A stretch of DNA of 64,000 nt from Rhizoclosmatium globosum (taxonomy: Eukaryota; Chytridiomycota; Chytridiomycetes; Chytridiales; Chytriomycetaceae), in contig MCGO01000051.1 of NCBI GenBank assembly GCA_002104985.1, positions 228,247 to 292,246 of the forward strand, given 5' to 3'. The notes beneath the pieces were generated by a model. It was not told the origin of the DNA and did not search any database. It saw only the letters and a list, made by a program, of their open reading frames with translations. Within the stretch, counting starts at the first letter, position 1. Each line of letters opens with the position of its first letter. Made by a program: the position numbers and the translations under genes. Positions 1 to 64,000 of this stretch are shown piece by piece.

Positions 1-1
1 A

Positions 2-1833
2 GAAGAGTTTGACTTTGACGGCGACGAAAAAGAAGTCGAAAGTGATTTCGATTCGAACGGAAAGAAATCATCGAAACGTTCGCAACAAAAGAAACGAAAG
101 GTTTCTGCGTTGGAAACCTCGAACGTGGACCAGAACGAGCTTCCCTTTTTCGGTCGTGGCGCTGCAAATCAACATAAATTCGTGGAGGAAACGGATGGCG
201 GACCTCCCGTTCCACTTCGTTCAGACGGCTCTAGGAAGAGGGTGCATCCTACGAGGGAACAGCTGGAACGCCTGGAGGCATTCTTTAAGACGAATCCTAA
301 GCCCTCTGCAGCTGAACGGGTCGAGATTTGTAATGCTGTCAATATCAACAACAGAAGTGTTCAGGTTTGTTGATTGTTATTACTTGATTTCTAATGATGA
401 TGTGGAGAGTTTGGCTAATTTGAACTGTACCATCACAGATTTGGTTTCAAAACAGACGAGCAAAGGCGAGAAAGGAAGCACCTATTGAAGCCTCAGAAAC
501 GGCCGTGAGAGAACCGGCCGTAAAGAAACCGAAACCGTTTTCTCAACCGACGAGAGTTAACTCTGACGTTCAAGCTTTATTGGAGTTTGCCACTTCGTCT
601 GTGGCTGGACCTAATACCGCAAATCCAAATAATGTTTCTCCAAGCGTTCCTTCTTCAAAGATTCATGCTACTCCTGTTTCTCATCATACTTCTGTTGCTC
701 CAATGTCACATTCACAGGAACCGCCTCATCATCCCCTTCAGCAACACCAAGATATCTTTTATCCCACTGACCCGCACTCTTTCCCTCCTGCTCCCACTGC
801 CCTTCCTCAAATCTCCCATTCGTCTTACGCACCTCCAGAGCCAGCACCCTTGATGGACCCATCATTCCCAGGCCCTTACGACCCTCACTACTCGCATCCA
901 CCACCACCTCCTCCACACCAACAACACGCACCACCATCACCATACTTCAACACTCCACCAACCCGTATCCACGCAACAGACCTGACAATCGGCTCCTGGC
1001 GCCGAATCTCAAACCCACCAACAACACCACTCCTCTGCGACATCTCCCCCGTCCAAGGTCTAATGCGCTGGTCCTTCACAGAAGGCGGATACGGCTTCAG
1101 ATTCCAAGTCCTCCTCATGACGATCGTCGACGTTAGTATTCAGCATGGAGCTGGCGAGACTGTTGTCGTGCTTGATTTGTGTAGTCCGCCGCAGTTTTTG
1201 AGGGAGCTTGTTGATGGCGATGGACGATGTACAGGGCTTTTTGCGGGATGTGGGGACTTCACGGAGGGTGGAGAGGCGGGGAGGTGGTTGAGATGGAGGA
1301 TTGGGTTTATGGGAAGCGGTGGGGAGGGTGAGAGGTTGTTTGGAGTGCTTGAACGGTATTTTGAGGGGTTGAGGAGTGTTGGTGGGAATAGTGGTGTTCC
1401 TCCTGGGAGTGCTGGGGAGTTGCATGGGGCTGGGGATGTTGTCGGGCAGGGGCAGCATCAGGAATATCCGTATCCGCCGTTTGAGGGACAAGGCTATGAA
1501 GCTCAGCATCAACAGCGGGAGCCCGTTTATCAGGAACAGAATGGATACCACCCTCAAGCAGATCACCACCAACTGCAGCAGCCACAACATTATCAAAGCC
1601 ATGAAGAAGCATATAATGGATCTCAGCATTTCCAGCATCATGCGCCTGTCACCGCACCAAACCAATTTTCCGAGATTCCGCCAAATAATCAATTCGAACA
1701 AACACAATTTAATGAACCTGCGACCGTCCAGTTTGGAGGCACAGAGCAGTTGTTTGAGCCTTCATACGAACAGAGCCAGCAACAACAGAATCCACCGCAA
1801 GAGAATCCGGAATATAAAGCAGATCAGCTTTAA
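2..1833 (+). CDS. Homeobox transcription factor, 5' end outside window
   Basis: Two exons are visible: 2-364 and 439-1833, joined across a 74-nt GT-AG intron (phase 0). The frame is open to the left edge, so the true start is outside the window. A basic/acidic stretch with a KKRK nuclear-localisation-like motif precedes a homeodomain of about 60 residues. The intron falls inside the recognition helix, after RSVQ and before IWFQNRRAK, so W48, Q50, N51 and R53 of the canonical homeodomain are present. It should bind DNA in the nucleus. The next ~430 residues hold a Pro/His/Gln-rich linker, a folded-looking segment opening with DLTIGSWRRIS, and a long Gln/His-rich tail of the activation-domain type. 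The homeodomain call is firm; target genes are unknown. Confidence 0.9.
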
Positions 1834-2002
1834 ATATTTAATGCTTATTTTGCTATAGTAATTTTGGGAATATAATAATCGTTGTTTATTTATTTCTACA
1901 TAATCAGAAGCTACATAATCAGTTAGGTTCAAAACGATGATTTTACTTAATCCTTTCTCTTCTCCTTTCTCATCAAATTAACAATTCATTCCACATCTAT
2001 CG

Positions 2003-4524
2003 ATGCTCATTCCAGAGATCATCCGCCAAATCATCCTCTACCTCCCCATCGATGGAAACCTACAAAACATACCCCTAGCATTCGGTAAAAGCAACAAGTT
2101 TGCTCCATGGATCCTCCGCGACGCATCCTTTGCCACACTCCACATTCAGCAGTGGTCACTCCGCCATAACTATACTCTATCAGATGCGTCCAGCCTCCTA
2201 CAAAGTAACATATGGAATCGACTCCCTTTTCATACAAGGCTGCGTTGTTTCGAATAGCATTTGTCGCTGAGAGTTTCGAGCTTGTTGGAGTGCCCGGACT
2301 TGAGTTTAGTGAATTTGTTGAAGGGTCTCTGCTTGGACTGGTGAAGTGGTCTGATGAAGGGGTGGTCAAGTTGGTTGCGGTGTTGGCTGCGGACTTAGGG
2401 TTTGATGTCCATATACAAGGGAAAGTGATGAACTGGTGCTGCTATTTTGGGTATATGGAGGCTGTGAAGTATTTATTGGTGACGGCGAAGGTTGTTCCGA
2501 GTGACAGTGGAGTAGATTTGAGGTATGCGATTGATCAAGGGAGGGGTGACGTTGCGGGTTTGTTGGTTTCTGATGGAAGATCGTTTTATGATACGGTTTT
2601 GGCGGATGCGGCGGGGAAGGGGCTTATTGATCTTGTGGATGTTCTGCTTGATGATTCTCGTGTTCGTGCAGCAGAGACGTCGAACTTGGCGATTCGAAAC
2701 GCGGCTGGAGCAGGACACCTTGATATCGTTCAGAAGCTTCTTGGTGATTCTCGGTATTGTGTGTCCAAGGATCATTCTCTTGGTTTGGCGGAAGCTACGC
2801 GAAACTGTCGGTGGCATGTTGTGGACTATTTATTCCCACTTGCTGTCGTGAATAACCAGGAAGATATGGATGCTGTGTTTTTGCTCGCTAGTGAAGGTGG
2901 ACGTGTCAAACTGGTGCAAGCTTTGTGGACAGGGAAATATGTGACACCTGAATTGGATGGCGAAACAGCCTTTATTGCGGCTTACGAGAACGGGCACGTT
3001 GATGTCGTTGATGTTTTGCTTCGATTGAAAGTTATTGATCCTGTTGAAGCTGCGTTTCGTGTCATTGATGATGCGTTGAATAATGCGGATTATGCAATGG
3101 TGAGAAAGTTGCTTCAATATCCTGAGGTACAGGCAATCGCTAGTCCTCGTATCATGAACTGGGCTATTTACGATTCTATCGTATTCGAAAATACGAACAT
3201 GTTGCAACACATTCTAGAAATTCGCGATGATGTGGATCCAAACGTCAGAGATTGTTTTCAAACAGCTTGTAAACGAGGCTACGCGCCATCTCTAAAAATT
3301 CTATTTGATGATTCAAGACTCGATATTCTCACTGATCCATTGCTGCTACAAGGAGTCAAAGACAATATATTCCAGATCCTTGTTCAACATCCTCGGTCAA
3401 ATGTCCCCACAAGTGTAATTCATAAGTCTCTCAAATATTTCTGTTCACGTCGGTTATATGACCGTGCTAGGCTTCACTTCCTTCATCATAATCTGCGGGT
3501 GGCTAAAGACGTACTTTCACGGGTTTTCGGAACAGATTCAAATCTTGGAGAATATCTCCGAGATCAATTAATATTCGCTTCCAAATGCAAGGACTTTCTA
3601 ACTGTGAAATCGATTCTCTCTCATCCCCGATGGGATCCTCAACACGATGAAGCGGTGGATGAAGTCTTGATTGGTATATCGCAGTTTGGAACGAATAAGG
3701 AGTACGATAATGATGTTATTCGGTTCGTATTGAGGCATCGACGGTATACGGAGTGCAAACTTGTTGAGGAAGGGACGCGGCAATGGTACCTGTTGCATAT
3801 CTCACATGCTCTGCTGTTCCCTACAATTGCGCCGGATATTTTTGAAGGGAATATCGGAATCTTGCGTTGGGCTGTTGAAAATCGACTAGAAGGCCTGGTT
3901 CTACTCTTGATTGAAGGTCGTGAAAGCGGGGACATATCTGGAGATGATCATTATATTCTCAGGACGGTCGCGAGGTTCTGTGGAGTCGGCTATTCTTGGT
4001 CATCCATGTTTGTTGAGTTGTTGAATGTGAATGTGCGGTGGTTCGAGGAGAATTGTGTTGTGCCAAGGAGTCAGGAGGAGGTTAATTGGCTGTTATTTCG
4101 GGAACTCAAGTCAATGGAAAAAGACAGAAAAGTGGATGTGGCAAGAAAACTATTTTTGTGGGCTGTGACGACAGGGTTGGGGTTAGTTGTTGTTTTGCTT
4201 ACTCATTTCTGGGATATTAGACTGCCTTATGAACACGGCTTGGAGCTTGCAGCTGAATTAAATAATTGCGAGTTGGTCAAGTTTTTCTTGAAAATTGGGA
4301 AACTGGATCCAATTAGTCGAGAGTATTGGGGATTGCGAAAGGCTGTTGAGAATGGCTGTGTTGCGTGTGTCGGATGCTTTTTGGAGCGGAAAGAAGTGAA
4401 ATTGTTGGAAGTTGGCAGTAACATGATATCGGTCGCCACTGAGCGTGGGTATGCTGAAGTTGTAGTTCTGCTGCAAGCGAAACTTGACCTACAGAAGGGA
4501 CTGTCCATCCATACATCCAAGTAA
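2003..4524 (+). CDS. Ankyrin-type repeat protein with F-box-like N-terminus; apparent 1-nt frameshift
   Basis: The first ATG at 2003 opens an F-box-like segment (IPEIIRQIILYLP, then a run resembling LAFGKSNKFAPWIL). That frame closes at 2257. A second frame runs from about 2212 to a stop at 4524 and encodes ~770 residues of degenerate helical repeats of ankyrin type (for example AIRNAAGAGHLDIVQKLL and TAFIAAYENGHVDVVDVLL). The two frames meet at a run of four T (2227-2230). One extra T would give the continuous reading LPFSYKAALF. No GT-AG intron of suitable length and phase bridges them. The repaired length would be about 840 residues. It is either an assembly indel or a real lesion. The function is probably protein binding, perhaps ubiquitin-ligase adaptor, by inference only. 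Confidence 0.7.
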
Positions 4525-4601
4525 CACCTCAATTATTTAATTAAAGAAATCTTTTTGTTATTCCTTTTTCTTCTTTGTAGAATATTTCTCTTTTCCAAAC
4601 C

Positions 4602-5161
4602 ATGTTCAGACTTGCCCGCATTGGAACCGCCGCTCGCTTGCCAACCTTCTCTCGCAATGCCTTTGCAGGCATCCGATTCCTTTCCGATGACATGAAGGCC
4701 CGCATTGACAAGGTACGGTCTTCCCCTTTTGCACTTTTGACAAGCTGGATTTCCGACTGATTTCCAAATGAACGATGTTGCAGGCAGTCAACGGACACGA
4801 TGTGCTGGTGTTTATGAAGGGAACCAAGGAGGCGCCTCAGTGTGGCTTCAGCAGAGCAGTTGTGCAAGTGTTGAACTCGCAAGGTTGGTTAAGATTCAAT
4901 ACAACCTTGTAAGCTTATCACTTAACAGGCGTCAAGTACTCCACCGTCAATGTTCTCGCTGATGAAGAAGTGCGCAATGGCATCAAAGAGTACAGCAGCT
5001 GGCCAACGATCCCTCAAGTGTATGTGAAGGGGGACTTTGTGGGTGGATGCGATATCATTGTGGACATGTTCAAGAGCGGAGACCTTACACGGATGCTTGT
5101 TGAGAAGGAGCTGCTTCCAAAGGAGGCGTTGGATGAGATTAATGCGAAAGAGAACAAGTAA
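4602..5161 (+). CDS. GRX5: Mitochondrial monothiol glutaredoxin, Grx5 type
   Basis: Three exons, 4602-4712, 4784-4883 and 4929-5161, give 147 residues in exact frame. The N-terminus ([20 protein letters not shown]) is Arg-rich without acidic residues, as in a mitochondrial presequence. The monothiol active site CGFS follows APQ at about residue 57. WPTIPQVY and the GGCDI motif for glutathione binding follow. Proteins of this family hand [2Fe-2S] clusters from the scaffold to targets in mitochondrial iron-sulfur assembly, and the length matches them. The gene starts 77 nt after the ankyrin-type gene and is followed closely by the transporter gene on the same strand. Family assignment is firm. 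Confidence 0.93.
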
Positions 5162-5205
5162 ATTACTAAATTGTTGTTACTATTATTATCATTATTCGAA
5201 ACACA

Positions 5206-6585
5206 ATGTCGCTTCACTTTGACGATGCCGTTGCCACTTCAACTGGAGTATTTATTGTGATTGCGATGAACTGTCTCAGCTCGTTTGGCGTTAATGTCCA
5301 GGCTGCGGCGCTGCGGGAACGACGACCGGTTCTTGCGCAAGACGAAGACCCGCTTCTTTCGTTGGAAGATTCTCAGGCGCAGACTCAGGCGCAGTCGCAG
5401 CCTCCGAAAGTTTTTCCGTTTCTTCCTTTGGCGGTGCGGCCGTGGCTTTGGCTTATTGGTTGGTTTGAAGGTGTTTGAGATGGTTACTGAGACTGAGAGT
5501 AATAGGCTTCATTGCGTACCTCGTACCTCAAGTATTTGGATCTATCTTGGCTTTAAACTTTATATCCCCTATCTTGCTGGCTCCACTGGGCTCCTCTGGC
5601 CTCGTCTTTAACGTGTACTTCTCAAGTTTATTGGTTGGGACGAAAGTAGGTCCCTGGGACTACGTTGCAACTGGCCTCATTGTCGTTGGTGGTTCTATAG
5701 TGAGCCTCTTTGGGAATGTCGATGTTGAGCTCAAAGGTACGTGTTTTGCCCAGTCCTAATATTCTTTGTTCAACTCGATTCCTCTACATCTGGAATCAGT
5801 CAACTAATTCTTAAATACAGACTTTGATACTCTATTAAAGTTATTCAAATCCTCGTTGTTTCGATCGTACTTCTCATCAATCATTGCTTTACTCCTGATA
5901 TGTCTCTTCACTGCGATCGCGTTGGAAATACGGAAATCCAGACTGTTGATTGCCGCGCATGAATTGGAGTTTGAGGATGTCGGTGGCCCAGAAGCTGAGG
6001 CGAGAATAGAGGTTCTACAAGTTGGTGCCACAGCATATGACCATCACATTGGGTTCCTCTATTCCTCTTGCGGTGGTATCGCAGGTGAGGTATTTCATTC
6101 AATTGGTTCTGCCAACTGACCCCGCGCCTTCAAGCCACATTAACGTTGACGATCATGAAGTGCGGATTAAACTTGATATCCTCTGCATCCGGGATTATGG
6201 ACAAAACCAGCTTTCAATCGTGGTCTGAAATACTCATATCGGTGTTCCTGCTCATCACAATAGCGACATCCATTGTATTGCAGTTAGTGACGCTCAACAA
6301 AGGTACGCGACCTCTTCCCATCAACACATTACCATACCGTCCGTCCAACTAACTATTCAAAACCCAGCCATCGTATTCATATCCCCGCTCATCGCCGTCC
6401 CCGTATTCTACACCTTCTTCACAAGTTTATCTGTTAGTAACACGCTTGTGATGGTCTTTGCTGTTCCCGAGATCGAGCTGCCAGACGGCATCGCGTTTAT
6501 GGTGCAGATGGCGATTGTGGGTGTGACTATTATTGTAGGTGGGGTGTGGGTGTTGAGTTATTCGTCAATGGCGGGGCGGAAATGA
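5206..6585 (+). CDS. NIPA-type (DUF803) magnesium transporter-like membrane protein
   Basis: Five exons, 5206-5470, 5506-5736, 5821-6084, 6135-6302 and 6368-6585, sum to 381 residues with consistent phase 1 junctions. Hydrophobic helices cover most of the length. After a short N-terminal helix and a polar Gln-rich loop come motifs shared with the NIPA family: IGWF, NFISPILLAPLGSSGLVFN, a Gly-rich helix IVVGGSIVSLFG, and GFLYSSCGGIA. NIPA proteins are multi-pass transporters linked to magnesium movement; that substrate is family knowledge and not visible here. The first intron is only 35 nt (5471-5505). Skipping it is required to join WFEG to FIAYLVPQ, so I consider it real. The start is the first ATG, 44 nt after the Grx5 stop. 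Confidence 0.82.
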
Positions 6586-6730
6586 TGTGGGAGCTGTAGA
6601 TCATACCAAGGGAGATATATAAAATTGATTGATATAGTTCTGGTGTTTGTATTCTGTGAGCTTGTCGACGTATCTAGTGATTCTGCAGTTCTGAGTTTTT
6701 AATTATGTGCTTCTCTTTTGGCGCTCGAGC

Positions 6731-6746
6731 GTTGTATAGTGTAGTG
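6731..6746 (+). repeat. Partial copy of the tRNA-Gln 5' region
   Basis: The 16 bases GTTGTATAGTGTAGTG at 6731-6746 are identical to 6797-6812 of the downstream tRNA-Gln (late acceptor stem into the D arm). The following sequence diverges and cannot form an anticodon or T arm. It looks like a decayed or partial duplicate of the tRNA gene lying 66 bp upstream. Confidence 0.6.
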
Positions 6747-6794
6747 TAAAACGGCATAGGTTTTAAGGATGTTTAATCCTTCTCGATATATCGA

Positions 6795-6868
6795 AGGTTG
6801 TATAGTGTAGTGGTTTAGCACCCAGGTTTCTGATACCTGTAACCCCGGTTCGAGTCCGGGTACGACCT
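6795..6868 (+). tRNA. tRNA-Gln (anticodon CTG)
   Basis: This 74-nt segment folds as a tRNA by eye. The acceptor stem AGGTTGT pairs with ACGACCT (one G-T pair). The D region carries an A-box-like TAGTGTAGTGGTTTAGCA. The anticodon stem CAGGT/ACCTG encloses the loop TTCTGAT with anticodon CTG, reading CAG (Gln). The T arm CCCGG-TTCGAGT-CCGGG contains the B box. No intron is visible. The spacing and closing pairs are canonical, so confidence is high. Confidence 0.92.
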
Positions 6869-7688
6869 CGTTTTGAACACGATGAATAGATTGATTGCGG
6901 GGAAGGAGGGTGGGTGTGTGTGGGAAAACAACAACCAATGGCAGCGAACCCATTGGTTCGCGGTGTTTTGGACTGGCCAGACTGCCTCAATACTATTAAC
7001 GCCCTCGTAATTCTCAGAGAGGATCTTCCTTATGGTCAGGGCAACAAAGCACAACTCCCCGCCATTCTTCGGTGCTGTCATTCAAACCGCGAAAGCCGAC
7101 GTAGCTGTTTATTCCTGTTTACTCATATATTATACTCCAATAAATATATTTTTGCGTCAAGAATTGTGGTTGTTGTGTTGTTGTGCAGGATTCTTTGTGT
7201 TTCGAACGTACAGCACATACACAACACAAAGAAGATTTGAACAAACTTAGACACATCTTTTATGTCTCCTTCATAGCTGTTAGCAATAGAAAGTAGAGAT
7301 GCCTGTTCAGTTATTTACACCAAAAGTAGTCGACGCGTTTTACAGTGATGGCAGCCTCGCCTCGAGGCGACCTAAACAAACAATAAGAAATAAAGTAACT
7401 AGATGTATTCCTCTTTATTATTTGGTGCAACGAGCACTGCGCAACTACGCACCAGTTTTTCGTCCCTGACAATTCCAGTTTTCCTTTAAAAGACGCGCTT
7501 TTGCTCTCCTCCCCTCCCCAAAAATATCTCTCTCACAAACTCCACCGGCTTCTCAAGTATGGCTTCCTGACCCCCACTCGCCCTCCACTCTTTGTCCAGT
7601 TCTACTCGGGTCCCAGTCTTCATCCAGATCTACCCCAGTCTTGGTCTTTGGCCCATTGGATCCTCCACCTGTCAAGTCTGTCTTCTGG
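6869..7688. other. Intergenic, no gene recognised
   Basis: Between the tRNA and the minisatellite I see no convincing coding exon. The reading frames present are short and lack codon-level or domain signal. A 7-bp stem hairpin, GCGAACC-CATT-GGTTCGC, lies at 6944-6961. Pyrimidine-rich sequence leads into the satellite after about 7500. Confidence 0.5.
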
Positions 7689-8456
7689 ATACTGGGTCAT
7701 ATCTGTGCGAGTTTCCCCCTGCCCTCATCTGAAGCGGAAGGGGGGCTGCAGGACCCAAGCTGGAATACTGGGTCATATCTGTGCGAGCTTCCCCCTGCCC
7801 TCATCTGAAGCGGAAGGGGGGCTGCAGGACCCAAGCTGGAATACTGGGTCATATCTGTGCGAGCTTCCCCCTGCCCTCATCTGAAGCGGAAGGGGGGCTG
7901 CAGGACCCAAGCTGGAATACTGGGTCATATCTGTGCGAGTCTCCCCCTGCCCTCATCTGAAGCGGAAGGGGGGCTGCAGGACCCAAGCTGGAATACTGGG
8001 TCATGTCTGTGCGAGTTTCCCCCTGCCCTCATCTGAAGCGGAAGGGGGGCTGCAGGATCCAAGCTGGAATACTGGGTCATGTCTGTGCGAGTTTCCCCCT
8101 GCCCTCATCTGAAGCGGAAGGGGGGCTGCAGGACCCAAGCTGGAATACTGGGTCATATCTGTGCGAGTTTCCCCCTGCCCTCATCTGAAGCGGAAGGGGG
8201 GCTGCAGGACCCAAGCTGGAATACTGGGTCATATCTGTGCGAGTTTCCCCCTGCCCTCATCTGAAGCGGAAGGGGGGCTGCAGGACCCAAGCTGGAATAC
8301 TGGGTCATATCTGTGCGAGTTTCCCCCTGCCCTCATCTGAAGCGGAAGGGGGGCTGCAGGACCCAAGCTGGAATACTGGGTCATATCTGTGCGAGTTTCC
8401 CCCTGCCCTCATCTGAAGCGGAAGGGGGGCTGCAGGACCCAAGCTGGAATACTGGG
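7689..8456. repeat. 76-bp minisatellite, ten near-identical copies
   Basis: Units begin with ATACTGGGTCAT at 7689, 7765, 7841, 7917, 7993, 8069, 8145, 8221, 8297 and 8373, with a last partial unit at 8449. The period is exactly 76 bp. Differences cluster: copies 2-3 share GAGCTT, copy 4 has GAGTCT, copies 5-6 share CATGTCT, and copy 5 has GGATCC where the others have GGACCC. The remaining copies look identical, suggesting recent expansion or conversion. Each unit has CCCCCT ... AGGGGG arms that could pair, and a G6 run. Because 76 is not a multiple of 3, the array is unlikely to be coding. Confidence 0.95.
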
Positions 8457-9178
8457 AATATTACTTTTCATTTATTCAATAAACCCATTATTGATAATGA
8501 CATACTTTTTGTTTTCTTATTTTCAGTTTGTTCAGTTAATAACTCTCATAAAATGGAAAACACTGGTACAGATCCAGATTGCTGTATCAATCACATTGCT
8601 TACTCTTCTCAACACAAATCCACCATTAATGGAATACCTCGTCCGTTCACCTTCTTCTCTGTATTGTCTATTTCTGTCCCGTTAAGCTGTCAAGCCAACA
8701 TCAAAGTCTCAATGGCGTAGAATGCGGCGCAAACCCGCTTCATCTGTGCCAGTGAGAGGTGCAGTCTTTCTTCTGTTCATTCTTGTCTGAAGTATTCAAA
8801 GAAGGAGCTCTGTTAAACCTGCCTATTCCTGCTGCTGCCAATCTTCTCGCTCCACGCTCTAAAACCTTGCCTTTGATTCCTGTTCTTCCAAGCCATGCAG
8901 ACAAAGAGAAAGCTGTGATAACTGGACAACAAACTACGTGTCTTGGGGCGAGCACAAAGAATACCGCATTCCCAACGGACCAAAGCGTAGAGGTAAGTCA
9001 CTCACTACAAGTTTGATCCATTAACCCACAGTCAGTCTAAGCAACCAACTGCAGTCTCCGCGCCTGTCTTCGTCTTTGGATCGAACATGACGAGTGAATT
9101 CACGTTTGTGCGGATTCCCTTGCTCGGAGTGCACATTGTTCAATAAAGAATGTCTTTCTTTTATTTGTCTAAACAAGA
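8457..9178. other. Intergenic between minisatellite and FYVE-RING gene
   Basis: About 720 bp with no recognised gene. Reading frames of 60-90 codons exist on both strands around 8740-9016 but overlap each other antisense and match no family I know. The stretch is AT-rich near 8460-8560. It probably carries the promoter of the downstream ten-exon gene. Confidence 0.4.
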
Positions 9179-12100
9179 ATGCAAAGCCACGACACACGCA
9201 TCCTCGCGGCCGCAGCCACAGGCGACACCGAATCGCTGATGACACTTTTGCGGATTCGGCGGAGCAGTAGTACTTGTAGTAGCAGTAGTAGCAGTAGTGG
9301 CGTTGAAGTCGGAGAAGCAACCACCACCGAATTCAACCTGAATCGACTCGTTGGTCCGTCTCAAACTTGTCCGATTCTTGTTGCGGCTTCAAAGGGCCAC
9401 TTTGATGCGGTTGTTTTACTGGTTTGTTTCGAATGGATGGGTGTTTAGTCACTAGTGTTGGGTAAAAGAGGTGCTAAACATGGGCATTGAACTAGGTCGA
9501 TCGCGGTGGGGCTCAAGTCGATGTTACGGACAAGGACGGAGAAGTATTCAACTATTGTTCTTTTTGTTTGTTTGTTTGTTTGAGGAATTGAAGAACGTGT
9601 CTTGAAAACAGACGGCTCTCTTGAAGGCGGCTCAGAAGGGCTTCGAAACTATCGTCTCGTTCCTGATTGATCGACTCGCGAATGTGAACCATGCCGATAA
9701 CGAAGGTTGGACGGCGCTTCATAATGCGGCATCAGGTGGCTTTTACAATGTTGCAAAGTGTTTGGTGGAGAATGGCGCGAGTGTCGATGCTGTTTCGAGG
9801 AATCATCGCTTTACTCCTCTGAGTACGTGCTTTGAATTGTAGTGCGTATTGGTGATGGGTGTTTAATTAATGGGGTACAGTGAACGCGTCGTCAAAGGGC
9901 TACGGTGATGTTGTTCAACTGCTTTTGTCAAAGAATGCTTCAACAACACTCATCAACAAACACGGAGACTCGGCTTTTGCATTGGCTGCTCAATCGGAAC
10001 ATTTGTCTATCTGCCACCTTCTTGCATCCTCTACGTCCTCTTCTTCAAACACATCTACTCCTTCAACAACAACACTTCACTCTGCTGACATTGAAATTGT
10101 GTTTGAAACTCAATCTTCTACTCTCTTTCATTCTTCTACTTTTACGCACACCTCTTTGATCCATAAAGGGTCCTTTTTCGTAACATATTCTGGATTGATT
10201 CAGGGCTTGCAAGATATAAAGTTGCCTACTATAGCTACTTTTCCTCGAGATGCGGTGCGTATCCTTTGTTTATGGGTGGATGGTAATTGGTGATTGGTGA
10301 TCGAGTGGGATAAGTGAAATAGAGTGACAACACAAGCGGAACTCGTTGTCAGGATACAATATCGATCCAAATACTTCTTACCCCCTTTTACTCACATTTT
10401 TTTTTGCATTCCACAGAAAATAGAACAAGGCGACATCACACTAACACCTCCACACGGCCCATGGTTCTGGCTCACAGACTGGAAAATAGACCTAGACAAC
10501 ATATTCAACGGCCTCGACGACCCCGACGACAACGTCCCATGCGATGAAGACGGATGGCGGTAAAAAAAAAAAATCATTATTCCAATCAACAACCTCAAAC
10601 ACTTCTCCCAGATACAAAACCCCATCAACAACCTCAAAATACCACTCCACGCTCCCACACACAGGTTTCGGCGCCTTGATACGTCGTCGTCGATGGATCC
10701 GTATTCGGAAACGGAAACTGAATTTAAGTGTTCGTAAAGAGGTTGATTACTTGGATCGAGCGCGGACGTTGATTCCTGCTTCTGGGGCAGGGGGTGTTGT
10801 GGAGGGGGATTTGAAGGCGTTTGAGGGGGTGATTCAGGTTTTGTTGGCGGGGATTAAAGGTATTGTTTTTTTGTTTGGTGTATGTGGGGGTTGTTGATTA
10901 ATTGGAGTTTTATGGTAGTTGATGGGGATGAACGGAGGAAGAAGGAGGCTGTTGTGCTTGTTACGGAGTTGCTTGAGCGCGCGGAAAAGATTGTTGAGAT
11001 GCGGAATGGGGATGGGGGGAAGGGAGAAGCTGAGATTGGGGAATCTGAGGAACAGCAGGGAGAATCGAATGATGCATCGTCTTCTTTTTTCGGTGATGCC
11101 TCCTCCTCTTCTGCCGCTGCCATTGTTGCTGTAGCGTCTGTTGTTGGTGAGGAGGCGGGACAAGGTTATGCGACTGGGCCACAGAAGGTGTGTTTTGCTC
11201 TCAGAGCTATAGCGTTAATTAATCTGTGAATATAATAGCCACCGCGATCTTCGGCGAGTGGGCGAAGCAGTCCTTCTAAACAGGACGATCTGGACTCTGC
11301 TCATACAGGTGGAACTACGGATACGGATTGGCGCGCAGGAATACTTGCCTCCGCAGGATGGAAAATGGAGGGAACTGATTTAGCTATCGATGTTGAGACG
11401 CCTGCTTTTGGTTTGTTTTCGTACAGCTTTTGTTTTTGCTTGCTAAAACAGTTGTATAGTTGGTTTACCACTCCAAATCAACGATACACAAGGTGGACAA
11501 TGGACATCCGTTGATGCACTCGTATATTCCGGCGACGATGCACAACCTAACGACGATGAGAACGACGAATCTGTGGAACCTGTTCGCGGCGATGAAGATA
11601 TTCTTGCACATTACGAGACAACACCCCGTTTTGCACCTGCACTTCCGCGTGCGAGTCAAACCGTGCGAACCCCACTTGCGCCCACTGTCACAGACGCTGA
11701 CGAGGACGTGACGGCGGAGACGACCGTCACGCGCTTGGATCTCCGGAAAATGAGTGTGGCTTCTTTGAGCTCTTATGGAAGCGCAGACGATGAGTTTCAA
11801 GACCCTGTAGAACCTATTGAGTCTGCTGATGCTGCTCAAACTGAAACCGGGGTTGAGATTCGAGTACGTACGCCGACTGGGCGGGAGACTCCGAATCCGG
11901 TTCTGTTGGGCAGTTCTGCGGGGAGTACGGTCACGGGTATGATGGCGCGTGAACGGAGTCCTGTTGGGTCGTGGCAGGACAGTGGGGCTGTTGTTAGTTG
12001 CAAGTTGTGTCGGAAACGGTTTACGCTGTTTTTGAGGAAACATCATTGCCGGTAACGTTTTGTTGGTATGTTGAATCTACAGGCTGACAAATCTCCTAGG

Positions 12101-12823
12101 TGGTGTGGGCTCGTGTTCTGCGATAACTGCAGCTCGCACCGTGTCGCGCTGGAGAATGGGGGCAATGTCGGGGATGGAGCGTATCACCGCGTTTGTGACA
12201 CATGTTACACATTCTTGACAAACTCAACAGGTGATAGTCCGTTGTACAGTAACCCTCCTGTACGGCCTTCACCCCCAGCGCATTTATTACATCAAGAAGG
12301 GCCGTTGAGTTCAAGCAGTAGTAGCAGCACGAGCGCGATGGATTTGATTGCCACGCTGTCCCATCAAGTCGCGTCGGCGATTACGACTGTTGTTGCAAGT
12401 ACTGCGAATCACGTTGGGTCACTTGCTGGCCGTGATTCACAAGTCGATGAAGAGGACGAAGAGGAAGAGGAAGAGGAAGACGATGAAGAAAATCGCCTTG
12501 CACCTAAACCACCGCCACGAAACATGTCTGACTCAGTCATGCTCGAATGCCCCGTCTGTCAAATGTCTCTCCTGAAAATGAAGTCAGTTCAGGAAACGGA
12601 GGCACATATCGCGCAGTGTCTCACACGGTCTGCTGAGATCAGTGGAAATCGGTATATCGTGCAGACGTTGCGAGAAGATTCAGGACAGGAGTGCGTCATC
12701 TGTTTCGGGGATATGGTAGCCGGGGAACGAGTTGCTCGGTTGAACTGTCTTTGTGTGTATCATGAAGGGTGTATAAAAGGATGGTTTAAGAAGAAGAGTA
12801 GTTGTCCTGTACATTATCAATAA
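9179..12823 (+). CDS. Ankyrin / dysferlin-domain / FYVE / RING protein, probable endosomal E3 ubiquitin ligase
   Basis: Ten exons: 9179-9421, 9496-9543, 9612-9822, 9881-10254, 10417-10559, 10612-10859, 10919-11187, 11239-11410, 11460-12051 and 12100-12823. They sum to 1007 residues. Residues ~1-190 hold ankyrin repeats (GWTALHNAASGGFYNVAKCL, GADSAF-like turns). A dysferlin/peroxin-type module follows, with WFWLTDWKID, DEDGWRY and the basic RRRRWIR. A FYVE zinc finger spans ~745-800: CKLC, the basic RKHHCR motif split by an intron, FCDNCS and CDTC. It should bind PI3P. After an acidic run and a CPVC...H...C zinc-binding segment, a RING ends the protein (CVIC ... CVYHEGC ... CPVH). The final His instead of Cys is usual for ZNRF/Pib1-type RINGs. 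Ubiquitin ligation at endosomes or the vacuole is inferred from FYVE plus RING. Confidence 0.88.
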
Positions 12824-12882
12824 ACACTGAACTTTAGTCAATAGTGCCAGGATTATGTCCCAAAATATTTGTTTATTTATGA

Positions 12883-15800
12883 TTATGGTAGCAGTTTGAA
12901 AAACTCGGGGGGAATAGTAAGTTCTGGGAGTGGGAGGTATTGCGTTGTATCCGCCAGCGGAGAAACTGGTAACATCCCATAGTCAGGTTCTGGGTCCAAC
13001 GACAACGGAACTAAATCCCGGTGCCTTGATGGATCCGCGCGAGAACGAATCTCTTCATAGAATTCAAGAGACATCTGTGAACCCATGGAATGTTAGGATA
13101 ATCACACAGGAATGAAGTAAAGTACTTACGGGTGAATCCAGATCCCGAGTCGAGTAATTCGAATACAACTTCTCAATCTGACTCGGATTCAACAAATACG
13201 CAAGTTCAAACACAGCCGCTACATCCTGCGTCTCTGATTTATTCAGAGTAAGGATCTTGGCCGCTTGTGAAACAAGGTCAATGTGGTCTAATGCTTTCCA
13301 GCGAATGCGTGGTTATTCTACTGCAATACAAGTTACGGTGCAAACTTACTTGATGTTATTCCAAGCCTTGCGCAAAGTTCTTCGATTTGGCTGAGGTTGT
13401 ATTGGATTTGACAACCCCGTTTGAAATTCAAAAAGTTTCTTTTGACAAGCATTCCGTTGAACGCAACGACGCCGATTGTACGCATTATTTCAGTCATTGC
13501 GTGCGTGTGAAGGGCTTCATGGCAGAAGAATTGTCGGAGTGTGGTGTGAGTAGAAGTGAGGAAAGAGCGTAGCTTTGTGAGACCATTCGTTGAATCGGAG
13601 GGCTTCGAAAAAACGCTCCAGAAAGCAGATGTGGTTGAAGATGCATCGATTTTGAGGCCAGGAAGATCCTGGTTTTCGAGGATTGCTGGGATAGTGAGGG
13701 ATGCAGTATGATCCCGAAGGCGTTTGATGTAAATTGGAATCAAGTCAGTTTCCAGTAAAGTTTGCAATTCAGCCAAAATAGCACGAAGAGAGGTCAAAGA
13801 TGCGAGGTTGTTTGGTTTCTTTTGTTCTCGAGTTTGAGTGTGTAACACTAGTTGAAGCAGGGCATGGGTATTAGAGATCCAGAACGCCGTTAAGGTTTTA
13901 TCAGGGTTGTCCTAAAATTATGTCAGTTCCATAATGGCAAACGTTCAGCGAACACGTACCACTACAACCGACGCGATATCAAAACAGATATCTGCGACAA
14001 AATTATTGAGCTGTACCAACATTCCCTGCTCCAGATGCATCGAAATAAGCGAATTGAGAATAAACGATGGGTAAAGCACTTGACGTCTCGTCAGAGTCTG
14101 TTTAGGATCCACAGTTGGAATGGCAAGGTTCCTGATCACATTATCACAAATAATGTCATTGAAATCGGGGCGTGTGAGAAGTTCTGCGCGAGCAGCCATT
14201 AGTTTCGGGTTTGGCAGCATGCTCGTTGTTCGTGGAGAAACTGTTGCCTGGGTAGCGACTTTTGGAGTAGTTTGAGTCGATTCCGAAGTGACAGTTGAAG
14301 TATGAGTCTTTGGAGCGTCGGAACTCGACAATCGTGAAAGTAGTGAACCCGGTGCTGAAGCCATCATCACTCCACCAGCAAGATCATCGTCTTCCATTGG
14401 ATCTGCTGCCATCAATGGTGAGAAAATGCTTTGGATGTTAGCTGAAACCGAGCTTTGACGCACGATTTCCTTTCGTCGCGCTCGTTCAGCGTCATCCACA
14501 ATAGTTTCCTCAAAGATGGACGTGGATCTCATTGTTGGAATCCTGACAGGTCGTTTCATCATACCAGGACTATCATTCGTCGTGGTGGTAGTCGCAGCAG
14601 CAGCAGCAGCAGCAGCGCGTTGAGCAGCCTGTTCTCCACGCTTACTTCCCGTCCGTGACATATCTGGAGACGGGTTCATAGTCGCACTACGAGCCATTGA
14701 TGGTGGACTTAATGCAGCTTGCAAGCCTGGGAAAGACGGCGGCGCGGGAGATAACTCCATTCCATTTGAAGGCGACGCTGAAGCTCGAATCGATGGGAAA
14801 ACAGTTGCAACAGGTGGTCTACCTCGCGTGTCAAGAGTCTTTCCGCGACTTGGATGAGTCTTGGGAGGTTCTCGGCTTGGAACTCTGTCCATAGACGGTG
14901 CGGTGCGGTATGGTGACTGACTGAAAGCCCGGATACTGCCCTTCGTGAGAATGAGAGCAGGTGCATCGACGTTAGGGAGAAGACCATCTTGAACTGCTTG
15001 AGCAACAATATGGCTGAATCGATCTCGTTCTGAAGAGATAATATCCTGCTCTCGCTTCAGATCTACAATCTCTTTTGCCAACGCTGCATTCTCAGCAAGA
15101 GATGCCTTGTGCTTGGCATCCAAAGCTTCAAACTTTTCCTTCCAAGACGCCAAGTGACTTTCGTAAGAAGCACACTTTTCCTGAAGCTCTTTTGCTTCCA
15201 TAGTCTTGTCCCGTAACGCCTGCGACAATGACACAACCTTTGCCTCCAAGCTGAACGCTTTTTCCTTTACAGCTTCAACATTCTTGGCATCTGCTTTCAG
15301 TGACTTCAACAGTTTTCTTGAAGCTTTAGTGCGAATCGCGCTTTGAAGCATAACGACACGAGCATAATTCTGCTTATACATTTTCCTGGCACGATAACCA
15401 CGCCAAACAGACTGGATCTTAGTAGCAGCTTTCCTCTCCCTAATTTCTCGTTCCCTCTTCTCCTTGGTAGCAGCCGCATCCGCCTTCAACTCCCCCAACT
15501 TCTTCTTCGCCAAATACATACGCGAAGCGTTTTGAATTGCCAACGTCGCCTCTTTCAACATCAAGAAGCGCTTTCGTTCAATAAATCGCTTCGCGTTCTT
15601 GGTTAACAGACGTGCGAAATGGTTGATACGGTCTTTACGGCGGTCTTCGAAAAATGCGATTTGGCCGGATTTCAAGAAGACTTTGGTTTTTCCAAATTGG
15701 TATTTTGTTGAGTCTGTGAGTACGGTTGTTACGATTTTGACGCAGAGCTCTCTCTTGGCGAGGGTTTCGCGGAAAGTGGATGGGACGAGGATGTCATAAC

Positions 15801-18688
15801 GTGTTGCGAACTGTTGGTAGGATAGCTTGTTTGGATATCCGGCGTTACTGATTTTGATAGTTTCAAGGACACCACAGGCTGAACAAGACAGTTTAGCACA
15901 CATGTTCCTCTTCAAATTAGGGAAATCCAACCTTTTAGCTGAGACAAAACCATTGCACCCTCAAACTCGAATGCGGCCTTCGCCATATTCGGTTTAATAC
16001 AACGAATATACTGAGGAAAACAAGATTAGCTAAATAAATGAAACTAAATAAACCCTTACATGTCCCTCAGTCTCTCGAATAGTAGCCATCAACCCCTGCA
16101 ACGAGTTCTTAAACATAGACCCAAGCGTCGGAGCAGTCATAGTTGATTTCCTCCGTTCCACACTTTTTCCAGGCGAAACATACCCAGCCCCACCTTCCCC
16201 ATCCTCACGACCACTCGAATGTCCCAAAATCTCCCTCAAAAACGGACTAGTACTTGCAGCCAACACATCCTGCAACTCGTCACTCATTGTATCCTTATTC
16301 TTATCAATAAACCCTGTAACCGTATACGAAACATCCACCGCGTAGTGCTTCACCGTGAACTCCGTGTTTCCAAAGCGACCCTTAGAGTAATACTTGTTTT
16401 TATCAAAGTTTGTATTGAGTTTCGAGATGAGTGTGGCGTCGGACCCGGATTGGAGTCGTGATTCTTCGTCTAGGAGGCTGAGGATTCCGATACGTGCTTC
16501 GATTAAGTCGATGCATGGTTGGTTGTCGGCGAATTCGATGAACGTCCATTCGATTGCTTCTTGGATGTATCCTTCTTGTTCGATGCGGAAGACATGTGCG
16601 TTGAACTCTTGTTGGAGCTTTTCGTTGGCGTAGTTTATGCAGAATTGTTCGAAGGAGTTCTTTTTGAAGTGTTCGAAGCTGGGTTGATTGTGAGTGTTTG
16701 CTTCGCAAATGTGGTCAGTGTTTAAGTTACCCGTAAATATCGAGGACACCAATGAAATGCTGTTCATTATTGGATTCACGTTTCAGGTTCTTGTTGATAG
16801 CTTTGACGAGCCAGTCAAACAGTTTCGTATATCTACCACAAGCTTTGAGATCCAGGTGAAGTCGTTAATGCTATTACTCACATGACTTTTGTGACAGAGT
16901 CCCTCGCAACAACAGCAACGTCCTTTTTCATATCCTTAACAAACTTCTCCTTCCCGATCACAGTCTGCTTCTTTGTGACCCATTTCACAAAATCCTTGGC
17001 ATTTATGCCAAGCAGTTCACAACACTGCGATAAGGCTACATCGCTTTCTGAAATCGTAGACCCTTCAGCGCCAGACTCCGTAACGACAATATTTCCAATG
17101 TGCAGAATCGCCGCACACAGACGGAAAATGTCCCATTGCATCGAAACCGACATTCCAAGCGTAGACAGCGCTTCCTGTGTTGCTTTGAACTCTTCCACAT
17201 CGTTAATGTTTTTGACAACTCCTGCCCGGCCTTGGTTCAAGTAATGGAACGACTCCCATTTATCGAGACCAAGCTGCTTCCTTTCCGCCGCGGGTGCAGC
17301 TGCACAGAGTTGATAAAAAATGTGGTAGTTTCGTTCTGTAAAGTGAAAATGAGTTTATGGAAAGTTGTAGTCATGAGCATACCGGTCTCGGGTTGAAAAA
17401 TGAGACGAGATCGTTCTAGGAGGTATGTTCTGACTTGAGCACCAGTGATTCTGACGCTGCCCGATTTAGGGTCAGAGAAGAAGAGCTCGACGAATTTCCC
17501 GAATCGAGAAGAGTTATCGTTACGAGTTGTCTTTGCGTTACCAAACGACTGAAGAGCAAGAAGCTTAGATCGAGGCTGTCCTATATTGAATGGGTGGACT
17601 CACTTCAAGGATTGGGTTGGAAGCAAGAACTGCATCCTCGGTTTCACTCTTTTGGATCGTCATTGCTTCGGGCCTCATTAATGCTTCCAAGGTATCAATT
17701 TTGCTGATGGAATCCACCACGGCGAGGTATTGCATAATGTACTTTGTTGACTGAGTCTTTCCAGCTCCACTTTCACCGGAAACAATGACAGATTGGTTCT
17801 TTCCTTCCAGCATAGCTCGATAGCATTCTTCGGCAATTCCGTACTGAGTGTGTATGCTTAGTTTTCAGAGATCGTTTTTAAGGTCCAGCTCACAATGTGC
17901 GGATTCCGTTCTTGCCGCTTGCTGCCGACGTATTCACGCATGATATCTGCCGAGTACAGATCCACATACTGAAATGGGTTCATGGCAATGAGAACCATGC
18001 CTGAGTAAGTGTAAATATGGCCAGATGCAAATCTGTTTTTGATGCCCCAGAAGACAGCTGGTCTGTGAAGGAAGAGGGTGAGACCACTGTTACGTACCAG
18101 TGCAGGGTACAACAACATACTCATGCAAGTACGACAGCAGCGACAGATCCTCCACCTCGTCCTATAAATGCAGAAGAGAAGAGAAGAGAGTGATTTAGAC
18201 CAGCCCCTTCCTTCCCAAGTTTCAATCAATCAAGGTCACCATAAAGTCCGGGTTCTTCAGTGGCGGCAGATCGGCATTTGAAGCGAGCGAAGTCAGGGCT
18301 GCCGAATACGAATGCACCTTTGATTGGATTAGTTTGGTTTGATTGGATAACCAAAACAAACAAACCAAGTTCGAGTCGGTTAATCGGAATCCAATTCGAA
18401 TGTTTCCACTTTCGATCGATGCTTCGCTTTCGACTTCGCCCATGAGCCAGCCATCGGACTTGTCGGGGAAGTACCTTTGGTTGTGTTTCAACGGTGAGTT
18501 AGGGCAGTGAACTCAACGGGTCTTACGCTTTCGCTCCCTGGAACAGTGTTATTAGCTGATAAACTACCACCTATTCAGGTACTTACTCGCCGGTAGTCTA
18601 GTAGTGCCTTGCTCACATCAAATCCCTTGGTTGGTGGTGTGGCTGGTGCAGACACATCCATCTCGTTTTCTTTGATGTTTTTCGTCAT
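12883..18688 (-). CDS. Class V myosin heavy chain, copy A (with dilute tail)
   Basis: Sixteen exons on the minus strand, from the ATG at 18688 to the stop at 12883: 18688-18587, 18537-18527, 18474-18366, 18317-18240, 18161-18121, 18062-17894, 17843-17604, 17548-17383, 17335-16882, 16832-16731, 16678-16060, 16010-15932, 15878-13960, 13911-13350, 13293-13130 and 13074-12883. They sum to 1668 residues. Order: N-terminal SH3-like segment (YFPDK...GW), motor domain with P-loop GESGAGKT and switch region [10 protein letters not shown], actin-binding region, IQ motifs ([12 protein letters not shown]), coiled coil, Ser/Pro-rich linker, and a dilute (DIL) cargo-binding tail. Fungal class V myosins move secretory vesicles and organelles along actin. 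Exon 2 is an 11-nt micro-exon. A and copy B share nearly all intron positions. Confidence 0.93.
18527..18537 (-). other. 11-nt micro-exon of myosin copy A
   Basis: The minus-strand sequence GGAGCGAAAGC is preceded by TTCCAG and followed by GTAAGA. Inclusion is required to keep exon 1 (ending DYRR, phase 0) in frame with exon 3 (Y-FPDK) and inserts GAKA between them. Copies B and C have an 11-nt exon at the same place. Confidence 0.8.
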
Positions 18689-19425
18689 CGGACTTCGATG
18701 TTCTGACTGAATTGAGAATGGGATCAAAAACCAGTAAAGCAGAGAAGAAACCTTGGGAAGTCGGAGCGAACTTGGCTTGTAAATTATGATTGAGAATACA
18801 TCCTATTCACGTTGGTATCATTTAATTCACTTAATAAAGAATGTGCATAAATTGAAAGAGTCTGGGTAATTCTGAAGAAAAGGATTCATCCAGGGCTGCT
18901 AAAGAAATTGATTAGTTCTATGAAAGGCAGGCTGTGGAAACTTTCGCTTATTATCTCATACCAATTACGGCTGGAAGTCATGTCATCTATGAAAAACCAT
19001 TCAAAACAAGTCTCGTTGCTCCTGCGATTGCGATTCGCTAGAACCTTTCATAAAGTCTTGATAAGAACCAAGGAACATAGACTATTTAGATACTTCAATT
19101 CTTAAGAAAATAGCGTCTATTTTTAATACATCAAAATAACTGAGATCGAAGTATCTTTCAAAGTTTGGTGTATTTCCCTTTGGTACCATGGACAATGAAA
19201 ATGACCCGCTTAAATACATTTTGCTTTTGAGTTTGAAGTATTAAAATTTTTGGTTGCCCACGCGTGCTCCTCTGTAGTCAAAGTGGTGGAGTAGCGAACG
19301 TCCCACGATAGGGTAAAGAACCCACGATTTGTCGGTTACGTTCAGACACTTATCCACAGCGCCGCTGAAAGATAAATATAGCATTTGGCGGTGGTAAGAT
19401 TTCACAAAAACTCAATCCAAGAAAG
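18689..19425. other. Divergent intergenic region
   Basis: About 740 bp between the start of myosin A (minus) and the start of the DUF2087 gene (plus). I see no supported gene. It should hold both promoters. No repeat or RNA gene was recognised. Confidence 0.5.
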
Positions 19426-19935
19426 ATGCCCGAAGTTCAAGCTCAAATCGCATTGCAAACAACCGAAACCCTCGACGCCCTCCTCGAGTCTAACCAATCA
19501 ACGCCAGTTACTGGACCCTCCGAAGCTTATACCTTCAACGTTCCAAAAGACTTTGATTCACCATACATTGACGTCCTTGCCCGCGAATTGTATCGCAGAG
19601 ATATTGAAGCCAACGGTGGCGCCTTCCTTCCAGATGGACGTTTGAAATCGTGGCCAAAGAAGAAGAATAAGTGGGAGACCGTTATCAGATATATTGGAAC
19701 ATTGATTGATCCAAGCAAGAAGTTTGAGCAAGCTGAAGTAATTGATATCATCAAGTACTTTGTGCCTGCGTCCGACAAGGTACACGAAAATAACCTTGTC
19801 GATGCAATCAGTATTCTCAGGAATTTAGTGGATATGCAAATCTTGGAAAGAGAAGGAGGTGGAACGGTTGTGTGGAGAACTACTGATAAAGGACACCCAA
19901 TGCCTATGGGAAAGGGCATTATTCCACGCTTTTGA
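19426..19935 (+). CDS. DUF2087-like protein
   Basis: A single-exon gene of 169 residues starting at the first ATG (AGAAAGATGCC). The centre (DGRLKSWPKKKNKWETVIRY, then FEQAEVIDII) and the end (LRNLVDMQILER...VVWRTT) match the layout of the DUF2087 family: a basic 'RLK..P.K' segment, a helix with an EV motif, then a winged-helix-like 'LR.LVD...L.R' block ending in a beta hairpin. In bacteria this module often sits behind transcriptional-regulator domains. Here it stands alone, so its role is unknown. It lies divergently from myosin A. Family call is moderately sure. Confidence 0.72.
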   Translation: MPEVQAQIALQTTETLDALLESNQSTPVTGPSEAYTFNVPKDFDSPYIDVLARELYRRDIEANGGAFLPDGRLKSWPKKKNKWETVIRYIGTLIDPSKKFEQAEVIDIIKYFVPASDKVHENNLVDAISILRNLVDMQILEREGGGTVVWRTTDKGHPMPMGKGIIPRF

Positions 19936-20531
19936 GCTCAACGTTCACATTATAATGAATCTATAAATAAATGGTGATACAGAGCAGATATAGAATGATT
20001 TACATTTTGTGCTGGCAAGAAACAAGCCAATTTGTTTTTCCGCCTCTTTCCCATTTCAACACCACTTCCTTTTACAGATAAGGTTTTACTTTTGGTACTG
20101 GTTATTGTTTTTCTTTTTTCGTTGTGTTTCCCTGTCTTATAGAGAAGTGTTCGACGGCGGGGCTGAGTTATACGTGGCAAAGCGGTACCAGGGTTAAATT
20201 CATTCTTTACTGTTCATTTACTTGGTTTACTTGAATTCTATGTGAAGAGATATGTCTTTTAGTCAAAGAACACCAAAGCTGTCGAACCTGACACACAAAT
20301 ATCCAACCAAATTCAAAGAAGTAACCGAGAATAGCATTCCATAATCTGCATAATTATTATACTCATTGAATAGATAAGTAACCGCGGAAACATGGGAAGT
20401 GCAGGGTTTCCGAGAGGATTTCCATTTTTGAAGTCGAAGAACCCCACTTCTTGGACAAACTTCAAAGCATTCTAGGTTTTTTTTCAGAAACGCGCTTTAC
20501 TTTCAAAGTAACTTTCAAAACTACTCACATT
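19936..20531. other. Intergenic, no gene recognised
   Basis: About 600 bp of AT-rich sequence between the DUF2087 gene and the C2H2 gene. Only short frames are present, none with family signal. The right half is likely the C2H2 gene's upstream region. Confidence 0.45.
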
Positions 20532-21663
20532 ATGCAAAACTTCCAAGATGAACCTCAAAACCTTTACGCACCAGCTGCAGAGTCAGGGATTCTGATCTCG
20601 AAGGACGAATTGGACCGAATCGAAGCCCAGCTTTTAAGTGTGTCATATCAAACTCAGCACGCTGAGATTCCCCTCGCAAATCAATCTCAAGTGACTGCCA
20701 TGTACCCCGCTGCAAGTGCCTTGGTGCCGAGGCCATTTCAGCCAGTCAACGCAAGCATTCAATTGGATCTCCCCTTTACGACACATCCTTATACACAGTT
20801 TATAATGGCTGCATCTGATGAAAGCTTGGAAACTTTGTTTGAAAGAACAACTGTGAGTTACATGACGACTATTACTCTTGGGCCGCCTCCTCCGTTGACT
20901 CAAAATTATCCACATCATCTTAATCCCATGATTCATGAAACCAGAGTACCAAATAATTTTCAATCTCAAGTTCGTAGTTCAAGAATGGGAGTTGCCCTTC
21001 AACACAATCCAGCACATCAAAATCAGCTGGCTTCCGAACTTGATTGGATATCCATTCAGCCTTCTTATTTGAAAAAGGATTTGCTTGCTGGTCTTGAATC
21101 TTCTACATCTTCATGTGGATCGGTCTCAGATACGGATGAGAAACGTTTGCAAGGTGTTGGCTCAAGCAGCTCAAGTAGCACCTTAGATTCCAGTCAAGGT
21201 AGCTACAAAATGTTTTGTGATTTTATTGTAATTCTTATGAATTTATTATTTAACAGTGGCGTTAATGCACAAGTGTCCAGTTGTTGGGTGTACAAAGTCA
21301 TTCCGAAAGTTGGCAAATTTCAGACAACACATGCTCAAGCATACTGGCGCGCTTCCATACGCGTGCGAATACCCTGGCTGTGACAAGCGCTACAACACTA
21401 AAAATCGACTCAACGTTCATCAATGCAAACACACAGGGAAGTTCCCTCATGAATGCCCCACATGCGGAAATAAGTACGCTCAAAAATGTTCCTTGACGAC
21501 GTATTTAGTTTCTCATATGAATCCGGAGGAGAAGCGTAGGCACTATGAGTCTTTGAAAGAAAAGAATGTTGTTTGTGCTTTGTGCAAGGTTGCATACAAA
21601 AATATGAAAAGCTTGGATCAACATTCTTGGACTGTGCATAAGGTTGCTGGACTTGCATTGTGA
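20532..21663 (+). CDS. C2H2 zinc-finger protein, probable transcription factor
   Basis: Two exons, 20532-21198 and 21257-21663 (58-nt intron, phase 1), give 357 residues. The first ~220 residues are low-complexity, Pro/Gln/Ser-rich and end in a Ser tract (SSSSSSTLDSS). The second exon carries the fingers: CPVVGCTKSFRKLANFRQHM with a terminal H, CEYPGCDKRYN...H...H (TFIIIA-like spacing), a third with CPTCGNKYAQ, and a fourth CALC...H...H at the end. Fingers one and two have the typical TG(A/K).P.C linker. It probably binds DNA in the nucleus. The third finger's last ligands are irregular. Targets are unknown. Confidence 0.85.
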
Positions 21664-21931
21664 GATGGTGATGTAGCCAAGTAATTCCAACTCTCTTTCC
21701 CTTTGAACACTAAATCAATACACTTTTCCAAATGTAACATCTCAACTTAAATTGCAGGCAGGTTGGAAGAGCAAAGAAACTTTGAATTTTCGCAGTCAAA
21801 TCTTTGGCGACCACTTACCCAAAATCAACGTTAAACATACAGTTTAAAACGGCACAATTGGAAAACTGCTTAGTATTAACAGGAACCTGCCCAAATTAAC
21901 ACTTTATATACATTCAAAAGGGTATAACATT

Positions 21932-24900
21932 TCAATATTGGGTCCGTAACCCAAACCTCAAAGCCCCAATAACAACCAACCCCGCTCGTTTCCATCTCCG
22001 CTTTGCAGTCACCTCCAACACAATCTCGCCGCTTCGAATCGATCCACCACTAACTTGAAGCAACAACAATCGCTCGCTTTCCATCAAATCAGCAACTTTG
22101 AGCTCCAAAAACCGTTTCTGGAATACCAAGTCCGATCGCCACACCATCAACCGTTCATTCATGGCCATATAATAATGCACAGCCGCTTTCAACTCTCCTA
22201 TAGCATGTCCGATATCAAGAATCTCTGCATTCCCACAAACAAGATTCACCAACTCCCATACATTCAGTTCCAAAAAGTGAACCTAAAAAACCCCCCCCAA
22301 TCAGTCACTACGCCGAACCAAAACAAAAAGACAAAACACAACTCACCTTATCTTCAATCTCCCGTAACACCTCAACTTCCCTCTCAAGTTCCACAAGCCG
22401 TCTCCCCCGTTCAACAAGCAACCCATCACTCACAACCCTCTGCCCCTCCAACCTCCCCAAAATCTCTTCAAACAGCTCATCCCTCCTACCTCCTCCTCCT
22501 CCTCCTGCACCCCCGAAATTCAACTCCCGTGCAGCTTGAACAAGCGCATCTTCCAGTGCAGACGCACTCTCACTCCACACCCCCTCTCTCCGTCTCCACT
22601 CCTCAACCTCCCTCGAAAGCACCTCCACATCCCGCCTATACGCGTCCTCCCGCCCCTCCAACTCACGCACGCGTACCGCCGTCTGCTCTTCGACAGACTT
22701 GATCCGCGCGAGGAGGTGCGCCGTGTCCTGCGCGGTGCGTTTGTGGGTCTCGAGTTCGAGGGAGAGGAACGTGATTTGGTGGGCGTCGCGGGTGGTTTGG
22801 GAGTGGAGGGATGTGAGGGCTGTTTGGAGGGAGGAGATGTGGGTGTGGAGGCGGTGGATTTCTTGGCGGGTTTGGTGGAGGTCTTGGTGGAGGTCTTGGA
22901 TGTGGGTTGAAGAGGGGTGGGTTTGGGAGGGGGATGAGATTGTGGAGGAGTGGCGGGATATGCGGGATGTAGGGCGGAAGGTTTCTTGGTGGGTTTGCTT
23001 TGTGGGGGATGTTTTTGTGGGTGTTTGGCGCGGCATTTGGATGGGCGATGTGACGTATTGGGAAACAATTTCGTCAGTTGTTGAGGCGCGTTTTGAGTCT
23101 TGGAGAAGGGTTTCGAGATGTCTATGACAATTCGTTAGCACATACAAATAAAACACAACGGAAACTCAACTCCAAACATGCTTGAATCGTTACAAACGAA
23201 ACGCTGATTGATGCAGGAGGAGGAGGACACCCAATCCACCCTCTATTCCTTTCCAAAACTTGCTGAATCAAGTTCTCATGATGTCGAACCAAATCAAGTG
23301 CATCCTTGATGCTCGAAAAATACCAATTTCGATTCTGCCCACACGGTTCTCGATACAGTTGCCCCATAAGCTCCGAGTCCTGTGGAACAAGGTACGACAA
23401 ACAGTCCCGAATAATATGTTCCAACTGAACAACATCGTTTTCCAGTTCCGAGACCTTGACGGTAACATCCTCCAAACTCTTTCGAAGACTCGCCTTTTCA
23501 GATTTTAATTCCAAAACGGAATTCTTGAGTTCGAGGACTTGATCTTCCAAAACTTGATTGACGTCTGCGAATTCGATACAGTTGTCTTGTAGTTCTGTGA
23601 CTTCAGTTGTAAGCTGCTGAATACGAGCTTTAAGTTCTTCAGTTGATTCTGTTGCAGATTGTTGCTTCTGCAAATGCTCTAGCTCCACACTGTGTTCTTG
23701 AATCTGATTCCTCGCAGACTCAAGCTCCTTCTCCAAAATAATGACAGTGTACTGCGACGCCGTCAAGTCCGCCGTAAGTTTCCGCACAAGTTCATTCGGT
23801 TTCCCCATTTCCGTGTCATACGAAACTCGAGATCTGGAAGCATCACTCGAAACACGATCCAACTCTTTCTGAAGGACCTCAATATGATGGTCAGTGTCAT
23901 TCGAGGTAGAAGAGCGACGTCCTAACTCCTGCTGCACTCGAACAAGCTGATCTTCTCGCTCTACAAGGAGTTGGTTTCGCTTTGTAAGTTCAGATCGAGT
24001 AGTTTCCAGATCTTTTTCGAGGGTTTCAACAGTCACTTGCGAGGTTGTTAAATCCGCCGTCAGTTTCTTGACAAGATTATTCAGATTTCGCGTTTCAGAG
24101 TCGTATGAGTTGCGTGCCCGCATGGAATCTGATATCAGACGGTCTAATTCTTTTTGCAAGAACTCAACGCGGGATCCTGATTCAGCCAAGCTTGACATTC
24201 GGGTTAGTTCTTGTTGAAGCCGTAATAGTTGCTCTTCTCTCTCCTTCAACTGTTCCACGCATCTGACATTTTCAGCACGAGTAACCTCGAGATCTTTTTC
24301 AAGATTCTCAACAGTCACTTGAGATGCCGTCAAATCAGCGCTTAGCTTTTTGACGAGGTCATTCAAATTTCGCGTTTCAGAGTCATAAGCGTTTCGAGAT
24401 CGTGTTGCATCAGAAGTAGAGCGATCTAGTTTCTCTTGCATCAAAGAGAGACGATGTTCCAAGTCAGTAATGCCACGTTGGTGATTTTGTTGACTTGATT
24501 TCAATAGATCCTCCCGTTCTCGAAGTTGGTTCTTCAATATAGTATTCTCAGACTGAAGAACCTTCAAATCCGCCGTAACACTTTCAACAACAATCCGCAT
24601 CCTCTCCGTCTCAGCATCCCGCACACGTAATCCTTCCACCTCCAATCCGTATTTTTCGCGTCCCGCTGTTTCCAAAGACTCTTCAAGGTCCTGGATCCGC
24701 CGGTTCGCGTCATTCAGCTGACCTTCAAGCAACTCTTTGGTATGGATATGGTCTCGCAGTTCACGGTCAGTATGAGACAGAGATTGAGTTGTTTTCGAGA
24801 GGGAGAGAGTTAATTCATCGACTTGACTTTCGAGGACTAGTTTTTCAGAGATTGTGAGGGTTAAATCTTGTTCAAGGGATTGAATGCGTTCTTCGAGATG

Positions 24901-25989
24901 GGTAGTTGAATTAGAAGAGGTGGAAGAAGGAGGATGAGAGAGGGCAGTGAGTTTTGTGAGGAGAGAAGTGTTTTCTTTTGTGAGGGACGTGGCTTTTGAC
25001 GTTGCTGTAGCAAGAGATTGTTGTAGAGAATGAACTTCTTGGGTTAAGTGGGTGACACGAGACTCTTGGACAGTCAGAAGGGAGGTTATTCGTTCGTTTT
25101 CCTTGTTTGCAAGGAGAACAACTTCAGTCATATCTTTTGAGTTGGTTTCCGCAATGTGGACTGCATCATTTGCAGATGCCAGTTGAGATTCGAGTGATTG
25201 TATTTTAGCAGTGAGTTCTTGGATGTCTGATGAATCAACATGATTGATTGGTGTCACAACAGAGACATCGTGATCCCTTCGCAATTCTCCCGTTCCCGCA
25301 TACAGACTCAATTCCCCTTCAAGAGCATGGACCGTATTCTTTAAAGCAATATTCTGCAGTTGAGCCTCGTTTAGCAGCGTTGACAGTTTCTTGTTTTCAG
25401 TGTTTATTATTTGCAGATCGGTTTCGAGAAGGGCCACGCGACACTTGTTTTCCTCGAATTCGTTAGCGTCTCTTTCCCAAATTGCGGCAGTTTTTCTGTG
25501 GTCGTCGTCGATTCGTTCGAGTTTGAGATTGGCGGAGGCAACGGCGCGTTGGAGCGCAGCCACGGCGGCGACGAGTTGCGCGTTTTGTCGTTTGAGATTT
25601 GTTGTTTGGTTTGTTGTTTGGTTTGTTGAGAGTGGTGGTTGGACTGGTTGGACTGGTTGGTGGTGGTTTGTCTGAATTGGTTGAATTGGTTTAAGGGATC
25701 AACGGATTAAGGGATTAAGAGAAACACTTGCCTCTGATACAAAGTGGCTTTGAATAGTAACAGAAGAAGGTGGAAGAGAAGGAGACGAGGCAATCGGAGG
25801 TGTGTCAAGTGCAAGTTCATCCAACGACAAAAGAACTGATTCGATGCACGTCACTTGTTGTTCTTGTTCTTGTTCTTGTTTGAGTGGTTCAGTTGGATGT
25901 GGCGACAGAGGCCCTTCCTTCGTTGGCGATGTTTCAATCGAAAGGACACCACGGCCCAAAGGATCAACCTCAATGGCTCCCTCGTCCAT
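21932..25989 (-). CDS. Large coiled-coil protein with three ~94-residue internal repeats
   Basis: Four minus-strand exons, 25989-25732, 25671-23171, 23121-22347 and 22282-21932, sum to 1294 residues. The N-terminal 90 residues are acidic and polar. Then ~900 residues of heptad coiled coil follow. Within it a unit of about 94 residues occurs three times, recognisable by S(D)xxRxRxxYDxExxxxNxLVxKL followed by (S/T)ADLT(A/T)SQ. A Pro/Ser/Thr-rich stretch and more coiled coil follow, then a helical C-terminus beginning LELNVWELVNLVCG. The first intron needs a GC-AG donor (GAG|GCAAGT) to keep phase. Such rods are typical of centrosomal, Golgi or cytoskeletal scaffolds, but I do not recognise this family. 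Confidence 0.75.
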
Positions 25990-26498
25990 CGTAAAATTAA
26001 ATACAGATAAAAGAAAGGAAGAAAGAAATAGAACTTGAGTATACACATCGGAATCGTGCAACAAGAGAGAATTTATTGAGAAAGAAGACTCTTGGACCAT
26101 CCGTCAGACACAATTGGATGGAGTTGACTTCTGTTGATCAACTCACTGCCTATTATTATATTTAATCTCTAAAGTACGCCTTTTTCATTCATCATAATGC
26201 TTGGTGTTTGGGATAATTAGATTGGATGAAGTAGGGTTGAAGCAGGGTTTTAGTGGTAAGACACAATGCTCCTTGCAAGTATCCAGACAAACCAAAACAA
26301 ACACACCATATCTCAGAGGGTATACCCTCTCAATCCACCCATTATCACTTTGACAGCTCTTTGTCAGCCTTATTTGTTGGTCTGTGTAACCCTGGAAAGC
26401 TCATCCAAAAATCGTTATCCCCATCACCATTTTTGTGACAACGGTGTCTTGGAGCACCCTTCTCTTGAAATTTCCCCTCACGTCGACCAACCAGTCTC
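25990..26498. other. Divergent intergenic region with a perfect 16-bp palindrome
   Basis: About 500 bp between the coiled-coil gene (minus) and the Gly/Ser-rich gene (plus). It contains the perfect palindrome AGAGGGTATACCCTCT at 26315-26330 and, shortly after, TGACA-GCTCTT-TGTCA. A first exon for the downstream gene, possibly with a signal peptide, could be hidden here, but I could not fix one. Confidence 0.4.
26315..26330. repeat. Perfect 16-bp palindrome
   Basis: AGAGGGTATACCCTCT is self-complementary over all 16 bases. It lies upstream of two divergent genes, so a dimeric regulator site is possible. That is inference from position only. Confidence 0.5.
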
Positions 26499-27909
26499 AT
26501 GACCACCTACGTCGCCGTCTCCCAGGCGCCGTCCACCGGAGCCGTGACCGCCACCCTCTACTTGGACAAGACATACGTCAACAACCACGCCGGTCAAGTC
26601 ATTTCCCTCTCAATGGACTTCCTCTCCAGCTCAAACCTCTGCAAGACTACAACCACGATCGGCGCTGCCTCCATTCCATGTCCTTCCGCCATGAACTGGA
26701 TCTTTAATGCATACTGCTTCCCCGTCTCTTGCACTGCAGATGGCAACGTCATCAAATCTTCAAAAAACTACAACGTTGTCGTAAGCAATGCGCACTCACT
26801 TTATTCTCCCTTTACTTACTCATTTCCATGACAACTAACCACAGGCATCTTTCTCAATCTGTCCTGCGTCTGACCCAAATTGCTGGTTCTTTGATTCCAT
26901 CACGTCAAGCTCTACAAGATTGACTGTCGTTTCCCCTCCACCGGCTCCTGCTCCTCAACCCGAAACTCCTTCTAAACCCGTGAACCCTGGATCTGGTGGT
27001 AGTAGCTCGAGTAATACTGGAAGTGGCGGAGGATCGGGTGGAGGTAGCGGCAGTGGGGGTAATAGCAATAACAATGGTGGTGGAAACCCTAACCCCGTGA
27101 CTCCGCCCCCTAATTCTTCCAATAATGGCGGTAGTGGATCTAGCAGTGGCAGCGGTAATGGTGGTAACAGTGGATCTAACACTAGTGGTGGAAATGGTGG
27201 ATCGAATGCAGGTAGTGGGGGATCGTCTAATTCTGGGGCTTCTTCATCCAATGGAAATAGTGGCTCAAACGCGGGAGGTTCTTCTGGCTCTGGATCAAGT
27301 GCAAGTAACGGTTCGTCTGGAAGCTCCAGCTCTACTAGTGCTGATACTTCCAATGGACCATCCTCCAACAATGGTCAACAACAAAACAGTGGCTCAGTCC
27401 TCGAATCAATCAACGCTGCCGTTCACGAACCAAACTCATCCACTGGCTCCTCTTCCTCCTCAGGAACTTCATCCAACTCCCCACTTTCCGTCACAAACAA
27501 CAACCAAATCGGCTCTGCTGGATCCTCCTCCTCCAATACCAACAACAACAGCAACGCGCCAAAGTCTCCCCAACCACCATCCCCAAACACTCCCGGCGTT
27601 TCCACAAACCCCTCCACAGACTCGCAACCCTCCATCCTCCCCATCGCAATCGGCGTTTTGGTCGGATGCGTCGTGACAATCGGAGCCGTCGTCGCCGCGC
27701 GTAGATACAAAGCCGGTAAAGAAGCCGCCGATACCGCCGCCGCCGCCCCGGCTGTTGAACCAACGACTGAACGATCGTATTCTACTTACTTGGACGAATA
27801 CTACACGGGTCCAGTCCCGACTCCAAACGGTGGTGAGAGATTGAGTAGCCCTATTCCTGTTGCTGCGAGGTCTTTGGATGGGTTTTTTGAGGGGGCTGGG
27901 AAGAAGTGA
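26499..27909 (+). CDS. Gly/Ser-rich single-pass membrane protein, extracellular Cys domain
   Basis: Two exons, 26499-26780 and 26845-27909, give 448 residues in frame. The N-terminal ~140 residues contain paired cysteines (CKTTTTIGAASIPC, YCFPVSC, CPASDPNCW) and resemble a small disulfide-bonded extracellular domain. A Pro-rich hinge and ~220 residues of Gly/Ser/Asn low complexity follow, as in mucin-like or wall-spanning stalks. A membrane helix (ILPIAIGVLVGCVVTIGAVV) and a short cytoplasmic tail end it. No signal peptide is encoded at the assigned ATG and a stop lies shortly upstream in frame. Either an upstream exon is missing or the start is wrong. A wall or surface sensor or adhesin is a reasonable guess. 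Confidence 0.65.
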
Positions 27910-28283
27910 AAAAGGTCGAGTTTGAGTGAGTGGGAAGAGAGTGGGAAGGAAGTGGAATTTGGAGAGAGTGTAGAGAGCTTAAAGGATTGAATAAATGAAG
28001 AGGCGTCTTATGCAGAGAAAATGCTCCGAAGATGTTTAAGTGATGGAGTTGTCTTTGGTTCCAGAGACCATGTTGATATTACATCTGGCTATAAAGCATT
28101 CTCTCGGAAAATTCGTCAAGGTTAGGCAAACCTTCATGGCCGAAACGTGCAATAATCTACGTATTGAATATCACTGCAAGCTGGCACAGGGGTTATAATA
28201 TTTGTTTACTTTCAAATTTTATTGACTGTAGTATATCTCCACACCAAAGATTTACAATTTTTTTGAAGAAACATCGCCGCAAC
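27910..28283. other. Intergenic, no gene recognised
   Basis: About 370 bp between the Gly/Ser-rich gene and the PstS-like remnant. No supported feature is seen. Confidence 0.4.
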
Positions 28284-29435
28284 ATGACCTTTCACAATCT
28301 TATCGTTGTGACGGTTTGTTTGCTTGTGTATTGCGTCGAAGCAACTGTTACCTTGATCAAAGGAGGTGGTTCAACGTTTCCTCAACAACCATATTTCAGT
28401 GCTGTCGCCGATTTCAACCGCCTTTATCGTAAGAACATCTGCATCATTCAAATTACAAATGTTATATGAACAGAGAACGTACAAGCAACTTATAACGCCA
28501 CGAACTCGCAAACAGGACAACTATCTGTCGGTTCTGGGCTTCTCAACTGGGGAGGAAGTGACACTGATGTTCAAACCAGCTTAGCAGGATCAGACAACCT
28601 CGTCGTCTTACCCGCCATCGCAGGAGGTCTCCTCATCGCGTACAATCTCCCAGGATATTCCGACACGTTAAAGTTGAGCAGAACGGTCCTTCCTCGAATC
28701 TTTGATGGAAAAATTCAAAGATGGGATGACCCACAGATTGTCAAGGATAATCCATTTCTCGCGAACAACAGTCAATTTTGGTATTCCCCAACAAACAAAG
28801 GCTATGTTCAATGTTCGTTTACTGTTCGACGCATGTACAATATTTCTGGTTGCAGTTGCCACCCCTATAATTCTATATTTCAAAGCGTTGGGTTTTGGCG
28901 GAGGACAACACAACGGGAACATCACCCAAAATAGCAGCCAGGTAGGATCGTCTCATGTCGATCAGGATGATGGCCTTGTCAAAACATACATAGTAACTAT
29001 CCAATGAAATGCGTAAATCGACTGAAACACTTTGTGTAGTTCCACACTGGATTCAAGCTCAATCGTCCTACTTCTCTTTGGAAATCAGCAGTATTTCTGG
29101 TCATGCCAGATCTTGACATTCTCATCATTCTTAGCGACGGGAATAACGTAACGTACACACTCTCACAGTCGAACATCAAAATTATCGAAAAGATAACGGC
29201 TGCAGCAAGAGCAAAGACGGAAGAAGGCATTGAGCTACTTGGTGCCAGCAAGACGTGTTATTTGGTCGAATTTCCGCACAAGGCAAAGATGGATGAGTTC
29301 CGAATGTTGCGCACTACAACTACAACCATTTCTGCTCCTTTTGGAATCAAAAAGGCTTCCCAAGATAAGTCCATGGATCAGGTTCAAAAGATTAGAGAAT
29401 CAGTAACGGTTCGTGCATCAGAAGTGAGAAAATAG
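28284..29435 (+). pseudogene. Decayed PstS-like (phosphate-binding-protein fold) secreted/membrane protein
   Basis: Exon 1 (28284-28428) encodes a signal peptide (MTFHNLIVVTVCLLVYC) and the start of a periplasmic-binding fold (GGGSTFPQQPYFSAVADFN). Exon 2 from 28474 continues with motifs of the PstS family: SVGSGLLNWGGSDTD, VVLPAIAGGLLIAYNLPG, LSRTVLPRIFDGKIQRWDDP. After FLANNSQ the family signal stops and that frame ends at 28934. From about 28809 a different frame encodes a membrane helix (TIFLVAVATPIILYFKALG). A GT-AG intron at about 28942-29039 joins it to a 130-residue soluble tail ending at 29435. The second half of the binding fold is missing, so this is either a decayed receptor-like gene or two adjacent small genes. 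Confidence 0.5.
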
Positions 29436-29643
29436 GAAAAGAGTTGACGTTCTGAATCATCATAATTCTTTCTTTTTTTCCTTATTAACTATAATCTAAT
29501 GCTAATGTAATTTTGTATCGTGATGAAATACAAGTATACATGAACGCATTTCATTTGTCTCAACAAAGATAGAACCACTTTGTTTGCTATTGTCGAATTG
29601 CAAGTCAAAATAATGCAATATTTTATTTATATGTGTTGGTATT

Positions 29644-32600
29644 TCAGCCAAAGAGCTGCATAAACTCTGAAGGAACGGAAACAGTGTTTGGAAGAGGTAG
29701 GTATGCCTCAAGATCCAGAATTGGAACTAAGGGAAGCGTTGGATACTCTGGTTCAGGATCCAACGATAACGGTATCGTGTCTTTGATTGCAGGGTCAACG
29801 TTGAACCGAATGGCCTCGTAAAACTCATTTGTCATCTATAAATACTGTCAATACACATTTTCATGCATCTTAACAAGGGCACATACCGGAGAATCAAGAT
29901 CTTTCGTCGAGTAATTTGCGTACAATTTATCAATCTGACTTGGATTGAGCAAATACGCAATCTCAAACACGGCCTGAACGTCAACAGCCTCCGTTTTATT
30001 GATCGTCATAATCTTAGCTGCTTGTCCAACTTTATCAAGGTGTTTCAGAGCTGTCAATAAAGATGAATAAGCCGGTATAGTTCGACAGAATATTAAATGT
30101 AAACTTACTAGCCCCAAGACCAAGCCTTGCACACCATTCTTCCAACTGCGTCAAATTATACTGGATCTGCATACCCCGCTTGAAATTCAAAAAGTTCTTT
30201 TTGACAAGCATTCCATTGAAACTCACGACTCCAACAGTTCGAATTAGCTCAATCATAACTCGATTGTGAAGTGCCTCAGGTGCAAAGTAGTCTCGCAGTG
30301 TCATATCGACGGAGGTTAAGAAGGTTTTGAGCTTCAAGAGCCCGTTTTCCACGGGTTTGGGTGTGGACCCAAAGACTCCCCATATCCCACTTGATGATGT
30401 GTCGATTTTCATACCTGGTAATTCTTGATTTTCGAGAATGGCGGGAATTGTCAGAGATGCGGTATAATCCCGCAATCGTTTTATCAAAGATGGAACCATC
30501 TCTTGCTCAATCATGGTGAAGAGTTGTGATTGGATGGATTTAATCACATTTAAGTTCGAGAGATTATTTTGTTTCTTGGTTTCCCGGAGGTGCGTTGCAG
30601 TGACAAGGTTGAGGAGGTGGTGAGTGTTGGAAATCCAGAATATGATCAGTGCAGTGTCCGAGCTTTCCGTTACTGTCTTGCTAATATCATAACAAATGTC
30701 CATGGAAAAGTTGTTGAGACCTAGGAGAAGGCCACCATCCAAAAACATTGTCATGACAGAGTTTAAGACGAAAGCCGGATACAAAACATCTTTCTTGGAG
30801 AGTGGGGACACTGTGGCTTGAGGTGCTTTCACATTGATGATAAAGTTATCACAGAGTATGTCGTTGAACTCTTCGCGTGAGAGGTATTCAGCTCTGAATG
30901 CCATGAGTTTTGGGTTTTGAAGCATGCTAGTAGTCCTTGGAGCGATAGCAGCTGGTGTAGTAGATGGGTTCTGAACATGTCTCGATAAAGCTGCAGCAAG
31001 GGTTGTTGGTTTCGCAACAGGAATTTGCGGGGACATATTCATATTGCCGTGCTCTTCCACGCCTGAATTCTGCCGAGACACGTCCTTCTTTCGCGCTCTT
31101 TCCGCATCGTCGACAATATCCTGTTCAAAGATAGATTTTTGACGAAGAGTTGGGACTCGTTTTAACTTTACTGGACCAGCATTGCTTTCAGCTACTGGAA
31201 GGTCAGGTCGCTTGGTTGAGATTCTGGACATGGAAGGCGGTGATTTCACTGTTGACCCTCGTACCATTGCTGGTGGGGATAGCGCTGTTCGCATCGAAAA
31301 TGATAGCTGTGGAGTTGAAACTGTGTTTCGACCGCGAGAATCAAGAGTCTTTCCTCGAGTGATGCCGCGACTGGGGCTCATTGTTCTTTCAGCTCTTGTG
31401 GGCGACGTGTTTGAAGATCGAGTGCTCGGCTCGGGAAGCAGACCATTTTGAGCTTGTTGCGCTACGATAGTATCCAGTTTTGTCTTTTCGTCACGGAGAC
31501 GCTCAAACTCCGCCTTGAGATCAGATAGCTTCTTCGTCAATATGGTTATTTCAGCTTGAGAGACTTTGTTCTTGGCTTCAGAAGCATCAAGCTTTTCCCT
31601 CAAGGAACCCAGTTGGGATTCATATGAAGAACACTTGTCTTGGAGCGCCTTGGCTTCAACAGTTTTATCCCGCAATGTTTGAGACAGAGACACGACTTTG
31701 GCTTCCAAGCTAAAAGCTTTCTCTTTGACCGCTTCCACATTTTTGGCTTCAGCTCTCAAAGTCTTCAACAGTTTCCGTGAAGCATTTGAGCGGACCGCGT
31801 TTTGGAGGCAAAGGACATATCCCCAACATTGCTTATACGATTTTCGTGCCCGATAACCCCTCCAAACTGATTGGATTTTGATCGCAGCAAAACGTTGACG
31901 AGCCTCAGTCTCACGTTGAAGCTTCAGTCTTGTAGCTTCTTCCTTTAAGTTCTCCAACTTCTTTCGTGCCAAATACCCCCTCATCGCATTTTGAACAACA
32001 AGCGTCGCCTCCTTCAATCGCAAATACTTCTGCCGCTGAACAAACCGCCTCGCGTTCTTGGCCAACAAAAGCGCTAGATACTTGGTCCGATCATTACGTC
32101 TGTCTTCAAAGAACGCAATCTGTCCTGACTTCAAGAATACTTTCGTCTTTCCGAACTGGAATTTTGTTGTATCATTGAGAATAGTCGTGACAATTTTGAT
32201 GCAAAGGTCTTTCTTGGGGAGGTTCCAGAAAGCTGAAGGGACGAGAATGAAGTATCGGGATGCGAATTCGGAGTATTCAAGTTTGTTTGGGTATCCAGCG
32301 TTACTGATTTTGATTGTTTCGAGGACACCGCAGGCTGAAACGCTTGACGTTAGAACTGATTAATATATGTGAGTGTGGTTGTACCTTTGAGTTGGGAAAG
32401 AACCATCGCGCCGTCGAACTCGAAGGCAGCTTTCGCCATATTTGGTTTAATACAACGAATGTACTGTAAAAAGTTCAGAAAAGTCACGATAAAAAAGGGA
32501 AGACAAGACTCACGTGTCCTTCTGTCTCTCGAATCGTCGCCATCAGACCCTGCAACGAGTTTTTGAACATTGAGCCAAGCGTAGGTACTTTCATCGTCGA

Positions 32601-35120
32601 CTTTCGCCTATCACTCTTGACATTTGGAGCTACATACTCCTCATCCTGTCTAACCTCGCTCGTATTACCTTCACTCAACCCAAAAACCTCCCTCAAGAAC
32701 GCATTCGAACTCGCTGCAAGAACACCTTGAAGCTCTTCACTCATGTTATCCTTGTTTTTATCCACGAATCCCGTAGACGTATAGGTTACGTCCACAGCGT
32801 AATGTTTCACTGTGAAATCCGTGTTTCCAAACCGTCCTTTCATGTAATGTTTGTGGTCTTTGAAAATGTCGTTCAAGTTAGATACGAATGCCGCGTCAGT
32901 TCCAGTTGCGATGTGAGACTCGTCGTCTAACAACACCAAGACTCCGTTTTTGGATTCAATTAAGTCAATGCATGGTTGATTGTCGGCGAATTCGATAAAC
33001 GTCCATTCAATCTCTTCTTGGATGTATCCTTCTTGTTCGATGCGGAAAACGTGTGCATTGAACTCTTGTTGGAGCTTTTCGTTGGCGTAGTTTATGCAGA
33101 ATTGTTCGAAAGAGTTCTTTTTGAAGTGCTCGAAACTGGTAGGATTCGTAAGTGGGGATTTGGTTCAGTCAAAGTTTGAAATATACCCGTAAATGTCGAG
33201 AACTCCGATAAAGTGTTGCTCGCTATTAGAATCACGTTTCAAGTTCTTGTTGATGGATTTGACGAGCCAGTCAAACAGTTTCGTATAACTAGATCATCCT
33301 TAGAACCAACGATGCACGAAAATCGTACTACTCACATGACTTTTGTGACAGAGTCTCTGGCAACAATGGCTGCATCTTTTTTGATGTCTTTTTCGTATTT
33401 GTCTCGTCCTATTACAGTCTGCTTCTTCGTTACCCATTTCACAAACTCCTTGGCATCAATTCCAAGCAATTCACATCCCTTCGCCAGCGCAGGATCCGTC
33501 GCTGAAATTTCTGACGCTTCTACTCTCGCTTCGCTGTCAATGATTTTGATGTTTCCAATATGAAGAAGAGCTGCACAAAGGCGGAAAATGTTCCATTGAG
33601 TTGACACTGACATTCCAAGAGTTGACAAAGCTTCTTGAGTTGCTTTGAATTCTTCAACATCATTCATATTCTTGACGACGCCGGCTCGTCCTTGGTTCAG
33701 GTAATGGAATGTCTCCCATTTATCGAGGCCGAGTTGTTCCTTTTCGGCGGCAGGCGCAGCCGCACACAATTGGTAGAAAATATGGTAGTTTCGCTCTTGG
33801 AGGACGTGTTAGTTGGGGAATTCAAGAAGAGGACAAATGAACCTACCAGTGTCTGGTTGAAAAATCAAACGCGAACGCTCCAGGAGGTATGTCCTAATTT
33901 GTGCGCCAGTAATTCTGACGCTGCCAGAGCTTGGGTCTGAGAAAAAGAGCTCGACAAATTTACCGAATCGAGAAGAATTGTCGTTGCGGGTTGTTTTTGC
34001 GTTACCAAAAGACTGATAGAAATCGATTGAGTATTGACATTGGCATATTACGACCTTACTTCTAAAATAGGGTTAGAAGCAAGCACGGCATCTTCCGTTT
34101 CGCTCTTGTGTTGAGATATCATGGTTTCGGGTCGCATAAGAGCTTCTAATGAATCAATCTTGCTGAGAGCATCAACTTGCGCCAGATATTCCATAATGTA
34201 TTTTGTGGATTGGGTCTTTCCGGCACCACTTTCACCGGAAACAATGACGGATTGGTTCTTCCCTTCAAGCATGGCTCGATAACATTCTTCCGCAATCCCG
34301 TACTGTTTTTACATTAAAATCGAACGTTGAAATAAGCAACTTACGATATGGGGAGGTAATGGTGATGGTTCGTGTCGTTTACTTCCGATATATTCTCGCA
34401 TCGTTTCAGGCGAATACAAATCCACGTTCTGAAAAGGATTCATGGCAATCAAAACCATTCCTGAATACGTGTAAATATTGCCTGAAGCAAACCGGTTTTT
34501 GATTCCCCAGAAAACAGCAGGTCTAAGCAATAGTGAGATAGCTGTAGGATGCATTCGAATGCCTTACTCATGCAAATATGAAAGCAGCGATAGATCCTCC
34601 ACTTCATCCTAATGGCAAAAAAGTGCATTCATTAGTTTGGAGTTCGACCATCGAATCCACTTAATGTCACCATAAAATCCGGGTTCTTGAGCGGCGGCAG
34701 ATCAGCATTTGACGCAAGCGAAGCTACAGCAACTGAGTAGTTTAATTCCTACAATTAATAACAGTAACAAGTCTCATCAGTTTTGGTTCAAGACAACAAA
34801 CAAAACTTTGAACCAACTTCGTCTTTTGAACCAATTCTAAACTTGATTTTGAGGTTTCCGTCGACCAAAACCGAATCGGATTGCGCCTCGGCCAAGCACC
34901 AGCCATCGATTTTGTCGGGAAAGTAGCTGGATTGGCAGAGTGAGAGTGAGTGAGTGTCAGCAAGGAGGCAGCACGGGTCTTACGCTTGAGAACCCTGTCA
35001 CCGATTGAGTGAGATCGAAGTGGGTGCAATCAATGCTCTTACCTTTCGGTAGTCCAGAAGGGCCTTGCTCACATCGATCCCCTTGCATCCTTTGGGTGTT
35101 GGGGCTGGTGGAATGCCCAT
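29644..35120 (-). CDS. Class V myosin heavy chain, copy B (with dilute tail)
   Basis: Fifteen minus-strand exons from 35120 to 29644: 35120-35043, 34994-34984, 34926-34818, 34748-34671, 34608-34568, 34522-34345, 34302-34060, 34012-33847, 33795-33336, 33288-33187, 33135-32514, 32463-32385, 32334-30109, 30050-29887 and 29835-29644. The sum is 1582 residues. The architecture equals copy A: SH3-like start, motor with [10 protein letters not shown] motifs ([12 protein letters not shown]), coiled coil, low-complexity linker and dilute tail. Intron positions match A except that A's intron between its exons 13 and 14 is absent. The last exon is 192 nt in both. A and B are clearly paralogues from duplication of an already intron-rich gene. 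Cargo and division of labour are unknown. Confidence 0.93.
34984..34994 (-). other. 11-nt micro-exon of myosin copy B
   Basis: The minus-strand sequence GGTTCTCAAGC lies between GGTGACAG and GTAAGA. With exon 1 (DYRK, phase 0) and exon 3 (Y-FPDK) it restores the frame and encodes GSQA. Confidence 0.8.
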
Positions 35121-35422
35121 CTCTTTTTTGGATGAATGAAATAAACGGTAGAACTTCAAGAAACAAATGAATATCGAACTTAAGCAAAGCAAGGAAGAGC
35201 TGGATTCTTATTTTATGGATATAATATAAACGTTCCCCAAATGATATGCCTTTGGCTCCAATTTTATGCGAGTTATTGGGTGCATAACAAACCTGAGTTG
35301 AATAAGTCACCGTCTATTTCTGACATCGGGTAATTTCTGGGGATAATGGGGAACGCCAGGGAAACGCCTTCATTTTAACATCAAAAACTCCAAAAATAAC
35401 TGTGAAAATTACCAAACTCCAC

Positions 35423-35875
35423 ATGACCAGCGCTACCACACTCAACGAGAGTGAGGCAAGCATGAACTCCGGCAGAAGCAGCCCAACATCCACGCATCTC
35501 CACTTCAACGTGCAAACCAATCGACGTATTGCACTTGTAGTCCCACAAACTCCAGTACAGGCTCTATCGGCTATCGATGCACCAGAAGCTACCGCGATTC
35601 CACCTATGAAGGTGATATCCTGGTTGAAGTGGTTAACCAATTCAATCTTCAAGCACCAGCTAAAAATTAAAGAGCATGAGGCGCAAATTGAAAGGCATGA
35701 GGCGCAAATTGAAAGACAACGGCTAAAAATTGAAGAGCTTGAGGCGCAAGCTGCACAGGCAGCAACACAACTTGCGTACATCGTTGCTAGATTGGCTAGG
35801 TTGGAGAATCAAAACGTATACCAACAACGCCATTGCACATGTGGTGCAGCTGTACAAATGGTTTTGGTTCAGTAA
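35423..35875 (+). CDS. Short coiled-coil protein, tandem copy 1
   Basis: A single-exon gene of 150 residues beginning MTSATTLNESEASMNSG. Ser/Thr-rich N-terminus, then a hydrophobic segment (PPMKVISWLKWLTNSIF), then a coiled coil built from units like HEAQIERHEAQIERQ, and a Cys-containing end (HCTCGAAVQMVLVQ). No known family is recognised. An almost identical gene follows 812 bp downstream. An upstream GTG in the same frame exists but the ATG at 35423 is the first ATG and is conserved in both copies. Confidence 0.6.
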   Translation: MTSATTLNESEASMNSGRSSPTSTHLHFNVQTNRRIALVVPQTPVQALSAIDAPEATAIPPMKVISWLKWLTNSIFKHQLKIKEHEAQIERHEAQIERQRLKIEELEAQAAQAATQLAYIVARLARLENQNVYQQRHCTCGAAVQMVLVQ

Positions 35876-36234
35876 TCCTTCTTTCTTTTTTTTTTAATTA
35901 ATGTATAATGCTTTAATAAACAAAATCCAAAAGTATCGAGTTTCAATGCTTCTATTACAGGCATTTTTGGTCTATTGTTCCTTTATCGAACTTAAGCAAA
36001 GCAAGGAAGAGCTGGATTCTTATTTTATGGATATAATATAACCGTTACCCAAATGTTTTGCCTTTGGCTCCAATTTTATGCAAGTTAATGGGTGCATAAC
36101 AAATCTGAGTTGAATAAGTCACCGTCTATTTCTGACATCGGGTAATTTCTGGGGATAATGGGGAACGCCAGGGAAACGCCTTCATTTTAACATCAAAAAC
36201 TCCAAAAATAACTGTGAAAATTACCAAACTCCTG

Positions 36235-36747
36235 ATGACCAGCGCTACCACACTCAACGAGAGTGAGGCAAGCATGAACTCCGGCAGAAGTAGCCCAAGA
36301 TCCACGCATCTCCACTTCAACATGCAAACCAATCGACGTATTGCATTCAAGTTTGTAGTCCCACAAACTCCAGTACAGACTCTATCGGCTATCGATGCAC
36401 CAGAAGCTACCGCGATTCCACCTATGAAGGTGATATCCTGGTTGAAGTGGTTAACCAATTCAATCTTCAAGCACCAGCTAAAAATTAAAGAGCTTGAGGC
36501 GCAAATTGAAAGGCAACAGCTAAAAATTGAAAAGCTTGAGGCGCAAATTGAAAGACAACAGCTAAAAATTGAAGAGCTTGAGGCGCAAGCTGCAACAGAG
36601 CGTGCACAGGCTGCAGCAGAGCGTGCACAGGCAGCAACGCAACTTGCTGACATCTTTGCTAGATTGGCAAGGTTGGAGATTCAAAACGAATACCAACAAC
36701 GCCATTGCACATGTGGCGCAGCTGTACAAATGGTTTTGGTTCAGTAA
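36235..36747 (+). CDS. Short coiled-coil protein, tandem copy 2 (longer repeat tract)
   Basis: A 170-residue paralogue of the preceding gene, nearly identical in both flanks. It differs by a three-residue insertion (FKF) after RRIA, by more copies of the unit QLKIK(E/K)LEAQIERQ, and by an added AATERAQAAAERAQ tract. The difference in unit number suggests slippage or unequal exchange in the coiled-coil repeats. The function is unknown. It lies between myosin B (minus) and myosin C (plus). Confidence 0.6.
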   Translation: MTSATTLNESEASMNSGRSSPRSTHLHFNMQTNRRIAFKFVVPQTPVQTLSAIDAPEATAIPPMKVISWLKWLTNSIFKHQLKIKELEAQIERQQLKIEKLEAQIERQQLKIEELEAQAATERAQAAAERAQAATQLADIFARLARLEIQNEYQQRHCTCGAAVQMVLVQ

Positions 36748-36938
36748 TCATGGTTTTTTTTAAGTATGAGGAGACATAAAGCTTTATCATGATTTCTTTC
36801 TTTACTTTAAAAAGCTTTAATAAACAAAATCCAAAAGTGCGAATTTCAATGCGAGAGAGAGACATATCAAAGATGGATTACCTATGTTAGTGTTCTTTGA
36901 ACTTTAATTTGACTTGAAAGTTGAGTGATCCAAACTGC

Positions 36939-39900
36939 ATGCACCAAGACGAGTTTGTAGCATCCCTGCTACTAGACTATCGGCTGGTAAGTACTTTTCA
37001 TAGTATTAACTATTCACTGACGCTGCCATGTTTCTCCAGGGAACAATAGCGTAAGCCAGTCCCGACATGACAACCCACAGACACATCCAACTAAACCACG
37101 TTAAAGATACTTCCCCGACAAGACCGAAGGATGGATTACAGGCTACGCAAACAGTGACCCAGTCGTCGATGGATCCACTGTTCAGATGCAGTTTCAGTTG
37201 GCAAATGGGCTGGTGAGGGCACACCCTTATTGTCGTGCAAATTGGCTGAATCACAGTCTTCAGCCTCACTCTGTCCGGATACCTCTTGCCTCTCTGACAA
37301 AAGAAGGAAGCTTACCGCCGTTAAAGAATCCGGATTTATTGGTGTGTGGGCCTGAAACATGTTGGGGGTTTGCTGACTACACTTTCTGCAGGATCAAGTG
37401 GAGGACCTCTCGCTCCTTTCTTACCTTCATGAGTATGTACACTTGTTATGCAAACGAATGGTTCTAATCGGTACACCACCCAGGCCTGCCGTCTTGTATG
37501 GTCTTCGAAATCGATTTACAGCGAAACAGATATATACCTACTCGGGCATGGTCCTCATTGCCATGAACCCCTTCGAAAAGCTGGACATGTATTCTTCTGA
37601 CGTTATGAAAGAGTTCTCTGGCAAGAAACGAGATGAAGTTGTTCCACATGTTGTGAGTTTGCTTACATCACCACTCTATTGATTGTGGCTAAAAACAAAA
37701 AATGTAGTATGGTATCGCTGAAGAGTGTTATCGTGCAATGTTGGACGGAAAGAATCAGTCTGTTGTGATATCAGGTGAAAGTGGGGCAGGAAAGACTCAA
37801 TCGACTCGGTATATCATGCAATACCTCGCGCTCGCTGATTCTCTTGGGAAAAATGGGAATTTGGGAAGCAGTTCAACTGAAGACGCAGTGTTAGCGTCAA
37901 ACCCGATCCTTGAAGCCTTTGGTAACGCCAAGACGACAAGGAATGATAACTCGTCTCGATTTGGAAAGTTTATTCAACTCTTCTTTTCGGATCCTTTGTT
38001 GGGAAATGTGAGAATTACTGGTGCACAGGTCAAGACATATTTGTTGGAACGATCTCGGTTGATTTCCCAGCCGGATACTGGTCTGTATTTCGGAGTTTAA
38101 GCGTTTTATACTAACTAAACCGTCAAAAAAGAACGAAATTATCACATCTTTTACCAGCTTTGCGCGGGCGCTCCTTTGGCTGAGAAAGAAGAATTGGGTC
38201 TTGGTTCTTGGGAATCATATCATTATTTGCGACAAGGAAACGCTGGCGTCATGCCAAAAGTAGACGATGTTGAAGAGTTCAAAATCACACAAGAAGCATT
38301 TTCAACTCTTGGTGTCAAAGTTTCTGTCCAGTGGAGCATCTTCAAACTCTGTGCTGCATTACTTCACATCGGAAATATTATTATTAGCGATTCTGGAGGT
38401 GCGGCTAGTATTTCTGAGTCCGATTCTTCGTTGATGAAAGCTTGCGAACTGTTGGGACTCAGTTCTAAAGATTTTGTGAAATGGATTACGAAGAAGCAAA
38501 CCATCATTGGCAGAGAAACGTATTTGAAGGACGTGAAGGTCGAAAGTGCTGTGATCGCGAGGGATTCCGTTGCAAAAGTCATGTAAGCCTTCTCAATTCC
38601 AACCTCACACAAAGCTGACATGAATTTCACAGATATACCAAACTATTCGACTATCTCGTCCAAATCATCAACAAAAACCTCTCCATGGAAAGCGACCCCT
38701 TTCACCACCCCTTCATCGGCGTCCTCGACATCTACGGCTTCGAACACTTCCCCACAAACTCATTCGAACAATTCTGCATCAACTACGCCAACGAAAAACT
38801 CCAACAAGAATTCAACGCCCACGTCTTCCGCTTCGAACAGGAAGACTACGTCAAAGAAGCAATTCAATGGACACAAATCTCGTTTTCTGATAACCTCCCC
38901 TGCATACAACTGATTGAAGGGCGGGGTGGGATATTGAGTCTATTGGATGAAGAAACGAGACTGCAGAGCGGGACGGACGCTACGTTTGTTCAAAAATTGA
39001 ATTCTGTGGGGTCGGGGAATCAGTGTTACGCAAAGGCGAGGTTTGGGACGACGCAGTTTGTTGTGAAGCATTATGCTGTTGATGTCACGTATAACTCGAC
39101 AGGGTTCTTGGAGAAGAACGTGGACAGTGTGAGTGACGAGTTGAAGGGGGTTTTAGGGGCGAGTACGAATTTGTTTTTGAAGGAGGTTTTGGGGGAGGAC
39201 GCGAAGGAGGTTGTTGTTGGAAGGAAGGTTACGTCTATGATGAGGGCGCCGACGCTTGGGACTATGTTTAAGGCTTCGTTGTTGGATTTGATGGTTACGA
39301 TGCGGGCTACTGAGTGTCATGTAAGTTTTATTGAGTGTTGGGTTTCCTTTTGAGAAATAACGCTTCGTTTATAGTATATCCGATGCATCAAACCAAATGC
39401 TTCCAAAAAGCCGTTTGAATTCGATGGTCCCATGGTCCTCTCCCAATTACGCGCCTGTGGTGTTCTCGAAACAATCAAAATCAGCAACGCCGGTTATCCA
39501 AACAAACTCACATACACTCAATTCGCAGCTCGATATTGTATCCTCGTTCATTCTCAGTATTGGGACCACGCTGATAAGAAAGAGTTGACGCAAATGATTG
39601 TTGAAAGTGTGTTGACGGATCCACGGAAGTATCAGTTTGGAAAGACAAAAGTGTTTTTCAAGATGGGACAGGTTGCGTTCTTTGAAGAGAGGAGGAAGGA
39701 TCGGGTGCGGTATTTGGTTGTTGTGTTGCAAAAGAATGTCAAGCGAGATATTCAGCAGAGAAGATATTTAGAGATGAAGCGCTCGGTTTTGAGTGTTCAG
39801 ACTGTTGTGCGGGGATTCCTTGCTCGGAAGGAGTTGTTGAAGATGAAGGAGGAGCGGAGGTTGGCTTTGTTGGAAAGGGAATTGGAAGTCAAGCGAAACA

Positions 39901-40910
39901 AGGCTGCTGTTCAGATTCAAGCAAGCTGGAAAGGATATATGAAGCGCAAGCAATTCAAGCGGAACTCCGAATTGGTTATAATTCTTCAATGCTCTATTCG
40001 TCGATTACAAGCTGTCAAGGTTTATCAAGCTCTTGCAAAGGCAAAGTTGGAGGAGCAAGTGAGAGTACAGGAACTTGCACGAAAAGCAAGAGAAGCGGAA
40101 GAGCTTGAAAAGAAGGCAAAGGCTGACAGACTTGCCTTGAAAGCGAAAGAAGAGCAACGTGCTCGTGAGCTTCAAATCCAACAGCAAGTACCAACAGTGC
40201 CTACACTCAAAAAGACGGCGCAACCAATTGTAAAACCACTTGCTATGGAATCCAAGATTGTTTCACTCGCCCAGAGTCTGTATTCCTCCAAAAAGGAAGT
40301 CCAAGTTCTTGAAGACAAAGTACGCAAGACGGAGTCCCAATCATCCAGTTGGAAAGAAAAGTATCAAGTCGCAACACAAGAAATCAGTGCCTTGAAAGAA
40401 GAAATTGTTGGATTGAAGGCAGAGCGAGATCAGTACAAGGAGGAACGGAATCGATTTTCAAAGATGCTCGATGATGCTATTTCGGATGGATTGAGTGCTT
40501 CGTTTGATGGGTTTCCGTTTACAGTCGCTACCACTAATGGAGCGACAACTGTTGCAACATTCCAGTTGGGTGGTGGTGGCAGTCAAAAGCGGCCAGAATC
40601 GATTGTGTCTCGTTCCTCGAGGGAATCCAAGACGATTTCGACACTTAGAACTGAAAACGAGAGCTTGAAGCGCATGGTTGAAAACATTAAGCGAGTCAGT
40701 ATTACTGAGTCTCCTCCTGCCCCTCGCATAGCCGGATCATTGCGGTCTCAGCCAGTCTTTGAAAACAATGTAGTGGCGGATACTGATCGGGAAGTGAAGA
40801 GAAGGAATCGATATTCATTGAACAAGGGTACTTCGGATGCACGCAGCTCAATCCGACTGGCCGCCATGGCTAGAGTGTCTGAGCTGATTGAGGAAAGGAA
40901 AGAGGAGTAG
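36939..40910 (+). CDS. Class V-type myosin heavy chain, copy C, no dilute tail
   Basis: Nine exons, 36939-36986, 37040-37050, 37107-37341, 37392-37432, 37484-37652, 37708-38080, 38132-38582, 38633-39320 and 39375-40910, sum to 1183 residues. The motor domain is complete ([41 protein letters not shown]). It is followed by the converter, IQ motifs and ~350 residues of coiled coil and linker ending ELIEERKEE. The dilute tail of copies A and B is absent; the stop is followed by non-coding sequence. Several introns of A and B are missing here, but the 11-nt micro-exon is kept. Loss of the cargo tail should change or remove class V cargo binding (inference). It may act as a tail-less motor or bind cargo through the coiled coil. 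Confidence 0.9.
37040..37050 (+). other. 11-nt micro-exon of myosin copy C
   Basis: GGAACAATAGC lies between TTTCTCCAG and GTAAGC. It joins DYRL (exon 1, phase 0) to Y-FPDK with the four residues GTIA, the same arrangement as in copies A and B. Confidence 0.8.
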
Positions 40911-41038
40911 ACGGGTTATAGATCCTGATCAAATTCATTATAGTCTTAAGCATCCAATAAATACCAGAATAATTCATTATGTAATTTTTATTTAATGAAA
41001 TAACACAAATATATCTAATGCCCAAGATCAAATAATCC

Positions 41039-41346
41039 TCAATAGTAAAAATCTTCCTCCATTTTGCTGACTATATTACGGGCCAAAGCATGCTGAAGTG
41101 CAAATAGTATACGACGATAAACAACAGCTACTGACACAGATTCTCGAATAACTTCCCGCTGCATCATCAAGCCACGCAACTTTTCTAAAAACTGTATAGA
41201 GCTCTTGCCTAACCCACCAGTAGTATCCAATACAAAGGGGACAAACTCTAGACCAATAGACTGACAACCCGACAAATACTTTTCATTCTTTGTAGATTCC
41301 CGTCCACGAACAGCATTTCCAACCTTAAATCCCACTAGGCCACGTG
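41039..41346 (-). mobile_element. Non-LTR retrotransposon, 3' part (C-terminus of ORF)
   Basis: On the minus strand this encodes the last ~100 residues of the retrotransposon protein whose main part lies at 45693-47885. Motifs are VRGRESTKNEKYLSGCQ, LEFVPFVLDTTGGLGKSS and ALQHALARNIV. Joined across the inserted DNA transposon with one copy of CACGTG, the frame continues without a break from VVHPLTSR into GLVGFKVG. The stop is at 41039. A short 3' untranslated tail probably extends a few tens of bases further left toward 40980, without a clear poly-A end. Confidence 0.8.
41341..41346. repeat. Target-site duplication, left copy (CACGTG)
   Basis: CACGTG at 41341-41346 matches 45693-45698 at the other end of the insert. 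The sequence is palindromic, so 4 bp (ACGT) or 2 bp (CG) duplications with correspondingly longer ends fit equally. With 6 bp the element begins TGT and ends ACA. Confidence 0.75.
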
Positions 41347-41366
41347 TGTTACAGCCGGAAGTGACC
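41347..41366 (+). repeat. Terminal inverted repeat, left
   Basis: TGTTACAGCCGGAAGTGACC. It pairs with the right end at 45673-45692 with three mismatches (positions 4, 8 and 18). Weaker similarity continues inward for another ~20 bp (both sides reach a TGTCC). Confidence 0.85.
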
Positions 41367-41639
41367 TCATACAGAAGTGTCCTTTATAGCTTTATAGCTC
41401 AGCCGTAACAGATACTTGGATTCAAGGATTCAACTGTTCGACAATATTGTATACTCCAACAAAACATCAACAAATCAACAAAGCGACAGTTCAACAAAGG
41501 ATCAAAGAACATGTTCAACGATTCACCACATCAACAATGGAGATACGCGGAAACACGTTCAACGATTCTACACTCCAACAACCCACCAACAATTCAACAT
41601 TAAAACAACTCAAAAGTTCTATAAGGGATCAACTCGAAC

Positions 41640-41985
41640 TCATCTTCAACGATTCAACACTTCAACAAAGGATTTACCTTTCTACGTTTCAACGATTCAA
41701 CGATTCAACGAAGGATTGACCTTTCTACATTTCAACGATTCAACACTTCAACGAAGGATTGACTTTTCTACATTTCAACGATTCAACACTTCAACAAAGG
41801 ATTGACCTTTCTACATTTCAACGATTCAACACTTCAACAAAGGATTTACATTTCCACGTTTCAACGATTCAACACTTCAACAAAGGATTTACATTTCTAC
41901 GTTTCAACGATTCAACACTTCAACAAAGGATTTACATTTCCACGTTTCAACGATTCAACACTTCAACAAAGGCTTCCAAAAAATT
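41640..41985. repeat. 43-bp tandem repeat inside the transposon, left subterminal
   Basis: About eight copies of a 43-bp unit containing TTTCAACGATTCAACACTTC and AACAAAGGATT. The spacing is 43 bp (for example 41759 to 41802). It lies between the left terminal repeat and the 3' end of the DUF3987 gene. Because 43 is not a multiple of 3, the open frames across it are not evidence for coding. Confidence 0.85.
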
Positions 41986-42030
41986 GAAAATGTGAATGAT
42001 AATAAATGCCAATTCTTTATTTGCAGTCTC

Positions 42031-43688
42031 TCACAGACTTTGAGAACAAGAAACAGAGGAAGGAACAACGTCTTCATCGTAATCTTCTTCCCCAACATCA
42101 TTGTTCCATTCCATTGTCTTCGACTTAATAATCAGTTGGGACTTTGGTAACTGCTTTTGGAGTTCGTTCAAAAAGCTCTTGATTCCATCAACATTTGCGT
42201 AGACTGAGGTTGTTGATTTGATAACTTTGTTGAGCTGTAAGTCCCGATTTGTGAAGGCTGTTTTTGACATTCCCGTTGCATCTAAACGCTTTTGAATCCA
42301 ATCCAGGAAGGACTTTCTGTTCCAAGCAAACAAATCCTCAATTGCTCTTGCTTTCTCTTTTCCAAGCCAGCACATTTTCACATCCATCAATACACCTACA
42401 ATTTTAATTGCGCCGAGAATTGATATTTTGGTGATGACCGGGCTCCAGGGCTCATTACCGAGAACTTTCGCCATTGTCTCAATCACAGCGGCAAATCTGA
42501 CAACCGCTCCTTTAGTTTTCCCATACGCAGCTAACATGTGGTTAGAAAATTCACGGAAATAAATGAACTAACCTTGGACTTTCGGGTTTTCTGTTCCTTG
42601 AATGAGGTGCGCAATTTGAGTGACGTAGTGTCCGTAGATAATCTCAGCTGATTTCTCCAAGCGAAAGTTGAAGGCGTTGGGATCATTATCAAGTAGGTGC
42701 TTCATTTTGATCCAAAGCTTGTCAGCAATGCTTTCAGTTTCGTAGGTTGCTTCTGAATGGGTGTTTTGAGAGGCTGTGGATGGGAAATCAGTCTCTAAGT
42801 CTCCAAAGTCTAGGTATGACGGAATCAAAGAATCTGGAAGCCGAATAGATGGCAGTGGCTTGACATTTTCCCATGTTGAGAGTCTTGGTTGAGGGAACAC
42901 GACCCAAAAACGCTCATTAAAACCTATAACATATAAGATAGCGAGAAGGCAGTCAATAACAAACCAGAAGCGTCCTCTTTTGCAAGGAACTTGTCGGCCA
43001 GCTCAGGTTGAAAGGCTCCAGTCATTACAAACCGAGTTGATGGGATCGATAACTTTTGTTTCACAAGTTGCTTGTTGATTCCTTCCCCATCATACATTGA
43101 CAAATATTGAGTTGTGTTCACGTACTCAGAGTTATCTCCTTTTCCTTTTGAAATGTTGTTGAGAAACACCTGAAACTCGTCCAAGTTACAAAGACCAACG
43201 CCATCTCCCTCACACAAGTTTGCGTTAAGGGCTTTAAAAATAAGAGTTAGTATTTGTATTTACGAAACGTTTGAATTAAATACCTTCAGGTGTGAATTCT
43301 TCCAGAATAGCATCTGGATGCAAGCAGTCCGATGCGATTGCTTTACCCACTTCCCTGCGGAAGTATTTGAAGACAGCAGACTTTCCAGAGCTGATTGGAG
43401 CAGCCAGTATCACCCACAACAAAGGAGGTTCGGACCATCCACCTGCAACATTGATGGTTGAATTTGGGCCCATCATCACTGAAGTGATACATGCAGCGGA
43501 GAAAAAGTGAGACTGGTATGGCATTGTATGGCATTCAGCTGGAGCTTTGATCAGTTTCTGACCGTACTATAATAATACAAACAGATGTTGAGCAGCAAAT
43601 CTGTAGTCTGTGAAACCAGCCACTTGTCAAGTTCGAGTTTCTCATAGCAAAGGGCTTGTGCCTTTTTGATCGCGTCTAAATTCACCAT
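42031..43688 (-). CDS. DUF3987-type P-loop ATPase/primase-helicase-like protein of the transposon
   Basis: Five minus-strand exons, 43688-43617, 43566-43284, 43231-42965, 42923-42573 and 42530-42031, sum to 490 residues. The start is an ATG at 43688. Features: a short helical N-terminus, YQSHFFSAACITSVMMGP (a pattern of DUF3987 openings), a Walker A motif PISSGKSA at about residue 74, a Walker B-like LCNLDEFQVFL, then RFVMTGAFQP and NERFWVVFPQPR, and a helical C-terminal half with KGAVVRFAAVIE. DUF3987 proteins are P-loop proteins best known from phage and mobile-element primase-helicase neighbourhoods. A role in element replication or DNA handling during transposition is inference. The gene diverges from the integrase gene across 221 bp. 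Confidence 0.72.
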
Positions 43689-43909
43689 GGAAGTAGTTGT
43701 GGGGGATCTAGTTGTGAATGAAGTGTTTCAACTTAAATTCTTTGACAATTCTGTAATTTGAGTCTCGACCAACTATTTGAATTCTTTGACAATTTCGGAA
43801 TGAATATGACAATTAGTCCAGGAGGAAGCTATTGGGTCGCGAACACATTGTAGAAATCAGAATTTGACAATCTCCCGTCCAGTTGAGGTCTTCAACATTC
43901 CATAGCAAT

Positions 43910-45472
43910 ATGGACGATAATTTGTATGAGGTAGTACTGGAAGCTAAGCGAACTCAGCGGAAGTTTGGAAACAAAAATAAGGTGGTGGGGAATCAAGTTT
44001 CTGTGATGAAGGCGAGCAAGGCATTTGAGATCTCCCAAACAGATGGTTCAAGACTGGTTTTCTTAAAAAACAATAGTTCTGGAATTCGAGTTGCAGTGGT
44101 TGTTGCCAGAAAGTCAGAGGTGTCTGACATCCTGAAACTTGCTCACGAAGATCGTCCGGCCGGAGTTGCCCATGGAGGGGGAATAAACAAAGCATGGGCG
44201 TGGATACAGGATCGCTATTATACAGGCAAATTAGCTGGGTCAGGAGTCAGGAGGGAAGCTCTGGAGGAATACATCAACAGCTGCGACTTTTGCAAGGACT
44301 TCTCTCGATTCACCAACAAAGCTCCTATCACACCCATTATCTACAACCGACCAATGGAACGATTCCAAATGGATTTGAAGAACTATTCGAATTTTGAGTG
44401 TGATGGAATGACGTGAGGTTACTTCGACCTCGATGTTCTCTAACAATGAAACAGGTGGCTACTTGCAGTTATGGACTGCTTTTCCAAGTTTCTTTGGTTA
44501 TTTGCACTGCCAAGAAAAGAGGCTCAATTTGTTATGGAGTGTTTGCAAACAATTTTTTCCAGGTTTGGGTGCGTCTGAAGTTTACGTCATTTGTCAGTAA
44601 TACTTGATACAGATACGGGGCTTGTGATATTCTTCAATCTGATAATGGGCCAGAGTTTGTGAATGAAATCATAATTGGGCTCCAAAAGATTTATGGATTC
44701 AGAATCATTCACGGCCGTCCGTACCATCCACAAAGTCAGGGTGTGGTTGAGAGGCAAAACCAATCAACAGGAATTCTGTGGGTTAAATTTAAGGAGTGGT
44801 GCAGGCAGAATGGAGTCCCTAATAGTCGGTGGGCTGATAACCTGGTGTTGGCAAGATTCTGCGAGGAACACAACAACTCTTTCCACCAGTCCATCAAAAT
44901 GACTCCATTTAACGTTTGTACTGGGTTTTTTATACGTATCTAACTGAACAAACATAACAGTGTCTCCACGGTAGACTTTCACGCGGACAAATGTCTGACC
45001 CATCCAAATTTGATTGCACAAATATTGTTTTGCATATATTGATGGATCTGCAGCGTTTGTTGATCGTGAAACGGGAGTTGTTGTTGAACCACCATCTGAC
45101 ATTCCAGTCCATTTAGAAGGTCCTATTGAAACTCGCGCAAAGCTGCTGCTTGCAGCCAGTGAGGCGCACGATGCAACCAAGAAGAAAATTGCTAAAAAGG
45201 GTGGAACTTTTGTATGTTTTGAAGTTGGGGATTCTGTTTGGGTGAAAGCAGTGAAAAACAAAGGATCGCAACGTGGTCAACAGACAAAGAGGATCCAGGT
45301 TCCAGGCACTATTGTGCGAGTGTGTACTTCAGGGCTGAATGAGCGTAACCATACCTATGATGTAATGGTTAGGATTGGAGATAGTGAAAGATTGGACGAG
45401 AAAGTTTCTGTTTCATTTATCAAGACTCGCAAAACTAAATGTGAGATGAATATTCACTTTTGTTCTCAATAA
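43910..45472 (+). CDS. DDE integrase-type transposase
   Basis: Four exons, 43910-44412, 44455-44562, 44613-44917 and 45054-45472, sum to 444 residues. An H2C2-like zinc-binding segment (VAHGGGINKAWAWI ... INSCDFCKD) precedes the catalytic core. The acidic residues are D in RFQMDLKNY, D in QSDNGPEF and E in HPQSQGVVERQN, as in retroviral/Gypsy-type rve integrases. MDCFSKFLWLFALPRKE, joined through a 42-nt intron, completes the fold. The C-terminal part (FEVGDSVWVKAVKNKG) looks like an SH3/chromo-like DNA-binding tail. No protease, RT or gag sequence is nearby, so this is a cut-and-paste-type transposase and not an LTR element. The 136-nt last intron has a weakly supported acceptor. Confidence 0.83.
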
Positions 45473-45672
45473 ATTTCGTTTATATCTTGCATATTTGGGT
45501 GACAATTTTTGGAAGTGTCCTCTGACTCTTTTCCCAGCTTAGTTTCCCAAGAACAACCACCGCCATGGTTCTATAAAGCATTGCAATGTCATTTGCTAAC
45601 CTCAAAATATACAGAAAAAGCGAGAATAAGACGAATTTGATTGATGAAAGGAGGAGGACAGTTGTGCGAGAA

Positions 45673-45692
45673 GGACACTTCCGGATGTGACA
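45673..45692 (-). repeat. Terminal inverted repeat, right
   Basis: Read on the minus strand this is TGTCACATCCGGAAGTGTCC, the partner of 41347-41366. The element's last base is 45692, immediately before the second CACGTG. Confidence 0.85.
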
Positions 45693-45698
45693 CACGTG
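45693..45698. repeat. Target-site duplication, right copy (CACGTG)
   Basis: The second copy of the 6-bp target sequence flanking the DNA transposon. It also belongs to the interrupted retrotransposon ORF (codons for S-R). Confidence 0.75.
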
Positions 45699-47885
45699 AG
45701 GTAAGTGGATGAACAACACTGATATCCACACAAACAGTTTTTCCATCATAAAAGTCATAGACTAGAAGATCAGCTGGCCAAAGATCTCCTGAACTTGAAG
45801 GCAGGCGAACTTCGCCATTCTCCCGACAAAGGATTCCAACTTGACGAACCAGAGCAGCCAAAGTATCTCTTAAGAAATTATGTCTACTCCAAGAGCCTGA
45901 GTGACCCCCACAGCAGAAAGCATGATCACCAAACAAATCCATCACATGTTCACAATGACGACAACGACGACGGCCTGTATAGAGCGGCATGAGAAGGCGA
46001 TAGCGGAGGATAGCACGGTATTCTACAGGAGACATAACCAAGTGCAGACCTTCCATTGGAAGAGCCAACAAGAACGACGATGCATGTTGCTGGGTAAATG
46101 ATTGAAGTAAAGCCTGATGACGAGGGAGAAACCGTCCTGTGGACTTGTCAAACCAACGCAAATCATTTCCAGATGTTGCCAAGAACTCCTTGTGAAGAAC
46201 TGAATTGAAGACTCCCGCCAAATGTTTTTGTGTTGGAGAGGTAGAGGATGAGACTTCATTACGGAGAACATCAACAGAGGGGTAAGACAAGCGGGATGAA
46301 AGAGAGACAAGTACTGAATCAAACATAGGACCAAAAGGAGACAGACCAGATGATGACAAGATGGCAGACTGAAGAGGGGCTGTAGACAGAACAGAGGCTA
46401 CATAGGCATAATGAACAAGGTGAGAAGCCTGAGAGATTCCAAGGCCCCCAGATGACAGAGGTAAACCAGTAAGCAAGAACTGGAAATCAGAAAGACTGCA
46501 CCCAACAATATTTGTCAGAGCCTTGCGAAGAACTGCATCAAAGTCTGAGACTCCCCTAGATACTACAGAAGGGTGCATTGTGCGCATTGCATACACCAGC
46601 TTAGGGATCCCTAAACAAGCACGAAGCAAAAGAAGCTGACATTGCGGATCATGCAGGGAAACTAGCGACTCAATTGCGGAGGAACATTTGGATACACGAT
46701 GGCAAAACTGAGCCTCATAAAACGAAGGGTTTCCAGACACTGCCCCACCAAGAAGCTTGACCCCACTTTCTGGCTGGACCTGGATGATACCTGGAGGGAA
46801 CAGGCTTCTTCGAGGGTCAAAAGTTGGCCAATATACTTCTCATTTAAACAGATTAGCATGCAGTCCAAGAGATGGTCCCTCACGAGTTATAACATCAAAG
46901 GCAGCAACCATTTGAAGAGTGTCTCCATGAAGAGTCCAGTCATCCATAATAGCACCCGTATGCATAACCTGGCACTGATTATACACAGACTTCTGAAGAA
47001 CAGCAAGCACAAGACAGAATAACAATGGGCCAAGGGGATCCCCCTGCTGAACTCCAGTGCAAGATCCAAATGATTTATCCCCAACAAAGAGCCAGCTCTT
47101 ACAGCCATATGTATATCCCACCCAGTTCAGCAGAACAGGACACATTTCACGTACTTGTGCAAACATAGCTTCCCGAGACACCAAATTGAAGGCATTTTGA
47201 AAGTCAACGAAAAGGAGACATTCAAGCAATTCAGCTCTCTCAGCAACAATACGGTTAAATGCGTGAAGAACAGCTTCCACTCCCCCAGAAATAGCAACCC
47301 CATATTGATGAACGCTTTGCAAATACTGAGACATAGGAAGCTTAACTCGTGCCATACCCAGCTTTGAGACAAGTCTACGCAAAATCATTCCCACTGCAAT
47401 AGGTCGTACATCATTGTCAGGCTTTTTAAGGGGTGTCAATCCAGCTGAGGCTATGTATGGAGCAATTGAGGGAGGGGCTAGTCCTCCAAAGAGCAAATCA
47501 CAGACTGTGGTAAGTGCATCAAGAAGGCGGGGGCCAATACCACCTGCCGCAGAATGGAGCATATCAATCAAGTGGGTTGCACGCAAACCATCACGTCCAG
47601 GAGCTGTTCCTTTAGCAAAAGTCATCAAAGCAGCTTTGACCTGGTCAACACTAAAATGTGAATGAGAGCCAATAAGATTAGGATGACAAAGGGGGACTTC
47701 ATTTGAGGATGCTTAGCCAGGAGCTTTTCCATAACCTCTGATGATGCTGAGTGAACACCTGATGACTGCAAGAGTTTAATAGCTGCTGAAAATTGACCAT
47801 CCCTCAGCTTCTGTTTACAGCGGCTTGCAAGTACTGATTCACTGGGTTGGTTTGTAATTTGTGTCTTTGGGTGTTGGCACACTCA
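45693..47885 (-). mobile_element. Non-LTR retrotransposon with reverse transcriptase and RLE-type endonuclease, 5'-truncated and dead
   Basis: On the minus strand the protein contains reverse-transcriptase blocks: APGRDGLRATHL, PIAVGMILRRLV, VDFQNAFNLV, GVQQGDPLGPLL and the catalytic MDDW. Downstream are a zinc knuckle (CRHCEHVMDLFGDHAFCC) and a restriction-like endonuclease signature (WPADLLVYDF...VCVDISVV), as in RLE-bearing non-LTR elements. There is a frameshift near 47690 (KHPQMK in one frame, PLCHPNLIG in the next), an in-frame TGA at 46842-46840, and the DNA transposon insertion. The copy stops near 47885 without its 5' part, as in typical 5'-truncated insertions, directly against the aspartic protease gene. 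Confidence 0.87.
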
Positions 47886-47979
47886 ACAAAAAGTTCAGAG
47901 ACAAGTGCGCAATGACCCAATTTGGCGGCATTGTCAGGTACGCCCGGCCTCCCCCTTTCCTTGGTGTCCTAAGCAATTC

Positions 47980-49545
47980 ATGCTGGACAGCCTACCGCTT
48001 TCTGCCGTTGAAGTACCTTCGCCCTTCATCAGCGGCATCTCAGCAGCTGCAACCAATTCCACCAATTCAACCGCAGTTCTCCAGACGCAGTTCCAGACAA
48101 TCCAGACCGAGTACTGGGCCAAGATGTCCGTTGGCACGCCTTCGAAGCAGTTCAACGTGCTCTTGGACACGGGCTCGTTCGACATGTGGTTGTTTGGAAC
48201 GGACTGCCTCGACCGCGACTGTCGCTCGGCCCAGCGACGATACAACGTGTCCGCTTCTCCGACGGGGCAGCGCTTGAACAAGAAGGCGCCCAAAGTGACC
48301 TATGCTGATGGAATGCAGTACGAAGGCGACAGGGTTTCAGATGACATCCAGATCGGGTCCCTCAAACTGAGTGCATTCGAGTTTACCCAAGTAACGAACT
48401 TCTCACAGCCATGGAATCCTGATGGGGCGGCTAATTGCGATGGCATTGTTGGGATGGGGCTGAGTGCAAAGGATGTTCCTGCTGCTCCGTCGTTTGCTGA
48501 AGCACTGATGGAGAAGAAAGTTATTGCGAATGGAGTGTTTAGTTACTTTATTCAAGTCAAGGAGCAGAATGGTGTAGCCACATTCGGAGGATACAACAGC
48601 TCGTACTTCCAAAACGCATCAATACCCCCATCTTGGATTCCATACATGCAAGACGATAACCTTATAACTGGTAAAATTGCGATACCCTTGACGACAACAA
48701 TGGTGGGAAGGAATGTCGTCGAATCTTTCACAACCCATTCATCCCAACTGGATGGAACACCTGAAGGAAACGCTGGCGCCGCCATCATTGACACGGGAAC
48801 ATCGCAAAGTTTTGTATCATACGAACTCGTTGACGAAATCGCTCGACAATTGAGCACAAATGCAAGCTTACAAGTCGCCAAAATCTATTACAGCAACAAC
48901 GATACATCTCAATACACATACAAAGTCGACTGTAGCGCCAAACATGAAAAGAGTGGGCCCACAGTGACGCTTGGTTTTGCAGGTGGCTTGACACTTACAA
49001 TCACTGCCCAAGAATACATTTCAAATCCTCAAGGGGTTCCTGGCGCTACCTTTTGTCAACTCCAACTGCGAGGCATGAAGAATGGGTATGCTCCAGGAAT
49101 TTATCTTCTTGGTAACACATTCTTGAAGCGATATGTCTCGATTTTCGATTATGATAACCAAAGAGTTGGGTTTGCGTTGGCGAGGGGGCGGAATCTGAGG
49201 TATGGGACTGTTGGGTTCAATGCATCGGCTATTACATATATCCCGTCAAAGAGTAATACTACAACTCATCCGGGGGATAAAGTTGCAATTATTGTTAGTG
49301 TATGCGGGGCTGTACTTTTGGTTGTTGTTGGTGCCGCGTTCTGGTGGTTCAGAAGGCGGAAATCATCCACTGTTGAACCAGCGGAAGTCGAGTTTTATGT
49401 GGAAACCAACAAAAAAGAGGAAGGAAATGTGGATACTATGGAACGTAGGTTGATTCATTCGGGGACTATTGGGAGTGAAGGCGACAGTTTCAAGGCGGAT
49501 GAGACACTGTCGCGACATGATTCGACATTATCAAGGCCTCTTTGA
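47980..49545 (+). CDS. Aspartic protease (A1 family), membrane-anchored, 5' part missing or unresolved
   Basis: The open frame runs from about 47905 to the stop at 49545; the first ATG in frame is 47980, giving 521 residues. Both catalytic motifs are present: VLLDTGSFDMWLFG and AIIDTGTSQSFV. The flap region (VTYADGMQYEGD), DGIVGMG, and the C-terminal LLGNTFLKRYVSIFDY of pepsin-like enzymes are clear. A membrane helix near the end (IIVSVCGAVLLVVVGAAFWW) and an acidic tail suggest surface anchoring. No signal peptide is encoded before the propeptide-like start, and the 5'-truncated retrotransposon lies ~90 bp upstream. A signal-peptide exon was probably lost or displaced. It is paralogous to the protease at 54990. 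Confidence 0.82.
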   Translation: MLDSLPLSAVEVPSPFISGISAAATNSTNSTAVLQTQFQTIQTEYWAKMSVGTPSKQFNVLLDTGSFDMWLFGTDCLDRDCRSAQRRYNVSASPTGQRLNKKAPKVTYADGMQYEGDRVSDDIQIGSLKLSAFEFTQVTNFSQPWNPDGAANCDGIVGMGLSAKDVPAAPSFAEALMEKKVIANGVFSYFIQVKEQNGVATFGGYNSSYFQNASIPPSWIPYMQDDNLITGKIAIPLTTTMVGRNVVESFTTHSSQLDGTPEGNAGAAIIDTGTSQSFVSYELVDEIARQLSTNASLQVAKIYYSNNDTSQYTYKVDCSAKHEKSGPTVTLGFAGGLTLTITAQEYISNPQGVPGATFCQLQLRGMKNGYAPGIYLLGNTFLKRYVSIFDYDNQRVGFALARGRNLRYGTVGFNASAITYIPSKSNTTTHPGDKVAIIVSVCGAVLLVVVGAAFWWFRRRKSSTVEPAEVEFYVETNKKEEGNVDTMERRLIHSGTIGSEGDSFKADETLSRHDSTLSRPL

Positions 49546-49684
49546 TTCCGTTTTCTTTTTGTTTGTATATTTCACGTTAGGAGCTTTGTGTGTAATAGAG
49601 TAAATATGGATTTGGGGATATTTTAAGTGTAGCGCTTCCTCATACTGATTTTGCGATCTCCACATTTAGTCTTGAAACTATAGT

Positions 49685-50316
49685 ATGGACATTCACATTG
49701 CGACTAAAGGTATCTTTTTCGTTGACCGGTTTACGAGCGTACGCGAGGGCTACTGGACACTCTAACTCGGCATAGCTTGTAACCCTTGAGCATCTTTCAC
49801 AATCGTCGTCCTCATATCACTAACTCCCCCCGTCTTTTCAACTGTACCAATAACTTCCCGTCAAAAACCATAGCTGGATCCATCTGCTTTGCTCTCTGGG
49901 GCCTCATCCACGTTATTATCCCAATATCAGTCTTCCACAATTTCAAAACAAAGGGCCTCCTCGGCGTCCTCCAGTACTTTTCAGGCGGCCCAAAGAACCC
50001 AACACCCTCCGTCTCCGCCCCGGAACGAGCCCCTCAAAAGGAATTCACATCCGCCCTGCTCAAGACTTTCATTTGTAACGTTGGGGGTGCTGGGATCGTG
50101 AGTCTTGCGCTTGCGTATAAGCTCTGGACGGAGGCTGATTTGTTTGTGTTTGTTGTCGGATTGGTTGTTACGGGGATTGCGGAATGGGCGTTTATGTACT
50201 TTGTGTTTCATAGGGGTGTGACTGATATGAAGGGGGAAATTGCCTTGAACCTTGTTTTGTGGGTTGCTGGGGCTGTACTTACTCCTATTGGGTTGTATTT
50301 GCAGTATGCTGCTTGA
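49685..50316 (+). CDS. Small multi-pass membrane protein (about four helices)
   Basis: Two exons, 49685-49709 and 49874-50316, joined across a 164-nt intron (phase 1), give 155 residues starting MDIHIATKAGSICFALWGLI. Without the short first exon there is no ATG ahead of the first helix. Helices: GSICFALWGLIHVIIPISVF, a middle FICNVGGAGIVSLALAY, LFVFVVGLVVTGIAEWAFMY, and LNLVLWVAGAVLTPIGLYL. Loops are short, with one charged Pro-rich loop. I recognise no family. It lies downstream of the first aspartic protease on the same strand. Confidence 0.6.
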
Positions 50317-51066
50317 AATGATCGGGGAAGAGATTGGATTAATAAGGTTACCATTAAACAAGTTATTGCGCGACTCACGATGATTTATTGAGATGTTATC
50401 AAGTGATTGAAAGCTTGAATACCTGAATAATCAGGGCCTCTAAAAGAAAATGGCGGATGTAAAGGGTTTAAGTTTTCCCTTCATTGGTTTCCACAACTTC
50501 AGGCTTTTACAGGAAGCGACAAAATAAAACAGTCTCTTTTGCGATGGTGTAACTATTAACAATTTCAATTCTGATCATGATTTGATTATGAGAAATTGAT
50601 TTTCATCCTCAGGATTTGGTCTTTCTCTTCATTCAAGCACAGATCAATATATAACTAAATCTCCTTCAGTTGATCGGTCCATAATTGAGACGTTGACGAT
50701 TGTCTGGAATCAATTGATACCGAAGTAGAAGGGATTACTGTTGGGGATGTGGGAGTTAAAAAAACCAAGTGTTTAGAGTCTATATTCGACCTTAAAGAAA
50801 GAATAGATTATGGGCTGTCTTTCATTAATAATGAGTGGAACAGGAAGGTTTAGCTTGGAATATGAACTTCTTCTCCCGCACCTTCGTAGCAATAGGCACA
50901 CTGTTTTATGCGCTAAATAAAAAAGTGCAAATATATAATTTTGCTTTATTTGAGACTGGTTGGTTGGTTGGTTCTAGCTGTTGGAAGGGAAAACAAATTC
51001 ATTCCAATAGTTTGCGGCAGCTTCTCAAAACATGGACAGTTTAAATAAAGATTAAAATCGACTACG
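50317..51066. other. Intergenic, no gene recognised
   Basis: About 750 bp of AT-rich sequence between the membrane protein and the Crinkler-HNH remnant. Frames of up to 69 codons on the plus strand near 50835-51044 show no family signal. Confidence 0.45.
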
Positions 51067-52689
51067 TCAGAAGTTTTCTTCATCCAAAAGATTAACCAAT
51101 GTGTTGGCAGTGATACGTTTTGAAAGAGTCTTTCCAACTTCTGATTCACCAAAAAACCCTTGAACTCTCATTCTTGCCATGCTTACACTTTCGTCAACAA
51201 AATCTTCGTCATCACTCAAATCCATGTCAATCACTTCCGTTGAGTCTCTCATGTGCTGAAATATACTGTTGCGCAAGTGAAACTTGACAAGTTTTGGTTG
51301 AGGACAAGTTTCGAGTGACCACCAAGTGGAATTATCAGCGCGTACGCGTAAGTTTTCGTCAAGCTGCTGGCCGTCAAAACATTCGAGATCAACAGAGATT
51401 GCGACAAAATAATAGTGACCATCACGGAAGTGGAACGAGAAGAGGCCATTGTCGAATGCAGTTGCCAGATCACTTCGAAGCAAAATACCATTTCTTACAC
51501 TATTGATACCGTTGCTCAAACTGTAGATAATATGTTGGATACTCAGAGGAAGTAGGTCTTTTTGTAAAACAAAGAGTGATCCAAAATATGGGTTGCTTGA
51601 GTAGATACACAGGCCTTTGTGATTACACAATGATTATCACGAGCTATAATTTGTTTTCCAAATTGGATACGTCGATTATTCTCCTCAATAGCTGCTTCAA
51701 CAAGCACAGAATCATCAACATCATCCAATATTGCAGAAATACGAGTTCTTTTCTTTGATGCAGAAGAAGGGCTACCGGTTGGACTGGATGAACCAGATGC
51801 TGACTTAGCCTTCTTTCCTCTTGGAATGATAGGAAATGGGCGGTAAATCACATCCAAAGATGGCACTCCTTCTTTTGCAATCAAATAATAGCGCCCCGGA
51901 GCCAACATGTCCGAATCAGTGAGGTGTAATTCTGTGAGCGTTGTATTTGTTTCGTCCGCACTTTTCAGAGAATAATGATTGGGATTGAAGTCACCACATA
52001 TGCTGGAGAGGAATAATTGCACTCTACTCCAAGCTTTCCCCGTTAATCGGTATGGAATAGCAAGAAGAATATTCTCGCTCTCGATAGCATTCCAAATTGA
52101 GATTGCAAATAAATGTGAGGGTGCGGAAGGTTCATTCAGAGGAAAAGAACTAATTGGTGCTTTTAATAATGCATTAGTGATGCTAGAGGGATGTGAAACT
52201 TGGTAAATTTTACCTGTTGGAATCACAACCAACAGATGATATAGCTCTTCTGGGAGTGTTTCAGTGTAAGTCGAAATCTTCTTCCAAGAGGTCATAACCT
52301 ATGATTTCATTCTATTCAGCGACGGTATAAACATTATGAAACATACCTTAAAGATTAATCCATTTACTCTCTTAGAGTCTCCAGGAGCTGCGCTGAAGGA
52401 GCCAATGTCAACAGCGTCAGTTTCGACAACATCAGGTTCTTCAGGAGCATTTTGGTAGTAGGCTATATTCATTGCCTCCTTGCATTGTTTCAGTTCTCCC
52501 TTAGTCACTCCTCCAACACCTTTGCAGATCCTGACGAGGGTGAGGTCTGCTGCATCGAAATTTGCCAAATGTGATATCCTCTTCGCATATATAGCATCTT
52601 TGAGATCACCTACATTGAGTGACTCGTCAATGTCAAGGGAAACCAGTGAGATTGGTGTCGTTGGAGAGCACGCAAAAGATTTTCACCAT
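51067..52689 (-). pseudogene. Crinkler-type effector with C-terminal HNH nuclease domain, broken by two frameshifts
   Basis: Minus strand, ATG at 52689, intron at about 52346-52299, stop at 51067. The N-terminal ~100 residues match the ubiquitin-like Crinkler header (MVKIFCVLS start; later VGDLKDAIYAK and ADLTLVRI). The second exon carries HLLVVIP, the Crinkler junction motif (HVLVVVP-like). The C-terminal half has an HNH_2-type nuclease signature: RDNHCVITKACVSTQATHI, then NGINSVRNGILL and FDNGLF, then a tail with acidic stretches. The frame breaks once near codon 16 (about 52640) and again after THILDHSLF near 51560. Neither break can be explained by an intron. It is either a pseudogene or an assembly artefact. 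Crinkler-type proteins are secreted or inter-organismal effectors in oomycetes and some fungi. Activity here is unknown. Confidence 0.68.
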
Positions 52690-53026
52690 TGTTTCAGTAA
52701 CCAGTTACCAATTACCCAAAGAAATATACGGCAAAATTCAAAACAATCCAAATCTCATGCCTTTTACTCTTTCTTTGAACCTGGTTATGCATTTTCCACT
52801 TGCCTTTTTCGAGCTTGTCCGCATCAATTAAAGGAGAGCATCACCGAGTTAATGCAGAATATTGAACAAGTGGTGAAGTGATTGGACAGAAGAAGTAAAC
52901 TGGGTATTCTCAACGTCAATTCTTCACAGCCCAATTGAACCAAGTCTTTCTTCGTTGATTGGTACGTGTATATGCAGTTGAAACGTAAAGGTTGTTAAAA
53001 GCAGTCAAACTATGTACACACAAAAT
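52690..53026. other. Intergenic between Crinkler-HNH remnant and F-box/SPRY gene
   Basis: About 340 bp. It holds the upstream region of the Crinkler-type gene and the 3' end of the F-box/SPRY gene. No other feature is seen. Confidence 0.4.
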
Positions 53027-54849
53027 CTACAACCCCTCCTCCTCAAACTCCACATCAACAACCCACTCCTGACACGCAGAAACAGTAGGATGCAGCCTCC
53101 ACTCAAACCACCCTGCCGGCACAACCCCCGTCACCTCCACACCCTCAACAGTCCGCGTAGGCCCCACCCTCTCTCCATTCCTTGTGAAATACAAATCCCC
53201 GTTTAGTAGCATCCCACACCCAATCACGTCACCAACAGTATACGGATCACCCCACGCAAACCCGCCCTGCCCCGTCCCGTCAAACAACTTCCCATCATCA
53301 GAGTGGTACGCGAAGCTTCCAAAGTCCCAGCCGACGTGGTAGTATGCGGAGTATGGGCGGAGCGCGACGCCGATGGCGAGGAATGTGGAGTCTGTTGGAG
53401 TGTTGGAGAGGATTTTCACGCGGAAGGAGGTTCCTGGGCGGAGAGGGGTTGGGCTTTGGATGCTGTGGAATGTTGGACATGCGGGGAAGTGGACGCGTTC
53501 AGATGTTGGTGTGAGTGTTTGGATTGTTGGGGTTAGTTGGGTTGTGTTGCGGGTTGGGCCTCGAGAGTTAATGGCCATTTGGTGGGGTGTTGTTGAGTCA
53601 GAGGGCGAGGGCCGGAGATAACGCAGCACTGTGTGATTCTTTATAGTTTGTTGGGGATGGACTCGAGATTGCATGGCAAGGTCGTTTTTCAGTATGTTGG
53701 AAACATGAGATTTCATTTGGAATTTGAATGAAGAGAGACCAAAGTTGACTTTGGCGATAACAGGTATCTTGGACGTGACGAATCCGATTGCTGGAAAGAG
53801 TGACTTTTCGTACGAGAGCAAATCAGAGCTGAAGCGATTGATAACGTCTCCAATAAATTGTCCATTCCGAGTAAAGAATATGGTGCACGCGTGTGGTGTC
53901 TTATCTGTGTAGAGCAGTTCTGAAGGTGGTGGAGCAGTGTTGTTCGACAGTGGCGCATAGTATGGAATTATTCCAACGCCCACAGTATCCCCAAATGAGT
54001 AACTAGGCCCGTAGAGGACACCTTCACCGTTATGTGGTCCCAGCATTGCCTGACCTTGTTTAGAGTCAGCCATTTGAGACTCATCTACGACCAAACTCAC
54101 CATACAAGCTTTCGTAACTGACAGCGAATGAATCGTGTGCAGGAAGATGGGTGGGTTTTTCCAGATATGGTTTCGAAACTAGACCGACCATGACAGCCAA
54201 AAAGTCGGAAGGAGAGGGTACAGTAGTGCCATCACGTTCAAATGTGACTTCAAAATATGCCGATTCTTGTTTGTAGCAGTATTTTGATATGATGGGAAGT
54301 GGAACTCTGCTCGTGGCAGTCCGAGACACAACGTATCTGGAAGAGAACATTAATTGGAAGGCTGTAAGACATACTTTAAGTAACAAACCTTGATCCGACC
54401 TGTGCATCCTCCCTCATGACTCCCTCAATAAACTGAGTTTGAGGACCATTATCGTTTGGAAGAGCCCACGACGGGACACGCACGCCCGGCATCTGCCACG
54501 ACCTTTGCTCATCAAAGACCCGTTCGAAGTACGATACACCCAAGTTTGACGTGTCGTAGCGAAGGAGGCATCCAAGGCCAGTTGGATCGATGACATTCAA
54601 AGGACACTTTTGCACTTGATTTGATCCAGGAATACTTTGATTTAATTCTACTTTAATTCCAGCTTTGATCAGACTGAGACAGAACGAGGCTGCCCGTGGA
54701 ATCAACAGGGCCACGCGCACTTGTTTGCAGGTCAATGCGAATGTTGCGAGATCCGATGCACCGAGAAAGGTCAGGCCAATGTGCTGAAGGAGCTCAAGTG
54801 GGAGGCGGGTGAGGTCGAGTTGTGGGTGTGTCGATGATTGTTCTATCAT
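53027..54849 (-). CDS. F-box protein with two SPRY domains
   Basis: Three minus-strand exons, 54849-54389, 54336-54101 and 54054-53027, sum to 574 residues. The start (MIEQSSTHPQLDLTRLP) leads into an F-box (LPLELLQHIGLTFLGASDLATFALTCKQVR). Two SPRY modules follow. The first has AYFEVTFERDG, GDTVGVGIIPYY, IFFTRNGQFIGD and LFPAIGFVTSK. The second has YYHVGWDFGSFAYHSDDGK, VGDVIGCGMLLNGDLYFTRNGE and a degenerate end. F-box proteins recruit substrates to SCF ubiquitin ligases and SPRY domains bind protein ligands, so it is probably a substrate receptor; the substrate is unknown. The gene diverges from the second aspartic protease, with 140 bp between the starts. Confidence 0.82.
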
Positions 54850-54989
54850 ACTTAGAAAACAAATAAATAACCTGAAATAATATTGAATTCTTTTTAAATT
54901 ACCAATTTCTCCTCTTTGATTTCGCCGATTGGATGGAAATGCTAATACAGAAGAATTCCACAAATAGAACAAGAAGAAGAAGTTAGAGG

Positions 54990-56813
54990 ATGTTTGGCTG
55001 GGCAGCGATCCCCGCCACTCTCTTTCTGTGCACCGCAACTGCATCCAGCAACAGCATTCACTTAAGAGATCAGCTCGAACACTCTGATTCGTCTTTATTG
55101 TGAGTCACTCGCTTCTCTCACACTCGCACTGGAAACACAATCGAACTTACCTAAACCAGCGCCTCATCAAATGATCATATATCAATCGCAATTACTGTTA
55201 ATCGGCCGTCGTTTGTTGGTCCGAAATGTATGTTCCCTCTCTCAGAAGATTGATGTTGCAGCGGATACTGAAGACTGGATTCTCAAGTGTTAAAGGCTGT
55301 TTCAAGGGCATCCACTCCTTCGATTCTACCAATCACTGAAACCTTGAATGGAGTCACTGAGGTGGGTCTTTTGTTAGACTCGGCGTTGTGTGGTGTTTGC
55401 TGATTACCATGCAACGCTGCTACACACCACAGTATTCCGGCGTAATTCAAGTTGGAACTCCACCAGTTTCATATAGTGTTCTGTTTGATACTGGATCGTT
55501 TAGTACGTGGCTGTTTGGATCTGAATGTAAAAATCAGGTTGGTTGGTTGGTTGGTTGACGTTGGTGGGGGAATCTGAAACTGTTGGTAACGCATCTATCT
55601 GTAAACAGTATTGTCGCGCGAACTTGCGGTATAACCTTACAAAGAGTTCTACGGGAAAGTCGATTGGACGACAGATTTGGCAGAGTTGTGAGTCTACCGA
55701 ATCCCAATTCATTTGACTCGACAGCTCTGACATTTCAGATCAACAAGACGCGGACGGTACAGAATTCAATGGAACCTTGGTTCAAGATGTTGTGTCAGTT
55801 GGGAACTACTCCGTCTCGGATTTCGTGTTTGCGCAGGTTCAGTGTTGGTTTGAACGAGAGAATAACACGCTGATAAATGGTATCAGGTCATGTCGTTTGA
55901 TTCTCCGAGTGAAGCTAGATATGATGGAATAGTGGGAATGGGGTTCCATCCAACAGATGATTCCCCAACACTTCCTGAGGTTTTGGTGGCAAATGGTGTG
56001 CTAACGAAACCGTGGTTTAGTTGGTATATCGGGGTCGATGAAGTCAATGGATTTATTGGGTTTGGAGGATTTGATGCAGGACTTCTCGCTAATCCGTCGA
56101 AAGAGCTTGTTTGGTGTGTATTGGATGTTTGGCGTTGATCGAAAATGGTTGGCTGATCATATGTTAGGATATCCATGATTACGGACAACGATTTGATCCG
56201 TGCTGGGAAAATCGCTCTTCCAATGGTATCTGTCAGTGTCGGCGGTGTAGTGGTGGAAAAGTTCAGCAGTCACGCATCGCCGTTGACAACTGAAACTCAG
56301 GGAAGTACGGGTGCGGCTAGTTGGGATACGGGAACCAGCGCGGCTGTTGTTTCGGATGTGCTTGTACGCGCTATTGGAAACCAGATTGCGGGGGCTAAGC
56401 AAGTTGGGTTCACTTCCAGTGACGACTTTACCTTCCGCGTGCCTTGTAATATGAGGCGGGAGGCGGGAGGACCTGTTTTGGCACTTTCGTTCGATGGAGG
56501 TGTTACGTTGAGCATAACGGCGTTGGAATATATTCTGAGTCCAGATTCGTATGATACGTGTTATTTGGGGTTAATTGGAAGGGTTGGGGGTTACCGGAAC
56601 GGAACGTACTTGGTTGGGAATACCTTTCTGAAGCGGTATATGAATGTGTTTGATTATTCGCAAAAGAGGATTGGGTTTGGATTGGCGAATGGAAGGTCGA
56701 GTTCGATTGCTGATGTTGATGTTGGGCAGGGAGGTGCTGCTGTCAAGAGTGAAGGGTATACAGTAAGCGCATTATTGAGTTTGAGTGTATTCTTTAGCGT
56801 AATAATGACGTGA
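54990..56813 (+). CDS. Secreted aspartic protease (A1 family)
   Basis: Eight exons, 54990-55099, 55160-55214, 55296-55361, 55433-55537, 55609-55687, 55739-55836, 55887-56113 and 56168-56813, sum to 461 residues. The N-terminus (MFGWAAIPATLFLCTATAS) is a signal peptide. A propeptide-like region follows, then the first catalytic motif LFDTGSFSTWLFG, the flap region (DADGTEFNG), DGIVGMGF, the second catalytic motif SWDTGTSAAVV, and LVGNTFLKRYMNVFDY. The last residues (VSALLSLSVFFSVIMT) are hydrophobic, suggesting a GPI-anchor signal. It is related to the protease at 47980, but that gene has no introns in the corresponding region. Exon 3 boundaries are the least certain. Confidence 0.83.
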
Positions 56814-56882
56814 TGATTCCCAATTTTGGAGTACATGTTTTTCCTCTTGCTTGGGCACACACTTCGAAAGACCCGAAAAAGA

Positions 56883-59800
56883 ATGTCTCCCTCTGAACCA
56901 GAAGCAGAGACATTGAACCATCAAACTTTAAACACGAGCGAACAAGTTGGCGGAGTGAAGCACTTGGAGGATGAACTAGATGACCAATTAGCGGATGATT
57001 TGCTTGAGACAGTTGAATCGCACTTGAACGCCCTTCCAAGTGGATCAAACGGCCTTCTGATTGGTTCGTGCTTAAAGTTCCAACTTAAACAAGCAACAAA
57101 CTACTCGTCACTAACCTTATCTACAACCTTCAGAGGCCTCACTCGCATTCTCGACGCTCTTCTCACCGCACTCACACTCGCACCCAACCAAACAAGTCCC
57201 GCCCGCACTCGCTCTCTTTTCGTATTCGTCCGACGCCTTCAAAGACCAGCGCGACCACATGACGCCGCCCGATGTCAAAGTTGTTGAAGTCCACGCTTTC
57301 GAGCCATTTGATTCCGTCTACAACTCTACAAAAGTGTCAATTCAAAACGAGGGTTTCTTTGAACTCAAAAAGGATATTGTCTTTGTCGTTGGTAAATACC
57401 TTTTGTTCTGGTGTTGGCGATCGTGGTGTCTCACTCTATCTTTACCCATCCTATTATCAATCAGGCGGGCCTGGATCGGGAAAGGGTACCCAATCAGCGA
57501 AATTGGCAAAAGATTTCAACTTGTTGCATCTCTCTGCGGGTGACTTGTTGCGTGCTGAAGTTGCGGCGGGAACGGAAATTGGGTTGCTTGCCGAAGGCAT
57601 TATGAAGGAAGGCAAGATTGTCCCGCAGGATATTATGATTGGACTGCTCAAGAAGGCGATCGAGAATGATACGGAGAGTAATGGGATTCTGATTGGTGAG
57701 CTAATGCCTGTGGAGTTTGGACTGTCCACCTGATATGGATTACAAACAGACGGATTCCCCCGAGCGTTGGACCAAGCTATCGAATTCGAAAATGTTGTGA
57801 GACCAGCTACTGCTATTCTCAACTTCAACTGCCCCTTGGACGTTCTGGAAGCCCGTCTTATTGAACGCGGAAAAACTTCGGGACGTGCTGATGATAACCT
57901 GGAAACGATTCGAAAACGCTTCAATACATTCCAAGAGCAAAGTTTGCCTGCGTTGGAATACTTTGGAGAGCGGGTTATTACTATTGACGGATCTGTTGCC
58001 ATTGATACTGTGTACGAGAATGTCTTGTTGGAAGTGAGTCGACTTGGGCTGTTTGAACCGAAAAAGAGCGTCGTTTTTGCAATCAGTTGAGTATTTTCAA
58101 ATGTGTTGTCAGCAATTAAACATGGGTTTAGGTGATGGATCATGTCCTGAGGAAGTGCACCTCCTATCTTTACGTTTGGCGTCGGAATACAACCTGTCTC
58201 TACTCACTTTCGGTGGAAGCGAACTTGAGGAATACGAAGTCGTTGCTGAAACCGATAGCAAAGAGGAAGTCGTCGAAGAGGAAATTTCTGCAGAAACAGA
58301 AAAGGAAGGAGTTGTTGCTGTCGAATATGCTTTGGACCAAACCTTGAACGAACTCGATGCTCAACTCGCCGAACATCTCCTCGAGACTGTTCGTGCGGCT
58401 ATTGCAAACAACTTTGCTGCGGAAAAGCCAACGATGGGAATCCTTGTTGGTATGTGCCATTTGTAATATATTATGGTTTGTGTCTCAAACAATCAACAGA
58501 GGCTTCACTCGGTTTCAGTCCCTTGTTTGATGGCGAGGAATCCACCAGACCTGCTATTGCGCTCTTTTCATATGCCGCGCGCGACTTTGAAGATAACGAG
58601 CACTTCCCCAACTTTGACGATTCGTTAAATGTCGTCGAAGTTCATTCGTTTGATCCGTTTGAAACTGTCTATGATAGCGTCAAGTCCAGCGTATTGCACG
58701 AAGGATTGTTGGATGTTTCGTTGCATAGCGTCAAGAATTTCAGCGTCATTTTCGCGATCGGTGAGCTTTGTCCGTTCTTTTAAAGTTGGCGCTAAATAGT
58801 GTTCAGGTGATGGGTTGTATGCAGAGGAAACCCACCTTCTTGCTACACGACTTGCGCATGACTACGACTTGACTTTAGTCTCGTTCGGTGACACTGTGGA
58901 CGCCGAAGTTGAAGTGAATGTTGAAGAGGCGGTTGTCGTTGAAGAGGCTGTCCAAGAATCTACTGTTGAGGAGATTCCTGCTTCTACAGTTTCCATTGAG
59001 AAGGAGGCAGCTAATGTTGACACTGAAAGTGAGGAGCCAGTTAAGAACGAATTGTCGATAGATGAAACCAGAGATGATTTGGATGGCGAGCTTGGTAAGT
59101 CTTTTCACATTCACGTTTGCAGTTTCTTATTCTGAATCAAAGCGGAACACATCTTGGAGGCTGTTCGAGCTGAAATTGAGAAGCACCGTGCCGATGGAAA
59201 GACGGAAGGAATCCTTGTTGGTATGGCAGCTTTTTTTTCTCTGACCAACGACTCACTCATATCTGTATAGAGGCATCGCTTGGATTCAGTCCTCTCTTTG
59301 ATGGAGAAGGGCCTGCTGTTGCTCTCTTCTCATATTCAACCAGCCAATTTGAAGACAACGATCATCTCCCTGACTTCGACGATGCTGTCAATGTGGTTGA
59401 AGTCCATTCGTTTGCACCCTTCGATAAGGTATATCAAACTGTCAAAAAAGCGTATTGGATGAGGGCATGTTGAATATTTCCCTGACGAGCGGAAGACACT
59501 TCAATGTTATTTTCCTTATTGGTAAGAGTCTCCTATGTGTTTCTCTTGTTTTGCTGACCAAAGTTTAAGGGGATGGACACAACCAAGTCGAAACTCACCT
59601 GCTTTCCACTCAACTCGCCAAGGATTACAACCTGAGTCTGCTTACGATTGGTGTGGATGCTTCAGTTGAAGCTGAAGCCCAAGAATTCGGCAAGCTTTTG
59701 AACGCCAGCCGTCAGTTGGAAGTATTGGTTGAAGAGGAGGAGATCGAAGAGGAGATCGAAGTTGCTGACACCAATCAAGTATCGAACAAAGAAGTGGATG

Positions 59801-60810
59801 CAATTGTTGACGAAATGACCTCAAACCTTGCAGATTTGGATTCTGCTGCAATTGCTGATGAAGCCAACACGTCTCGGATTCAAGAACTTGAAGAAAATCT
59901 CAAGGATGCTCAAGGCGAAATTTCGAAGACTGCAGGCGATGTTGCTGCTAATATCAACGCCCTGTTGGAGGAACGAATCACATTACTCCAAGAGCGCCAA
60001 GCCGATGCTCAATTAATTCAAGAGCTGATGGTCAAGGTGGACACGTTGGCTTTGGAAGCTGCTGAGGAGGTCAAGGCTCTCATGACTGAGAATGAGGAAC
60101 TGCGAGATGCGTTGGAGAAGAAGCAAGGTGACCACATTGCAATTATCGAAAGCCAAGAAAAGAGCGCCTTGCAGCTACAAAGCGAACTGACTGAAGCGTT
60201 GGAGCGTGTTCGTGACGGGAATGTCAAGTATGGAGCCGTTGTTATCGAGCGCGATCTATTGCAAAAGCAAGTTTCTGTGTTGAATCTTGAAGCTGAGAAG
60301 GAACGATTGTTGCGACACAATGATGCGGCTGCCTTTGATGTTGAGCGGACCGAATTGTTGGCGCGAATCAAGCAATTGGAAGCCACAGTGACTGAAAGCA
60401 AAGCGGCGCATTCACAAGTAAAAGAGGCATTCGATGCGCTTTCTGGTAGACACAAGGATCTTTGGGAGCTGCACAAGTCCACTACCACTGAGCACAATAA
60501 CAACACAGCAATTGTCGAAGACCAAATCTTGCGGCTTCAATCTGAATTGAACACGGTCATTGCAGAGCGTGGGGATGCATTACAAGACCTCGCAGATGCT
60601 GAGGAGGAATTGAAAGCTGCTCATCAACGGATTCACGATTTGAATGATGTCATCCAAATGATGAAAACTCATATTGCTCGGTTGGTTGAACAGTCAAGAA
60701 AGTCACGAGTTGTTGTGTTGGAGGATCATGTTGTCAAGCTTGAGAAGACTATTGGGTCTTTGAAGGCAGAAGTGCAGTTCTTGAAGGGATTGGTGAGCAA
60801 CAAGAAGTAG
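56883..60810 (+). CDS. Nucleoside-monophosphate-kinase-like protein: one active-type and three eroded P-loop modules plus coiled coil
   Basis: Ten exons: 56883-57063, 57134-57391, 57465-57695, 57750-58085, 58132-58449, 58500-58760, 58807-59094, 59143-59220, 59271-59521 and 59570-60810. With one base missing in an A6 run (59444-59449), 1147 residues result. An adenylate/UMP-CMP-kinase core spans exons 2-4: VVGGPGSGKGTQ, LSAGDLLR, DGFPRA, and the short lid ERGKTSGRADDN. Three later segments align with the P-loop region but have lost it (SDGSCPEE, GDGLYAEE, GDGHNQVE in place of GGPGSGKG), each followed by THLL/VHLL and a YNL/YDL strand. Repeated linker modules share LLETVR, EASLGFSPLFDGE and VVEVHSF. 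The last exon is ~400 residues of coiled coil. Almost every junction is phase 1, fitting exon duplication. An ATG at 56835 is an alternative start. Confidence 0.82.
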
Positions 60811-61411
60811 AGAATTAAAGTTTCAAATAAAGAACATCTAGATTGATTTAGAAGAGGCCGAACTGAGGTTGAAAGAGTTAAGAAGGTAAGAAGGGCGACA
60901 AGATCAAAAAATTGATGCGCACCAAACAGGTGTTCAACTTGGTCACATCATAAATTGGTTTTGCACATTGCTTCGACGGTTTTAGATCTGTACAAAAAAC
61001 AACCACAAAACTGGAACAGGTGAGCCATTGACAGCCTCAATTCTACCTCTCTTGGATGCAGGAAGCAATCTTGAATGTATATTGACTTGAAGTTGGGCTG
61101 CGATCAATGCTATCTGACTCTCATCTCGTCCATCCTCTGACCCAGGCTCCAGCCTCATTTTAACAAGGACTGACACTCTCTCCCCGATTCGACAGTTTCT
61201 ACGGATCAATTCGTAATAATCCATTTGGTCAAAGTCCTGCAATAGTCCCCAGCGAACAGATCAATTGAAACACTTCATTGTCTTAAATTGGTTGGTGCCT
61301 TTCAGTTTTTCCACCCACCCTCTTTTCTGCAACTTATAGAACCTAATTCAGATCCATGATTTCCCTATGTTTATTAATTCTGTTTTCCCTCATATAGTGT
61401 TGAACATTCTG
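60811..61411. other. Intergenic with one weak minus-strand ORF
   Basis: About 600 bp between the kinase-like gene and the TIR gene. A minus-strand frame at 61224-60982 (80 codons, MDYYELIRRNCRIGERVSVL start, preceded by a TTGCAG acceptor-like site) could be a small gene or last exon, but I recognise no family and give it low weight. Confidence 0.35.
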
Positions 61412-63262
61412 ATGGGCAACCTACCTTCAAAAGGCACTTATGCTAGACAAGACCCTGTTCCTTCTGTTTCTGATGAATCAAAAATCCTTAATGGTCATCT
61501 GAACAAGGCAGAATCAAAGGAAAATCCCACATGCATCCTTAACAACAGCCTTCTTCCAGCTCAAGACCATTCCAATCAAACTAATTCTACTGAAGCAAAT
61601 ATGAGAGTACTTGAATTATCAGAGTTAAAGGAGCCTACAGGCTCAACAAACTTAACACTTGTGCTACAAGCCCCAGACAGTCAATTGATTCCACTCACTG
61701 TTCAGCCCTATCTTGAACCTGAAGGTAAATGCAACATTTATGTTGAAAAGTCTCGTATTTCTGTAAAAGCTTTGAAGAAAATGGTGGGTTCTTCCTTGTA
61801 ACTCACAATTGAACTAAACAATTTTAGATTATTGACATGTATGACTATCCAAGTGACCAACCACTGATTGTTTATTATACCATCCTAAAGCAAAAAGGAT
61901 TTAAGCATATTATGCTTTCACATTATGCTATGTTGGGTAACATATTCAACTTGGTTCAAGATTGCAAAACGGATCTTCTCTTTGAATTTTCAGAATCTTA
62001 TGTAATTACTATTGGCCCCAAAAACAAAACAAATGAGAACTCAGTCACTGTTCTGTTGACTGGATTGGATATAGATGAACTCAAAAAAATAGTAAGTAAT
62101 ATCTGAATCATTGGATTGGGTACTGATTTTTTCATGGATAGGTTTTGGCGTATTTCTCTGCGACTTCTGATATCAAGTTTTATCTCTGTGATCTGATTTC
62201 AAAAGAGCAGTATGTGGTGAATTCAGGTGATGCTTTGAAAAAAGCCCTCACTTCTTCTTCCTGTGAATTAGTCTTTGAGACTCCAATTCAAACTCCGTCC
62301 CAATTAGTCCAAGAAGAATTTTTTGACAACATATCTTATGACTGTACTTCCAAGCCAGAGTTTGACATTTTCATCTCATATTCCTGGAAAGACAAGGGAA
62401 CTGTTGACCTCTTTTACACAGAACTTGCTACCTGCTTTCCACAGTTGAGAATTTGGAAAGATAGTGAAGGAAATATGAATGGCAATGTGTACCATGCCAT
62501 GGCTGAAGGGATTGCCTCCTCAAAGATGATAGTAACATTCTTCTCCAAAGATTATTTGGTATGTGCAACATTTATTGTGTGTGGTGAGAAATAGTATGAG
62601 CTGAGCATTTTCACCAGGAATCTCCAAACTGTAATCGTGAAATGTTTTATGCTGCTGACAGTAACAAGAAGATTCTCCCAGTTTTCATCTTTAAGGAAAG
62701 TGGCATTGCTCTAAAATCCCTGAAATCTCAGTTTAGCCAGCATTTTTTAATTATAGCTGGAACCTTGTATTTTGAACTGAAGGGAACAGACGTAAATTCT
62801 AATGACTGGCAAATCCTGATTAATAGCACGTATCAAGAGATTTGCAAAATAAGATCTCTTGCATTTGCTGATTGTAGTCTATTGGCTTTGCATTTGTGGC
62901 TCAAACCAGTTGATTTTTCTAGTGACTACTCTGCATATAAAAAAGAGTATGTTGAAGGGACTCGGTTACACATAATTGACTCATTGAATGCTTGGAAAGT
63001 GACTGATGAGAGAGCTATGTTTATGGGTGGGGCTGCAGGGACTGGAAAGTCAAGTGTTGTGTTTCTATACTCTTGGGTTAGTTGGGTTAGACCCATGCTA
63101 CCATGCTACCAATTCATGCTACCAATTCATGCTACCATGCTACCAATTCATGCTACCATGCTACCAATTCATGCTACCATGTTACCATGCTACCAATTCA
63201 TGTTACCAAAAGACCCCCTTTGGGGTTTGAACCAGAGGCATTCACATTTGCTACCACAATGA
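61412..63262 (+). CDS. TIR / P-loop NTPase (NACHT-like) protein, truncated at the subtelomere
   Basis: Exons 61412-61783, 61828-62091, 62142-62558 and 62618 onward, in frame. The start MGNLPS fits an N-myristoylation signal. Two tandem ~85-residue modules follow (one with ALKKMIIDMYDY, the next with ELKKIVLAYFSA) of possible ubiquitin-like fold. A TIR domain follows: FDIFISYSWKDKGTVDLFY, IWKDSEGNMNGNVYHAMAEG, MIVTFFSKDYL, then across an intron ESPNCNREMFYA. Next come WLKPVDFSSDYSAY and a Walker A motif, GGAAGTGKSS. About 20 residues later the coding sequence runs into the ATGCTACC satellite, and the apparent frame to 63262 is repeat sequence. The rest of the NTPase and any sensor repeats are missing. 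TIR-STAND proteins act in immune or cell-death signalling in many lineages; a function here is not shown. Confidence 0.78.
63092..63208. repeat. Subtelomeric ATGCTACC satellite, first block
   Basis: Units of 8 bp (ATGCTACC) alternating with 14-bp ATGCTACCAATTC-type units. The block starts directly after the P-loop exon of the TIR gene and ends before a tRNA-like segment. Confidence 0.9.
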
Positions 63263-63285
63263 TTAACCACTATACTAAATCAAAC
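63210..63285 (-). repeat. tRNA-derived (SINE-like) segment
   Basis: Read on the minus strand, 63277-63260 is TAGTATAGTGGTTAATCA, an A-box-like D arm of tRNA-Asp/Glu type. About 27 bases later GGTTCAAACC (63233-63224) fits a B box. The acceptor and T stems do not pair as a tRNA, so it is more likely a SINE head or decayed tRNA. It is flanked by the satellite on its right-hand (5') side only after ~260 bp, and directly on its left. Confidence 0.45.
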
Positions 63286-63540
63286 TTACATCATGAAAAA
63301 AAGACGTAGCTACATTGAGTCCATGCCTCACCAAATAGATAAACTATTTCTAAGGTTACTGAAAAAACAATCTGAAAAGCTTTTGGATGTTGCAATAAGA
63401 TCAGAATGATGCTACCAAAAATTGTTCAGTATAAATAGTCAGGCTGATATTTTTTAGACCTGCAAAAGTCAGTCTTTTAACACTAATCTTGAATTCTCTC
63501 CTATGCTACTTTGCTGGTATCCTGCAATCATACCTAAAAT

Positions 63541-63872
63541 TCATGGTGCCATGCTACCATGCTACCATGCTACCAAAATTCATGCTACCATGCTACCAAA
63601 ATTCATGCTACCATCCTACCCAAAATTCATGCTACCAAAATTCATGCTACCATGCTACCAAAATTCATGCTACCAAAATTCATGCTACCAAATTCATGCT
63701 ACCATGCTACCATGCTGCCATGCTACCATGCTACCATGCTACCAAAATTCATGCTACCATGCTACCATGCTACCATGCTACCAAAATTCATGCTACCATG
63801 CTACCATGCTACCATGCTACCATGCTACCAAAATTCATGCTACCATGCTACCATGCTACCATGCTACCATCA
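63541..63872. repeat. Subtelomeric ATGCTACC satellite, second block
   Basis: About 330 bp of ATGCTACC units mixed with ATGCTACCAAAATTC units (15 bp), with rare variants (ATGCTGCC, ATCCTACC). It abuts the telomeric repeat with only CATCAAAAG between. Confidence 0.93.
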
Positions 63873-63876
63873 AAAG

Positions 63877-64000
63877 TTAGGGTTAGGGTTAGGGCTAGGG
63901 TTAGGGTTAGGGTTAGGGTTAGGGTTAGGGGTTAGGGTTAGGGTTAGGGTTAGGGTTAGGGTATTAGGGTTAGGGTTAGGGTTAGGGTTAGGGTTAGGGT
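63877..64000 (+). repeat. Telomere, (TTAGGG)n
   Basis: TTAGGG repeats run to the right edge with the G-rich strand 5'->3' toward the end, the orientation of a right chromosome end. Variants are one CTAGGG near 63893, one extra G near 63930, and GTATTAGGG near 63961. Confidence 0.97.

Follow-up and report, generated by a model that had tools for sequence, protein, structure and literature searches.

A eukaryotic cut-and-paste transposon usually encodes a transposase, to which OTU, Ulp1 or TET/JBP is sometimes added as a captured gene or domain; Polintons, which are far larger, encode a DNA polymerase and capsid proteins. In the descriptions that PMC2836005 gives of them, Ginger1 elements have a preference for the palindromic target CCGG, a 4-bp target-site duplication (TSD) and a single encoded protein, and Ginger2 elements a preference for RTATAY, a TSD of 4-5 bp and terminal inverted repeats (TIRs) of 45 bp or more (Table 2 of that paper). 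IS3EU elements, as far as they are portrayed in PMC10045372 and PMC12730594, have TA..TA ends and lack the HHCC motif, with TG..CA ends occurring occasionally in GingerRoot; the IS3EU elements of rust fungi have captured TET/JBP as an accessory gene, the TET-bearing ones having TIRs over 30 bp (same sources). Polinton/Maverick elements are described as having a 6-bp TSD and no HHCC motif (PMC10045372). The DUF3987 domain is treated, in the relevant part of PMC5862659, as a predicted helicase of mobile-element replication that is linked to primases in bacteria and archaea.

A search of the open-access literature found no paper that joins DUF3987 with a eukaryotic transposable element (an earlier note on this DNA had not known of DUF3987 as a standard partner); subscription papers and Repbase lay outside the search, and an entry there is possible. 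Open-access papers on DUF3987 together with a transposon and an integrase were bacterial, those on a CACGTG TSD and a transposon concerned rice mPing and the wheat VRN genes, and none of those on Ginger transposons in chytrids was about a Ginger element by title.

The locus considered here, at 41347-45692 of the window (the whole 64-kb stretch of DNA that was analysed, in contig C368), is almost certainly a Ginger-like, integrase-type cut-and-paste DNA transposon that was recently mobile. That such an element has a DUF3987 gene between its ends, as the earlier note had proposed, is supported by the findings below, and the explanation we prefer for the whole (probability roughly 0.6) is that this gene is a captured accessory, the product of which would process or repair element DNA.

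The element and its target sites

The element measures 4346 bp and has imperfect inverted ends of the form TGT..ACA, with two mismatches over 17 bases and three over 21 (left TIR, 41347-41367, plus strand; right TIR, 45672-45692, minus strand). Its termini read TGTTA and TGTCA, a TGTNR pattern. Both TIRs are directly bordered by the TSD, CACGTG (41341-41346 on the left and 45693-45698 on the right), and with this hexamer included the inverted arms extend over 41341-41367 and 45672-45698. Inside the left end lies a subterminal array of 7.6 copies of a 43-bp tandem repeat (41645-41972, plus strand), which is a candidate transposase-binding region, because related sequence is kept in short non-autonomous copies of the element. 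The genome surveyed comprises 56.9 Mb in 420 contigs, and the scope of the survey was one family in one genome. That it belongs to a fungus is indicated by 39 matches to the Fungal_trans family, which 14 control genomes lack; the controls identified are prokaryotic, and their lack of the family says little with regard to other eukaryotes. Searched throughout, the genome gave 16 exact matches to the end pattern TGTNACANCCGGAAGTG, every one of them with CACGTG directly beside it, and seven matches with one mismatch; the reversed-pattern control gave none. Of these seven, only an end on C179 was re-found, at two mismatches across the full 23-mer. The 64-kb window has three CACGTG hexamers, two of which are the edges of the element, versus an average of 11.65 in shuffles.

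The host of the insertion is the reverse-transcriptase ORF of a non-LTR retrotransposon on the minus strand, the 3' end of which (41039-41340) and the upstream part (45699-47712, with RVT_1 at 3.6e-11 in 46843-47712) lie on either side of the element. For the interrupted retrotransposon, 28 genomic matches are listed, counting that in the window itself, and in all five paralogues compared the corresponding site is uninterrupted and holds one CACGTG, with 48-50 of 50 bases agreeing with the joined flanks. An independent empty site was found for the copy on C27: the one paralogue of its right flank, 99% identical and located on C212, holds a single CACGTG and agrees at 60 of 60 bases. This pair suggests that movement was recent. 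No second copy of the right flank of the C146 element was found in the genome. Given TG..CA ends, the TSD is exactly 6 bp, the alternative 4-bp reading (ACGT) requiring an element that starts with GTGTT. A model without any TSD, in which CACGTG belongs to the TIR, was rejected because the empty sites retain one CACGTG.

Two divergent genes and their relatives

Two divergent, intron-containing genes, the start codons of which are separated by 221 bp (43689-43909), together span exactly 42031-45472 between the inverted ends, and in this arrangement the gene models bear out the earlier note; the domain names that it had used agree with profile searches. The plus-strand gene (43910-45472; exons 43910-44412, 44455-44562, 44613-44913 and 44961-45472) encodes an integrase-type transposase, of 474 aa in the C27 and C73 copies, with a catalytic triad of D155, D214 and E250 in DD35E spacing. 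It matches rve (PF00665) at 1.2e-15 in a three-intron model and at 1e-15 in a four-intron model (58 bits, cut-off 32.6). Of the three profiles that the earlier note had pointed to, rve and DUF3987 are above their cut-offs, but Integrase_H2C2 (PF17921) is weak and below its own (0.013 and 0.06), with the residues H79, H88, C125 and C128 present. Neither a GPY/F nor a YPYY pattern was found in the 474-aa integrase.

The earlier note had taken both genes to be apparently intact once spliced; this is borne out for DUF3987 but probably not for the integrase of the window. Here a T-run at about 45023 has four T, versus five in all four other copies (C27, C146, C73, C113), and because of this missing base the window integrase is probably frameshifted in its last exon and broken; with the exon model of its relatives, the first stop falls at residue 356, behind the D155-D214-E250 triad. 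That four-exon, 474-aa model is open in C27 and C73, and the C-terminal half of its product aligns with database relatives. The window frame stays open only with other introns (a fourth that is 61 bp long, or just one, of either 118 or 136 bp), by way of which an altered yet open product may be made. The model with a fourth, 61-bp intron was itself rejected in favour of three introns, which suit both the homologues and the other copies of the element.

A database search with the four-intron model as query yielded 48 proteins among 4506 candidates. We placed 46 of these 48 in a tree of 52 rows, along with five of 14 own-genome integrase loci that were tried (the other nine gave no usable row). 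The element's integrase groups with six database proteins of 38-42% identity (support 100/99). Four of the five own-genome ORFs, presumed to be Gypsy, fall into a separate clade (100/100), and the fifth forms an unplaced long branch. The sister clade of the element's group (join 90/94) includes an OTU-bearing protein, with KRAB-A-domain-2-like proteins near by, surroundings that recall Ginger in a tree built without labelled superfamily references. When searched with the integrase alignment, one of 54 stretches of genome contigs matched, a 50-residue bacterial match, as did one of 304 stretches of viral contigs.

The minus-strand gene (42031-43688; exons 43688-43617, 43566-43284, 43231-42965, 42923-42573 and 42530-42031) retains an intact reading frame in the window after splicing and encodes a predicted DUF3987 P-loop ATPase of 490 aa. 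The spliced protein matches DUF3987 (PF13148) at 6.8e-22 (78.6 bits, cut-off 27) and the phage 'DNA helicase' family PHROG 2373 at 8e-16, and it carries a Walker A GKS at residues 85-87, a Walker B DE at 136-137 and R212, all of them common to a relative encoded on C301 (see below). Searches with this protein gave no primase match, no hit at E <= 0.001 among 6159 candidates of a protein database, and no match at E <= 0.01 by tblastn to phages. A two-sequence DUF3987 alignment matched one of 6679 candidate proteins, a distant DUF3987 protein (96.6% probability in profile comparison), and none of 600 stretches of viral contigs. The only PDB match, to an autophagy protein (0.0077), was taken as chance. 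A Pfam DUF3987 scan of the genome gave no matches and missed even the window copy, probably because of introns; a protein query recovered that copy.

With Ginger2/Tdd, in the terms in which PMC2836005 describes them, the element has in common an integrase-type DDE transposase, H2C2-like residues (with a profile score below the cut-off), the lack of GPY/F and YPYY, TGTNR termini and a palindromic target. It differs from them in its 6-bp TSD of CACGTG (versus 4-5 bp and RTATAY, which fits neither reading of the TSD), in its TIRs of about 17-21 bp (versus 45 bp or more) and in the extra divergent DUF3987 gene. The IS3EU and GingerRoot elements of PMC10045372 and PMC12730594 resemble it in a 6-bp TSD, an integrase-related transposase and, in rust IS3EU, a captured accessory gene, but the element has TG..CA ends (occasional in GingerRoot), HHCC-like residues (with a weak profile score) and DUF3987. 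An integrase and a 6-bp TSD are likewise features of Polinton/Maverick (PMC10045372); no DNA polymerase or capsid genes were seen in the element. The primase-linked ATPases of PMC5862659, as that source presents them, share with the element's gene a DUF3987 P-loop domain within mobile-element genes and the prediction of a helicase, whereas the latter gene is eukaryotic, contains introns and lacks a primase match. Because it departs from the target rules of both Ginger1 and Ginger2, and fits IS3EU and GingerRoot in TSD length but not in their usual ends, we assign the element to the integrase-type DNA transposons without naming a subfamily; it is probably a CACGTG-specific, 6-bp-duplicating relative of Ginger-type elements. 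The earlier suggestion of an undescribed element class is not supported: known integrase-type DNA transposons accommodate its transposase, its TGTNR ends and its cut-and-paste layout.

Copies in the genome and selection on the two genes

The family accounts for at least 19 DNA-search matches at no fewer than 10 loci, at four of which (the window, C27, C146 and C73) sequence of both genes is present. Both genes are open in C27 only; the window copy has an open DUF3987 gene and a frameshifted integrase, C73 an open integrase and a deletion in DUF3987, and in C146 both genes are broken. The copy on C113 is a deletion derivative that consists of the right part of the element, from within the first integrase exon, and has no DUF3987. 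Five short copies (C370, C414, C334, C112 and C179) comprise subterminal repeats and the right end, with no listed match to either gene. The copy on C179 is an old one. Copies with the same or similar ends and without DUF3987 do therefore exist in C113 and the five short copies, and the earlier note had said that copies with the same ends lacking DUF3987 would speak against the pairing; but a complete integrase gene is missing from every one of them, and all are non-autonomous derivatives. Recurrence of both genes between matched ends, which it had named as support, is found in all four long copies, but with both genes open in a single one and with the copies about 99% identical. Because pairwise identity among the long copies reaches 98.8-99.9% across the gene region (five of six pairs measured), the joint presence of the two genes is read as one ancestral association in one recent family, and not as independent repetition.

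A comparison of two subfamilies, {window, C146} and {C27, C73}, gives 8 synonymous and 2 nonsynonymous fixed changes in the integrase (dN/dS about 0.07), and 3 synonymous and 7 nonsynonymous ones in DUF3987 (dN/dS about 0.65). The integrase is under purifying selection between the subfamilies; on DUF3987 none was detectable in this same comparison. The contrast between the two genes involves small numbers and is not significant (Fisher p = 0.07). Because no purifying selection on it is seen between the subfamilies, DUF3987 may not be needed for movement, and the counts, small as they are, argue against an essential role during recent spread.

Possible roles of the DUF3987 protein

A protein query of the genome revealed a second DUF3987 gene, on C301 (148.3-149.7 kb) and C101 (67.0-68.4 kb), and a fragment on C52. 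The C301 protein matches PF13148 at 1.2e-11 and is 33% identical to that of the element over its full length. The introns at 42924-42964 and 42531-42572 of the window recur, as read by eye, at the same aligned codons and in the same phase in the C301 gene, and this agreement in position and phase argues that the two genes probably descend from a common intron-containing ancestor. The C301 unit also has a TET/JBP-like gene (PF12851 at 1.9e-8; 34.1 bits, just under the cut-off of 34.9) and a convergent neighbour that is a probable Crypton-type tyrosine recombinase. The latter reading draws on sub-threshold matches in the neighbouring ORFs (GCR1_C, 0.015; Phage_integrase, 0.14; NDC10_II, 0.19) and on what we take, by eye, to be tyrosine-recombinase motifs; at E <= 0.1, two of the three ORFs of the probable recombinase have no profile match. 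The unit of DUF3987, TET/JBP-like gene and probable recombinase occurs in two genomic places.

Reasoning from its family, the DD35E integrase would bind the TGT..ACA ends and cut the element out, and would then join it to both strands of the palindromic CACGTG six bases apart, with host gap repair giving rise to the 6-bp duplication. In the explanation that we prefer, the DUF3987 protein would be a captured accessory, a helicase-like P-loop ATPase of a kind that accompanies primases in the mobile elements of bacteria. It may help to process or repair element DNA, whether by unwinding it after excision, by repairing gaps or by copying an excised form. That its role lies there rather than in choosing targets is a tentative prediction, which we would put at somewhat less than even odds; it is favoured because the sole relative found in the genome adjoins a probable tyrosine recombinase, and we know of no MuB/TnsC-like step in tyrosine recombinase chemistry. 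A helicase-like protein is favoured both by the published prediction of a helicase of mobile-element replication, as far as PMC5862659 sets it out, and by the presence of the same lineage beside a probable recombinase of different chemistry.

The main rival, which we consider somewhat unlikely, is that a single ancestral copy acquired DUF3987, which has been carried since without being needed for transposition. This would agree with the changes that set the window copy apart from C27 (in DUF3987, 9 nonsynonymous and 4 synonymous, versus 2 and 10 in the integrase), with the near-identity of the long copies, which means that the association could be recent, and with the loss of part of DUF3987 from C73, where the integrase is open. 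It is less easily reconciled with the open DUF3987 frames of the window and C27, which represent one subfamily each, with what has been kept relative to the 33% identical C301 protein (the architecture over its full length, the P-loop motifs and, by eye, the positions of two introns), or with the same kind of gene in a second repeated unit. A quite improbable alternative would have the DUF3987 ATPase sit on target DNA and hand CACGTG to the integrase, in the manner of MuB or TnsC, which would make this a eukaryotic counterpart of two-component transposons such as Mu and Tn7. The sequence of both genes does lie between the ends in all four long copies, Walker A, Walker B and the shared Arg are present, and the targeting is strikingly specific; MuB and TnsC, however, serve to capture targets and to confer immunity, not to specify a hexamer. 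The idea of target choice, which the earlier note had raised, is further weakened by the company that the genome's other DUF3987 gene keeps with a probable tyrosine recombinase and by the lack of visible purifying selection on DUF3987. Such a selector is also less likely because Ginger elements show palindromic preferences, CCGG in Ginger1 with its single protein and RTATAY in Ginger2, in the account of PMC2836005, and a partner of this kind would be unneeded.

There is virtually no chance that the integrase is instead a fragment of a Gypsy LTR retrotransposon, with ends inverted by coincidence. Integrases of this type are common to both kinds of element, and rve matches number at least 79 in the genome; but the exons tested between the ends, unlike Gypsy, gave no Pfam match to reverse transcriptase or RNase H, nor any to protease, and the reverse transcriptase beside the element belongs to the interrupted non-LTR element. 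The recurrence of the ends with CACGTG at 16 of 16 exact matches and the empty reversed-pattern control stand against this origin, the two clean empty sites contradict it, and the tree separates the element from four of the five own-genome integrase ORFs included.

A farther-reaching proposition, that these elements form a new lineage of eukaryotic integrase-type transposons, strictly CACGTG-specific with a 6-bp TSD, in which the DUF3987 ATPase is a working second component, seems rather unlikely. If it were true, DUF3987 would be an accessory module that recurs among fungal DNA transposons, common to DDE and tyrosine-recombinase elements much as TET/JBP is between superfamilies. An ATPase of this phage and plasmid type in two mobile units of one fungus would be new as such a module, and would make ATPase-assisted transposition or repair testable in eukaryotes. 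Fixed targeting of CACGTG by an integrase-type enzyme is unusual in itself, and the clean empty sites ease its assay. As for the second unit, its probable recombinase ORF is identical at C301 and C101 and has five distant relatives (22-25%) elsewhere in the genome.

A possibly recent insertion and an interrupted retrotransposon

At C27, another long copy of the element in the same genome, the flanks are near-identical to those at C212:126930-127130, where the element is absent. This occurrence of closely matching flanks both with (C27) and without (C212) the element suggests that the C27 insertion is recent or polymorphic; the two sites are perhaps alleles or the outcome of a recent duplication. 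The window copy, for its part, splits a non-LTR retrotransposon (41039-47712), itself repetitive, with at least 28 matches in the genome among those listed (23 of the 28 at 96% identity or more over the matched part). An in-frame stop at 46840-46842 separates two ORF parts of this retrotransposon copy.

Subterminal repeats and an integrase relative on a viral-collection contig

Close to the left end of the element lies an array of 43-bp repeats (41645-41972), composed of TTCAACNN-like octamers, the extent of which varies among the window, C27 and C146 copies; sequence related to this array is retained in the short copies at approximately 72-80% identity. Separately, a relative of the integrase (30% identity) is encoded on the viral-collection contig IMGVR_UViG_3300012979_000026.

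A second DUF3987 unit adjoining tRNA-Leu or tRNA-Leu-like sequences

A unit of approximately 10 kb, containing a second DUF3987 lineage, was observed at two genomic places, C301:146825-157700 and C101. Its genes encode DUF3987, a TET/JBP-like protein and, in convergent orientation, a probable Crypton-type tyrosine recombinase. Transposons carrying TET/JBP are described in three Dikarya groups and in other superfamilies (PMC12730594); Crypton is not among the groups given in its abstract. One unit end directly adjoins a tRNA-Leu(CAA) gene on C301 and on C52, a contig carrying a fragment, while the C101 end adjoins a different tRNA-Leu-like sequence, in which ARAGORN made no tRNA call. The unit is possibly a tRNA-Leu-targeted element.
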